From Anaeramoeba flamelloides (lineage: Eukaryota > Metamonada > Anaeramoebidae): 64,000 nt of DNA. The position numbers were made by a program, and so were the translations under genes. The notes below the pieces were generated by a model that had not been told where the DNA came from, ran no database searches, and was given only the letters and a program-made list of their open reading frames with translations. The stretch lies in the NCBI GenBank assembly GCA_027625915.1, contig JANTQA010000026.1, forward strand, positions 1,426,001 to 1,490,000, in the 5' to 3' direction. Below, in pieces: positions 1-64,000 of the stretch; position 1 is the first letter of the stretch; every line of letters begins with the position of its first letter.

Positions 1-1431
1 TTTTTTCTTTTTTTTGAAATTATTTTGGGAATTTTAAAAAGAGAAAAAAAAAATAAACGAGCAAAAGTTGGTGTGGTTGAATTTCAAAAAAAAAAGAAAA
101 CAATTGAAGAAAAGTTTATTTTGAGAATTGAAGAGTTGTCAATGGTTCACTTTGCAAAAAATGAAAAACGTTGAAAAAGACTTACAAATAAAAAAAAGGC
201 TATGAGAGAAAAAATAAATTTACCCACAACAATACAAAGAAAGCAAATAATCTTTCTCTTGTATTCATTCGGCACAATTGGGTTTAATTAATTAAAAACA
301 ACCCAAAAATCATTACTATTTCAAGACAGAACTATTTATTATTTTTTTGTTAAAATCAAACTTTTAAGAAAAAAAAATTTCATTTTGCTTGTATGTGTAC
401 CTTAAAAAAAGAGTGTGAAACCAAAGTTAAAGTGAGTGATTCTAGTGATTTAAAATATTTACATCAAAATAATTTTACCTTTATTTTAATGTGAAATAAA
501 AAAAAAGAAAGAAGCAAGTAAAATGAACTTTTATGTTAGAATTAAAAGACTAATGGTATTTTTTCTGATTCAGAGACAGTTTTTGATTATTTATAAAATT
601 CAAAAAAAGATTTGAATAAATCCAAAGTTGACGAATATTTAGTTTTTAAATTTTATTTTACTTATCTCCAGTTAATTGCAAAATAAAAAGATAAAAATTT
701 TCAGTTATCATTCCATAAAAATTACACCATCTCAAGAATTAAAATAAACCAACAAAACTCCCAATTCCAAAAAGTGTATTGAATAATTTAAGCTTCTTTT
801 CAAGAATTGAAACTTTGAAATTTTTATTGATTTGTGAAATCTATTTTCTAAAAGATGTGTGAAAATTATGCTTCTTTTTATCTTGAAACAAATAGTATTA
901 AAAGAAGAAAATTTTCACAGATATAAACTACTAATAATTTCAGAATTATTCACACTTGAGTTCAACAAATATTTTTAATTGATTTTTTAAAATGATAAAA
1001 AGTATCAAATTTGTTTGACAAGTTTGTATCAAAATATTTTACAAAAGAGAATAATACATACCAAATTGGAGACAGTTAAATTACCTTTGGAAAAATAACC
1101 CAACCTAACCGCACTTTTTAATAGATTTCTTATTTACTTTCGAGGGATAATATCAAAAGATAGGGCATCGTGTTTATCAGAAACACAAAACTTTATATCT
1201 TTATTATACATTTGAAAACTTTGGTGGAGAATAACAATTCAAAATAACAAAAGAAAAAAAAAAACTTAATAAAAACAATTAATTTCATTTGTTCATTAAT
1301 TAATTTTATTCTAAAGTCCATTTCAAAGAAAAAAAACTTATAAAATGAAAAGAAAAGGCAAGATATAAAAGCAAAAGAAAAAGAAAAAAAAAAAAAAATG
1401 AAAAGCGAAAAGAAAAAGTAAAATATCATTT
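1..1431. other. Gene-free AT-rich stretch
   Basis: No exon or RNA gene is recognised here. It holds A and T homopolymers and one imperfect inverted repeat at about 850-925: a TGTGAAAATT arm followed some 50 bases later by its reverse complement, able to form a hairpin of about 20 bp. The part nearest the homeodomain gene is its 3' flank, since that gene ends at 1432 on the minus strand. Confidence 0.6.
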
Positions 1432-3723
1432 TTAATCTTTTCTAGGTCTGCCCTTTTTTTTTATCCAGGTGGGATAGACTCTATTACCATTCAAACATCT
1501 AATTTTTTCTGTTCGCCTTCTTTGGGCAAACCACCTGTTTACATGTATTATTGGAGTGTTTGATTGTTTTGCTAATTTTTTTTTAGTTTTAGAATCTGGA
1601 TAAGGACCTGTTTCAAGTTTACTTTTTTCTTGAAACCATTTTTCAAAAATGTTTCGAGCGCGCTCAGATGTAACCATCCTTTCTGAAACTTTTACTTCTT
1701 TTTTCATGGCTTTTTTTTTCAAATGAGAGTTAATCCCTTCCTTAAACTTTAATTTCCCATATTTCTCAAGCCTATTACACTGGCTTTGATTCTTGTGTTT
1801 ATTCTTGTAATTTTTATTTTTGTTCTGAATATGCTTTTGATCGTGTTCATTCTGATTATAATGAAGAATATTGCTATTAATATGATGTCTGCGGTGATGG
1901 CGGTGGCGGTGGTGATGACGGTGGTGATGGCGAACACGGCAGAGATGGTGATGATGGTTATGGCGTTTTTTTTTGTTTTGGTGACGGTGGTGACGATGGT
2001 GGTGGGTGCTCATAGATTTTTGATCATAATATGCAGAGATCTTTTTCTTCTTTCTATTTTTTTTTTCACTCTCTTTTTTCTTTTTGTTATTTTTTCTCTT
2101 TCCCATTCCCCTGTGAATGACCGTGGGGCATTGAAGTGGGGAAGAAGAAATCATCCTTAATTTTAAATTTGAAGAATTATTAATATTCTTCTGGTTAATT
2201 TGTTTTTTTAAATCATTATAATCAAATGATTTTGATCTTGGTACCTTAAAATTTAATCGAATTTTTTTGTTTTTAAAAAGTATATTTGGTGATTTGATCG
2301 AAATTATATTTTTTTTGATTTTATTTTTGTCAATTTTTGTAAAGTCATTGCCCTCATCGCTGAAACCGTTTCTACTATTCCCAAATACTTGTTCCTTCGT
2401 TCTTTCTCTTTCTCTTTTTTTCATAAATTTTGAATTGAATTCAAAATTCTCTTCGGATTCAGAAAAAGATTCTGATTCTGATTCTGACATTGATCTTGCT
2501 ATTGTGTCGGACATTGACTCAGGAATCGACGAAGAGATATATTCAGGGAATGATAAAGATTCACTGTTTGGTGAAAAATATTCTGAATTTGAAAGATTTC
2601 TTTTGTTAGGGTTTGAATTTTGTTTTGAATTTCTTTTCTTTTCTTTTTCTTTTTCTATTTCCTGATCTATTATTTTGATTTTTTCTTTTTCTTTTTGGAT
2701 TTTTTTGATTTTCTTTTTATTTTTAAACTTGGGCTTCTTTTTTTTGATTTGATAGCAATTTTTTTGAGATGCTTTTTTGTTCAAATTGCCACCATAACCC
2801 TTTTCACTAAAATAAAAATATTGTCCTTTTTTTTTAAATTTCAATATTTTTTTTCGTTTTCTGGAGTTCAGTTGGCTAGAATTAATCCCTAAGGGATTTA
2901 ATTTAAATTTTAATAAATCGCCAAATTCGTTACAATTAGTCTTTTCAATGTTTGTTTGCAAATTCGTTGAAGTTTTCGGTATTTCGTTCTTTACTTTAAA
3001 ATTATTGGTATTCATGGATCTGCCACTTTTGGAAAGTTGTTTGTAGCCTGAGGAAGATGTTGGTTGTGAAGAATAATTATTTTTCCAATTCTTGTTTAAA
3101 TTGTTTAAATGATTTTCGTTAATTGGGTTCTTATTCCCTTCTTTATTACTAACGAAATCTGAAGTCTTTTGAAATTGTTTTTCTTTTTTGGTTGATTGAT
3201 TTTTTTTGATGGGAAGTGGATCTTTTTTGAAGAATATCTTCTTTTGATCGTTTTGTTTCGTTTGTTTATTGTGTCTCTTCATTTCTTCAATTTCTGGCAG
3301 TGCTTGATTTTCAAAGTCATTTTGTTGGTTTTCTAAATCCAAAATGGTAATTTGCTCTTTGTTTGGATCAAAAAGACTGAAAATTGATAAATTTGTTGAA
3401 TCATCATAAAAATGGTTTGGGGCAACACTCTCTTGATCATATTCAAACTTAAACCCATCTGCTTTTTTGTTCCAAAGATCTTTGGGGTTCATGTTGTGGC
3501 TTATGTCTGTTTCTTGTGGTGGTGGAAAGGAGGTAAAATAATTATCATTTTCGAGGTGATACATATTTTGCATTGATTCTTTTGGGGCGTGTTCTTGTTC
3601 AAAAAACGGTGATGGCAATAGTGACGAAGAAACGTTTGTGCTTTGAGAAATCAAATTGTCTTGTGCAAAATCGTTTTCAATTGGCCAGTTAAAACTAGGC
3701 AGATCATTATCGAAAATGGACAT
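1432..3723 (-). CDS. TALE-like homeodomain protein with C-terminal AT-hook
   Basis: Single-exon ORF of 763 residues, probably a nuclear DNA-binding protein. Residues about 684-742 fit a homeodomain: NIFEKWFQEK for helix 1, a GPYPDSK loop with the PYP signature of TALE-class domains, then HVNRWFAQRRRTEK for helix 3. The W48-F49 and R53 positions are kept, but position 51, nearly always Asn in homeodomains, is Gln (residue 734). The protein ends in KKKGRPRKD, an AT-hook-like core. The N-terminus is acidic and aromatic (MSIFDNDLPSFNW) and could activate transcription; this is inference. Between lie Lys-rich, Ser/Glu-rich (about 395-430) and His-rich (about 574-615) low-complexity parts. The start at 3723 is the first Met of the ORF. 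A related gene lies 4.5 kb away on the same strand (8248-10994), suggesting an old tandem duplication. Confidence 0.8.
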   Translation of the reverse strand: MSIFDNDLPSFNWPIENDFAQDNLISQSTNVSSSLLPSPFFEQEHAPKESMQNMYHLENDNYFTSFPPPQETDISHNMNPKDLWNKKADGFKFEYDQESVAPNHFYDDSTNLSIFSLFDPNKEQITILDLENQQNDFENQALPEIEEMKRHNKQTKQNDQKKIFFKKDPLPIKKNQSTKKEKQFQKTSDFVSNKEGNKNPINENHLNNLNKNWKNNYSSQPTSSSGYKQLSKSGRSMNTNNFKVKNEIPKTSTNLQTNIEKTNCNEFGDLLKFKLNPLGINSSQLNSRKRKKILKFKKKGQYFYFSEKGYGGNLNKKASQKNCYQIKKKKPKFKNKKKIKKIQKEKEKIKIIDQEIEKEKEKKRNSKQNSNPNKRNLSNSEYFSPNSESLSFPEYISSSIPESMSDTIARSMSESESESFSESEENFEFNSKFMKKRERERTKEQVFGNSRNGFSDEGNDFTKIDKNKIKKNIISIKSPNILFKNKKIRLNFKVPRSKSFDYNDLKKQINQKNINNSSNLKLRMISSSPLQCPTVIHRGMGKRKNNKKKKESEKKNRKKKKISAYYDQKSMSTHHHRHHRHQNKKKRHNHHHHLCRVRHHHRHHHRHRHHRRHHINSNILHYNQNEHDQKHIQNKNKNYKNKHKNQSQCNRLEKYGKLKFKEGINSHLKKKAMKKEVKVSERMVTSERARNIFEKWFQEKSKLETGPYPDSKTKKKLAKQSNTPIIHVNRWFAQRRRTEKIRCLNGNRVYPTWIKKKGRPRKD

Positions 3724-5317
3724 CTTGTAAAAAGGGAATGAATGTAGTCAAGTGAAAAAAAAAAAAGATTTAGGAATTGTAAAAGCGTTTTGAGGATACG
3801 TTCTTTTTAATTTAAGACTCCTTTTCACAAAATTAATCAAAAAAGTAAGTGATGAAAAATGATTTTTTCGAAATTCTATTTGAAAACCCTTACTGTTTTT
3901 TTGTGTATAAAACTAAGTCTCAAAGAAAAAATACACCCCATATTTGGAATGGAAAAAATATTTGAATTGAAATGGAAAAAAGAGAAAAAAAATTCCTAGT
4001 TATAATTTTTTCTTCTTTGAACCATGAAACCCTAGAGAAATTCAAAAAATTGAATCCTATATACCAGAGTGTACTGTTGTCATTGGGTTAATATCGAAAA
4101 ATGAATTTATTTTGGAAAAAATGCCTTTTCATTTTCTTTGAAAAGTAAAAAAGATCAGAATCTTCCTTTTCTCTTAATTTTTTTTTTGTTCCAAAGCTTT
4201 GATTTTTTAGCTATTGGAAATAAAAAACCCGAGTTTGATAATTTAAAGAACTTAGTAAGAGAATAAGATGTTCCTGATTCCAATCTATCACCTATAAAGC
4301 CAAAAATAAATTCCAACAAAAAGTGTAACGAACTATCACTATTTCAAATTTTCAAGTTGACTGTGGGTTTTATAAAAGTTGGAAATGAGAATAAGTGGAC
4401 ACATTTTGAAAAAAAAGTTGATTAATTTGAAAAAAGGGACAATTATCAAAATAAGTCTTCTGGACTTTTTTAATATAAGTTTGAAAAGAAAAACCATTAT
4501 ACCATTATTTTGTGGAGGCCTATACATAAGTTTTTAAGGGAAGAGGTAACACAAAAGATTCTAAATACTATTTGTTTCATGATGTTGTATTCTTAAAAAA
4601 GGAAAACCCTTTTAATGAAGGACCAAACGTGGAAATTTTTATTAAACAATATTTAATTTTTGATAAATTTTTATATCTAAAAAAAACAAAAAATTTTAAA
4701 AAATAGAAACAATTTCAAAAATTTTGAACATATTTATTTCCTAATATAAATTTTATGGTATTTAGCTTCAAAATTGATTTAGGTGTTGATATTATATTAA
4801 ATAGTGAACCAAATATTTCATTGGAAGAAGAAGAAAAAAAAGTATTTTTTTTATTTTAAAAGATGGGTTTTATATTTTGTAAGCATTTTTTTATTTGATC
4901 AATGTATGAAGTTGACATTTAAATAAAAAAATATATCTAATACAAAAAATAGTAAATTTACAGGCATTAACATAGTCTTAAGAAAAAATTAAAATTATTT
5001 TTTTTTTTTTTGAATGGAATCTTCATAAGTAAACTTTTGATAAAGAAATGGAATTTTTTTGTTTGTATTATGAGAAATAATATATTAAAATAAGAGTAAC
5101 AAATCATGCTGAATTTCTCAATATATTTCAAATTATACATAGAAAAAGAATAAATGAATATATATATTCAAAAAAATCTTTAAAATTAGTAAATTATTTG
5201 TAATTCTGAATATTGTTTTCTTAATCCATATCTATAGTTTCCAAAATTACTTTTTCTTGTGAATTTTTATAATCAAAAATTTTTTACTATTTCGAATCAT
5301 AATATTAAAATAATTCA

Positions 5318-5515
5318 ATGGGATATATTTTTATCAACACTAATCAGTTTTTAAAGTCTCTTCAAGAATTATTTTACAAAAAAAATAATTACCTTTTAAA
5401 TCATTTCGTGGAATTCAAAAAAGAATTTTTTAACAATAGTGTAAAAATTAGATTATTTAAATCTTTTATAATACCACAATTGAAATATGGGTTACAATAT
5501 ATAATTATGAAATAA
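5318..5515 (+). mobile_element. Non-LTR retrotransposon (LINE) reverse-transcriptase remnant
   Basis: A 65-codon open stretch reads MGYIFINTNQFLKSLQELF followed by a KKNNYLLNHF segment and then VKIRLFKSFIIPQLKYGLQ. This matches the C-terminal part of non-LTR reverse transcriptases: a 'YLGVxI' start, a helix-rich spacer and the 'K..L.KS.I.P.L.YG' block after the catalytic core. No catalytic YADD box is present, so only a short piece survives. A similar decayed segment lies on the minus strand at 37198-38290. The identification rests on pattern only; the short AT-rich context makes chance resemblance possible. Confidence 0.45.
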
Positions 5516-6599
5516 AATCCCTAAAGTATTTAAATTTTGGATTAATTTGTGTATTGCCCAAATACGTAAAATAAACAGAAGCATATCAATACATATTTAC
5601 ACAATTAAATTTACAATTAAAAATATGGTAATTCCAGTAAACAAATACAAATTTAAATTCAAAAATAAATTAGGAAAATTATCTCTTCCTAATTTAGAAG
5701 AATAAATAAAATTTAACCCACGAATAAATAGTAAAATCAATAATCTATCAAATATTTCCAAAAATACCCGAAAATCGAAAATACCCGAAAATTTTAATTC
5801 ATTGCAAAAAGAAACTTTTTGAACAAAATTTAAGAAACCCTCATGTTCGATATACTCAGTTTAAAGTCAAATTTCGAATTTTATTGTAGAAAAAAATTTT
5901 TTCTGAAGATATCAAAATTCAAAAAAATTAAATTTTAGTGAATAGAGTATTCCAACGGATTTGTGTTAAGGGGTTAGTATCTTAGATGACTGTAACATTT
6001 CTGAAAGTTTCTAAATGGCATTAACTGATTGATAGAAAAGACACTTGTAAAGAAAATTTCAAATTGTGTATCATTTCTATAATTTTGTAATCTTAAATAC
6101 AATATAAAAATAACCAAGTAATATCTAATATTAGAACAGATACCGATAACCTACTAAAGATGACCCAAGTCAAACATTTTTCAAACTACCCGTTTCATAA
6201 ACAAAAATATCGTAATCTTAACATACCTATGTACTTCATATCAAACCCAACACAACGATTACCAATACCCTGGCATACATTTACGCTTAAGCCAATAAAT
6301 ACTAACAATTGTTTAAATATACTCAAAAGGTAACAATAAACTCTTTTGAGAGGCTTAAAGTAGAAAATATGGAAAATATATACTTTTTATTAAAGTAAAA
6401 TTGTTATATTAAGGTTAAACTTGGTATATTATCACTATAATTTCTTAGAAGTTACCCGTAACTTGTTTCAATGTGATTAAAAAAATTTCCCGTAATTTTG
6501 ATTTAGGGGTATTTTTGGGAATATAACAAACACCCAAAAATCAATTGGATGTCTTAAGATTCAATTGAGCTATAAAAAGAAATATATAAACACACATAT

Positions 6600-6909
6600 G
6601 ATGAGTCGCGGTCTTCTACTAGTTGTAAGTACTGTTAGATTTTTTTTTTAATTTGAGAAATAAAATCAAAATTTCTTTAATTATCTAAAAATTTTTCAAA
6701 TTAAAAAAAACTGATGTTAGCTATTCCAGGATTATAAATAATTGAGAAAAATCTGAGATTTTACTCTATTTTTTTAAATTCTGGAAAACTGTTCTTATTT
6801 TTTCTTGAGTTTTCTGTTTTATTTGTGAAAAAAAAAAAATAATAATTATAGATTAAAAAGAAAACCTTAAGTAAAGTTAAGCACTCTACAGTACTTACAA
6901 CACTCATCA
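6600..6909. mobile_element. Small non-autonomous TIR element (MITE-like)
   Basis: The outer ends are inverted copies: ATGAGT plus GTTGTAAGTACTGT on the left, and ACAGTACTTACAAC plus ACTCAT on the right. The left arm has about 15 extra bases between its two blocks. No coding potential is seen. The interior carries a CTTGAGTTTTCTGTTTTATT motif that also occurs in the palindrome-rich stretch at 36.9-37.2 kb. Size and structure suit a deletion derivative of a DNA transposon; the superfamily is unknown. Confidence 0.5.
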
Positions 6910-8247
6910 AAACATTTAAAAGTAATAAAATATCACTAATATTTATTTAAAACTCAAAAATATTTTTGTAATCCCTCAAGTTAAACAAAGCTAAAATTAA
7001 GAACATTTATTAACCGCCTAAATAGATATTACTATGTAATCAATAAAAATCCAAATAATTTTTTTCCGTTATGTTTAAAGTATAAACAGATAAAATTATT
7101 GAAAATATAGATCATTTTTATGGGTATTTTCTTCCTATAAAAAAGATTATTTATTTTTTCAAAATAAATTAAAAAAAAAAAACCTTAATGAAATACTTTA
7201 AAATTCTGATGGTTGGTAATTGTTTTCCTTAATTCATAATCTTGAAATATATGTTACCATGTTTAAATTTCTGAAAGGGGATTCAAGTCTAAGGATACCA
7301 AGATTCTAATTTACACTTCTTCAATAATAATAATAAGATTAAAACAGATTTTTTTGTGTGGTAAAAAAAATCTAATAAAAAAAAAAAAGGATTCTTTTGA
7401 TTCAATTCCAGAGCAATAAAATTTTTTCTTACAAGAAATCAGCATAACATTATCTGGATTAACAAAAAGATGTTTAAAACTAAAATCTCTTCTGAAGAAA
7501 AAACTAAAAAAATTATTTTCTGGAGAAATATTAAATTCTTTCAATTAATTTTAAAAATCTATTTATAAATAATTATTAATTTTGAGAATGATGATATTCT
7601 TTTAAAACCCCAATTTAAACGATAAATAAGTTGGAGCCTAATCATGGAAATAAAAATTTGAATAATTTTTTGGTTTTTAAGAAAAAAAGAATTATTTGAG
7701 GTTTTAATCGTAACAGAATTAAAATGTAAACTTTGGACATATCCTTACGGCGTCTTATGACAATCGTATTATGTAAGTGCTAAATTATCATCTCTCTACG
7801 AGAAAAAAAAAACATTGTCAAATATGATGCAACTTACTGTGATAATAAATGAAAAAGTAAAAACAATAATAAAAAAAGCAATAAAAGAAAAAAAATTATT
7901 GTAGCATGACTTTAAATATTAATAAATAACAATGTAAAAAAAAATTAACATTTTGAATAATTAAATAAAAATAATAATTAGAAAAAAAAAATTATGATCT
8001 ATCTTTTGGTTTGTATTAATAGTGTAATTTTTAAATTTTACAATATTCTTAATTCTTTGTGAGATAGACAAATAAAATAAAAATTAAAATATAAATTAAA
8101 ATATAAATTAAAAATAAAAGAAAAATTAAAATATAAATTAAAATTAAAATACAAATTCAAAGAAGAATGAAAGGAAAAAATAAAAGAAATTGAAAAAGAA
8201 AAAGAAAAAGAAATTGAAAAAGAAATTGAAAAAGAAAATTAATAAAT

Positions 8248-8472
8248 TTAATTATTTAATTGATTTTTTTCATTTTTTTCATTTTTAGATTGCCTAGATT
8301 TTTCAATTCTTCTTCGTTGACGGAACCATTTTTGGATTTTCAACTCAGAAACACCTGTGGTAAAAGACAAGCCATCTCTAGTTCGTAAATCTGGATATGG
8401 AATTGATTCACCGTCATAATTTTCTTGAAACCAATTTTCAAAAACACTTTTAGGATGTTCACCAATTCTTAA

Positions 8473-8509
<37 letters not shown>

Positions 8510-10994
8510 CGAATTTTTAATTAACTTTTTTTTACCGGCTACTAATTTAAAGATTTTAGGTTCCATCATTACAATTTCATTGACATTGGTATTATCATTA
8601 TCATTATCATTATCATTATCATTATCGTTATCATTATCATTATCTTGGTCTTTTTCTCGCGGGTTTCGTCTCATATTCGATTTACTCCTAAACTTGATTG
8701 TTGAATTGATTCTTGGTGATCTTTTTGGTGATCTGGAATTTTTAAAACTCCTTTTTGGTGATCTGGATTTCCTTGTTCTTTTTGTGGTTGAATTATTTGT
8801 ATTTGTAGAGCGTGTATTTAAATTCAAAGATTTGATAGCTTTATTATAGCCAATAGTCTGTGAATTTCTTTTTGGGGATCGAGAATTTTTAGATGACCTT
8901 TTTGGTGATCTTGACTTTATTGAATTTCTTGACGACCTTTTTGGTGATCTTGGATTCTTAAAACTCCTTCTTGTTGCTTTTTTTTTTTTTGTTTTTGAGC
9001 AAGAATTTTTTGGATTTGTTGGCTTTGAATTCAAAGATTTGATGGCTTTATCGCTGCCAATAGTCTGTGCATTTCTTTTTGGGGATTTGGAACTTTTAGA
9101 TAACCTTTTTGGCGATCTGGACTTTATTGAATTTCTTGACGACCTTTTTGGTGATCTCGAATTCCTTGGTGCTTTTGTTGGCTTTGCATTTTTCGTTGAT
9201 TTTGATGTTTTAATAGATTTTAAGGATTTACCATTTTTCAGGCTTTTTGCCGTACTTCTTTTTGTTTTTGTTTTCTTTTTTTTTTTCTTTTGAGGAGAGG
9301 AATCTTTGGGAATCTGGAAATTTGTGTATTGGAATGGGATTGGGGATCTATTCCTTTTTCTAATTGATCCCCCATTCATTTTCTTATTATTTTTTTTGTT
9401 TTTTGATTTGCCCTTTTTTCCATTTTTTCCTTTTTTTTTTGTTTTTTTGATTTTGTCGGCTTTGTCTGTTTTTTTCATTTTTTTGATTTGCCCTGTTTTT
9501 TTTATTTTTTCATCTTTTCCTGTTTTTTCCATTTTCTCCGATTTTTCTGTTTTGTTTGTTTTTTCTGGCTTGTCTGTTTTTTCGATTTTCATTTTCTTAT
9601 TATTTTTTTTATTTCCTTTATTCTTTTTTTTCTTTTTTTTCTTAGACTTGGCGGGTTTTGTAGCCTTTATTGGCTTTGTCGGTCTTATTGTCTTATTCAG
9701 TGATTTCTTGATCTCATCAATTTTCTTTTTCAAAAATAAATCTAAAACAATGTCGTCTTCAGTTTCTCTTCTCCTCCGTGTTGCAAGCTTGATTTTCTTT
9801 TGCGGAACACTGCTTTTTCTTGTTCTTTTCGTTTTTTTGGGCTTCTTTGGTTTTTTGTTTTTGCCTGTTTTGATCGACTTCGTACTCTTATCAGTGATGC
9901 TTAGCATCTTCAATGAATTCCTTGTCTCAATAAGTAAGGATTCAACAGATCGCGATCGGACAAGATAAGGATTTTCTTCTTTGATTGTTTTGATTGTTTT
10001 GATGGAGTGCTTTTTTGTTCGGTTTTTCTTTTTTTTTTTTTTTTTTTTTTTTTTTTGCATTTTTCTTTTTTGTGTTTTTTCCTTTCTTTCCGTTCACCCC
10101 TGCTTTTTCTTTTTTTTCTTTTTTTTCGTTTTTTCCTTCCTTCTCTTTCCTTTCTTTCTGGTCTTTGTTTTCTTTTGTTACGTTTTTTTCCTTTTTTCCA
10201 TTCTTTCCATTCTTTCCTTTCTTCCCCTTCTTCCCCTTCTTCCCCTTCTTCCCTTTCTTCCCTTTCTTCCCTTTTTTTCCATTTTTTCCGTTCTTTGTGT
10301 TCTTTCCGTTTTTTTTTTTTTTTTTTTTTTTTTTCTTCTTTTTTTTTTTTTTTTTATTTTTAATTTTGTTCTCATTTTCTTCCGTATTAAAATCACCATT
10401 CTCATTTTCATTTTCATTCTCATTCTCATTGTAATTCTCGTCATCATTTTCATTTTCATTTTCATTTTCATTTTCATTATGTTCATCGTGATCATTTTCG
10501 GCAAAGCAATTACCATTTTCAAGTTCAATTGGGGACTTATCCACAAGTGGAATTTGTTGTGGATCAAGAAAAAGATCGAGTTTCTCGTCCGCAGCTAACC
10601 ATGTTGTTTTTTGTTCACAGTTCCTTTCGATCATGATCGGCTCAAGGTTAATTTTCGAAATAACACCAATGTTTGAATTGTTGTGAGTTGAAATTGGTGT
10701 AATGTAATTGTTTGCTGTATGTAAATTGTTGAGATCGTTTTCTTCAAGCGATCCCATTTCGATTTCATCTGCTTGATGAAACGGGTCCCATTCTTCATTC
10801 TCGAAATTTAAGTTATTTAAATCAAACGCAAGAGACACCTCGTTCAGTTGGAAGTTGAAAAGGTTTGTGTCCTTCCAAGGATGTGTAAAAACTTGTGGTA
10901 AATTGGTCCCAAAAGTTGGAATTTCTTCATTTAAAATTGGACTATTGCAGATTTTTCTTGGATCTTCTTTTGATCCGAGTGATGCTGTCTTCAT
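8248..10994 (-). CDS. Second TALE-like homeodomain protein, reading frame interrupted at two poly-lysine tracts
   Basis: Three overlapping minus-strand frames appear to form one gene. The N-terminal frame starts at 10994 (MKTASLGSKEDPRK, then an acidic/aromatic part and an Asn/Glu-repeat, Lys-rich part). The middle frame (to 8459) is Lys/Ser-rich with eight SPKR motifs and a DNDN run. The last frame, ending at 8248, encodes VFENWFQENYDG, an IPYPD loop and KIQKWFRQRRRIEK: a homeodomain closely like that of the gene at 1432-3723, again with Gln at position 51. The frame changes fall in T runs (10029-10056 and 8475-8509 on the plus strand) that encode poly-lysine. Joined, the protein would be about 900 residues. 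Homopolymer miscounting in the assembly is the simplest cause; a real frameshift or slippage is possible. The layout (acidic N-terminus, basic middle, C-terminal homeodomain) matches the neighbour. Confidence 0.7.
8475..8509. repeat. T35 homopolymer inside a coding region
   Basis: A run of 35 T on the plus strand reads as poly-lysine on the minus strand. The open frame upstream of it ends just after the run (stop at 8459-8461), while the homeodomain frame downstream is offset by one base. Run length therefore decides whether the homeodomain is attached. Confidence 0.85.
10029..10056. repeat. T28 homopolymer inside a coding region
   Basis: A run of 28 T marks the overlap of the N-terminal frame (ending at 9942) and the middle frame of the second homeodomain gene. 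Both frames read lysine through the run and differ afterwards, so the run is the natural place for the change of frame. Confidence 0.85.
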
Positions 10995-13900
10995 TTTTCA
11001 ATTTTTTTTTGAAAAAAGAAAAGTTTGTTCGGAAAGTATTTCTGTTCTAAAAAAAGTACAAATTTCGTTAATTATTTTTTTCAAAAAAACAAAAAATTTT
11101 GAAAAACAATTTGAAAAAATAAAAAGTTGACAAAGAATTTATAAATCAAACTTTAGATTTTGTTTTGACTCAAAATTGTAATTTGGTTTCTTCTTTACCT
11201 TCAGAATTTTTAAGTTTTTGTTCTTTTTTTACAGAAAATGTTTTTGATAAATTCGAAAAATATAATAAATAGAACAAATTTTTAGACTTTGAATTATGTT
11301 GACAAGAACCCATATTTGTGTTATAGTTTATTAATGTGAAAGATCATTTTATAAAACCAATTAAAATTTTCTCAATGTTTTTACTTTTTTTGTATAAGGT
11401 TTATTTTTTAAGACAACTACACAGGTTATGAGTCGGTGTTGAACCAAAACTTATCATCTCATCGGTGGAAAAGTTTGAAATTTTAGACAGATCTTTATTC
11501 AAGAGTCTTTTGTTTAAATTACAAGTCTGAAAATGAAATTATTTTGAGTATAAAACTTTTTTCAAGTGACTTGAAAAAGAAAAGAAAACCCCCATCTCAG
11601 AAAAACTTAGACTATTTGAGAAAAGAAGTTTCAAACAAACTCCTAACATGTTGTAAAAAATATTTTTAATGAAATTTGACTCCATAATCTACAACAAGAG
11701 GTAATTTGGTTCTAAATATTCAAAATAATAAATAAATTTTTCTACACAAAAATTTTTCCCTTCCTAATTGGTTTTATATATTATTTTTTTTTTCTTTTTT
11801 GTTTCAGACATTGACCTTAAAAATTATTAGATCCTTCTCAGAAAATGAGAAAAGTTCATCCCCTTAAATTGTATCTTAAAATTTTAGTGTTTTAAAAAAA
11901 ATCAGGTCATGACAATCTCTACCCTCATGTTTATGAAAGGATCAATAAATAAATACTTTTGAGTTTTTTAATAATGAAGGACTATCCATCTTTGATTCTC
12001 TCGGAGGGTTATTATACAATTTTACCCAATCAAATGAATCATTTAATAGATAAAGTGTTTCGAGAAAAACTGAATATTATTGATCTTGCTTTTTTAATTG
12101 GTTTTAATGAGAAAAAACTTGGCGAAAAAAAAAACTAGTTCTAAATTTTCGAATATATGAGAGTAGATTTGATAGAGATTTTGAAGACCTCTTGCTTTTC
12201 TGACCTTTCACTTTTATATCAAATTTTAGGAAATTTTATACCCTTATATTTAATTTAAAAATACTTGAAAATAAAGTTTGTCAAATAAAGAGTCATTAGA
12301 ACTTTTGGATTTTTAAATATTTTCACCTTGAATTTTTTTTTTTTTGTAGGTTGAATTTTTATCCAAAACCAACAATATAGATAAAATGGCCTTGAATTAT
12401 TAAAATTTACAGAATCTATTAACTTTTCATTAAAAGTAAACAATAAAGACAGTAAAAATAAAATGACAATCACTACCATTCATAAAGACAAATAATCCTT
12501 GAAAAATAATGGCCTATGAAAATAGAAAAAAGATAATTGATAAAACTATAATGAACATCTCTATCTCTAATTTATAAAATCATAATTTAACGAAATTAAA
12601 ACAATTATTTACTTAAAAAGAGAAAAAAATGAAAAAGATATACTAATAATAACATACTTTCCCCCTTTAAACAATCTTTAATTATTTTTCAAACACTTTA
12701 ATAATTCCAGCCAATCAAATTTATTATTAAATGTATTATCATTTGGCTGTGCCAAAAATAATTAAAATCAACCTTTTCTGTATATTTAAACCATTTTAAA
12801 AGTTATAATATAATTTCTGATTAATTATAAAACATAAATTAAAAAAAATAACAAAAATTTAAAGAACCCAATAAAAATTAAAATAATATCTCAAAAAATT
12901 AAGATTTAAACAAGAATATTGCCAAAAAAAAAAAAAAAAAATTAATTACTGATATTAAGATTTTTATAATTAAAATATGTATCAATTTATTTTTCGATTT
13001 TCAGATTTAATAAAAAAAAAATATCTTCGCATGATTATAAATTACTAAAAAATCTTTTAAAAAAATAATTAAAACCCCCACTCAATAAAAGAGATCATAC
13101 AAAGTGATAAAAAAAATGTTTTTTGTTAAACTCCATTCCTTAGATCCTTGTTGTGAAAATTAAAAAATAAGACAATTGATAATATCAACTCTTTTGATAT
13201 TTTATAGTATATTAACCATTTTTTTTTTAAATTTATTGAAAAAAATAAAGAAAAAAAGATTTTAGAAATTTTTTATGGAATTTGCTCCAATTTGATTAAC
13301 TATCAAGGCTAAAAGATAATAAAAATCTGGATTTAACGGATTTAAATAATATTTTTCTCAAAATTTTAGAAAAGATAGATTATCGTGGTTTGACTTATTT
13401 AGATATCATTTACAAAATAAAAAAAATCATAAAAATTAGGGTTCAAAACGAGAAAAAGTAAAAAAAATTGATATAATTTTTCCAAATTTGAAATTTCTGA
13501 TAATATCCTTTTTTATTCTAATATCAACCCAAATCAGATTGTATTTACAACCCCCCTCATACATAATCTTGTTTTATTGTAAAATCTCCTTGATAGGAAT
13601 TTTTACAAGTGATTAATTCTTTCAAAAAATCATAACACTTAAACACACAAGTAATATAAAAATAAAGTCTTTTCAATAATTTTAGATGTTTGATTTTTTT
13701 TTTTTTGATTTAAATCTTGAAGATTATTTTATATTTAAAAATGAAAAGTAAAACATTTTGGTGACTTTATCCAATTTTGATTGTTTCTATATTTGTATAA
13801 TTTTTTTCTATTAGTAGAGATATTTTCTGTAACGGGACACCAATTGGAAATGTTTAATCAACTATAGTTCAATTTTTGGAAAAAAAAAACAATAATACTA

Positions 13901-14035
13901 GAAATTATCTAAGAAAAACTAAATTAAACTACCGGCTGATATTTTTATTTTGTTTTTAAATGATTTATTTTTTTATTTTGCGATATATTACCAATTACCA
14001 ATAAATAAAAAATTTCACACCACATCTAAAATATT

Positions 14036-14050
14036 GGGGGGGGGGGGGGG
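14036..14050. repeat. G15 homopolymer
   Basis: Fifteen consecutive G on the plus strand, between AATATT and ATATTTG. In DNA where A/T homopolymers are common and G/C runs beyond six are otherwise nearly absent, it stands out. Confidence 0.9.
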
Positions 14051-14186
14051 ATATTTGTTTTTAATGGTTAAATATTACAAAAACACTTAATCTGATAAAT
14101 AGAATTATTACTTATCAGGATTTGGTTCTAAAATCAATTAGAGTTTATAGAGACAACGAAGAATTTTAAACAACTTTAATTAAATT

Positions 14187-14719
14187 AAAATTCAAAATTA
14201 TCCACAAAGATAAAACTGTTCCAAAGAATCATAATAATACAATTTCATTCAAATTGGAAATAATTTTGATTTTTGTAAAATATGAAAATCATTTTTTCAT
14301 CTTTTAGATTTTGTTTTCATTTTGTTTTTTGAATTACTTAACCTTTTTTCGTACTATCAATTTTTTTTTTCAACAATTGATAGTAAGCTAAAGTCAAGTT
14401 CTTTTCAAAATAGAAGAACTCAACTAAAATTAGTTGGTATTATCTAGCATTTGATCAATCAATATTTGTTAATAGAATTTTTACAAATCTTTCACCAATG
14501 TATTTTCTTGTTATACACTCTCCAAAATTTTTAACACACCCATTGATTGATTTGTATTGATAATTATTTATTTATTTTTTTGTGGGTATTTTCATCTATT
14601 ACCAAAATTAACATTTCAATTAGAGAACGGTTCTAATTTGGTATTTGTTCTTGAATTGATTAAATAAGTTTTTTTTTTTCACAAATAGAATTTTATCATG
14701 TTAAAATTTTTGAATTGGG
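14187..14719 (+). mobile_element. Dispersed repeat family 1, copy 1 (about 0.53 kb, TIR)
   Basis: One of four copies (also 20253-20777 reversed, 42481-43012, 55993-56515). Shared landmarks in order: AAATTCAAAATT at the start, ATACAATTTCATTCAAATTGG, AAAATCATTTTTTCATC, AAAATTAGTTGGTATTATCTA, TCTCCAAAATTTTTAACACA, then a closing TTAAAATTTTTGAATTGGG. The two ends are imperfect inverted copies of AATTCAAAATTTTYMACACA, with a further inverted copy inside. There is no long ORF. It looks like an old non-autonomous DNA element. It lies upstream of the RasGEF gene. Confidence 0.7.
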
Positions 14720-15332
14720 ATTTATTTTGGATTAAATGAAGAGGTTAGAAAAAAAAAAGGAGGAAAAAGAGAATACGAAAAACTAAAAAAGAGCATAGAA
14801 AGATAGGAATCAAAAACAAATAATAGGAAAAAAATTAAATTTATTAGATTATTGTTCGATTTATAAATTTGAGTTTTTAAGGAGTATTTGAATTTTTTCC
14901 CTTTCTTTAATAACGTGATATTTCATATCGACAAAATATTTTTTATGGTGATGTGTGTTCCCTATATTTTTATTTTCCTTAGCAATACACCTACATCTTC
15001 TTTGACAATGAATATGAAGATATTTTTTATTTTTTTAATTCCATTTTCCATTGTTTTTAAGTTCTTTATATTCCCAAAAGAAATACTCTATTTTACCAAT
15101 TATTGACATTATGGATATATTTTGGATTTTGTCGCTTTTTAATTTGTTTGTAAATATAATTAGATCTTACTGAAGAAATAAATAAGAGAATTATCAACTC
15201 CCAAACCCTTATCAAAACACATAGCACTTTGAACATCAATTGCAAAGGTAGTCCTTAAAAAATATTAATTCGAACTTCTCCAAAACATAAATCATTTTTT
15301 GATTTTTATAAAAATACTTAATCTTACAAGAA

Positions 15333-18300
15333 ATGTCTGGTAGTTCTAACACTTCAGATTTTTTGTCAACACTAAACAACAAACCACAAAAAACAACACT
15401 CTTTTCTCGAAACAATGTCATTCAGAATCCTCTCATCTCAACTGAACAAAAATTTAATCGATCAACATACAACAATGCAAACACAGAAACAAACAAAAAA
15501 GAACATGAAGAAAAAAATAACCAAGAACCAATCAACAACAAAAAAACCAGTCTTCAGTTATTAAGAGAAAAACAAGAACAAAGGGAAAAAGATAAACAGT
15601 TACGCTTGGAAATAGAAAAAAAACAAAAAATACAACAAGAAAAGCTAAATAAATTAAGAGAATTAATTTTAAAAAAAAGACAGGAGGTTAAAAAACAAGG
15701 TAGCAACAGCACTGGCAACAATTCTTTGGATCAAAAACCAAAACAACAAAAGGTAATTATTTCCAAGATTCGATCGAAAATTTATTTTTTACAAAAAAAA
15801 AAAAACACTTTGATTGTTTCTTTTTTGTTTTGGATCAAAAAAAAAAAAAAAAAAAAAAAAGAAGAGAAATGAAGGCATAACTAGTTTCAAAAAAACAAAC
15901 CAACACCCTACATTTGGTTAAGTTCTCAATTGAAGTCTTTTCGAACAAAAAAAAACAAGTTTATTTAAGAAAAATTTTTTAACCAATTTACCACAATTTT
16001 AAAAAATCGCTGACTAAAGTTTTATCAAGTGTTACCCAAACCGAATAAAAAGGGAGAATTGGAAAGCTTGAGTTTCTACTTATAATATTTGATTATTGTC
16101 AGTTTTTAAAACAGCTTTCCCAACCTTCTTTTTAATTTTGTTGAATTAAAAATTTGTTTACATCCATTTTCACTTTTTTAAAAACTACACATGTTCCATT
16201 TTACAAATCTGATTTTTTTTTAAACTTAAAATCTGTCTCATATTCAGATTTCAATCCCAATTGGTTTTATGATATTTAGTACTGTTAAAATACTGCTAAA
16301 TTCAAAAAAAATTTAAAAAAATTTAAAGTTCAAATTCCCTTTTTATAAATCTTGTAACTCTACCTATAAAACAATTCTTGGAAAAGAATAGTTCTGAAGA
16401 TCAACTAATTTTACAAAGTTTCATAACATTTAAACCAATAAAATGCTTTATTCAAAGCTACCGTAAAAATAAATTTACCAAATGAAAAATGAAGCAGAAA
16501 ATTTTCAAACACTTATTTGAATTTGTCGGTATCCAAAATGATTATTAGCATTATTTTTTATTTATTTTGATTTACTCACATAAATCCATTCAGAGTACTT
16601 TTACAAAAAATGTGTCCAAACGGTTTTCAAAAATAACTTTTAAACATACAACAAACTTTAATAGACTTATTTTAATTACAGATATTAAAAAAGTTAATGA
16701 CAAACTTTTTTTAAAATTACTTTTAGGTACCAGTATTTTTTAAAAATAAAATGAAATCTTGTTGAGATCTCTAAAATTCTTTTCATATTTGTGTTTTGGC
16801 TTATGAAATAGAATGAGTTAACCTCATTTAAACCATTTATTAATTATGAGTGTATTTTTTGAATTCCAAAATTCACATATGCTTCCAATATAAAAGTAAA
16901 AAAAGTAACCTATTTATTTTTCTTAACAATTAAGTTAATTCTTAAAAATAGTAAAACATCTTTTTAGTTTTATGTTGAAAAGCATTGATTTTGTAAAAAA
17001 ATAAATTATTTTGTTATTATAGAATTTTTAATTATTAGTATTCCAATTCAAATCTCAGCAAAAAAAAACTTAATGGACGTATGGGTGATTAAATAAATGA
17101 AAATTTGATAGAAGTTTAATAAAAGTTTTATCAATGAAATTAAGATCTATTAAATTTTTTTTTTATTCTTTAAAGTTTAAAAAAGTTATTTTCAAATTTT
17201 CAATTCAATTAATAAAAATGAAAAAACAAATTTTCAAATTTTGAAAAATTTTTTTAAGAAATTGTTTGGCATTATTCACAAGAATCTTTATAACAATTTA
17301 AATTATTTTTGCCAGAAAAAAATTGATTTTGAATTTTGAAGGATAAAATTACCTAATTCCCAAATGTCTTTAAGAAAATTTGATTTTTAAAAAATCAAAT
17401 TTCATCTTATAATAAAAACACAATTTATCAGTGAAATTTGCAAACGACTTTAAAAATTAATTGGCTAGAACTATCCTTCATTAAAATAATTACTAATATT
17501 TTTTTATATGTTCAATAAAACGATTTTTTGTTTCATCCAAATAATTATCTCAAAAAAGAAAAAAAATCTTTACATTGATATTTATTTCAATAAAAATTTT
17601 TATATGGTGTAATAATGATAAAAAATAATCATAAACTAGGTAAAAAATTTTTATATTGTAAGAAATAAACAAAAAAAATTAAAGAATAAAATAAAAGAAT
17701 TTAATTTTAATCACTTTATCAGCATTTATTATTATTACAAAAAGGGTAGAGTTATGACGGATTTAAATAAAAATCACAGTTTATTCGGAATCTTGTGGAT
17801 TTTCTAGAATATCATCAATACTCTATTAAATTATTTTTCATATTATTTACTAATTATTTTTTTTAAAAAAACAAAACTGTATTATAATTTAAATAATTTC
17901 TAATTTAAATAATTTTTAATTTTATTTTACAAAATTATTTTTCCAACTAAAAAAAAAAAAAAAAACTTTTATAACAAATTTCATTAAATCACAAAAAAGG
18001 AAAATTCACAAAATGAATCTCAACCAAATTTCACACCAAAAAAAATTTTGCATAACGAAGAAAAAGAAACATCAAAAGATTTTAATAAGTTTTATTCTTT
18101 ACAGGGATACCAAAAGCCATTAGTCAGGAATTCAAATATTGATCGATCAACCTGGAAAAAACGTGCATTAGAAAAGCATAAAAATATAAAAGAATTAAGG
18201 GAATGTATTTATCCGACCGAAAGAATGGAAAGTTTCATCAAAATCTTTAACCCGGGGCAAAAACAAGTCAGTGAAAAACTTACAAATGACACCGTTACAC

Positions 18301-21300
18301 AATTAATAATGCACCATTTAGTCGCATTAGGCTACCAAACAATCATACCAATCATTGAAAAAGAAACCCAAGTAAAATATCAACCAAAATATTTGTTAGA
18401 TAGTAGATTACATACCTTAATTCGATCGGCAGTTATACAGACTGAAAAAATTTGGGATTTATTATATAATGAAAATTTTTTGGAAGAAGAATCTACAAAT
18501 CAATTAAACGAAATGAAAATTACAAGAGAAAATCCCATTGTGGAACATTTTGTTGATTTAGGGTAATATTTTTTTCATATAATTAACTCTATAAAAATAT
18601 AAATATAAATATATAGAACAAATATAATAATTTATCTTAACAATGACAAAAATTAGAATTTTCTTTACTAGAAACTCTTTTTCTTATAAATTTGAGTCAA
18701 TCAGTTCTGGGGAAATTAAAGAATTTAAACAAAAAAACAAAAAAAAAACAATATTTGAAATAAATAATTTTTCTGTTTATAAAATGCAAATATTATGTAA
18801 TCTTGATATAATATTAGAATAAGAATAAGAATTATAATTGATGAAATTTAAAAAAAAAAAACTGTAATTTGTTTTCATATAGTTCAATCCCATTTCATAA
18901 ATCTAAAAGAAAATTAATGGAAAAAAAAAATTAATTAATTATCAGGATTAAAAGAAATAATTATTTTGTTTACTAAAAAAAAAAAAAAATTATATAACTG
19001 TCTTTATTGTTTTGATTTGGAAACAATCACCTTGGTTTAATGTGACGAGTTTGACCTGGAAGAACGAGAAATATGATATTGTTCGAAGTGATATAAGATG
19101 ATATTGAGGAGTTCGAAGAACGACGATTAATATAATCTTAGCCAAAGAACAATCTCATATTTTGAGTCTTGAAGGGGATCCAAAACGAGGATATATAAAA
19201 CAAGGTGATTGTTGAACAAATGAAACAATATGAGATGCTATTTATTTTTTAGACTCTAGATCTAACTCTACAAAATAAAAAACTAACAAACGAAAACAAA
19301 CTAAGAAATAAAAATAAATTAAAAATAATTTTTTGTTTTTTAATGGTACTTTGAATAACTTGTTCTTCAAAGGATCTTATTCTCCCAATGAGGATCATTG
19401 AAAACATTGAAGTTAAATTTTTCATTATAATCATTTCCGTTTTTTTGTTTTAATCTCGTTATAAAGAGACAAACCTCATCATCCAAATTCTCAATAGTTT
19501 CTATATTCTCTTTTATTCCCCTTTTATTTTGAAACATCTAAAAACGATCAAACATAAAATCCCTCATATATTATGTGTTCTTAACAGTAACCGATTTTGA
19601 ATATTCCTCTAAAAATTTCAAAACTTGATATAGTAAAATAAAATGTTTTTTTTTATTTTCTAAATTCTTAAATTTGTAAATGTGTTTTTTTCACCTTTTA
19701 AAATACTTTATAAATGGTCTTTTCTCTCCTTTTTTCAAAGAAAAAAAGAGAGCAAAAGTTTTTTATTTTTTTAAAAATGATATTGATTTCTTTCGAACCA
19801 AAACCAAAAATGCTGTTTGATTTTAGAAATTGTTTTTAAACAAAGAAAGGGAATTCTTTCAATTTCCAACCTTTATGAGAAAAATGAAGGACTTTTTTCT
19901 TTGTCGTATATTGATCAAGTAATTGTGATACTTGAACCAAATTAATTTTCCAATGTCGTAAATCATTGAGCGCTGCGATCTTTTGGGATTTATGAGATTA
20001 ACAACATCGCAAAAAAATTGGTTAAACTCTTCTAAAATAACTTTAACATTTTTAAAGTCAAATTTATTAGTAGTATAATACATCTCATTTTATCCAAATT
20101 CAATTCGAAATAAGAAGAACAGAAAATTTTCAAACTTTGACCTAATAAGCTAATTGATTTCCCAAAATCTTTCCACAGTTTCTACAATACTATCCTAAAC
20201 TTTTGAGTGTTCTAATCTCTTTCTTATTGGTAGTTATGAGGAATTATATAAACCCCAATTCAAAATTTTTAACACACCAAAATTCGATTTGTGAAAAAAA
20301 AAACTTATTTAATCAATTCAAGAAGAAATACCAAATTAGAACCATTCACGAATTGAAATGTTAACACTTGTTTATAAATTACAATACTCACAAAACAATA
20401 AATAAATAATTATCAATACAAATAAATCATGGGTGTGTTAAAAATTTTTGAGAGAGCAAAACAAAAAAATACATTAGTAAATTTGTTTAAATTTTATTAG
20501 GAATATTGATCGATCAAATGGTTAGATACTACCAACTAATTTTATTTGAGTTGTTCCATTTGGTACAACTTGACTTTAACCTAATATCGATGGTTGAAAA
20601 AAATTTTGATAGTATGAAACAAATTACGTAATTCAAACAATGAAATGAAAACAAAAACTAAAAGATGAAAAAATGATTTTCATATTTTACAAAAATCAAA
20701 ATTATCTCCAATTTCAATGAAATTGTATTATTACGATTGTTTGGAACGTTTTAGCTGTGTGGAAAATTTTGAATTTTAGTTTAGTTAAATTTTTACAAAT
20801 AAAAAGTTTGAGTTTAAAAAAAAATACATAGCCAAAATATTTAATTGTGCATATATAAGAAGAATTATTTATAATTAATATGTTTAATTTTCTTTGTCCA
20901 TTTAATAAACCAAAAACTTAATAAATTCAAACATAACAATTCATTAATAGACTGTCTCAAGTTGATGAAGAAGAATCAGACGAAGAAGAATATTCGAATA
21001 TTTGGGAAGAACCAGAAAATGAAAAATATATCCTTTATTCAGAAAATGAAGGGTCAAATAACCAAATTGGAATCAGAGCAGCAACTTTAAACAAATTAAT
21101 CGCAAAACTAACTGATGAAAACAGTGTAGACATTGCCTTTTTAAAAACATTTTTATTAACTTATCAATCTATTACTTCTTCAAGAAAAGTACTTTCGAAA
21201 CTAATACAAAGATTCCATGTACCAAGAACAAAAGAAATGAGCGATGAGCAATATGAAATAAAAAAAAGAAATGTACATATTCGAGTTGCAAATTTATTAA

Positions 21301-23091
21301 AAATTTGGATTAGCAAATATTTAATTGATCCTGATAAGAAATTTTTACAATATTTAAAAGAATTTATAAAAGAGGATTTACACCAATCATTACCTTCATT
21401 ATCAGAATTATTAATTTCAAAAATTGAAACGATTGAAAAGCAAACTGGTAAACAAAAAATTGTTAAATTTACAGAAAAGCCCCCACAACCTATCGTTCCA
21501 AAAAATATTTTTTCACAGACCTTATCAATTTTTGATGTTAATGAATTAGAAGTTGCCAGACAAATTACATTAATTGAACAAAAAATTTATTCAAAAATTA
21601 AAGTAATACCCTATTTTTTTTTTTTTTTACAAATATAAATTTTTATTTGGCATTTTAACAAGCCTTAAACCGACGGAAAAAGATTTAAATTTTCCTGAAT
21701 TAAAAAAAAAATTAAAGAGTAATTTATATAATAAAATAATTATAATAATTTAACTTAATACAGCTATTTTTAAAAAAGTGTGTACTAAAAGTTTTCAAAA
21801 GTGTTAATCAAACTGCTCGAAAGAGTAAATAAGAGCCTGAGTAACACTTTTGAAAACTTTTTTAAAACACTTTTAAAAACTTTTAAACATTTTTTTTACA
21901 ACAGCTGTAAAATTAAAAGTTTTTTAAATAAATATTTATATGATAATTTCTTTTTATGAATGCAAAACAAAAATATTCACATTGACTAATGGATTGAAAA
22001 TTTTAATTTTTTAATAAAATTGGAAAAAAATTCATATTCCCATCTTACAAGTTTAAAGATGCTTTTTATTTATTTTTTTCGAGAAGAAAAAATAGCAAGT
22101 TTACTTCTCTTACAATAAAGTCAATTAATTTAAAACAAAAACAAAAAGTAATAAAAATATAATTTCATATAAAGGTAATGAACTTCTTCGACATATTAAA
22201 AGATTTATTATTTTGATCGTCGATTAAAATACTAATCCCATACAAATAAATGATAAAAAAAAAAAAAAAAAAAGAGTTTGTCAAACAAAAAATTTCATTA
22301 TTTTTCAACTTTCAAGTTATATAGAAAATTGTATAACAATAAAATTGAATAATTTTTCTGTTAAATCCACAATCAATTATTTTTTATTTAAAAAAAAAAT
22401 ACTTTCAAAACAAAAAAAAAAAAAAAAAAAAAAGCCTAGAGAATTACTTAATTTGGCATGGAGTAAAGCAAAATATAGGCATCGAGCACAAAATGTATTA
22501 CGTTTTATCCAACATTTTAACCAATTATCTGGATGGGTCTCAACGGAGATTATTAAAGGTGAAACAATAAGAAAGAGGGTATCAACTGTAATATATTTTA
22601 TTAATTTGGCCGAGCATCTTCGTAAATTAAATAACTTTGATTCCTTAATAGCAGTTTTATCGGGATTAAAATCTTCGGCGGTTTATAGATTAAAATTCAC
22701 TTTTCAAGATTTACCAACAAAACAAACAGAAACAAAAAATCGCTTAGATTCAGAAATGTCTTCAGAGCAATCTTATAAAAAATATAGAGGAATACTCCAT
22801 GCTGCAAATCCACCATGTATTCCTTATCTTGGGGTTTATTTAACAGATCTTACATTCATTGAAGATGGTAACCCAAACAAAATTAATGGATTAATTAATT
22901 TTTCAAAAAGACAATTGGTATACACAGTAATCGAAGAAAATCAACGATATCAATCAAAGCCATATTCGTTGCAACCAGTTCATCAAATTGCCACAAGACT
23001 TGAAAAATTACAAGTCACAGACCATCAAGAGTTATATAAAAAATCATTAAAAAGAGAACCAAGAAAGTCTAATAGAGAAGATATTTTATAA
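15333..23091 (+). CDS. Ras guanine-nucleotide exchange factor (LisH-like, REM and RasGEF domains), four exons
   Basis: Predicted to activate Ras-type GTPases at membranes by GDP/GTP exchange. Exons: 15333-15752, 18000-18562, 20951-21602, 22435-23091 (phases 0, 2, 0), giving 763 residues. Residues about 60-130 are a Lys/Glu/Gln-rich coiled-coil-like stretch. Residues about 237-265 (DTVTQLIMHHLVALGYQ) resemble a LisH dimerisation motif, found in some Dictyostelium RasGEFs. Exon 3 has the REM/RasGEF-N block (LNKLIAKLTDEN, FLKTFLLTYQSI) and the start of the catalytic Cdc25 domain (EVARQITLIEQKIYSKIK). Exon 4 continues PRELLNLAWSK, NVLRFIQHFNQLSGWVST, NFDSLIAVLSGLKSSAVYRL and PPCIPYLGVYLTDLTFIEDG, ending at a TAA. 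The catalytic domain looks complete. Introns of 2247, 2388 and 832 nt contain dispersed repeats, so the middle exons are easy to miss. The start is the first Met; an earlier non-coding exon cannot be excluded. Confidence 0.85.
15753..17999 (+). other. RasGEF intron 1 (2247 nt)
   Basis: Starts GTAATT and ends AAAAAAG; phase 0. Only low-complexity sequence and a family-2 dispersed repeat (16400-17690) are seen within it. Confidence 0.75.
16400..17690 (+). repeat. Dispersed repeat family 2, copy A (about 1.3 kb)
   Basis: Longest of four copies (24770-25640 reversed, 39270-39975, 43430-44480). Landmarks: TTTAAACCAATAAAATG, AAATGAAATCTTGTTGAGAT, GAGTTAACCTCATTTAAAC, AATTGTTTGGCATTATTCAC, TTTTGAATTTTGAAGGATAA, AAATTCCCAAAT-type blocks and AATTATCTCAAAAAAGAAAA. 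The copies share block order but have diverged by many substitutions and indels. No ORF or confident termini are visible. It lies wholly within RasGEF intron 1. Confidence 0.7.
19022..19213. repeat. 192-bp island of higher GC bounded by a perfect 13-bp inverted repeat
   Basis: The ends are AACAATCACCTTG and CAAGGTGATTGTT, exact reverse complements. The interior (TGACGAGTTTGACCTGGAAG, GAAGAACGACGATT, AAGGGGATCCAAAACGAGG) is clearly richer in G and C than surrounding intron. No ORF spans it. It could be a small TIR element, part of a larger decayed element or a structured RNA; nothing decides between these. Confidence 0.5.
20253..20777 (-). mobile_element. Dispersed repeat family 1, copy 2 (reversed)
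   Basis: Reverse-orientation copy starting CCCCAATTCAAAATTTTTAA and ending GTGTGGAAAATTTTGAATTT, with the same internal blocks as 14187-14719. Its two ends show the terminal inverted repeat of the family clearly. It sits in RasGEF intron 2, ending 173 bases before exon 3. Confidence 0.75.
21603..22434 (+). other. RasGEF intron 3 (832 nt)
   Basis: Starts GTAATA and ends in a long A run followed by G; phase 0. Splicing joins IYSKIK directly to PRELLNLAW, the continuity expected in the Cdc25 domain. A near-perfect inverted repeat lies at 21771-21874. Confidence 0.8.
21771..21874. repeat. Hairpin-forming inverted repeat, arms about 33 bp
   Basis: Left arm (from AAAAAAGTGTG to TTCAAAAGTGTTA) and right arm (from TAACACTTTTGAAAACTTTT) are reverse complements with few mismatches, separated by about 36 bases containing GAAAGAGTAAATAAGAGCC. 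Weaker symmetry extends outward to CAGCTATTTT and ACAGCTGT, so this may be the core of a small MITE of about 150 bp inside the intron. Confidence 0.6.
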
Positions 23092-26000
23092 ATTTTATAA
23101 AATAATAAAACAAAAAAAAAAAAAAAAAAATTGTTTTTCAAGATAATTTTAAATAAAATTAAATATATACATAGCAATTTATTTTACATTTTTTTATACG
23201 GTTTTTAATAAAAATTTTGAAATTCATTTTTAATTTTTTTCCCAAACTTTTATAAATTTGGGTGTTTTAGGAATATAGTTTGAATAACTAATATGAGTAT
23301 AATAATTGATTAATAGTTGATTCGTTCTTAAATGAATATATCAAAAAGCATTTACATTATGAAATTTTGTCTATTTTGTGCAAAGTGAAAATTTTGATTT
23401 TAAAATTTCTGTAATATACAAAAGAACAAAAAAAAACACTTTTTTTTTATTCAATTATTCATATTTAAATTGTTTGAAATCATTTTGTTCAATATGTAGG
23501 AAAAAAATTGATTGTGGAATGAATAGTTTAATTTAAAATTGAATTCTTCTTCAGTAGATCATTTTTTTTTCAAAGATCCAAGAGTTTTATATATTCACTT
23601 AAATCAAATTTTATTTATCTTTCATAAATAAAATTAGGGATTAATTAACTATTTTGCAATAAAAACTATTTTTTATTTTTCAAAATAATTTTTATTAAGG
23701 AGAAAAAGTAATATTTTGATACTTTTAACACTTTTACATTAAAATTAAATTATTTTCCATTCAAAGACTAAAAAATTATAGTTTTCTTTAATTCCAAGAT
23801 TTATTTTTTAAATAAATCATGCATAATTTATTTCAAAATAACTGGATATGCTCATGAGAAAAAAGGGTGGGAAAGTTGGTCAAAATTTGATATTTTCTGT
23901 GATTTACCTTTCCAAAAAAAGAAAAGAAAATAATATATTTTCTTTAGAAACTTTTAGGCCGAAGAACTTCGATAATCTATTTTTTACATTTTACTTGAAT
24001 GCTGGGTTTGTTAACTTTCAAAAGCTTGTCAAAAGAAAAAAATAAAAAAAATGGGCTCTAAATTAATTTTTTTCTTCATTTTACATTCTCAAAATTGAAA
24101 AAAAAAACTTTTTATTAGCCAATTTTATAGATATTCAATACTGCTAACAATTTACCTTTGTGTATTCAAGTAAATTTGCAAAAGAATTTTCTTAAATTTT
24201 CTTTGAAAAAACGAATTAAATTTTCAAATACAAAGATTATTTAATTTATTAATTAGTTGGTCTGGTAATGTTAAAATAAGAAAAAAGATTCGAGTTTTCC
24301 ACTTTTTCTCCCATAAGTTTTAAAGACATGAAATTCTACATTGGGCTTCCCATCTTTTTTCTCTAATTGCTTTCAGAAAATAAACTTTGGGTTATTAATA
24401 ATGTCTTATAGAAAATTCAATGCTCAAATCTATTTTAAAAAAATTATCAAATCCAATTTAAACTTTGACATGTCAAATGATATTTTCTGGAATTGAAAAA
24501 AGAAAAAAAAAAAAAATTTTTCTCAACAAAAATAAACTATAATTCGATTATTGTATTTTCTAAAGTAACTAACCTTCAATTTAAAATGTTAAATTTTTAA
24601 AACATGTTATTAGTGATCTTCACTAATTATAAGTTTTGTAAAGATCTCAAGTTTCGGGAAATTCTCATCTATTCAGAAACTTTAGAAAAGAAACTTTTTC
24701 ACTCAGATCATGCAATTGTTTTCCATTTTTTCAGAAAAAGGAAAAATTATTAAATTGATTTTTTAACTTCGAAGATAAAATTTTTGAAAGGTTTTATTAC
24801 TATTCCCATCACTATTATATAATAAACAGTTGTTAGTTATTATAAATATTGATTTTAAACTTTTTACTTTTTTTTTGAGATAATTCTTTTGGATAAGCAA
24901 AAAATTGATTTATTGGACATATCGAAAAATATTAGTATTGGTTTAAAGAAGAATTGTTTAATAATAGAAATTTTCAAACAATTTAAATATTTAAATTGGA
25001 AATATGTTTTTGTTATAACATAAAATTTAATTATTTCAAAATAAAATATACGATAAGCTATTTGGAAATTAATAATTTTATCTTCTAAATTCAAAATTAA
25101 TGATTTTCTGACAAAAATGATTTAAAGTGTTTTTATATTTGTGAAGTAATTCCAAACAATTTTTTACAAAAAAAAATATTAAAATTGAACATTCTTTTGC
25201 TTTTTTTTTTCATTTTTTGAAAATCAGAAAACTACTTTTTTAAAACATTATGAAAAAAAAATCTTGCAAAATAGATCTCAATTTAATTGATAAAGTGAAG
25301 TTAGACTTCTACCAAATTTTCATTTGTTGAATCACCTAAACCACAATAAGTTATACAAACTGAACCTTAAATTGAAATATTAAGAATTCAAAACGTTGAA
25401 AATAAAATAATTTATTGTTTTCAAAAGTAATATTTTCAAAAAAAAAAAATAAAAATATTTAAGACAATTTATAAGAATTAAATTTGTTGTTATTAAAAAT
25501 AATCTGATATTTTTTTTTTGTTTTTCTATTGGATAATGTGAAATTTTGAATTTCAAAAAATAGATGAATAAAAATTAATAAATTTTTTAGATGAGGTTAA
25601 CTCATCCATTTCATAACTAAAACATAAATTCAAAAAAAAATATTTAAAATTAATATCTCTACAGGATTTATTTTTCTTTTTAAAATATATATGTTTCTGG
25701 TAGTTCTTTGCTGAATTCATTTTGAAATGTGTTTGGGACTTTGGAATATTAATATTACTACATAAATAAAGTATTTTATAACTCAGTATAACAGTTGTGA
25801 CAAATGATTTACCTATGTTGAAAGGGTTTGTATTGATATTAGAAGAAAAAAAATAATTTTTGAAATTTTCAAAATTAAAATGATTTTTTCAATTTGTATC
25901 ACTATTCAATTTATATTTTGATATCTAATTGTTTTATAAATAATGTATTTCTTGTAAGTTCCAGAGTTATTTAGTAAAAAATGGTTATTCTAATGTTATT

Positions 26001-26878
26001 GATAAAGTAAAAATGATTTTAGAAAAAATAATCTTGATTTATATTTGGATTTTCTTTGATCTATAATTTAAGATTAAAATGATCATAGTTGTTTTTAACA
26101 ATGGGGATCCAAGAATTTTTGAGTTTTTAATTTTCTAAAAAAAATATTTTCATTGATTAGATTTACTTCAGATGGATACCAACTATTCTCTGATATTTAT
26201 TATTCTACTTCTTTCTTATTTGTTCTTAGAATATCAATTACCAAAAAAATAATTGATAATTGAAAAAACAATTTAGGCGCCTTTGGTAGATACAACGTTT
26301 TAGTATAAAATACATAATATTTTAAATTTGTCCAAAAAATATTTTCAAGGATTATTGTATGTGAATGAATCAAAGTATATAAACAATAAATGAAAATCTT
26401 CGAGTTTAGAAGAATTATTTATTAATAATAAAAATATCTTGAATGTTTTTTTGTTCAATAAAGAGGATAATTTACTAATAAAATAATCTTTAGAACCTTC
26501 TTCTACAATTTTCACAAATAAAAAAAAATAATAATAATAATAGCCCTAGCTAGAAAGGGGCTAATATTGTTCTTATCTGTTTTCAAAGGGTATGATTGAT
26601 AATTCTTTCTTTCTAAATAAATAAATAGATAGAACCAAAAAAAAAAGTTTATTAAATCTTGAAAAAAAGAAACTAATACTAAAAATAAAAGCCTGTTATT
26701 TAAAAATAAAAAAAAAAACTCTATTCATGTTTTTATTTAATTATTAAAAAATAAATTTAATAAAAAATGAGAAAAAGAAATATATAAAATGAAGAAAAGA
26801 GAAGAGAAGAAAAAGGGGGAAAAAATGTTTAAAAATAATTGATAATAAAAAAAGAAAATTTTAATAATTAATAATATA
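23092..26878. other. Intergenic region, convergent gene ends
   Basis: It lies between the 3' ends of RasGEF (+) and the Spb1-like gene (-). The only recognised content is a reversed family-2 copy at 24770-25640. A short G/C-containing hairpin (TAGCCCTAGC ... GGGGCTA) lies at about 26540-26565. The rest is unassigned AT-rich sequence. Confidence 0.55.
24770..25640 (-). repeat. Dispersed repeat family 2, copy D (reversed)
   Basis: Reading the minus strand, blocks recur in family order: GGATGAGTTAACCTCATC, AAATTGTTTGGAATTACTTC, TCAGAAAATCATTAATTTTG, ATGTCCAATAAATCAATTTT and AGAATTATCTCAAAAAAAAA. A minus-strand open stretch at 24864-25094 lies inside the repeat and has no counterpart in the other copies, so it is not called as a gene. 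Confidence 0.65.
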
Positions 26879-29800
26879 TTATTTACGTCTTTTCTTATAT
26901 CTAGAATTTCTTTTTGTATTGCCTTTTGAATTATTTCTTGCATTTCTTTGGTCCTTTTTCATTCTTTTATCAACTGATTTGACTCTGTTGAGGAAGCCTT
27001 TCTTCTTTCTACCTGAAGTAGTTTTACCACCACCCTTGCTACTAACGATATAAATTTTATTAACCTTTGGTTTTTGTTTTGCTCTGCCATACATTTTTTG
27101 GATTTGTCTTAATTTTGAATAATTATTGAGATCATTATTTTCTAAAATGGATGTAGCCCTTCTACGAATTTGTTCCAGTTTTAACATTTGTTTTCTTTTC
27201 TTTCTTGCTTTAGCTTCGATTACCTTTTTAATTGGGCGTGCATTGATTTCCATTGCCCTGCGCTGGAGATCCATGATAAAGTCTTTGTCCATTGGCTTTG
27301 TTCTAATTCTGTGTTCGGCTTCTTCATCATTGAACCAACTTGGTATGTCGTCGTCATTAAAGGCAAATTTATTATAGGATTCGTCAATCAGTTTACGTTT
27401 CGATTTTTGGTTCACTAATCGCGGTCCTAAGCTTAACGCTCTTTGTGTTTTAGGATCTTTTGGATTCAAGTAAATTCTTGATATTTTATTTGGATCGTCA
27501 TCGTCGTCGTTGTTGTCCTTGTCTTTTTTTTTTTTCTCCTGATCCTTTTTCTTGCTAGTTTTTTCTTGATCGCGATCAGATTCATCATCGCTTGAATCAG
27601 AGTCTTTATTGAATTTGATATTCGATGGCACGTCTTGTTGTTTTTTATTTTTAGATTTAATTTGTTCATATTCTTTGGAAATTTGTTGTAATTTTGATTG
27701 CTCTTCTTTTAACTTTTTTCGATCCATTTTCTGTTTTTTGTCTCGGTATTCTTGTGCCAATTTAAGGATTTCTTCTGTTTCGTCTTCAGAATCAATTTCG
27801 TCGAATAATGGATTATCAAACCATTTTTCTTTAATTCTTTGCGTTCCCGAGGCCTTGCCCCTTTCATCAAAGGAAACCACTAGCGGATTTATTTGCACTT
27901 CTTCGTCACTATCGCTGCTTTCGCCAACTGGCTTTGATAATTCGTCATTATCTGAAAGCTGTTTCGATTTTGATCGCAGTTTTGATTTTTCCTTTTCAAA
28001 TTCTTCACCAACCATCCCTTCAATTTCCCAAAAATTCTGGGAAACTTTAGGTTGGTATTCTTTGGCAAGTCGGCTGTTTTCGTCATATAGCCCTTTGGCC
28101 TTTTTCCTTCTCATAACATTTTCTTTGTACACATTATACATTCGATCCAATCCCTTTTCTAACTTGTACATATCTGTTTCTTCATCATCGTCCCTTTTAA
28201 AAGTAATGTCCTCCTCGCTGTCAGAATTTGTATAATTGCCGTCCTGTTCTTCAAAATGCTCGTCATATAATTCATTAATGTTCCCCACTTGCTTATTCAT
28301 TTCGGATTCCTTGACCTTGGAAATTTTCTCAAAATCTTGAGAATTCTCGACTGTTTTTAAATTAAAAAGTTGATGATCTTGATTAATTTCAAATAAATCT
28401 GCTGGTGTGATCATTCCATAGGCCAACCTTTCTTGGTATTTGACTTTCATTTGCTTTTCTTTCTTTTTCTTTCTTCTTACTCTTCTTTTGTCTAAGAGCT
28501 CCAAAAAGCTCAATTTTTCTTTAATTTCTTTATTAATGCTTTCTTCTTCCTTTTCATCATCGCCATCCTCACCTTCATCCTCATCCTCGTCTTCTATTTC
28601 TTGGATCAGTTTTTTATTTTCATTTTCGTTCTCGTTTTTAGCTTTTTCTTTTAATAACAAATTTTTAACTAATTTTTCTGTTTCCAAAATTTTTTTACGC
28701 CATTTTAATAACAGTTTAAAATCGTATTTTCCGATTCTTTTAAGATCTTTACACAAGGCCTTAATTGCTTGTGTCGTTGCTGGATGACCAGCATATCTAA
28801 TCGATTCTTCATCATCAAAGGATAAGACATGATATTTTGAAATAATTGCAATTGGCTCACTACTGTTAATAAACTCTGAAACTTTAACTGTTCGAGACAT
28901 TGGTACACCTGCCTCGTACCCCTCTCGATTACGTGTTTTTTTTTTGAATTTCATTTTTAAAATATTTTCATTTTTCTCTTGCTCGATCTCTTTAAAAATA
29001 TATTTTGGTTCAAACATTCGATCATCGATTTTTTTGGGTGCCTTATAGCCTCGGCAGATTACATAAATTTCTGCTGACGTTGTTCTTGATGCTCTTGGCT
29101 TTGTGGCAGTGACGACTTCAAAAAATTGATGAAATACCCAAAGCAAACTGTTGTAATCTTGTGAGCGAAACACCTTTGTGACATAGATGCCACCAACCCT
29201 CAAAAATTCACACGCCAATTTTGTGGCGACTAATGTTAACTCACTTTGTGAATACGCATCCTTAACCCATGCTGAACCAACATTTGGAGAACCATCATGA
29301 AGAACACTATTGGTGGAATTGTGTTTTTATTGTTTTTATTTTGTTTGTATTTTTGAGTATTAATGATAATGTTAAGTTAATATTGTTGTGGTTTTGTTTT
29401 GAGAAATTTGTTTTTTTTTTTTTTTTTTGGTTTTGTTTGTTGATCTTTTTGAATAATGCAACAAAAGAATGGTGGGGCAGGAGAAGGGGAAAGTAAAAGA
29501 AGAAGAAGAAATGAAAAGTTTTTACACATCAATTTTATAATTTTTAAAATGTTTTTTCAGTTCTTGCCTACAGTGTTTAGTTGTAATGTCTGACTTTATT
29601 GTTTTACATCTTGGTATTTTTTTCATTTGAACAAGATCTACCCCAACTATTAAACTACTAACTGGCATATATTTTGCCGCTACTTGCAACCTATTATTTG
29701 AAGAGATATGTTATTATTTTTTAAAATTGAAATTTTTGTTTCAGATTAATTCACCATAATTTGAAAAGATTACGTAATAAAATAAAAATATTATTAAAAA

Positions 29801-30000
29801 AAAAAAAAAATGTAAATCTATTACCATCCCCCTGGTGCTGCACAAAGATCAAGGAGTGTTGTAGATTTTGATAAGAAATCAAATTCCTTGTTGAGTTGAA
29901 TTAATTTAAATGCTGCACGTGATCGGTACCCTTGTTCTCTTGCAAGATAATAGTATTTATCTTGTCGTCCCTTTGAACCTTTTTTTCGTTTACGTCCCAT
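26879..30000 (-). CDS. Spb1/FTSJ3-like rRNA 2'-O-methyltransferase, three exons
   Basis: Nucleolar enzyme family that methylates 2'-OH of large-subunit rRNA and assists 60S maturation. Exons on the minus strand: 30000-29825, 29690-29526, 29306-26879 (phases 2, 2), 922 residues, near the usual 840-850. The start is [20 protein letters not shown]. The SAM site [10 protein letters not shown] is completed by the first splice. The RrmJ-type catalytic tetrad is complete: K32 (RAAFKL), D118 ([12 protein letters not shown]), K158 (YVTKVFRS) and E193 ([13 protein letters not shown]). The C-terminal Spb1 domain follows after acidic low-complexity parts: [19 protein letters not shown], then [13 protein letters not shown] and [19 protein letters not shown], with a Lys/Arg-rich tail likely serving nucleolar targeting. 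Introns are 134 and 219 nt, GT-AG. The 54-residue middle exon would be missed by ORF-only annotation. It lies 0.8 kb from eL19. Confidence 0.93.
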
Positions 30001-30827
30001 TGAAGATTAAAAGTAAATAAAAAAAACAAAAAAAAAAAATGATTTCAGTAATTATGTAATTAAATTCCAAACTGAGAATTAACAAAGCCAGTTTATTTAC
30101 AGTTTGAGTTTATATTTGACAGAAACTTACTTTATTAGAAAAGAGATTAAAGATCATCAAGAATTGTGAAAATAATCTTGAAAAAGATGGATAAGATTGA
30201 AAATTGAATTACAAATAGCTGGTTTTCAGATACGTGTCAACACCAAACTTTGGTTAGTAACATTTAAAAAGTCTCTAAATTCTGATTTTTGTCTCAGAAT
30301 AGGTTTGGATACAAATAATTTTTAGCAGAATTATTCTGAGACATTTTCTCATACATTTATTACGAACAAGTGTATCACAAGGTAGAAGTATTTTCCTCTC
30401 TTGAATTGCAATACTATACATTGTAAGATTTACTGGCTTTAAATAAATTGGTAAATCGAAGATAAATAGTAAATTTTTTGGGAATTGGATCATTATCAAA
30501 CCTAAGGAAAGGTTAAATCTTTATTTAATAGAAAGTCCATTTGATTTTTTTATAAGTGAATTAACCCCACAAAAAAAAAGAAAAACAAAAAAAGCAAAAA
30601 AAGAATAAAAAAATTATTTGAGGAATATTTTTATTTGTTTGTTGTCCCTTTTTCTGATTTTGGTGTTTTTAAAAATATGTAAGAGTAAGTCTGTTTTCAA
30701 ATCTAAACCAAACAAAATTTTAAAAAAAAAGACAAAGAGAAGGGCAGCTGTTTGGAGAAAAATAAAAGAAAAAGTAAACTAAAATTCTTTTGAACAATCA
30801 AATTATTAAAACAAAGAATTAGCTAAT
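30001..30827. other. Intergenic, Spb1-like 5' side and eL19 3' side
   Basis: Upstream of the Spb1-like start and downstream of the eL19 stop, both on the minus strand. No exon, repeat or RNA gene is recognised. The minus-strand open stretch at 30275-30499 resembles nothing known. Confidence 0.55.
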
Positions 30828-31547
30828 TTATTTTTTTCCTTTCTTTTTTGGTTGTTGTTTCTTCTTTGGCTGTTGCTTCTTTTTTGGTTGCTCTTTTTTT
30901 TTTGGTTGTTGCTTCTTTTTTGGTTGTTTTTTTTTCTTTTGTGTTTTTTCAACTTCCATTCCCTTTTCCAAGTCTTTATGTAAATTGGTGGTCATAAACT
31001 TTTCTCTCTTTTCAAGAACACGTTTGTTTCTTCTTTCACGTGCGCTCTTTCTCTTTTCAATTCGTGCCTGTGCTTGTTGTTCAAGTTGCTCTTGCCTAAT
31101 TTTTTCTGCTTTAGCTCTGTGAATGTGTTCAATCAAATTTCTTTTGTTTTTGAATTCATTACCTTTTGCTTTTAAGTAAAGTTCGTGATATGTATGACGA
31201 TCGATTTTTCCAGAGTCTCTATATTTCTTCAATAATCTTCTCAAGATTCTAATTCTTCTGATCCACAAGATCTTTGGTGGCATACGTGTCTTTTTGGTTC
31301 CTTTTCTTTTACCTAACCCGGTGTGTCTTCCTTTTCTTTTGGCAATTAGTCTTTTTCTGAATCTTGTTCTGGAGACCGCATTTTCGGGCTTTTTGATGAT
31401 TAAACCATCACGGTGGAGCTTTCGAATGCTTCTTCGAGAGTTGGACATGGAGATGGTTTGGATTTCATTAGGATCTAACCAGACTCTTCTTTTACCAACA
31501 CCAAGTACTGATGAGGCTAATCTTTTTTGGAGTTTTAAAGATACCAT
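30828..31547 (-). CDS. 60S ribosomal protein eL19
   Basis: Component of the large ribosomal subunit, cytosolic. A single uninterrupted exon of 239 residues starts [18 protein letters not shown] and shows the family blocks [67 protein letters not shown] and [17 protein letters not shown]. The core is complete. The protein is about 40 residues longer than the human one because of a C-terminal tail made of repeated QPKKK-type units (about six, positions about 205-239). The tail adds strong positive charge and may contact rRNA; that is inference. No intron is needed. Confidence 0.97.
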
Positions 31548-32783
31548 TCAAAATAAATTATGTAAAAGCAAACAAGAGATAATAAAAAAAAATGATCTTT
31601 TTTTTTGAAATATGAAGGGAATAAGTATATTAAATATAATCACGAAAAAAACAGTCTTTATTATTTTTAGATTACTTTTTGTTGAAAAAGAATTATATCA
31701 AAATTTCTTTTTTTGAAAATAAGGTTTTGGATGGAGTAAATCCTCACAATAATTAAAATTATTGAGTTCTTCCAAGTTTTTGTTATTTTTTCTCTTTTTA
31801 AATTACCGACTGGTGCCTTAAAGTTTTTAATTATTGGGGTTTAATTTTTTAGGAAATTTTAAGAAAATTTTGTACATTTTGCTTCATTTAAGATTTTGTT
31901 TATAATTATTCAATTTTGATAATATTCCATTGATTTTTTTACATAATAAAATTAATTAGATGTGTGAAAAATACTCTTGTATATAGAAAAAAAATAGCGA
32001 ATCATAATTAAAATTCATGTTTTTTTCTAACTTCTTGTCACAAAGTAAAATCTAATTCAACTTTCAAGGGTATATTTAAGTTCAATTCAATTTTTAAGGT
32101 GAATTCCTAGATATTTTCTGAAAATTATTGATTTGGAATATAATTTGTTTAAAATGTTTCCAAAAATTTCCTATTGTTATGGAAAGATTTGTTTTTTTGA
32201 TCTCAATTCTTGTTTGAATATGGCTCTGACTTTTCCAGATTTTTTTTGTATTTAAGTGTTATATTTTTTGAAGTATTTTTTATAATTGCTGTACTTTGTA
32301 AACTAAAAGCTTCTTGAATTATTACTTAATGTTAAGTCTCTTTGATCATTTAATTTCTGGATCTTTGAGAAAAAAAAATTATTTGAATTCACATGATATG
32401 TTATACATTTATCGAGACTTATTTTTCACAACAGTTGTCACAGAAAAAAAAATATTTGATACTGAATTTTTTGATATTTTTGTATTGCAAATAAATACTT
32501 TAAACGAGAAACTTAGTTATTTTTTTCTTTTTATTTTCAAAGTAATTTGATATGTTAATAGTTATCTACGATATCTCAGTTTATATTTTATAGTGAAATA
32601 AATGATAAATGATTTTAAATCATTTCTCTAAATATTTTAATATATATATTATGCTATAGAAAATTTAATTATTTAAAACATTAAATCTGTTAAAGAATGG
32701 GTTTATCATTTAATAATTTGGATTTTTATATTTTATTTTAAACATTTTGATTTTAGAAAATTTTAAAATCTTTAGGAAATAAT

Positions 32784-33250
32784 ATATATACCGTCTTTAC
32801 AAGGCTACCATAAAATTTTCAATAAAACACAATTGATTTTTCTATTCTTATTTTCCATTTTCAAAAAATTTCGAAATAAGAGTTATTATTCAAAAAAAAA
32901 ATAATAATAAATGAGCTATTATTCAAATTTTTAAACATCAAAAAAAAATATTGAAGATTCATGAAGAACTTTAAAATGTATTGTTCAAAAAATATGAAAC
33001 TTTAAAGAACAGAAAATATTGATATTTTTTGTGCTTTTTTGGACGATTAATATTTAAGTTTTATGGGATCTTGAATTTTTGATATTTTTTTTTCCAAAAA
33101 TTTAATTAATAACTCATTTAGTAAAATTCTTTTTGAATAATAACTCTTATTTTAGAATTTTTTGAAAATGGAAACTAAGAATTGAAAATTCGATTTTGTT
33201 TTATTTGAAATTTTATGTTAGCTTTGGAACAGTTGTATATATATATATAT
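32784..33250. mobile_element. Foldback/MITE-like element with about 150-bp inverted arms, flanked by TA repeats
   Basis: Left arm (TATATACCGTCTTTACAAGG, then AACATAAAATTT-like block, CCATTTTCAAAAAATTTCG, ATAAGAGTTATTATTCAAAA) is mirrored by the right arm, whose reverse complement runs ATATACAACTGTTCCAAAGC, AACATAAAATTTCAAATAAA, CCATTTTCAAAAAATTCTAA and ATAAGAGTTATTATTCAAAA. Arms are roughly 150 bp with indels and about 80% alike by eye; the middle of about 160 bp is unpaired. Both ends run into TATATA tracts, consistent with TA target preference. No ORF. Confidence 0.75.
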
Positions 33251-33471
33251 GCTTAATTGTAAAAATAGGGGCAGATTTTTCATCAGAAAAAAATTTGTTT
33301 AATGGTTTTTTTTTTTAAATAATAATGATTTTACTAATGTGTTTAGAGATAATAAATGATATAAATAAATAAATAAAAATAAAGTGGAATCATTTTATAA
33401 TTTAAACAACAAATAAAAAAAGAAAACAATAATAATAATAATGTTTGCCACTAATTTTGAAACTTTACTTG

Positions 33472-33494
33472 TATATATATATATATATATATAT
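33472..33494. repeat. (TA)n microsatellite
   Basis: About 23 bases of alternating T and A following ACTTG. No element boundary is recognised next to it. Confidence 0.85.
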
Positions 33495-34186
33495 TTGAAA
33501 TATTCAGAGAAATGAATAAAAATCATTTAAAAACTATTTTTAAACATTATCAAAAATGAAAAATATAACCAGAATATTTTTTTTTTTTTGAAGTGAATAA
33601 GAATACATAGAAGAATTAAATAATGTTAATTAATTTGACATTTGCTTTAGATTTTTTTAATTTAATCTTTATTAAGACTATTTACATCCTTTGTATTAAA
33701 ATTAAATAATTTATTTTATAATATAAAACCTTTCAAAAAGGGGTTAAAAGTGTTTTTTTTTTATCTGGGTGGGGGTAGGGATAATCCATATCTCATAAAT
33801 TGAAACTTTCAGGAATACGCAAGAATATTTAATTTCAATCAATAGAAGAATAATTGAGAAAAAAAACGTATTCTGAAGAAGATAAACCCTATTTAAAATG
33901 AACTACTTTTGAATTTTGAATTTTTAATTGTAAATCTGAAGAATTATTTTTTTTAAAAAAATATAATCCAATATCAGGTCTATAGAACAAAACCCAACAT
34001 TGTAATAGATAAAATAATTAAACAGAAAAAATATAAATCCTTATCAATGAAATAAAATTCTTAATTACCAAGTTAAAAAATAGTGATAAATCTTCATTTT
34101 TAGTAATATTTTGTGTTTAAAAAAATGTACTTAACACTCATTTCAATAATTGTGAATCGCCTGAAGATATATATATAAGCTCCATC

Positions 34187-34383
34187 CAAAAATGTGGGGC
34201 AAAAAAATATCCATCAATATAAGAATAAATTCTTTATCCAGTTATTAAACTCAAGACTTTAGACAAAAAAAAACGAATCCATTAATAATAATAAAACTCT
34301 TGATTAAAATTTGTGTTTATTGATCAAAGTTCGAAGAATAAAAAATAAAAATAAAAAAAAAAAAATTGCCCCTAATTTTTGGA
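34187..34383. mobile_element. Small TIR element (about 195 bp)
   Basis: Ends are CCAAAAATGTGGGGCAAAA on the left and TTGCCCCTAATTTTTGG on the right, reverse complements with two or three differences. A TATATATATA tract lies just outside the left end. The interior shows no ORF. A lone half-site (AAAATAGGGGCAGATTTTT) occurs at about 33263, hinting at a further copy. Confidence 0.5.
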
Positions 34384-34547
34384 AAAATATCCAAAATTAG
34401 TAATGTCTATTTAACAATCTTTAGTTCGATCTTTTTTTCAATTTTTTTTTTTTGATAATGTGTAAAATCATACTTCAATATATTTTTGATTTGATCTTTA
34501 GATTTTTTGTTTTTCATTTGATCATTAACTTTTTTGTTTTTCCCATT

Positions 34548-34579
<32 letters not shown>

Positions 34580-35084
34580 CTTTTTTAAAACATTTAAAAA
34601 AAGCAAACTGAATGAAAAAAAAAAAAAAAAAAAACCTTTTTATTTTTTCTTTTTTTTTTGTTTATCTCACCTCTTTAATTGAAGTGTACAACTGTTCTGA
34701 GCAATTTTTCCACCAAAGTCCATCGAAGTCAACCCAATTGTTTAGAATCAAAAGAATTTTTGGTTGATTTCTTATCACATCTCTTCTGAACTTTGTTAAA
34801 TTTTGGACAATAATAATAACAAAGTAAAAATGAAAAAAATGAAGAATTCGAAAAAATAATGAAATGAGAAATTTGACTCTATTATTTTTTCAAAATTAAA
34901 AATTTTGCAAAATAATTTTAATTCAAAAAAAAAATATTTAGAATCCATTAATAAAACTTCAAAATACAAGAAATTAAGTATGATATGTTAAAAAACATAT
35001 TATTGTTGTACATTTTGTATAATTGAATTAATATTAAGAAATAATTATTGAAATAAAAAATGCCCTATATTATTGGAAATAGCT

Positions 35085-35111
<27 letters not shown>
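35085..35111. repeat. (TA)n microsatellite
   Basis: About 27 bases of alternating T and A, followed by AAATATATAT. It lies about 570 bases upstream of the NudC start. Confidence 0.85.
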
Positions 35112-35117
<6 letters not shown>

Positions 35118-35681
35118 TATTCTACTATTCAAGAGCAACCAATAATTAACTATAATTAATAATTTACTTATAAATCATTCGAAATATATAAAAAATTGAT
35201 GTTATCAAAGTAAACAAAAAATTAAAACTTGAAAAAGCAAGTATTGTCAAAGAAATAATTTATTATAATCTAGTGGATAATTGATCATTTTTACCTTTGG
35301 ATAAAAAAGAAAAGATGACATTATTTTTTGGTATTCAAAATTCGTTTAAAATACACCACCAGTGGTATTAGAACGCTGATGAATTCATAGTGTAGTTGAA
35401 TACACAGTTACTTGCTTCATATCTAAAATCTACAGTTAATCATTAATTTCATTTTTTAATCAAGTATAATGCCCTTAGTTTGTTCAATTGTAAAATCATT
35501 AGGATTCTTAAATATGAACTGAAACTTTGAATCATTTAATCCAAATCTTTACTTGTTGATCTTTGAATCCAACAAACTATACGATTGAGTTTGGTTTTCT
35601 GGTTATCAAGGTTACAACCTTAAAAATTATTTTCATTTTTTTTATTTTAATTTCTAAACAACTTAAAATATTTGCTAAACA

Positions 35682-36407
35682 ATGAGCCAAGAAAAACCAA
35701 AAATCGAAGAAATTGACGAAAAAACTGAAAAAAACAAAACAATAGAAGAAAAGAAAGAAGAAAAGAAAGAAGAAAAGAAAACAGAAAAAAAAGAAGAAAA
35801 AAAAGAGGAAAAAGAAAACGAAAAAGAAAACGAAAAAGAAAACGAAAAAGAAAAAGAAAAAGAAAAAGAAAAAGAAAAAGAAAAAGAAGAAGAATTACCA
35901 GATCCACCATATGAATGGAAACAACAAACAGACACCGCTACAGTTGTTCTTAAAATACCTGAAAAAATTAGAGGAAAAAACATTAATTACAAGTTAACTG
36001 TTACACACCTAACCGTTGGAATTAAAGGAGAAGATCCAATTATTGATGTAATTTTTTTTTTTTTTTTTTTCTTTATTATTTTTTCTCTTCTTTTTTATCC
36101 TTTTTGTTTTGCTTTTTTGTTCTTTTCTTCAAATCTTTTTAATTGAATCATAGGGTGAATTATTTGGAAAGGCTGAACCAGAAGATTCCATTTGGACTTT
36201 AGAAACCGTCAAAGGAGGAAAAGAACTAACAATTAATCTTGTAAAGAGAGGTAATGGTTGGTGGGATTCTTTTATTAAAGGACACAAAAAAATGAAACAA
36301 GAAGATATGGTTCCAGATCCAATTTCAATTTCTGACATGGACCAAGAGTCCGCTCGTGAGGTTAACAAAATGGTTGTAAGTATTTTTTCTTATTTTATTT
36401 TATTTTT

Positions 36408-36439
<32 letters not shown>

Positions 36440-39400
36440 TATTTTTTGTTTTGCAAAACCAAAAAAATCGAACAGTTAATTTTTTTGCAACACTATTTTT
36501 TTATTCCAAATTTTGCTGGTGTTTGCCGGATAAGTGGTAAACAATTTTTACTTATTTTTCATTTTGGTGTTCAAATTGAGATCACAAATTACAACCTACT
36601 TGTTTGAAAACTCGATTTTAAAGAAAAATAAGGAAAATTAAGTTAAAATTATTTTCCCGTTTATTATTCGAATACCAGTAAATAAATTTCATACTTTACG
36701 ATTATTAAAAAATCTAATTGTTTTATTTTTTTTTTATTTTATTTAAGAAAGAGAAAATTAATTTCCTCTTACAGACGTGAGGTTTTTTTTAATTTAAAAG
36801 AGTTGAATAAAAGCTTTGATTTTTCTCTATTCTTTTGAATTCAAAAAAACGTAGTTAACTTTTCCAGAATTCAAAACAATTGAACAAAATCTTTGATTTT
36901 TCTCTATTTTTTTGAATTCTGAAAAAGCTCCGTTAGGTTTTCTTGATTTTTCTGTTTATTTGGAAAATCAATAGATTTTTGTTTGTTTTTTTTGAGTTTT
37001 CTATTTATTTGGAAAATCAATAGATTTTCGTTAGGTTTTTTTGAGTTTTCTATTTATTTGGAAAATCAATAGATTTTCCAAATAAAATAGAAAACCTCAA
37101 AAAAACCTAGAACACTTCACAAATAAAACAGAAAACCAAAAAAAACCCTAGAACACTTAACAAATGAAACAGAAAACCTCAAGAAAACCTAGTCACTCTA
37201 TGGCACTTCCCTAATTTCTAAATTTTTGTTTCGAAATTTCAATAAAGAATCATAACTTTCTTTATCATTAACCAATGACAAAATAAATAATGAGTCTTTA
37301 TTTTGAATAATATCAAAGATATTATTTTTATTATTTTTGTTAATTTGAATTAAATCTTTAATCCAAATTATTCGATTTTCTTCATAAGATGAGCAATTAC
37401 ATAAAAAATGATCGATATCTTCATCTATTTCTGAGTTGAAGTATTTTTGCATAAGTTGCAAGATTTTGTTTTTATTTTCTTTTTATCATAAACATAAGAA
37501 TACCTATTTAAATAATTTGTGAAGTTTCTTAGTTTTAAGATGGAAGTAGAACTCTTCTGTTTTATATTTTTTGTCATTAGGTTTTTTTTTTAATTTTTGA
37601 AATGTAAAGAAAATTAAATAAATTTTCTTTTTATTTCAAAAATTAAAAAAAACCTAGGCACTTGACGACACAACTATTTATTTATATTGTCATTATACCT
37701 AATAGTTTTTAAGTATTCTTGAACTTTCCACCCAGAACAATTTATTATCAAATTTTCTCGAAATTGATTTAGATTTGCATCTAATAATTTTAAACTTTCT
37801 ATTTCCCATTCAATATTTTCATTGTCTTTTTTTTTAAAACTTTAAATTTTTCTGAGATCTATACCCAAAACCCAGAATTTCTAATTTCTTTTTGAGTTTA
37901 TATCTTCTTTTATAAATTGAAATTCTGACTTGATCAATTTTTGCTTCAGTTTTATAAATTATCCTTGGGGAATGTGGGTAAATTTTTAAAAATTTTGTTA
38001 CTTTTTTATTTAGCCAAGCGTCAATCGAGTTAAAATCTTTCTGAATTAGATTAAATATAACTAATTCATAAAATAGTTGGCTAATACATATTGATTTTAC
38101 CTTTGTAGTTTTACTCCATTTGCTACTTTTTTCGGTTAAAAATCATTTTTATTTTTTTCAAGATATCTTTTATTTTTTTAAAGTTTTTTTGTAAATGTTT
38201 CCCTTTTTCTAATCAAATTCCTGAATATTTTATTTCGGATAATTGATTTGATTTTAAGGTTTTATCAATATTTGGATTCAAAAAATCTAATTGTTGTCAT
38301 TGAATGGATTTTAGGTAATAAATATTGTAAAAACAAAATTTTTAAAATTAGAACAGTTTAAAAATTGTGAGGACTTTTTTAAAACTTTTATCAATTTTTC
38401 TATTTTAAAAAAGAGAGGGATCAACCTTTAAATGTGAAATTGAGGCTGGAGGGAAGAAAAGCATTTTTTTTTAAAAAAATCCACACTTTATTAAAATATA
38501 AAACTTCTAAAAAGTTTTAATTCTTGTAATTTCTCATATCTATAAAAAAAAACAATCTTCACTTTTGTAAAATGGATGTATTTCAATTTTTTTGAATCAA
38601 TTCTCATACTTTATCATTTTTTAGAATTTATCAGTAAGATCGAAAAAAACAATCCGAGCTAAAAAACTTTTTTGTTCAATTTCATTTTTTTTTCAAATAT
38701 GATTCAGGGCCATCTTTAATTTACGTTTTAGGAGAACTGAAACACAATCTTCTAAATGGAAAAAATGATTTAAAAGAATGTCCAGTCGAAAACTATATTC
38801 AAAATATTTCAAATTTTTGGTTTTTTAGGATTTTGATGAAAATCAAAAAAACATCTCATGATCCAAATACTTTTTGAAATTTTCGAGCAAAATAAGCTAA
38901 ATTTAGCAAGCATTTTTTTTTTTTGTTTTTTTTTACCTCTTGTTACTCTTACTTCTCATTTTAGCTGAAAGTCTATTTATATCATTTCCCTCAACTCTAA
39001 AAGATTTTAAAGTGAAGTTGAAAGTGAGATTAATAAGTGGATTTTGATTTTCCAAGCTTTTCAAGGGAAATTTCGAATTTGGATTGTAAAAATGGTTTTA
39101 CCAAAACTACAAATTTTTCTAAAAAAAAAACAACCTCAATTTTAAACAGAACAAGATTTCTTTGCTCGATATTCTTACAAGTAAATAAATGTATTGTTTG
39201 TCTTAAAAAGTAATATTTACTTACCATAAAATACAGATAGTGATTAAATCTACTTTAAAAACAATTCATTTCAAAGAATTTTTGAAAGTAAACTAATTTT
39301 ATGAAGTTTCTTAACATCTAAACCAATAAAATACACATTTCAAAACTGACTAAAAAAATTTAACAAATCGAAAATGAAGTAAAAATTTTAAGTTGTTTAA

Positions 39401-40463
39401 AGTTGTTTTCTTTTTTTGAAAATATTAAAAAAAAATGGAAAAAAATTTTCAATTCTGAAAAAATTATTTTTATCAAATTGTTTGGACTTATTCACTTGTA
39501 TCATTTCTAACAATTCAAATCAGTTTTGTTAGAAAAAAATTTCATTTTGAATCAATGGAGATAAAATTACTTAAATTCCAAATATCTTCAAGAAAAATTT
39601 ATTTTAAAAAACCAATTTCATTATAGAAGAAAAATACAGTTTCTGAGTAAAATTTTCAAGTTTTTTGAAAAAATTATTGATTAAAACTATTATTTCCCAA
39701 TAATATTAGTATTTTACAAGAGTTTCAATAAATATATTTTTTGTTTATACAAAAGAATTATTTGAAAGCAAAAAAAAATCGTTATTAATAAAATTTTTAT
39801 TCTAATGACTAGATAGCACTGAAAATAGTAATAAAAAAGGTAAAAACTTTTTATAATGTCAGAAATAAAATCAATTAATAATACGCTTTTTCTGAAAAAA
39901 ATGGAAAAAAAAAATTTGTTTTCAAAAAAAAAAGATTCTTTTCTGAATTTTTTCTTAAATCTTAATTTTTTGGTATTTTTCAAATAAAGAAAAAAGAATT
40001 AATAAAATTGTTATCACATAATTTGATATTTTGACACTTTGTCGCCATATATTAATAACTTTAGTGTAATTTTTTTTGATAATCAATTATATCCCATAAT
40101 TTAGGGAATATTTTCCAAAATCAATGGGTTAAAAAACATTTTAAAAAGATCTTATAAATTGGAAAAATGATTTTGTTTTTAAATAAAATTTTAGACTATT
40201 ATTTATTTTAATTACTGTATTATTTTTGTAAAAGTGTGCCAATACAAATTACTTTTTTTTTTTTTTTTTTTTTTTTTTATTACATTTTCTAATTCTAATT
40301 CTCATTTTAATTCTCATTTTATTTTTAATTGTAACCGTAATTATAATAGTTTGATATGAGGCAAAAACAAATGGGACTTCCATCTTCAGATGAATTATCC
40401 AAAAGAGAAAAATTGCAAAAACAATTCCCACAATTTGATTTTTCTCAAGCTAAATTTAATTAA
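35682..40463 (+). CDS. NudC family CS-domain co-chaperone, three exons
   Basis: NudC proteins are Hsp90-linked co-chaperones that stabilise dynein/LIS1 complexes. Exons: 35682-36047, 36154-36375, 40350-40463, all phase 0, giving 233 residues. Residues about 10-68 are a Lys/Glu repeat stretch (EKENEKENEKEKEKEK type). The CS domain follows (PPYEWKQQTDTATVVLKIPE, LTVTHLTVGIKGEDPIID, then GELFGKAEPEDSIWTLE and GNGWWDSFIKG). Exon 2 ends SDMDQESAREVNKMV. Exon 3 supplies FDMRQKQMGLPSSDELSKRE and FDFSQAKFN, the hallmark NudC C-terminus, which ends human NudC in nearly the same words. Without the distant last exon the protein would appear truncated. Intron 1 is 106 nt; intron 2 is 3974 nt and full of repeats. 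Confidence 0.92.
36519..36697. mobile_element. Dispersed repeat family 5, copy 1 (about 180 bp, TIR)
   Basis: The core TTCAAATTGAGATCACAAAT followed by TACAACCTACTTGTTTGAAA is identical in a second copy at 46995-47170. Ends are inverted copies of a CTGGTATTTGCC-like sequence (left CTGGTGTTTGCCGGATAA; the reverse complement of the right end starts TACTGGTATTCGAATAA). Compact MITE-like structure within NudC intron 2. Confidence 0.7.
37032..37109. repeat. 78-bp near-perfect palindrome
   Basis: Arms run from TAGGTTTTTTTGAG to TTTGGAAAATC and back from GATTTTCCAAATAAAATAG to CAAAAAAACCTA, with a 4-base AATA loop. The arms (36 and 38 bases) differ only by two one-base indels. To the left, two or three diverged direct copies of the left-arm unit recur about every 60 bases (from about 36954); to the right, diverged copies of the right-arm unit continue to about 37190. 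Confidence 0.85.
37198..38290 (-). mobile_element. LINE-like (non-LTR) reverse-transcriptase C-terminal remnant
   Basis: Read on the minus strand from 38290, broken frames give IKYSGI ... KGKHLQKNFKKIKDI, then KTTKVKSICISQLFYELVIF and DAWLNKKVTKFLKIYPHSP, and at the end an 87-codon open stretch (37461-37198) with EDIDHFLCNCSSYEENRIIW. This order (a 'YLGI' block, helical spacer, KS.I.QL.YE, then a late His/Cys cluster) is that of the region downstream of the catalytic core in non-LTR elements. The catalytic core is absent, and several frameshifts and stops plus an inserted hairpin (37578-37656) mark it as dead. It lies antisense inside NudC intron 2. Confidence 0.6.
37578..37656. repeat. 79-bp near-perfect palindrome, same ends as 37032-37109
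   Basis: Arms begin TAGGTTTTTTTTTTAATTTT and close with AAATTAAAAAAAACCTA around an AAATA loop; the arms differ by one 2-base change and a 2-base T-run difference. Length and TAGGTTTT/AAAACCTA ends match the palindrome 470 bases away although the inner arm sequences differ. It interrupts the LINE-like remnant, so it arrived later. Confidence 0.8.
39270..39975 (+). repeat. Dispersed repeat family 2, copy C (partial)
   Basis: Shares with copy A the blocks CATCTAAACCAATAAAATA, AAATTGTTTGGACTTATTCA, AGATAAAATTACTTAAATTC, ATCTTCAAGAAAAATTTATT and TTTCAATAAATATATTTTTT, in the same order. It lacks the middle part with GAGTTAACCTCA. Its end (CTGAAAAAAATGGAAAAAAA) is shared with copy B at 43430-44480. 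It lies inside NudC intron 2. Confidence 0.6.
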
Positions 40464-40586
40464 TTTTCAAACAACAATCAAGATATTTATTCTTAAAATC
40501 TTTGAGCAAAAACATATTCTTACAATAATCAATTTTCCACAATATTTGCCAAAAACTACAAACTAAATAAAGTACCAAAAATATAA

Positions 40587-40589
<3 letters not shown>

Positions 40590-40623
<34 letters not shown>
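40590..40623. repeat. (TA)n microsatellite
   Basis: About 34 bases of alternating T and A, 127 bases after the NudC stop. Confidence 0.9.
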
Positions 40624-40625
<2 letters not shown>

Positions 40626-41429
40626 ATATTTTAAAACTAAACAAAAAGAATGCAGTTTGATTATTTTTTTTTTTTATAATTAAGAACAATACAAAATGTT
40701 TACTCTTTGATCTATTTGATCTTTTTTGCAATAATGAAAATGCTCAAACAAAATATTTTTGAATGTTTTTTTTTAATTTTTTTCTTTTTTCTTTTCGTAA
40801 ATTACTATACATTATTTAGTAAAGACTTTAAACTTTATTTTTTTCGGAATTTGAGTTTGTTTTGATTTTTTTAACAGAAAGATAATTTACAGTTTTTATA
40901 TTTTATACTTTTGACTTTTTCAAATTTCCCTTTTTAAGTTTTTTAAGTTCCTCCTCTTTTTGTTATTTTTTTAAGTGCTTGGAGGAAGTAAAAGTAATAA
41001 AAAATCATTCTAAGAATTCAAAATTTGTTCAATGAATAAATCTTATATAAGCCAAACTTATTATTTTTAGATCTTATGCAAACTGGCCTGAACTACTATT
41101 TGTTGCAAAATAAAGGAAACAAAATTTTCATTCAGTTTTCCAAAAAAAAGATATTATTAATCATCAAACAGTTCAAATTTTTAATTCTAAAAATAAGAAA
41201 AATTTTGTAATTAATTTTACTTTAGAATTGGGGGCTTTGATGGTTTTTTTTATTTTTTTGGTTGTTTTATTTTTGGAAAACTGAATGAAAATTTTGATCT
41301 GTTAATTTTGTAATTCACAGAATATGGCAAATAATTTAAATTTAAAAAGTTATGTGTTGAAAAAAATTGATTATTATTTTTTTTTTAATTTATATTTTTT
41401 AATAATTTTAGAGTTGATAATTTATTGAA

Positions 41430-41930
41430 CAAAAAACATATATTGTTATTGGATGGTAAATTAAAAATAAAACAAATTTTACATTTGATTACAAAATATG
41501 TTTTACAATGAATAAATTATTTATTAATGTTTTTTAGGCAACGTTGGATAACAAAGGGTTCAAAATAATAATAATAATAATAATAAATAAAAAGATTCTA
41601 GTAGGGAATGATAAGTGTTAATCATTATAACGAATGTAAGTTTTTGATGTTGAAATAAGCTGTTCAAAAAAAAAAAAAAATAATTTTTTTTGACAAAATT
41701 TTGATTAAAAAATAATAAAACCACAAGAATCAAGAATAATTTTTTCAAAAGTTTAAAATTATTTTTCAAGTTATTTTTTTATTGTTAGAAGACTTTACAA
41801 TTATTAATTATGAAATTTTCTTTTTAAGATAATTATTTATAAACTTTAAATCTTAGAATCTTGTAATAACAATTCAAATTAAAAATTTTATTACAAAGAA
41901 AATTCGGTTATTTAAGGTTCTAAGGAATAA
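41430..41930 (+). repeat. Dispersed repeat family 4, copy 1
   Basis: Matches 57590-58015 block by block: ACAATGAATAAATTATTTAT, TTTTTTAGGCAACGTTGG with AACAAAGGG, TAAGTTTTTGATGTTGAA, a run of A after TGTTCAA, TTTTGACAAAATTTTGATTA, AAAATTATTTTTCAAGTTAT and AATTTTCTTTTTAAGATAAT. It closes near a TTTAAGGTTCTAAGGA sequence before a TA-rich stretch, as the other copy closes with GGGGTGCTAAGGGATATA. Confidence 0.65.
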
Positions 41931-42480
41931 AAAAACTGTAGGATAAAAATAAATAGAAACAAGAGAAATATATATGTATATATAAATAATAAAAATCAAA
42001 AATGTGATTTTTTGATTTTAAAAACAGCTATTTATTGGCTTTTAGAATAAAAAAGAACATCCCTTGGATTTGTTGAATCCATTTTTATTATTGAGTGGTA
42101 GATAAAGAGATAATAGTATATATTGTTTTCCTTGGGTATTTTCTATTTGATTTTTTTTTTTTTTTTAGGGTTATTTTAGAGTGTTTCTATATATTTCCTG
42201 GTAATGAAACTTCATTAAATTATTGGTCAATATTCACTATTAGATTTTAATTTTTTTTTGAATTATATATAAACAGTACAAAATTGTATAGTTTATTTTC
42301 TTTAATTAAATAGGAATATATATGTGTCACTTAAGTATAATTACTAAAAAGTTTAATAATGACACTTTCAATTTAGGATCTGTGTATATTTGTTATTAAA
42401 ATTTGGTTTGTGGAGTCGTTCCAGAATCATTGTAAATATTCAGAAAATTCGCCACATTTCTTTGAATTTGATGTAAACTA

Positions 42481-43012
42481 AAATTGAAAATCTTCCACAG
42501 AGTTAAAACGTTCTAAGCAATCGCAATGATACAATTTCATTCAAATTAGAAATAGTTTTACCTTTTCATACAATATGAAAATAATTTTTTCATTTTTTTG
42601 TTTTGGTTTGTTTTCAGTTCATTTTTTGAATTACATTACTTGTTTCGTTCGATATAATTTTTTTTTCAACAATTTATATTTTGTTAAGTTGATTTGTTCT
42701 AAATAGAATTACTCGAATAAAATTAGTTGGTAGTATCTAACCATTTGATCGATAAATATTCCTAATGAAATTTCAACAAATTTACCAATGTATTTTTTTG
42801 TTTTGTTCTCTCCAAAATTTTTTAACACTGCCTTGATTTATTAGTATTTGATAATTAGTAATTTTTTGTTTTATGAGTATTGTAATTTATAAACAATTGT
42901 TAACATTTAAATTATTGAATGGTTTTATTTTGGTATTTCTTCTTGAATTAATAAAATAAGTATATTTTTTAACAAATATAAATTCCAGTGTGTTAAAAAT
43001 TTTGAATTGGGG
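42481..43012 (+). mobile_element. Dispersed repeat family 1, copy 3
   Basis: Begins AAATTGAAAATCTTCCACAG and ends GTGTGTTAAAAATTTTGAAT with the family's terminal inverted repeats. Internal blocks ATACAATTTCATTCAAATTA, AAAATTAGTTGGTAGTATCT and TCTCCAAAATTTTTTAACAC recur in order. No ORF. Confidence 0.75.
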
Positions 43013-43429
43013 TTTAATCTAATTTTTCAGTAATTTTGTTTTATATCCTAATTATTTATTTATTCGTTTGTTTGGTATTTCCCATTTGATTCCATTTTAT
43101 ATCAATATTTTCTCTTAAAATGGTATGATCTCACACAATTTTATGTAAAGGAGTGGTAAATATTCAGATGTTTTAATTTTTTAATAAGTTTAAATTGTAT
43201 TTTGTATAACTTAATAATTTATAAAATGAGAAACAAAAATAAATTGTAAATTATTATTCAAGTATAAAAGTATCGAAAAAAACAAAAATTTCATATCCAA
43301 TGAAAATTTGAAATTATAACCAACTTTATTTGGCTTGGGTAATAAAACACGCAGATTTATATTTTTAGAGTGTTTCTAAAATCAAATATTCACTGTGGTG
43401 CAAAAAGTACACAAATCAAAAAAAAGTTA

Positions 43430-44480
43430 AGGGAGTGGTCATTTTTGAAAATAAAATGAAATCTTGTCAAGATCTTGAAAATTTTTTTTTCTGTAATTTG
43501 TGTTACGACTTATGGAATGGATGAGTTAACCTCATTTAAACAATTTCTTGATTTGAGTCTCTTTTTTAAAGTTCAAAATTTACATGTTTCCAATATAAAA
43601 CGAAAAAAAGTAGTCTATTATTTTGTTTAAGAATTGAGTTAATTCTTGAAAATGGGAAAACATATTTTTCGTTTTATGTTGGAAAGTATTGATTTCGAAA
43701 GCAAATTTTTTATTTTGTTTCTATTTTTAATTATTAATATTTCAATTCAAATCTCAGTCAATAAAACAAAATGAAAGTATTGGTGATTCAATAAATGAAT
43801 ATTTAGTAGAAGATTAACTACAGTTTATCAATTAAATTGAGATATATTATGCAAAAAATTTTTTTCTTTAAGGTTTTGAAAAAAGTTGTTTTCAGGTTTT
43901 CAAAAAATGTAAAATAATTACAAAAAAATTTTTAATTTTTAAAAATTTTTTTAACAAATTGTTTGGTCTTATTCACAAGAATCCTTATAACAAATCAATT
44001 CATTTTTGGCAGAAAAAAAAATGATTTTGAATTTTGAGGATAAAATTAACTAATTCCCAAATATCTTCAAGAAAATTTTATTTTCGAAAAATCGAATGTT
44101 GTCTTAATACAAAAACAAAACTTCAGAGTAAAATTTTTACATGACTTTAAAACTTTGATTATTATAACTACTATCTTAAAAAAATACAATTATTTTTTAA
44201 TCCGGTTAAATATATGAATTTTTTGGTTGGCCAAAAGTTTTATCTCAAAAAAGAAAAAAAATCTTTATATTAATATTACTGGTAACAAAGAAATGTTATA
44301 GTCTAATAATGATCAAAATTGCAACAAAGGAGTAAAAAATTAATAAATTGTGAGAAAAAAATAGAATTTAATAGTTTTCTTTTTCAGAAAAAATGGAAAA
44401 AAAAAATTGATCTCACTAAAACTAATTTTCTTTTTTATGGCTTTCTTAGTCGATCAGAATTTTTTGGCACTTGGGATCCA
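43430..44480 (+). repeat. Dispersed repeat family 2, copy B
   Basis: Shares with copy A: AAAATGAAATCTTGTCAAGA, GATGAGTTAACCTCATTTAA, ATTGAGTTAATTCTTGAAAA, AAATTGTTTGGTCTTATTCA, TTTTGAATTTTGAGGATAAA, AACTAATTCCCAAATATCTT and TTTTATCTCAAAAAAGAAAA. It overlaps no host gene and ends about 390 bases beyond the C2 gene's 3' end. Confidence 0.65.
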
Positions 44481-44869
44481 CAAAATTTGTAAGTAGAGAA
44501 TACCACCAATAACATATTTTAAAATTTTGACTTGTTGTCGTAGAAAACTAGTCTCTTAATGAAAGAAAAATTAAATTAAAAAATAAAAAAAGAAATAAAA
44601 ATTGAGGTTTTTAAAAGTTCGATGAGATAATTATTTGATCTGAATTTTGGAAAAAAAAAAAAAAGAAAGAGTCAATTAAGAAAAATATATTAAAAAAATA
44701 AATTAATTAGAATACTTTTTGTAATAAAATTCTGAAGAGAACGAAAGCAAAACGAAAAAAAAATAAAATATAAATAATTTAGATGGACAATAATTAAATT
44801 AAAAATAGTTTCTCAAGGAAGTAGTAATACAAATAAATAATTAAAATTCGATATTAAAAAGAAAACGAA

Positions 44870-46348
44870 TTAAGAGCTGCTTGATGATTTCCATTTATAT
44901 TTTTTTCTCATCTTCTTTTTTTGTTTTTTAGTCATCCCCCCACCAAATCCGCCTACATTCATGCCAAATGTACCCATTCCGCCTTGGTTCATTCCCATGC
45001 CCATTTGGTTTTGGTTCATTCCCATGCCCATTCCCATTCCACCTTGGTTCATACCCATACCCATTTGGTTTTGCATGCCCATTAGGTTTTTTTGCATTCC
45101 CATTCCAAAGGCACCCATTCCCATGGCCAAGTTACCCATTTGTTTTAATCCCATGTTCATCTGGTTCATTCCCATATTCATTTGATTCATTCCCATGTTC
45201 ATTTGGTTTTGCATTCCCATTTGGTTTTGGTTCATTCCCATTCCCATTTGGTTTTGGCCCATGCCCATTTGGTTTTGGTTCATTCCCATTTGGTTTTGGT
45301 TCATGCCCATTTGGTTTTGGTTCATTTGATTCATTTGGTTCATTTGGTTCATTTGGTTCATTTGGTTCATTTGACCCATTTGGTTTTGGTTCATGCCCAT
45401 TTGGTTATTTTGTTGCATTCCCATCTGGTTATTTTGTTGCATTCCCATTCTGTTTTGGTTCATGCCCATTTGGTTATTTTGCCTCATTTGGTTTTGGTTC
45501 ATTCCCATTTGGTTATTTTGTTGCATGCCCATTTGATTTTGGTTCATTTGACCCATTTTCATTTGTGTTTTTTGTTGTATTTGTTGTGTTTGTTGTGTTT
45601 GCTGTGTTTGCTGTGTTTGTTGCTTTTGCTGTGTTTGGGAGGCTTTGAATGGTGTTGATCTATAGATGTGTAATATTTTTCAGTAATTATTTGTAACAAA
45701 AAATTTAATATTTTTAATTTCAGCAAGGGGAGAAAGTGAATTAAGAAAGGAAGAAAAAAAAATTTAGAGAAAAAAGGAATTTAAAAAAAAAAAAAAGAAA
45801 AAAAATTAATATTTTACGGTGGGCAATAGTGAAGTGCAAGATGGAGTTTTCCTTTTTCTTGTGATCCCCTTTTTTTTCCTTCACATTGTTTCCATTCTTC
45901 ATGTGGTTCATTGTCTAATAAGGTGGTGATTGGAACACGAACAAAAGCAAGAAGATCATGGCTTCCAACTCTATCCCAATCAGAAATAGCGATAATTAAA
46001 GTATCTCGATTACTATAAAAGCATATTGAAAATTAAAATTTGGAAAAAAAAAAGAAAAAAAATATTGCAAATAAAAAATTTAAGAAAAGGAAATATTTGT
46101 TGTTAAATTAGAACCAGAAAAAAAAAAAAAAGAAATAAATTAAAGCAAATTTTAACTTACGCATCCTTGACCTCAAGAGTAAATGTTTCATTCCAAACAG
46201 GATCTAAAGTTTTTTTGACAACCTTTGTCTTGTGGAATGGCTTTGTTCCGTTAATTGAAATAGAACAATAAGGATCAGATTTTCCACCAATATCAGCGGC
46301 CTTTAATCCTTTAGCTTCAATAATTTTTACGTGTAATTTTGTTGTCAT
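44870..46348 (-). CDS. C2-domain protein with Met/Gln/Asn-rich repeat tail, three exons
   Basis: Probably a calcium-dependent phospholipid-binding protein at membranes. Exons on the minus strand: 46348-46161, 46012-45818, 45659-44870 (both junctions phase 2), 390 residues. The C2 domain fills residues 1 to about 126: TTKLHVKIIEAKGLKAADIG, KSDPYCSISING, TLDPVWNETFTLEVKD, then after the first splice LIIAISDWDRVGSHDLLAFV and KGKLHLALHYCPP. The Asp residues expected to bind calcium (AAD, SDPY, SDWD and GSHD) are present. The tail is Thr/Gln-rich (QTQQKQQTQQ) and then a long NQMGMNQ-type repeat, ending in a Gly/Lys-rich stretch and five Ser. Retaining intron 2 gives CCG TAA at the donor and a C2-only protein, so two products are conceivable. 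Splice-site quality and phase favour the fused form; the tail as a separate gene is the alternative. Introns are 148 and 158 nt. Confidence 0.82.
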
Positions 46349-47297
46349 TTAGAAAAAAATGAAAAAATGAGACAAGAAAACTTTTTAAACGAGATTGGAA
46401 GTATATTTTGGCTCTTTTCATAATTAGGTTTTAAAGTAAACTCATATCAAATTTTTTTTTTTTTTCAAATTTTAGGGAAAAAATGTTTGAGATACAAATC
46501 TCTGAAATTCAATTGTTTGTGATTATTAGGGATTACTTGAACATTTTGAAGCAAATGATTTTTTTCTTTTGGAATTTTTGAAAATAGGAGGAGAATGCAA
46601 AAAACGAGTCAAAAGAAGCCCCCTGATATTTTTTTAATCTTATAATCAGAGATTTGTTCAATTTCTTGTTCCAATTTTATGATATTTTGGACATTTTTAT
46701 TGAAAAAAAATACCAAACATGTCTGTAGGAAATAATTTCGATTCTTGCAATTATTTTCTTCTTGCATTAATAAAATTCTCAACGAACTCGAGTTTTATAA
46801 AATCCACAAACTATGATCATTTTTCCACAATTTTTTGAACCCACAACCCTAATATTTAGTCAAAAAGCATCAATTAATTAACAACAAAAAAACTAATTGG
46901 CCGAAATTTTCATCCAAAACATAGGGCGAAAAGTATTTCGCAACGTAACAACTGGTTTGTAGCATAAACACTGTTACGATAATTTATTATTCAAACTGGT
47001 ATTGCCGAATAACCAATAAAAAATTTTTACTTAATTTTCAATATTGGTTTTCAAATTGAGATCACAAATTACAACCTACTTGTTTGAAAAATCTCTTAGT
47101 CAAAGAAAAATAAGGAAAAGGAAGATATAATGAAAACATTTTACCATTTACTAGGCAAATACTAGTAAGTGAAATTACGTGTTCGGCCAAAAGTGATCTA
47201 TTCATTTTCAATACATTTGTAGGGGTTGTAAATTTATAATTATGGCCTATTATTTTGGTTTTGTTTGTCGCAAAGCTAAATAATAAAAAACAATTCT

Positions 47298-47343
<46 letters not shown>

Positions 47344-47522
47344 CTTGATCATTACAAGAATTTCACAAGAACAGAAACATAAAAAAACAATTGTTTGTCT
47401 TAAATTTATTGATAATTTGTTTTTGATAAAAAATAACAAATTTTTTTTTGTTTTTGCTTTTTAGAATTCTTTTCAAAAAACAAAGCTCTCAAAAAAAATT
47501 GAATTTTTTACTTTTTTTGTTC
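46349..47522. other. Intergenic, C2 gene 5' side
   Basis: Separates the C2 start from the eL37 stop, both on the minus strand. It contains a family-5 TIR element (46995-47170) and a long A tract at about 47300-47340. Nothing else is recognised. Confidence 0.6.
46995..47170. mobile_element. Dispersed repeat family 5, copy 2 (about 175 bp, TIR)
   Basis: Carries the same 41-base core as 36519-36697 (TTCAAATTGAGATCACAAAT then TACAACCTACTTGTTTGAAA) and ends as inverted repeats: left ACTGGTATTGCCGAATAACC, right read backwards CTAGTATTTGCCTAGTAAAT. The unchanged core against diverged flanks suggests comparatively recent spread or a constrained core. Confidence 0.7.
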
Positions 47523-47976
47523 TTATTTTTTGTTTTGGATTGTTTTTTTATGTTTCATTGGGATACCACCTTCACGGAAGTTGTGTTTGAATCTTCTTGG
47601 GAGATTTTTCATGTATCTCATTCTTCCTGTTCCAAGAGTTCTTCTTCTTTTTGCTTTTGCTGCCCAATTGTCTATTAATTTAAAAATAACAAAAAAAATG
47701 TCAAGAAAAAAGAAAAAAAAAAAAAAAGAAAAACAAAGCAATAAATATTAAGGATGGTTTTCTTTGATAATTTAAAACAAATGCAACAAGAGGCTAATGT
47801 TAATATTTTTTTATTTTAATAGATTGAAAAGTTTTACATTTTCTCATTTTGGAGCTTGGGTAACCACAACTTGAACATTTGTGTTTTTGAATATGATAAG
47901 ATCTTTTTCCACATCTTCTACAGAGCATGTGTGATTTGTTGCCTCTTTTTCCTTGTGCTTGTGTACCTTTTGTCAT
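47523..47976 (-). CDS. 60S ribosomal protein eL37, two exons
   Basis: Zinc-binding component of the large ribosomal subunit. Exons on the minus strand: 47976-47838 and 47671-47523, split inside a Tyr codon (phase 1; T, then AC), 95 residues against 97 in human. Exon 1: [20 protein letters not shown], with the C4 zinc ribbon C19-C22 (CRRCG) and C34-C37 (CSSCG), then YPSSKMRK. Exon 2: [20 protein letters not shown] followed by [18 protein letters not shown], the conserved C-terminal half. The intron is 166 nt with GTAAAA donor and TTAATAG acceptor. Complete and apparently functional. Confidence 0.96.
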
Positions 47977-48324
47977 TCTTTAATTTTGAAATAAAGATAA
48001 AAAAATGAAAACCAAATATGATTATCCAGATAAAAATAGGATAAGAATTGTGGTAACTTTTCTGAAATTCACAATACTTTTCGTTTTTTTGGAAATTATT
48101 TCTTATTTTGAAAAGTAAAAAGGAATTTCCAGATCAAAATTCAAGAACCTTCAAAGTAAAAAGTTTTTTAATATTCAAACTTTTAAAAACTCGTAACAGA
48201 AACAACTTTTGGATTTTTGGTTTTTATTATTATAAATTTGATGTTTTTGAAAGTACACAAATATTTTTCATTTATATAACTTTCCAAAAATTTTAAATAA
48301 AGTCCAAATATTATCTTTTGTTAA

Positions 48325-48431
48325 TTATTTTTTATCCTTTAAGGGATTAACATCACCATAGATTTCTCTATAATCAAAGTATGTTGTAATTGGGTGTTCA
48401 ATGATATTCTTGTTATATGGTTCAAATAGCT
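48325..48431 (-). CDS. Possible terminal exon of an unidentified gene
   Basis: Read on the minus strand, a T-rich tract and TTTTTTAG acceptor are followed by LFEPYNKNIIEHPITTYFDY and REIYGDVNPLKDKK, then TAA. Residue choice (Pro, Tyr, Asp, His, Gly) is unlike the surrounding non-coding AT sequence and unlike chance translations here. No family is recognised. The upstream exon was not found: the open segment at about 49130-49290 does not join in a compatible phase with any donor I could see. One other frame is also open across the segment, which lowers confidence. Confidence 0.35.
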
Positions 48432-48609
48432 CTAAAAAATCTATTATAAATCTTATTGCACAATAAATTATTACATTTTTTACTAATGATCACAATTAAA
48501 AAATTTCATTTTGATAATTTTTTTTTTAATTCCTTTTCCAATCTAAAAAAGGAAAACAAAACAATAATACTGTAGTTAGTAATTCATATATAACCCCCAA
48601 AAGTAATTA

Positions 48610-49110
48610 TTCTTTTATATTTTTTTATTTCAAAGATTAGCTTAATAATCATCAATATACAAACCCAAAGATTGATTAGTATTGTTTCGCTTTGAGAAAA
48701 CTAATTGTAATATCAATATATTTCGAATATTTCAAAAATAATTGGTCAAAAGAATATATTGGTTAAAAATAAAATTTTTTTATTAAAATTGAATTTTTTA
48801 GTAACTAATCTATATTTAGTCACAAATTTAAGAAATATAATTCAAATTTTTGGAGTGTGGATATTGATAAAAGAACTAAAAATTTGTGATATAATATATA
48901 TTATTTTCTGAAATTGTTGGGTTTTTAACAAATACAAAGATCATTTTTAATTGATGAGTACAACAAATATTACCACTTGAATAATCAATTGTTTTGAGAC
49001 ATTGGAATAATGTAGCACTAATGTGGTTAGGTCCAATAACAGAACACTTTGATTTTAATCTTCTCCTTGGTAGACTGAAACCCATTAAAATACTTTTATC
49101 AAGTCAAAAT
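48610..49110 (+). repeat. Dispersed repeat family 3, copy 1
   Basis: Matches 53610-54140 over TAATATCAATATATTTCGAA, AAATTGAATTTTTTAGTAAC, TGTGGATATTGATAAAAGAA, ACAAATACAAAGATCATTTT followed by TAATTGATGA, GAGACATTGG and CTTCTCCTTGGTAGACTGAA. It contains a 69-codon minus-strand open stretch that is closed in the other copy, so it is not called as a gene. Termini are not defined. Confidence 0.6.
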
Positions 49111-51906
49111 AATTAGAAAAAATATGAAACAATACTAGAAACAACAATCTACAAGACATGAAGGGTGAACGTTCCAAAAAATCTTGAAAGTATTTATATG
49201 GATTGTGATATTCTTTTAATGATCGATTACAACATACACAACAGAATGCCGGTTTGTAAATCACCCATAACCACACCCTCAGCGCAAATCAAATAGTTCA
49301 TTTCTTAAATAACATTTCCAACAACAAAACAAACATACACATAAAAAAGAAAACCCAGCAGTTCCAAACCCACCGTGAAATTTGACAGACATAGAAATTG
49401 GCTTTTTGTCCCAGTTAAATACAAAAAAAAAAACTTTGGAATTAGGCAATCATATACATTTTATTGTTTGACACATCTTTTTAAAAAAATTTCTCTATTT
49501 GAAAGAACTAGAGAAAAAAATATTGTTGTTTTTGTAACAAATTCAAAAATTCAAAACAAAGCTTCCAAAGATCGAAGATAGAATTTGATGATTTCTTTGA
49601 AATAGTCTTGCCTTTTGATTTTAAGATCTTTAGAAATTAAGGATCCACCAAAAACCTGGAAATATTTCTAAATTATTGATCATTCAGAATGTTTATATTC
49701 AAAAATTGAAATTTTATTTTTTTCTCTATGAGAAATTTTTGTCCTATTATAAAAATTCACAGTTTGTAATAGGCTATAACACAACCATAAAACCCTTACC
49801 ATAAAAAGGCAAATATGGTACAGAAAATGAAATTCCGTTTATTATAGATTTCATGGTAGTGTTGGAACAGCAGTACTTTTGGTAACAAATACTGTATTAT
49901 AAAAAAAAAAACATTTTTTCAAAATACAATTACTGATAAATCTAATCTACTATCAAAAATATTTTGTAATTGACACGAGTTCTTTGAATAGCTACTTTTT
50001 TCTAAGAATTCCACCACCAATTAAGAAAAATTGATTTTAAAATAGTCACCTTTAGAAATTACACAAATAGAAACCACACCAATTAAAATAGGCTAAACTG
50101 TATCTTGGACCAAAATAATTAGAGTATATGAGTATAAGGATATTTATTCAAAGTTTAGAGAATTTGAAACTTAATTATTGCAATTTTAACAGTTTTATTA
50201 TCGAAAAATTAATTGAACCACTTTTTTTGTTTTTATAGCATTTTTCCAATATCAAATACCCTCTTTTCTTTTTTTCTTTTCCATTTATTAAATTGAATCT
50301 ATCTTAAAATTAAGGATTTCTAACTTTGTTTTTTAACAAAAAATATAGAATTTGGTCCATTAAAGCTTATATAAATGACACATTCAATTTTTTTCTTCTT
50401 ACACACCTCAATTTAATTACGAGTGTATAAACTTGGCTTTAATAATAGAAATTAAAATAAATACATAAATAAATAGTTGTCAAAAATATCAATGTTCAGA
50501 GTATATAAGCCTTATTTTAAATTAAATATTATTATTATTATTTTATTTTTTGACTCTACTATTATATTTGTTATTTAATAGCATTTCCGATACCAAATAA
50601 ATGTTAGAGACCAAAAAATTGAAGTTTAAACATATTCTAAAATTTGAATTATATTTATTTAAATTTTATTTATACCTTTTCCAATTTTTTTAAAGTTTTT
50701 ATTTTTGAGCAAGAAAATTTTCTCAAACCAAATTCTTTTTTTAAAGAGAACACTTTTCATATTTGATCATTCATTTTTTAAAACCTTTTCACTTTGAAGT
50801 TTAGTACTTTAAAATATCAATATTATATTAAAATATTGTTTTTTATAGATTTCTTTGATCAGTCATGTATAAACTTTATGTGAATAATATTAACATGTTT
50901 TTTAATTTATCTCAAAATTCACTTTGTTTGTATATCTTATTTTAATAACTGGGAAAATGGAATATTCTAGTAAAATACAGATATTTGAAAAATAGAATCA
51001 GTAATATTGAAAAAATTAACATGATATGAAAATTAGTCCTGTTAGGATTTTCAATTGGTAATATTAGGGATATAATTATGAACTGCAAATATTTAATTTC
51101 AATCAAATCCTTTTCATAACTAAACACATTTTAAATGAACACCAGAATAAACCTACATAAAGTTCATTAAAGTGAGATATCTAGAATACTAAAGTTTTTG
51201 TTTGATAACCTTAAGTAGATAAATTCATTTTGGAAAAAAAAAAAAATAGAGTTTTATTGAGGTGTGCTTTGAATTTGGAAAATGATAATTATTATTCCTC
51301 TTTTTAAGCGACTTTATGGGGTTTTGAATAAGTTTAATTTAATTAAACATTATTCTTATATATGTATAATTATACTTTTCAAATTTTAATTTGTAAAAAA
51401 ATAAAATTATTTATCAATTAAACAACAATTTTACGAATAATAACAATTTAAGAATCGTGTCAGGGATTATTTTCATGACTAATCATTTTTTGAAAACAAA
51501 ATAAAATTTCTACTTATGGTTCGATTATTTCAAAAGATAAAAAATTCATTTAATATACTAATCTCTATTCATTTAATATACAAAAGATCAAAAAGCACTA
51601 AACAAACAAAAACTGATCACAAATTAGACGAAATTTTTTGACACAACCCTATGAGTAAAAAAAGAAAATTTTTAGGCACTATTATGATTCATATCTCATA
51701 AGAAATTCAAAACAAATAGAAGTCTTATTGTGGGTTAAAATAGAATTCGTTATATATAATCATTTTATCACTACTAAAGAACAATGGTTATTACTTTTCA
51801 AAGTTTTGGAAAAAGTGTAAAATTGAAGAATTTCTTTATTTATGAATTTTTCATTTTTGTGATTTTTCCTTTTAAATTGGTTTTCTTCTAAATTAAACGA
51901 AACAAA

Positions 51907-52673
51907 ATGAGTTTAGTTCTCTTAGCTGACGAAGTTTGTAAGTCAAGTTCATATTTTTATGGGTGAGATCTTCTTTTCAAATAAATTCTTTTCTTTTTTT
52001 GTTTCTCTTGGAAGTGAAGGATTAATCTTAAGCTATATTTCTGTATCGATTAATTGAAAAACAAAAAGGTTTTTAGGGACAGCTGTGGCCTTAGTTTTTG
52101 CTGTTTTAGGTTCTGCTTATGGAGTAGCTAAAAGTGGGTATGCCATTTTTTCACAAAACAAGCACTGAAAAAAGAAAATTTCTTTTTTTATTTTTTCTTT
52201 TTTTTCTTCTTTTCTTTTTGCGTTATTTCACAAAACATTCTTCCTTTCTTTTATCCTGAATTTTTTGGAAATGAAATTTCTAAAGCGTTGGAATTTGTGC
52301 AACTGGTGTCATTAGACCAGAACAGGTGATGAAATATGTCATTCCAGCTATCATGGCATCCATTGTCGGAATTTATGGGCTAATTATAGCTGTCGTTATT
52401 GGAACAACACTCGACGAAACAAATTATTCTTCATACAAATCCTTTGCAGATCTTAGTGCAGGACTAAGTGTCGGCCTGTCAGGCATTGGAGCAGGTGTTT
52501 CATTAGGTATTGTAGGAGACGCAGGTGTGAGAGCATCCGCCCAACAGCCTAGAGTATTCACAGGAATGATGTTAATCTTAATTTTTGCAGAAGCCCTTGG
52601 TATCTATGGGCTCATTGTTGGTTTGATTTTGAGTCAAAGAACAACTAATGTCAAATGCTCTGCAGCTGTATAA
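51907..52673 (+). CDS. V-type proton ATPase 16-kDa proteolipid subunit c, three exons
   Basis: Forms the proton-carrying membrane ring of the V-ATPase, which acidifies endomembrane compartments. Exons: 51907-51962, 52069-52137, 52286-52673 (both junctions phase 2), 170 residues with four hydrophobic helices. Start [20 protein letters not shown]; exon 2 [20 protein letters not shown]; exon 3 [20 protein letters not shown], then [39 protein letters not shown] and [12 protein letters not shown]. The essential proton-binding glutamate is E144 in [15 protein letters not shown] of the last helix. Length and topology are normal. Introns of 106 and 148 nt are GT-AG. Choosing the AAAAAG acceptor at 52068 rather than the TTTTTAG eight bases on gives the family-consistent FLGTAVAL junction. 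The protein could only be mistaken for the related c'/c'' subunits, and the four-helix form favours c. Confidence 0.95.
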
Positions 52674-53609
52674 CTGAAATTTTATTTTGGCCTGTTGTTT
52701 TTACCAATTGCTACCCTTTTATTAATAATTACCAATATTTGAAATTTAAATACAATAAATTTTCATCTCCTTTCATTTTTTCAATTCTTATAAATATTCT
52801 TTGTTAATAATAATCAGCTAAATCAAACCACAAAACAATATATCGTGAAAAAGAATACAACTTGCCTATTCCAATAAAATGAAATTATTTATTTTTAATT
52901 TATTTCCTTGAAATTATGTGAACAGTTATTAAAAAATTAAGATGAAGTGAAAATTTATTTCCATTTCAAATTCAATAACTAGTCTCTTGGCTTTTGAAAT
53001 TAATTGTAAAAAAATAAAACAAAACCAAATTTAAATTTGTCACCAAGGCACCATTTTTACAAAAAGAAAAAAACTGAAACATTCCAACCTTAATCCAAAA
53101 TAAAATTCAAATTTTCAATTTTCCTTTAGCAATTAGCGTATACCATGAAAAAGTCTTAAATTAAAGTATGTTTTTCTTAAATGTAAACCACATTATTGCT
53201 CCATGGTTCTAATGTTTATACAATTTTGATTCCAAAAAGGAATGATTTTTTGATCTCATCAATTAAAAAATGATTTTTGTATTAGTAAAAATTCAATATT
53301 TTAAAGAAATAAATCTGCATTTTAAGACAAATTTAATGGCTGAATAATCAATATTCAGACTTCAAAGTTGAAAAATAGTTTTCTAAAATAAGTTTCGAAA
53401 TGTAGATTAATTACTAAAAAATTTAATAATTGACCAAATATTTATTTTGACAACATATTTCCGCATATATAAAAATATATTGATGTTATAGTAAACTTTC
53501 TAGAAGGGGAACATGAATAATCAAACCTTCATGGTTTTATATTGAGATAATTAAGTTAATCTTGAAATAACAATATTTCAAAAACTAATAATTTGTTTTT
53601 AGAACTTTC

Positions 53610-54140
53610 TAAAAGTAACAAATTTTTTCAATTTTTGAATTATAAAGATTAAAATAATAATTATCAAAATACAAGAACAAAGACTTGCTAGTTAGTTTTC
53701 TTTCCTTTTTATAAAATTAGTTGCAACATCAATATATTTCTAATATTTACTAAATACTTTGACAAAATAATCTATGATTTAATTATTGAATTTTTATAAA
53801 AAAATTGAATTTTTTACAAATTAATCTACATTTCACAACAAAGGCAAAGAAAGATATTTTGCAACTCCGAAGTCTGGATATTGATGATTCAACTTTTTAA
53901 TTTGTGGTGAAATATCGTTTTTTTTTTTTGTATTTTGTAGGATTTTTTACTAATACAAAAATCATTTTTAATTGATGATATCAACAAAGAATACTTATTT
54001 ACTAATCGAATTTTTAGAGACATTTTAACCTTAGAATATTAATTTTATTTACATTCAATAACAAAATACTTTGGTCTTAGGCTTCTCCTTGATATAGGCT
54101 AACCTCTTAGATATTAAAATTTAAACGTTTTGATAATAAA
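53610..54140 (+). repeat. Dispersed repeat family 3, copy 2
   Basis: Shares with 48610-49110 the blocks AACATCAATATATTTCTAAT, AAATTGAATTTTTTACAAAT, CTGGATATTGATGATTCAAC, ACTAATACAAAAATCATTTT followed by TAATTGATGA, GAGACATTTTAACC and AGGCTTCTCCTTGATATAGG, in the same order. No ORF is conserved between the copies. Confidence 0.6.
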
Positions 54141-54657
54141 CCTGATGCTATTTTTTTTTATTATTTTGAAACAAAGTTAGACCAAAGATTTTTGCAGATC
54201 AGTAAATTGAAGATCGAACTTTAATATAAATTTTTTACTTTAATTACAAAGCCACAAAAATTGGATAATAATTTTCCTGATATTTTTATATAAAAATATC
54301 TGGTCCAATAATAAATTTTTTGAATATTTTTTAGTTTTTCATTAATAATTTTAGAATTTAAAATCAATTTCTTTGACTTATAAAATTTCTATCTCCTACC
54401 AGAATAGCAAGAGTACGTATTTAGTAGTAACTAAGAGCATTGCCATACCAATTGAGAAAGGGATTATTAGTTTTATTACGACATCTAGTAATTAGAGACT
54501 TTTAAAACTACAACAATAAAAAAAATATCCTATTTGGGTTAAAAGAATCACAATTATAAAATTTAGGAAAAAAAAATCACATAATTGGAGGTATTCAATT
54601 GGTTTTTATAGAAATTTAACAATTATGCATTATATATTCTATAATATATTGACTAAT

Positions 54658-54863
54658 ATACTTTCAGTTTCACTTTTAAGACATAAACTTTCAATCAGAA
54701 TTAAGACACACAAAAAAAAAATCAAATTAAAACACAAACTTTGAATTTTATTAGAATAATTTAAGTTGAAAAAAAAAATCCAAAAAATGAGCTATAATTT
54801 TAGATTATTTTCTTTCTTAAAATTTGTTGAAAGTTTGTGTCTTAAAAGTGGAACTGAATGTAC
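54658..54863. mobile_element. 206-bp TIR element (MITE-like)
   Basis: Left arm (TACTTTCAGTTTCACTTTTA, AGACATAAACTTTCAATCAG) and the reverse complement of the right arm (AGTACATTCAGTTCCACTTT, TAAGACACAAACTTTCAACA) match over about 45-50 bp with a few differences. The interior repeats AAGACACA/AAAACACAAACTTTGAA motifs. No ORF. It is a short hairpin-forming element of unknown superfamily. Confidence 0.7.
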
Positions 54864-55992
54864 TCAAGAAAAAAATATTTACGAGATATTGAAAATAAAA
54901 TAATCTACACTTTTTCATTTGAATGTAAAAAAAAATAAATAAATAAACATAGTAAATAAAGAGAATAAGAACTAATTGAATCAATTGATATACCTCCAAT
55001 TTAATTTAAAATTAATCAAATTAATGAAAATAATATTAAAAAAAAAACGATATAACATATATTGTCATTTTATTCAAAAAAAAATTAAAAAATTTTATAA
55101 ATTAAAAATAAATGGTTAACCACATAAAAATATTTTTCTAATAAATCGAAGATAAAACAATAATCTACTTAAATCAGGGCAACAATATTTAAAATCTAAT
55201 AAATATTTGAATTTATTAGTATATATATATATCCACAAGTGCTCAACAATACCCAAAATGCATTTGAAATAAAAATTCAAATGCAAATTGTTATCAATAG
55301 ATTATAAGATATAGAATTAATAAACAATCATTTTTAAAAAAAAATTTTATAAGAAAAAAGACTCATAGTTATAGGCAATAAAAAAATAACTTGAAAAAAA
55401 AATTAACATTTGAAAAATTTATATTGGTTCTTCTGATTTTATTATTTTTAGAGAACTTTTGTTGAAAAAAAAAAAAAAAAATATTTTTTTGAAAAGTTTG
55501 TCTACAAATCAAAAACTTCAAAATTTAATGATTCATCTCATCACACTTCATGGGGTATTATTTTGGGGCCCTTTACAGACAAAATTTGAGTTTAAAACAA
55601 TAATAAATAATTTATTCATGACAAAATATATTTTGACACCATATAGAAAATTCGTCTTATCTATTAATTATAATAAAATAACAAAATATAACTTCAATTC
55701 TAAATAATTTAAAAATATAAAAATAATAAATTAAAATTTAAAAAATAATTTTTTTTTTTATTGTAAAATTTTTTAGTTTTTTCAAAAAATTTTTTTTCAA
55801 ATCAAATGATATAGGTAATAGTTTTAGTTAGATTAATAATTGAATTTTTTTTTACTATTTTTTAATTTTTGACTTTTTAAAATCTTAACATATAATAAAC
55901 AGTTTTATTAAATAATAGGCCATATATCAAAAATTATTTTCCAAGATTTCTATTAATTTTGTTTGAAAAATTCAAATTTTACAAATAAACTA

Positions 55993-56515
55993 AAATTCAA
56001 AATTTTCCACACAGCTAAAACGTTCCAAACAATCACAACAATACAATTTCTTTGAAATTGGAGATAATTTTGATTTTTGTAAAATATGAAAATCATTTTT
56101 TCATCTTTTAGTTTTTGTTTTCATTTCATTTTTTGAATTACGTAATTTGCTTCGTTGGATCGTAAATTTTTTTGAACCATTGATATTAGGTTAAAGTTGA
56201 GTTGTTCCAAATAGAAGAATTCAAATAAAATTAGTTGGTATTATCTAACCATTTGATTGATCAATAATCCTAATAAAATTTAAACAAATTTACTAATGTA
56301 TTTTTTTGTTTTGCTCTCTCCAAAATTTTTAACAAACCCATGATTTATTAGTATTGATAATTATTTATTTATTGTTTTGTGAGTATTTTATTTTATAAAA
56401 AGTGTTAACATTTCAATTAGTGAATGGTTCTAATTTGGTAAATCTTCGAGAAGTGGTCAAATAAGTTTTTTTTTCACAAATCGAATTTTGGTGTGTTAAA
56501 AATTTTAAATTGGGG
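55993..56515 (+). mobile_element. Dispersed repeat family 1, copy 4
   Basis: Best-preserved copy by eye: AAATTCAAAATTTTCCACAC at the start, CAGCTAAAACGTTCCAAACA, AAAATATGAAAATCATTTTT, AATAAAATTAGTTGGTATTA, TTTGCTCTCTCCAAAATTTT and the closing GGTGTGTTAAAAATTTTAAA with TTGGGG. It ends within a few bases of the long-TIR element at 56520, so one may have inserted next to the other. Confidence 0.75.
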
Positions 56516-56519
56516 TTTA

Positions 56520-58786
56520 TATATATCCCTTAGCGCCCCGGATTTGCCTAAATTTCATCAAGTTTTTTAAATTAGATTTAAAATGATATTGGTCTACTAA
56601 TATATTAATTTTCTTATTTGTCTTTAATCCAGATTTGAATTATAATAAAAAGTCAAAATAGTTCAAAGATAAAGTAGTTAAGTTATTGATTTTTTTTTGA
56701 AATTGAAAAAAAAAATAATTATTATTCATTTTTACATTTTTTTGAAAGATTTTTATTTTTATTTTAATTTTTTAAATCAGAAATTTTATTACATTAATAG
56801 TAATTCAAAACTCAACACATTAATTGTTTAATAATGACCACCAAACAATTTTGCTAATTTTATTATAAAAAAAAAAATAAAAAAATAAATTACTTTGAAA
56901 TTTATTTTTTTTTTTAGAAAAAATTTCAATAAATATCCAATTAAGAGAAAAATGAAATTTATTGCTTTAGGCCAAAATTAACTTTTTAATATGACTAATT
57001 TTCTAAAACTTTTATTTAAGCAATAGATAATAATTGAAAATCAAAAAAAAAAAAAATTGAAAAATAATTTCAATTTATTAAATTGGAATAAAACAAATAT
57101 AAATTACTTTTTATTCGATAAAATATTTATACCTAAATATAAAATAAATAAATAAAAAATAACTCTTAAATATTATTTCAATATAATAAAATAATCTCCG
57201 AAACCATTTTTTTTTTACATTTTGTTATTGGTAAAAATTTGAATAATATATTTGCGATATTTGGATTTTTCCTTAATAAATTAATCCAGATCTTGTTAAA
57301 TAAGTTCTGATATATGGTCTCTAATTCAATAATATTGTTTATTTTATGTCTAGATTTTAAAAAGTCAAAAATTAAAAAATTGTAAAAAATTAAAAAAAAA
57401 AAATCAATTATTAATCTGACTCGAACTATTGACCAAATCATTTAAAATTGAAAAAAAATGTTGTTGAAAAAATTACAAAATTTTGCAATGAAAAAAAATT
57501 TGATTTTTTTTTCAAATTTAATTTCTATTATTTTTTTATTTTTAAATTATTTAGAATCTAATATAGATATTGATATTGAATCTTAATCAAAAGATAAAAC
57601 AAATTTTCTATGTGATGTTATAATAACTTTTATAATGAATAAATTATTTAATTAAGCATTTTAGGCAATTTTGGGGTGCAAAGGGCACCAAAAAAATTTC
57701 CAGTAAAGTATGATGTGTTTTAAATGTTAAAACTAAGAGGTTTTTGATGTCTAGACAAACTTTTCAAAAAAAAAAAAAAATTTATTTTGACAAAATTTGG
57801 AAAAATAATAAAATCACAATAACCAAAAAAAAATTCCCAATGTTGAAAATTTTTTTTTCAAATTATTTTTTTATTTTAAGTAACTATACAATTTTTAATT
57901 AAAAAATTTTCTTTCTAAGATAATTGTTTATTAATTCTATATCTTATTATCCTTTGATAACATTTCGAATTAAAATTTTTGTTTGAAATGTTTTTAGGTT
58001 ATTTGGGGTGCTAAGGGATATATAGATATATATTCAAAGATTTTTTTCAATTTTTTATTAAAAATTAAATTCAAAATAAAAAAAAAAAAATTCTTTCCAA
58101 GATTATTTTATGCGATTGATTAATATATAAAAATCAATTTTAAATTTTTTTTTTTTTAAATTAGGGTTGAATACTTTCTTTTTTAAAAAATTTTTATTGA
58201 TTTAATTCAAATATATAAAATGAAATTATTTTCAAGTTTTTTTTGTTTGTTTTTTCAAGTATTTTCTATTTTTTAAAATGAAGTTATAGAAAATTATTCA
58301 TCCTAAACTCTTAATTTTGATCCAAATAAATAAATTTAATTTTTTTCTTGATTGGATATTTATTAAAATTTTATCTAAAAAAAAAAATAGAAATTTCCCA
58401 ATGATATCTTTTTTTATTTATTGTTTTTATCATTAAATTAACAACATTATTTGACGGTTATTATTAATAAACCAATGTATAGAGTTTATAATTACTATTA
58501 AAGTAATAAAATTTATTATTTAAAAAATTAAAAAAAAAATAAAAATCTTTTAAAAAAAATGTAAAAACGAATAATTATTATTTTTTTTTTCAATTTCAAA
58601 AAAAAATACAAAAAAATAGTGTAACTACTTTATTGTTGAACTATTTTGAATTTTTATTACAATTCAAATCTGAATTAAAGACAAATAAGAAAATAAATAT
58701 ATTAGCACATCAATATCATTTTAAATCTTTTCCTTTTGACTTGGTGAAATTTAGGCAAATCTGGGGTGACAAGGGATATATATATA
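56520..58786. mobile_element. 2.27-kb element with long (over 500 bp) terminal inverted repeats
   Basis: The left end (TATATCCCTTAGCGCCCCGG, ATTTGCCTAAATTTCATCAA) is mirrored by the right end read backwards (TATATCCCTTGTCACCCCAG, ATTTGCCTAAATTTCACCAA). Correspondence continues inward through AAATGATATTGGTCTACTAA / AAATGATATTGATGTGCTAA, TTCTTATTTGTCTTTAATYC, TTTTTACATTTTTTTGAAAG and AATAAATATCCAATTAAGAG / AATAAATATCCAATCAAGAA, to about 57090 on the left and 58200 on the right. Both ends run into TATATA. The middle has no long ORF (a minus-strand 87-codon stretch at 57178-57441 is unrecognised), so the element is non-autonomous. The terminal motif GGCAAATCTGGGGTGACAAGGG also recurs inside at 57663 and 58003, showing nested related sequence. 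Class unassigned. Confidence 0.75.
57590..58015 (+). repeat. Dispersed repeat family 4, copy 2, inside the long-TIR element
   Basis: Corresponds to 41430-41930 block by block. It carries two copies of the enclosing element's terminal motif in the same direction: TTAGGCAATTTTGGGGTGCA (57661) and TTAGGTTATTTGGGGTGCTA with AGGGATATA (about 58000). This suggests it is itself derived from an end of a related element. Confidence 0.65.
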
Positions 58787-58961
58787 TTAAATGAATTATA
58801 AACGGGTTATTGTAAATTCCATCTTAAAAGTTATAAAATTGAATTGTACTGTTTCTTTGCCTATATTATTGATGCACAAATCAAATCCGTTTCATAAAAA
58901 TTTAAAAGATATAGCAAACAACGTTAATATATACACCCATTTGTATGTATTTATGCATGTA

Positions 58962-61037
58962 TTATTTATTATCCAAGTAACCAACATATTTTAAAGCATT
59001 TACAAGTATGGAATCAAATTCAAATTGGCCTTTTAAAACCCACGAAAAGCTTTTCAGCATGGAATAAGGCCAACAATTAAAAAGGATTATTCTACCATTT
59101 TTGAGAGGGTCTGAACAATCGACTATCATGGGCTGATCAGAATCCCATTGTGCCACCGTTATCATTGGCTTTGAATGAGAAACCTTTAGGTACGAAGATT
59201 TAACAACGATATTTCTAAGTTCAATATTTGATAAAATGGGGTGGGTGTCCTTTCTTGACATTGAAATTCTTAATTCTTTATATTTTAGCCCCTTTCCATC
59301 TGTGTGCGCTAAATAACCATCTGCAAGGAACCTTCCACGTATTTGGGAATCTGTAGTAAATGCAAAGGTTGAAAATGCAATTAGACCATTCCCAACATCG
59401 ATGCATTGTGAAATATAGTTTCCCAAGGATTCTGGGTTTAAATATTTGACTCTTTTGTTTGATTCGGAAATTAAAATTATATCACGTGCTGGCCTTGGTT
59501 CTGGATAACTAGTACTTTTACACGGATTCAGGAATTGATAATTTTGAATTCCAAGTTGTGTAAACAGTGGCTGATAAATATTTAATTCTTCTTCTTCTCC
59601 ACTTGAACTTATAATAATAATTTTCGTTTGTAAACTATAAGGTTTTAAATATGATGTGTCGAGTTCTGTTTGAATACGAAAGCTCTCTGTTTCTTTCCCC
59701 TTTTCCTTTTCTTTTTCCTTTTCCTTTTCCTCCCCCCCTCCCTTTCCTCTTTCCCTTCCCCTTCTACTTTCCTTTTTCATTTCCTTTTCCTTTTCCTTTT
59801 CTTTTTTTCTTACCCTTCCATTTCCCATTTCTTTTTTTTTCCCATTTACATTTTCTATTCCTTTATCCCTTTCTCTACCCTTTTCCCTTTTATGAATATT
59901 ATAATGATTGTTTAAAATATTACCTTGCTCTCCAAAGGCAATTTCAATAGCTTCATTAAAATTATTGTTACCCTGATCCATTTCATTAAAAGTTTTATTT
60001 TCAGAATTCATTTTGGTAAAATTCGATGAATTAAAATCAAAATTTAGATCTTTAGATAGGCTTCTCTCTCTTGGCCGTTTATTTACTTTTGCCACCCTGC
60101 TTGTACGTGTTGTGATTTTTTCTTTTTGGCTATATAACTTATGTAAACGGATTGAATTTTCAAACAGCAAATCTGAATCAAATACATTAGATTTTTTTAA
60201 TTCAACAAGATCTTCAAATTTCATTAAATCAATCCGAATCAATGGAACCAAGTCTTTGAGAATTTCTTGGATTGTTACATGACTTTTTTCGTTCATATTT
60301 CTATTTTTGTTTTTGTTTTCGTTGTCAACTTTTTCTTTTTCTTTTTCTTCTTCGATGTCGACATTTAATTCTTCTTCCTCAATAATATTATCATCGTCAA
60401 TGTTTTTACCTTTGTTGGCGTTTCTTAACTTTAACTGTCTTTTCCCCCAGTTATAAATCGAACGAAACAATTGGATTTCTGTTGCTACGATCGATTTTGA
60501 TTGAAGAATATTTTTTATTGTTTCATGTTTTAAATTGTTTAACGTTGATTCGTTTTCAAGGATTTTGTTTGAATTACGATAAAAATAATTCGTCGCTAAA
60601 TCTTTTAATGGCTTTAAGTTATACTTTTCACCAAGCAATAAAAATTTAATACAATTCTCATTCATAATCTCTTTTTTGATTTCTTCAAGAACCAACATTA
60701 ACAATTTGTCGATTTGAAATTTAATACTAAGTCCCAAGAGACCCTCAATTTCCTTCGGATTAATTATCAAAGATCTTGTGTAAATGAACTTTAAAAATGA
60801 AGAAAATGTGTTTGGTTCAACACCAGGTATCTCGATCAAAATACTATTGCTTGGTTCTGGTTCTGTTTTCCAATTCTGTGGGTACAATCGCTTCTTCAAA
60901 ACCGGGGATGCTAAGCTTAGTATTAAACGATGGCAATGAAATTTTGTTCCATCCTCACCAACTTGCAAAGTTACATCAGACAATTCTTCGTCATTAATTA
61001 ATTTATGGTAGACCTTGTATAAAGTTTCAAAATTCAT
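58962..61037 (-). CDS. BTB-BACK domain protein with C-terminal ThuA/GATase1-like domain
   Basis: Single-exon 691-residue protein, probably a dimerising adaptor, possibly for a Cullin-3 ligase. Residues about 10-120 are a BTB/POZ domain (ELSDVTLQVGEDGTKFHCHR, LILSLASPVLKKRL, PNTFSSFLKFIYTRSLIINP). A BACK-like helical part follows (CIKFLLLGEKYNLKPLKDLA, ETIKNILQSKSIVATEIQLF, RSIYNWGKRQL). Low-complexity Glu/Lys/Asn parts lie at about 215-260 and 390-460. The last 220 residues (about 471-691) are ordered: TKIIIISSSGEEEELNIYQP, ARDIILISES, CIDVGNGLIAFSTFAFTTDS, KDTHPILSNI and GRIILFNCWPYS ... LVNALKYV. This spacing (beta-strand start, GNGLIxF, HPI, GRxxxxNxxP, final NAL.YV) resembles ThuA/class-I glutamine-amidotransferase-like folds, but I see no clear nucleophile Cys, so it may be non-catalytic. 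The BTB call is strong; the C-terminal call is tentative. Confidence 0.85.
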   Translation of the reverse strand: MNFETLYKVYHKLINDEELSDVTLQVGEDGTKFHCHRLILSLASPVLKKRLYPQNWKTEPEPSNSILIEIPGVEPNTFSSFLKFIYTRSLIINPKEIEGLLGLSIKFQIDKLLMLVLEEIKKEIMNENCIKFLLLGEKYNLKPLKDLATNYFYRNSNKILENESTLNNLKHETIKNILQSKSIVATEIQLFRSIYNWGKRQLKLRNANKGKNIDDDNIIEEEELNVDIEEEKEKEKVDNENKNKNRNMNEKSHVTIQEILKDLVPLIRIDLMKFEDLVELKKSNVFDSDLLFENSIRLHKLYSQKEKITTRTSRVAKVNKRPRERSLSKDLNFDFNSSNFTKMNSENKTFNEMDQGNNNFNEAIEIAFGEQGNILNNHYNIHKREKGRERDKGIENVNGKKKEMGNGRVRKKEKEKEKEMKKESRRGRERGKGGGEEKEKEKEKEKGKETESFRIQTELDTSYLKPYSLQTKIIIISSSGEEEELNIYQPLFTQLGIQNYQFLNPCKSTSYPEPRPARDIILISESNKRVKYLNPESLGNYISQCIDVGNGLIAFSTFAFTTDSQIRGRFLADGYLAHTDGKGLKYKELRISMSRKDTHPILSNIELRNIVVKSSYLKVSHSKPMITVAQWDSDQPMIVDCSDPLKNGRIILFNCWPYSMLKSFSWVLKGQFEFDSILVNALKYVGYLDNK

Positions 61038-64000
61038 TAAAAAGGATTTTTAACAAGAATTGAAAAAGTAAAAATTGATAAAAAATGAAACAAACATTAT
61101 TTTTTTATTAATTAAATGACAGAGAATTTAAGACAATGAGGTTTGGTGGTGAAATAATGAGTTAGTTCCAGTTGTAGTGTGTAATTTTCCCAGATTTTGT
61201 GATAATTGTGTTTGTAAAATGATTTTAAGGTTGACAAGCCCTGAAACTAGAAAAAAAAGATTATCTGGTTTGGTATGTCCATGTTGTTTTGGTGCTTAAG
61301 TGATTGATCTTTGGCTTTTTATTGATTTTAATTATGGTTTGTTTGTCATTAAAAAATGAATTATTTTTTTCAGAAATCTGAATTGAAGATTGTAAGATTA
61401 ATAGATGGAAGATACTAGTCAATTCAAATAAATATCCCAAAATTTTTTGCTTCATTTTCCATTTTTAAATCTTTTTTTAATCATTTTGAATGTAGCATTC
61501 TATTGGCTTAATTGTTGAGGAATTTTGTAAAATTAGTTGTTCCTTCAAAATATTCTTACCCTGGAGTTGTTTTAAATGTTGAGACACTAGATTACAAAAA
61601 AGGAAATTGAACTAAAAATTTCATAACATCAATATGAATTTATCAGTAATGAATTAAAAAAATTTTGATTTTTTTTATCTATTAAAATTTTTATTAACTT
61701 TTTGTTTTATTTTCTGTTTTATAAAAAAAATATATATTTTTTAGTTAATACAGTAAAAGGGAAATTGAAATTTGAACTTTCAACACAAAAATCATATTTT
61801 TTATAACTTATATTCTAAACTATTAGCAGAAGACCAACTAATATATTTTTAACAAAAAAAAAAAAAAAAAATACATTTATTTTATAAGGTTGGTTAAATC
61901 GCTATTAAAAGCAATACAAAACCTAAGATAAATGATACAGGAACCAAAATAACATGACCTTACTAAACCAGATAATCCTTTTTTTCTTCTAGTTTCAGAG
62001 TTTGTAAAACTTAATGTGAGAGTAAATGATATAATCTTGATGTAAATTTAATTGTAAATTCCAAAATTTTGCACTGTTTTTTTGAAATTCATAAACCTAT
62101 CAAAAAATTTTAACGAAAAAATATGGATTAATTTAAATACTTGTTTCCAAAAAAAAATTATCATTTTTAAAAGATAAGATCCATTTTTAGTATTTTAAAT
62201 AGATCAAAATCCAACCTATTAACAAACCTGTATTAAACAAAAGTATTTTCTTTGAAAAAGAAAGAAATCTCATTTTATATGAACGAAATATCCATAAATC
62301 GACTTGAAAAGCGGAAAATTAGAGCTTTTAAAATAAAAATGTATTAAAAATATAATTTATTTCATAAAAAAACATAATAATTATTATTTACTTTAAAACA
62401 ATATAATTTTTGATAATAAAATAGATTTTGAAAAATTTTTTTCTATTTTTTTGAACCTAAAAATATACTAAAAATTATCAAATTATTATATTAATAATAT
62501 CCCCAACACCTTTTTAAACTTTGAAAATCCAATTAAATATTCAAAAGAAATACATTTTAATTTTAGTATTATAAATAAATAATTAATAACCAAATTTCAA
62601 TTATTTCAGTTAGCTAGTAATAACCCAAAGATTAAAAGTATCAATGTTTTTTTCTTTTTGATTCTCAATTTGTACAAGATTTCCAAGCAAATAAAACATA
62701 TTCAAATTATAATAATGATAAAAAAAAATTATCAGCAAATAACTGATTTAAATAATAGCAGTTTTTATCTAATATTTTAAGTTTATGAAAAAAATATTGT
62801 ATTATTTTTTAACTTCAATAAAATTTATGAAATTAAAAAAAAAAAAAAAATCATTTTTTTCTGATCTTCTATTTAATTCGAAATTTGATCTATTTAACTT
62901 GTATTTTTCAAATGAACTTATATTTTAAAAATCAATTATCCTTTCAAATTATCAGAAAATATTAGAAGTGAGATTTCATAAATTTTAAAATATCTTGAAA
63001 TTTTTTATTTTTGGTTTTCACTCCAAAAACCAACAACAAAAATGATCAAAATCTTTCCACTAAAAATATATTGGGAAATTCTTTAGTCTTTTAAAAAGAA
63101 GAATTTGTTTCTTAAAAGTTGATAAATTTACATGTTTATCAAATCCAACCTGAAACCATCTGAAAATAAATAACCTATCACCTTTGGAAAATATAATTAA
63201 AAAATTAGGTATCCCTTAAATATTACACTTCACTTAGAAAATATGAACTCACCTACTGAACTCAAAACTCTCTAATAATTATATCAAATTTGTCTCATAA
63301 TTATCTTTTTTTTAAAATATTCCATTGTTTGGTCATGGAAATATATTGAAAATTTTCACAAGAATCTCCTAATTTAGAAAAAAATATATTATTACTTAAA
63401 AGAAGATATAATACACTTAAAATATTAATAATACTAGAGTTCCCATATAAAAATTATCTTGTCTTAGAATAATTTTCTTTATATTTATCTTCAATTTATA
63501 AAAAATTTTAAAAATTATTCTGGAAAAATTAAACTAATTAATTGAAGATTGTGAAATTTTCCTTCCAATAGTTTAAGAAAACAAATAAAATAAATTAATC
63601 TACAGCTTTATTATGACATTTTTAATCATATAGAAATAAAATTGACAAAGAAAACTTTTTCCAAAAAATAAGAAATGAAATGACAAAAAAATACTAGTTT
63701 TTTTTTAATTTTTCATGATCTTTTATCATATTTATTCCAAATATTTATGAAATTTTCATTTTCATATTGTTATAATTTTATATTCCTATTTTAAATTAAT
63801 CTATATTTTTCTTAAAACTTTAAAATAAAAAAAAAGAAATTCCCCTTTTATTATAGTTTATTCATCTTTTCATCCAGTTTAATATATTGAATTTGTTTTC
63901 ATTTTTTACTTCCATTGTAACTTTCTTTGATATGATGTGGGTTAAGGGATCACAATCTAAAAAAACTAGACAAAATTTAAATATATGTTAATGATGATAT
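61038..64000. other. Gene-free AT-rich stretch, BTB gene 5' side
   Basis: The first few hundred bases upstream of 61037 should hold the BTB promoter, though no element can be named. The rest, to the window edge, is AT-rich with no exon, RNA gene or repeat copy that I recognise. Confidence 0.55.

Follow-up and report, generated by a model that had tools for sequence, protein, structure and literature searches.

Two linked genes in a 64,000-nucleotide stretch of the Anaeramoeba flamelloides genome (contig JANTQA010000026.1, here C26; C26:1426001-1490000, the window) encode homeodomains, HD1 and HD2, from which the near-invariant Asn51 is absent and in which Gln stands in its place. They are part of a large, expanded family of Gln51 homeodomains within this one genome, lineage-specific as far as tested. 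The reading that we favour, and hold to be somewhat better than evenly probable from the sequences, is that these domains belong to TALE-related transcription factors in which Asn51 was replaced by Gln and helix 3 rebuilt, with DNA binding retained and its specificity altered. Its support lies in the predicted fold, the register of the Gln, Gln51 in 64/65 domains of the family's main block, purifying selection and differences from an Asn51 sister class; we infer from sequence that the Gln51 domains bind DNA, read bases and act in transcription factors.

Homeodomain genes of the window

The HD1 gene is a 763-amino-acid open frame on the reverse strand (1432-3723), rich in Lys, Asn and Ser and containing a His-rich stretch, with the homeodomain close to the C-terminus. 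The domain (1435-1683, reverse strand) has a GPYP loop and the helix-3 sequence WFAQRRR, followed by the tail PTWIKKKGRPRKD. Its Gln51 codon, placed by the register of the alignments to PDB domains, is CAA (1522-1524, reverse strand), and an AT-hook-like GRPRKD lies at the C-terminus (1435-1452, reverse strand, coordinates taken from the sequence). An AT-hook-like C-terminal tail characterizes the HD1 subfamily of six genes, reading GRPRK in five and GRPAK in one. The HD2 homeodomain (8248-8478, reverse strand) has a PYP loop, WFRQRRR in helix 3 and a CAA codon for Gln51 (8317-8319, reverse strand, from the sequence and a codon listing). The helices and PYP loops named in the original prediction were thus read again in both frames.

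The remainder of the HD2 gene consists of a Lys-rich middle part with eight SPK[RK] repeats (8459-10060, reverse strand), a motif that prefers the AT-rich minor groove, and an N-terminal open frame of 350 amino acids with an ATG start and no Pfam family above cut-off (9942-10994, reverse strand). In the window assembly the homeodomain frame is discontinuous with these two parts, and the breaks fall at two long poly-T runs, one of 35 bases and one of 28. The 35-base run at the homeodomain break (8475-8509, forward strand) likely reflects an assembly error or slippage; the copy of the gene on contig C29 runs in a single frame from the middle part into the homeodomain. The N-terminal and middle frames overlap in different phases in both copies (window 8459-10994; C29:1696500-1698659, locus L115), and this phase change lies near a long poly-A/T run of 28 bases in the window and 27 in C29. 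Candidate explanations are an intron, slippage or an assembly error shared by the two copies.

The linkage of the two genes, which had been noted in the window, recurs on C29, where copies of HD1 (C29:1706735, an open frame of 744 amino acids) and HD2 (C29:1698432) keep the same order and orientation. The domains are 87% (HD1) and 92% (HD2) identical between contigs, and the DNA is 76-82% identical over stretches of 2.0-2.7 kb. Separately, window positions 14197-14725 are 76-79% identical to DNA beside another HD1 paralogue (C29:4106737-4109985), perhaps as a dispersed repeat. Other genes of the window encode a RasGEF (22345-23091), an Spb1 rRNA methyltransferase (26879-29218), ribosomal protein L19e (30828-31547) and a BTB/BACK protein (58962-61037). 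The window is A+T-rich (21-27% GC). The A. flamelloides genome is described as A+T-rich and as holding more than 1100 ribosomal-protein genes (PMC11550330); the 19 matches to ribosomal protein L32e that we count in it agree with that expansion.

Register and predicted fold

Both domains exceed the Pfam cut-off for Homeobox_KN (24 bits), HD1 with 26 bits and HD2 with 26.3 bits, and HD2 is also above the cut-off for PF00046 (23.9 vs 22.9 bits). Near-invariant as Asn51 is in homeodomains, a profile match does not require it. A profile, A1, was built from 32 relatives, of which 31 are matched by Homeobox_KN and 28 by PF00046 (E ≤ 0.01). Against PDB domains, the A1 profile matched MATalpha2 best (1k61, E 3.7e-10), then Exd (4e-10), PBX1 and MEIS; ceramide synthase homeodomains were also among the matches. 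In all five hmmsearch alignments shown (MATalpha2 twice, Exd twice and PBX1), the query Gln occupies the Asn51 column with W48 and R53 in register. These alignments rule out a misregister of the Gln and uphold its original placement at position 51.

AlphaFold2 predicts three helices for A1 (residues 8-21, 32-42 and 46-65; mean pLDDT 86.5). In a Foldseek search of the PDB, MEIS1/2, Exd, PKNOX1 and PBX1 were among the best matches (probability 1.00, best E 0.0098); no match went down to E 0.001. The residues that mark the homeodomain fold are present in the aligned Gln51 rows (W48 and R53 in 64/64 each, F49 in 57/64), as is the TALE PYP at positions 24-26 (P24 in 63/64, Y25 in 60/64, P26 in 54/64). 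The loop is three residues longer than in PBX1, Exd and MATalpha2, which gives a domain of about 66 residues, and the family is therefore termed TALE-related rather than filed as TALE. Pfam searches of the two window genes detected no PBC, MEIS, KNOX or BEL upstream domain (E ≤ 1), no TLC domain as in the ceramide synthase class, and no domain besides the homeodomain above cut-off.

Genome-wide counts and classes

Six-frame searches of the genome (254,072,379 bases, 76 contigs) with Homeobox_KN, HD1, HD2 and PF00046 gave 67, 70, 64 and 55 matches, respectively (E ≤ 0.01 for PF00046), at 99 distinct places, and three further searches (E ≤ 0.01) added five places: one with Gln51, three with Asn51 and one decayed relic (L120) that is left out of the counts. 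As products of six-frame searches these numbers are lower bounds, and they refer to places rather than genes, since some places are exons of one gene (at least one canonical TALE gene accounts for two, C13:15492091 and 15492237), relics or spurious. Among the first 99 places, helix 3 is readable in 95 (Gln51 in 65, Asn51 in 29, Arg51 in 1); three of the other four are apparently cut at exon ends, and the fourth, on C17, is probably spurious. For all 104 places, 99 have a readable helix 3, with Gln51 in 66, Asn51 in 32 and Arg51 in 1, where the 66 include a relic with upstream stops (L119).

The 65 Gln51 readings of helix 3 are WFGQRRR (48), WFAQRRR (6), WYGQRRR (4), WFRQRRR and WVGQKRR (2 each), and WMGQKRR, WFGQKRN and WFCQKRH (1 each); the Gln is encoded by CAA in 55 and CAG in 10. 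A sequencing error, against which the original prediction had only two copies to offer, is ruled out by 66 places and two codons. The main block comprises 65 domains including HD1 and HD2, 64 with Gln51, one with Arg51 (L041) and none with Asn51, and within this genome the suggested lineage family is borne out. The 29 Asn51 domains of the first 99 places fall into five WF[IT]NARR domains that resemble canonical TALE, ten WF[TSG]NQR[TSA] domains and a class of 14, called GPY, with [FY][FL]GNxR; GPY is the Asn51 sister class of the Gln51 block.

HD2 and its C29 copy have their closest relative in the exception, L041 (C29:6168830), which differs from them by about three amino acids at six helix-3 positions. 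The Arg51 codon of L041, CGA, is one base from CAA, and the domain has Lys54 and PDP in place of PYP; we take the Arg51 to be a later change, perhaps one of decay, and L041, L119 and L120 may all be decaying. A very divergent lone domain, L112 (C34:9656050-9656380, WFCQKRH), lies outside the block, and its other genome matches are weak (best E about 9e-4); its Gln51 may have an independent origin. In the GPY class (C37:9786734, C9:8705791 and others) Asn51 is kept, but residue 48 is Tyr or Phe and residue 49 is Leu (13/14), another altered "invariant" signature. A third class, compact and lacking the extended loop, is made up of the ten WF[TSG]NQR[TSA]RTP domains, at C76:942771, C29:6178549 and eight further loci.

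Origin of Gln51

A first tree was computed from 91 rows with column 51 excluded and with L112 and L041 included. The residue-51 labels are strongly clustered on it (0/500 shuffles scored as low), and the Gln51 rows form a single clade in 0/200 bootstraps. The Gln51 label requires three changes, because the long-branch L112 joins the Asn51 rows and L041 sits inside the block, where it accounts for one change by itself. For a second tree, of 83 rows, three Asn51 domains (L116-L118) were brought in, and L112, L119, the ten WF[TSG]NQR rows and partial domains were dropped. In this tree a branch with SH-aLRT 89 sets the Asn51 rows apart, and one change separates Gln from Asn; the tree is unrooted and was made by a quick method from few columns with SH-aLRT as the only support measure, and its support is moderate. 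Asn51 is taken as ancestral because it is near-universal elsewhere, the tree giving no root. Going from Asn (AAC/AAT) to Gln (CAA/CAG) takes two base changes, so many independent origins are less likely, and on this phylogenetic evidence Asn51 probably changed to Gln once for the main block.

Selection on the recognition helix

Across the 64 Gln51 rows, besides the invariant W48 and R53, R54 occurs in 63, R47 in 62, R52 in 60 and G50 in 56; other contact residues are kept in similar fashion (Arg at homeodomain position 5 in 62, Y25 in 60, R31 in 53). Position 55 is basic in 29/29 Asn51 rows; in 65 Gln51 rows it is Arg once and Lys never. Nei-Gojobori counting over 25 mutual-best paralogue pairs drawn from the 64 rows gave a pooled, domain-wide dN/dS of 0.11, with single pairs ranging from 0.010 to 0.268; between the window and C29 the ratio is 0.166 for the HD1 pair and 0.056 for the HD2 pair. 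Positions 47, 48, 50, 53 and 54 together have 26 synonymous differences and 0 nonsynonymous ones (284 sites), where the rate in the rest of the domain (203 nonsynonymous differences in 3922 sites) predicts about 15 nonsynonymous ones. There are zero nonsynonymous differences at each position from 45 to 54. That at position 51 follows by construction, because the rows were chosen for Gln, and a recount left this position out and allowed L041 in, although L041 enters no mutual-best pair.

Few parts of the domain are as constrained as the recognition helix, a pattern that loss of DNA binding would not predict. Relaxed or dead domains as the general case are ruled out by the dN/dS values and the helix-3 counts. 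The constraint extends beyond the DNA-facing positions; since it spans all of 45-54, contact with a protein or RNA partner could likewise account for it. Arg47 is found in the ten Asn51 WF[TSG]NQR domains as well and is therefore not tied to Gln51. The altered recognition that had been proposed for the two window domains gains support, at the level of sequence, from residues 47 and 55, where the Gln51 block has changed compared with its Asn51 sister class, and from the strong conservation of helix 3.

Proposed DNA recognition by Gln51 domains

Asn51 and an adenine are joined by two hydrogen bonds in nearly every homeodomain complex, and R55 of TALE proteins reads the G of TGA. In the reading that we favour, Gln51 would have come with Arg or Lys at 47, Arg at 52-54 and the absence of a basic residue at 55, as set against the Asn51 sister class, residue 50 being small (Gly/Ala) or Arg in the block. 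The homeodomain fold and DNA binding would have been kept after Asn51 was replaced. The retained Arg5, Tyr25, Arg31, Trp48, Arg53 and Lys/Arg57 would supply minor-groove and phosphate contacts, and Gln51 would read the major groove together with Arg47 and Arg54. Because the carboxamide of Gln is that of Asn set one methylene further out, adenine or a neighbouring base is probably still read. The helix may be set slightly differently, giving a specificity other than TGAC/TAAT: a different short site, read by R47, Q51 and R54 in a style nearer to MATalpha2 than to PBX. Counting against this reading are the lost function, or presumed lost DNA binding, of N51Q mutants of other homeodomains, the Arg51 of the close paralogue L041, the presence of Arg47 in Asn51 domains and a conservation that covers all of 45-54. 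AmphiVent1 N51Q is reported to lose reporter repression (PMC3033397) and Hoxa3 N51Q is described as not binding DNA (PMC4947829); inactivation by a single N51Q fits the favoured reading if the additional changes are needed for binding, and equally supports its rivals.

One such rival holds that the homeodomain has weak, largely non-specific affinity for DNA and that targeting falls to partners or other motifs, a view that we consider unlikely but give appreciable weight. The candidates are the AT-hook-like tail, the SPKR repeats, the P-x-W tail, or heterodimers with the Asn51 sister class in the manner of MATalpha2/MATa1. GRPxK tails occur in 6/64 Gln51 members, a K/R-P-x-W tail just after helix 3 in 58/64, and the HD2 gene has its eight repeats. 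The suggestion of other DNA contacts in the original prediction has partial evidence, namely the tail in the six-member HD1 subfamily and the repeats in HD2. A PDB entry is titled as a complex of MATa1/MATalpha2-3A on DNA. Presumably Asn51 is among the three alanines of MATalpha2-3A. According to a review, MATalpha2 and MATa1 singly are without strong DNA-binding affinity, and Hoxa3 N51Q is reported to retain wound-healing activity, for which its authors invoke partners (PMC4947829). The AT-hook-like tail is, however, missing in 58/64 members, yet R47 is kept in 62/64 and R54 in 63/64. If bases did not need to be read, drift would be expected at positions 47 and 50, and neither changes in 25 pairs.

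The same conservation bears on the proposal, which we judge improbable, that Gln51 domains no longer bind DNA and that their fold, as in ceramide synthases, has been turned to another use, here the binding of protein or RNA. The remaining DNA-contact residues are kept, zero amino-acid changes fall at 45-54 in the 25 pairs, and the two window genes have no other domain above the Pfam cut-off. In its favour, N51Q serves in experiments as a change that removes DNA binding (PMC3033397, PMC4947829), and ceramide synthase homeodomains are among the PDB matches, where the homeodomain is reported as not essential for enzyme function (PMC4901127). That the family is an artefact, through sequencing error, misalignment or pseudogenes, is very improbable: 66 places have Gln51 in two codons in a register fixed by W48 and R53, pair dN/dS runs from 0.010 to 0.268, and the open frames among the HD1 matches listed are 290 to 1008 amino acids long except that of window HD2 (90 amino acids), whose break at poly-T runs is, with the relics L119 and L120, what speaks for it. 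In its fullest form, the favoured interpretation is that the Asn51 constraint was escaped by an Asn-to-Gln change with compensating helix-3 changes, giving a new read-out code, and that amplification then carried this code into more than sixty transcription factors of a single protist; we give this an even chance. If true, the "invariant" Asn51 is dispensable for homeodomain DNA recognition.

Comparison with known homeodomains

Our searches of the open-licence literature brought up no paper recognised as describing a natural Gln51 homeodomain, nor any whose title or opening abstract concerned Anaeramoeba homeodomains; within these searches the Gln51 family stands as a variant of the known homeodomain for which no description was found. 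The search for relatives outside this genome covered viral and prokaryotic contigs, and of 42 viral and 43 prokaryotic pattern matches none was related by tblastn. An older survey of 346 homeodomain sequences, as quoted in PMC2211742, had Asn51 without exception. A 2015 paper (PMC4901127) puts homeodomains in fungi and single-celled organisms at "usually less than a dozen", with 25 in Acanthamoeba, and the roughly one hundred homeodomain places found here (104) are far above these counts. An amplified, natural N51Q-type family under strong purifying selection provides a direct test of a change in the recognition code, with the Asn51 sister class as a control within the same genome.

Ceramide synthase homeodomains lack Asn51. 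Unlike the Gln51 family, they are located in membrane enzymes (PMC4901127). Human SEBOX, with Lys51, has likewise lost the near-invariant Asn, but is a single divergent gene and possibly a pseudogene (PMC2211742); neither it nor the ceramide synthases form an expanded family with one substitute under selection. The N51Q forms of AmphiVent1 and Hoxa3 made in the laboratory (PMC3033397, PMC4947829) carry the identical substitution in a helix whose other residues are tuned to Asn51, whereas the Gln51 block differs at other helix positions too. Two further reports concern other changes: a Ubx with five contact residues altered, including Asn51, loses most chromatin binding (PMC4705621; not N51Q), and the Bicoid mutant described is N51A, not N51Q (PMC10911119).

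Among TALE proteins, yeast MATalpha2 is the best PDB match and has, like the Gln51 block, RRR at 52-54 and E-K at 56-57 (W-V-S-N-R-R-R-K-E-K). Unlike the block, it has Asn at 51 and Ser at 50, its residue 55 is basic, and its loop is shorter by three residues. The PBC and MEIS proteins (Exd, PBX1, MEIS1/2, PKNOX1) share the fold and the PYP loop, and PBC also Gly50 (PMC4901127). Exd and PBX1 differ in Asn51 and in loop 1, which is three residues longer in the window family, and PBC and MEIS proteins have a PBC or MEIS domain of which Pfam finds none in the window genes (E ≤ 1). The Asn51 GPY class of the same genome has the extended loop, ending in GPY/GPF in 14/14, and the tail (P in 12/14, W in 13/14), and is set apart from the Gln51 block by Asn51, a basic residue 55 in 14/14, Tyr/Phe48 and Ser, Thr, Asn or Ala at 47.
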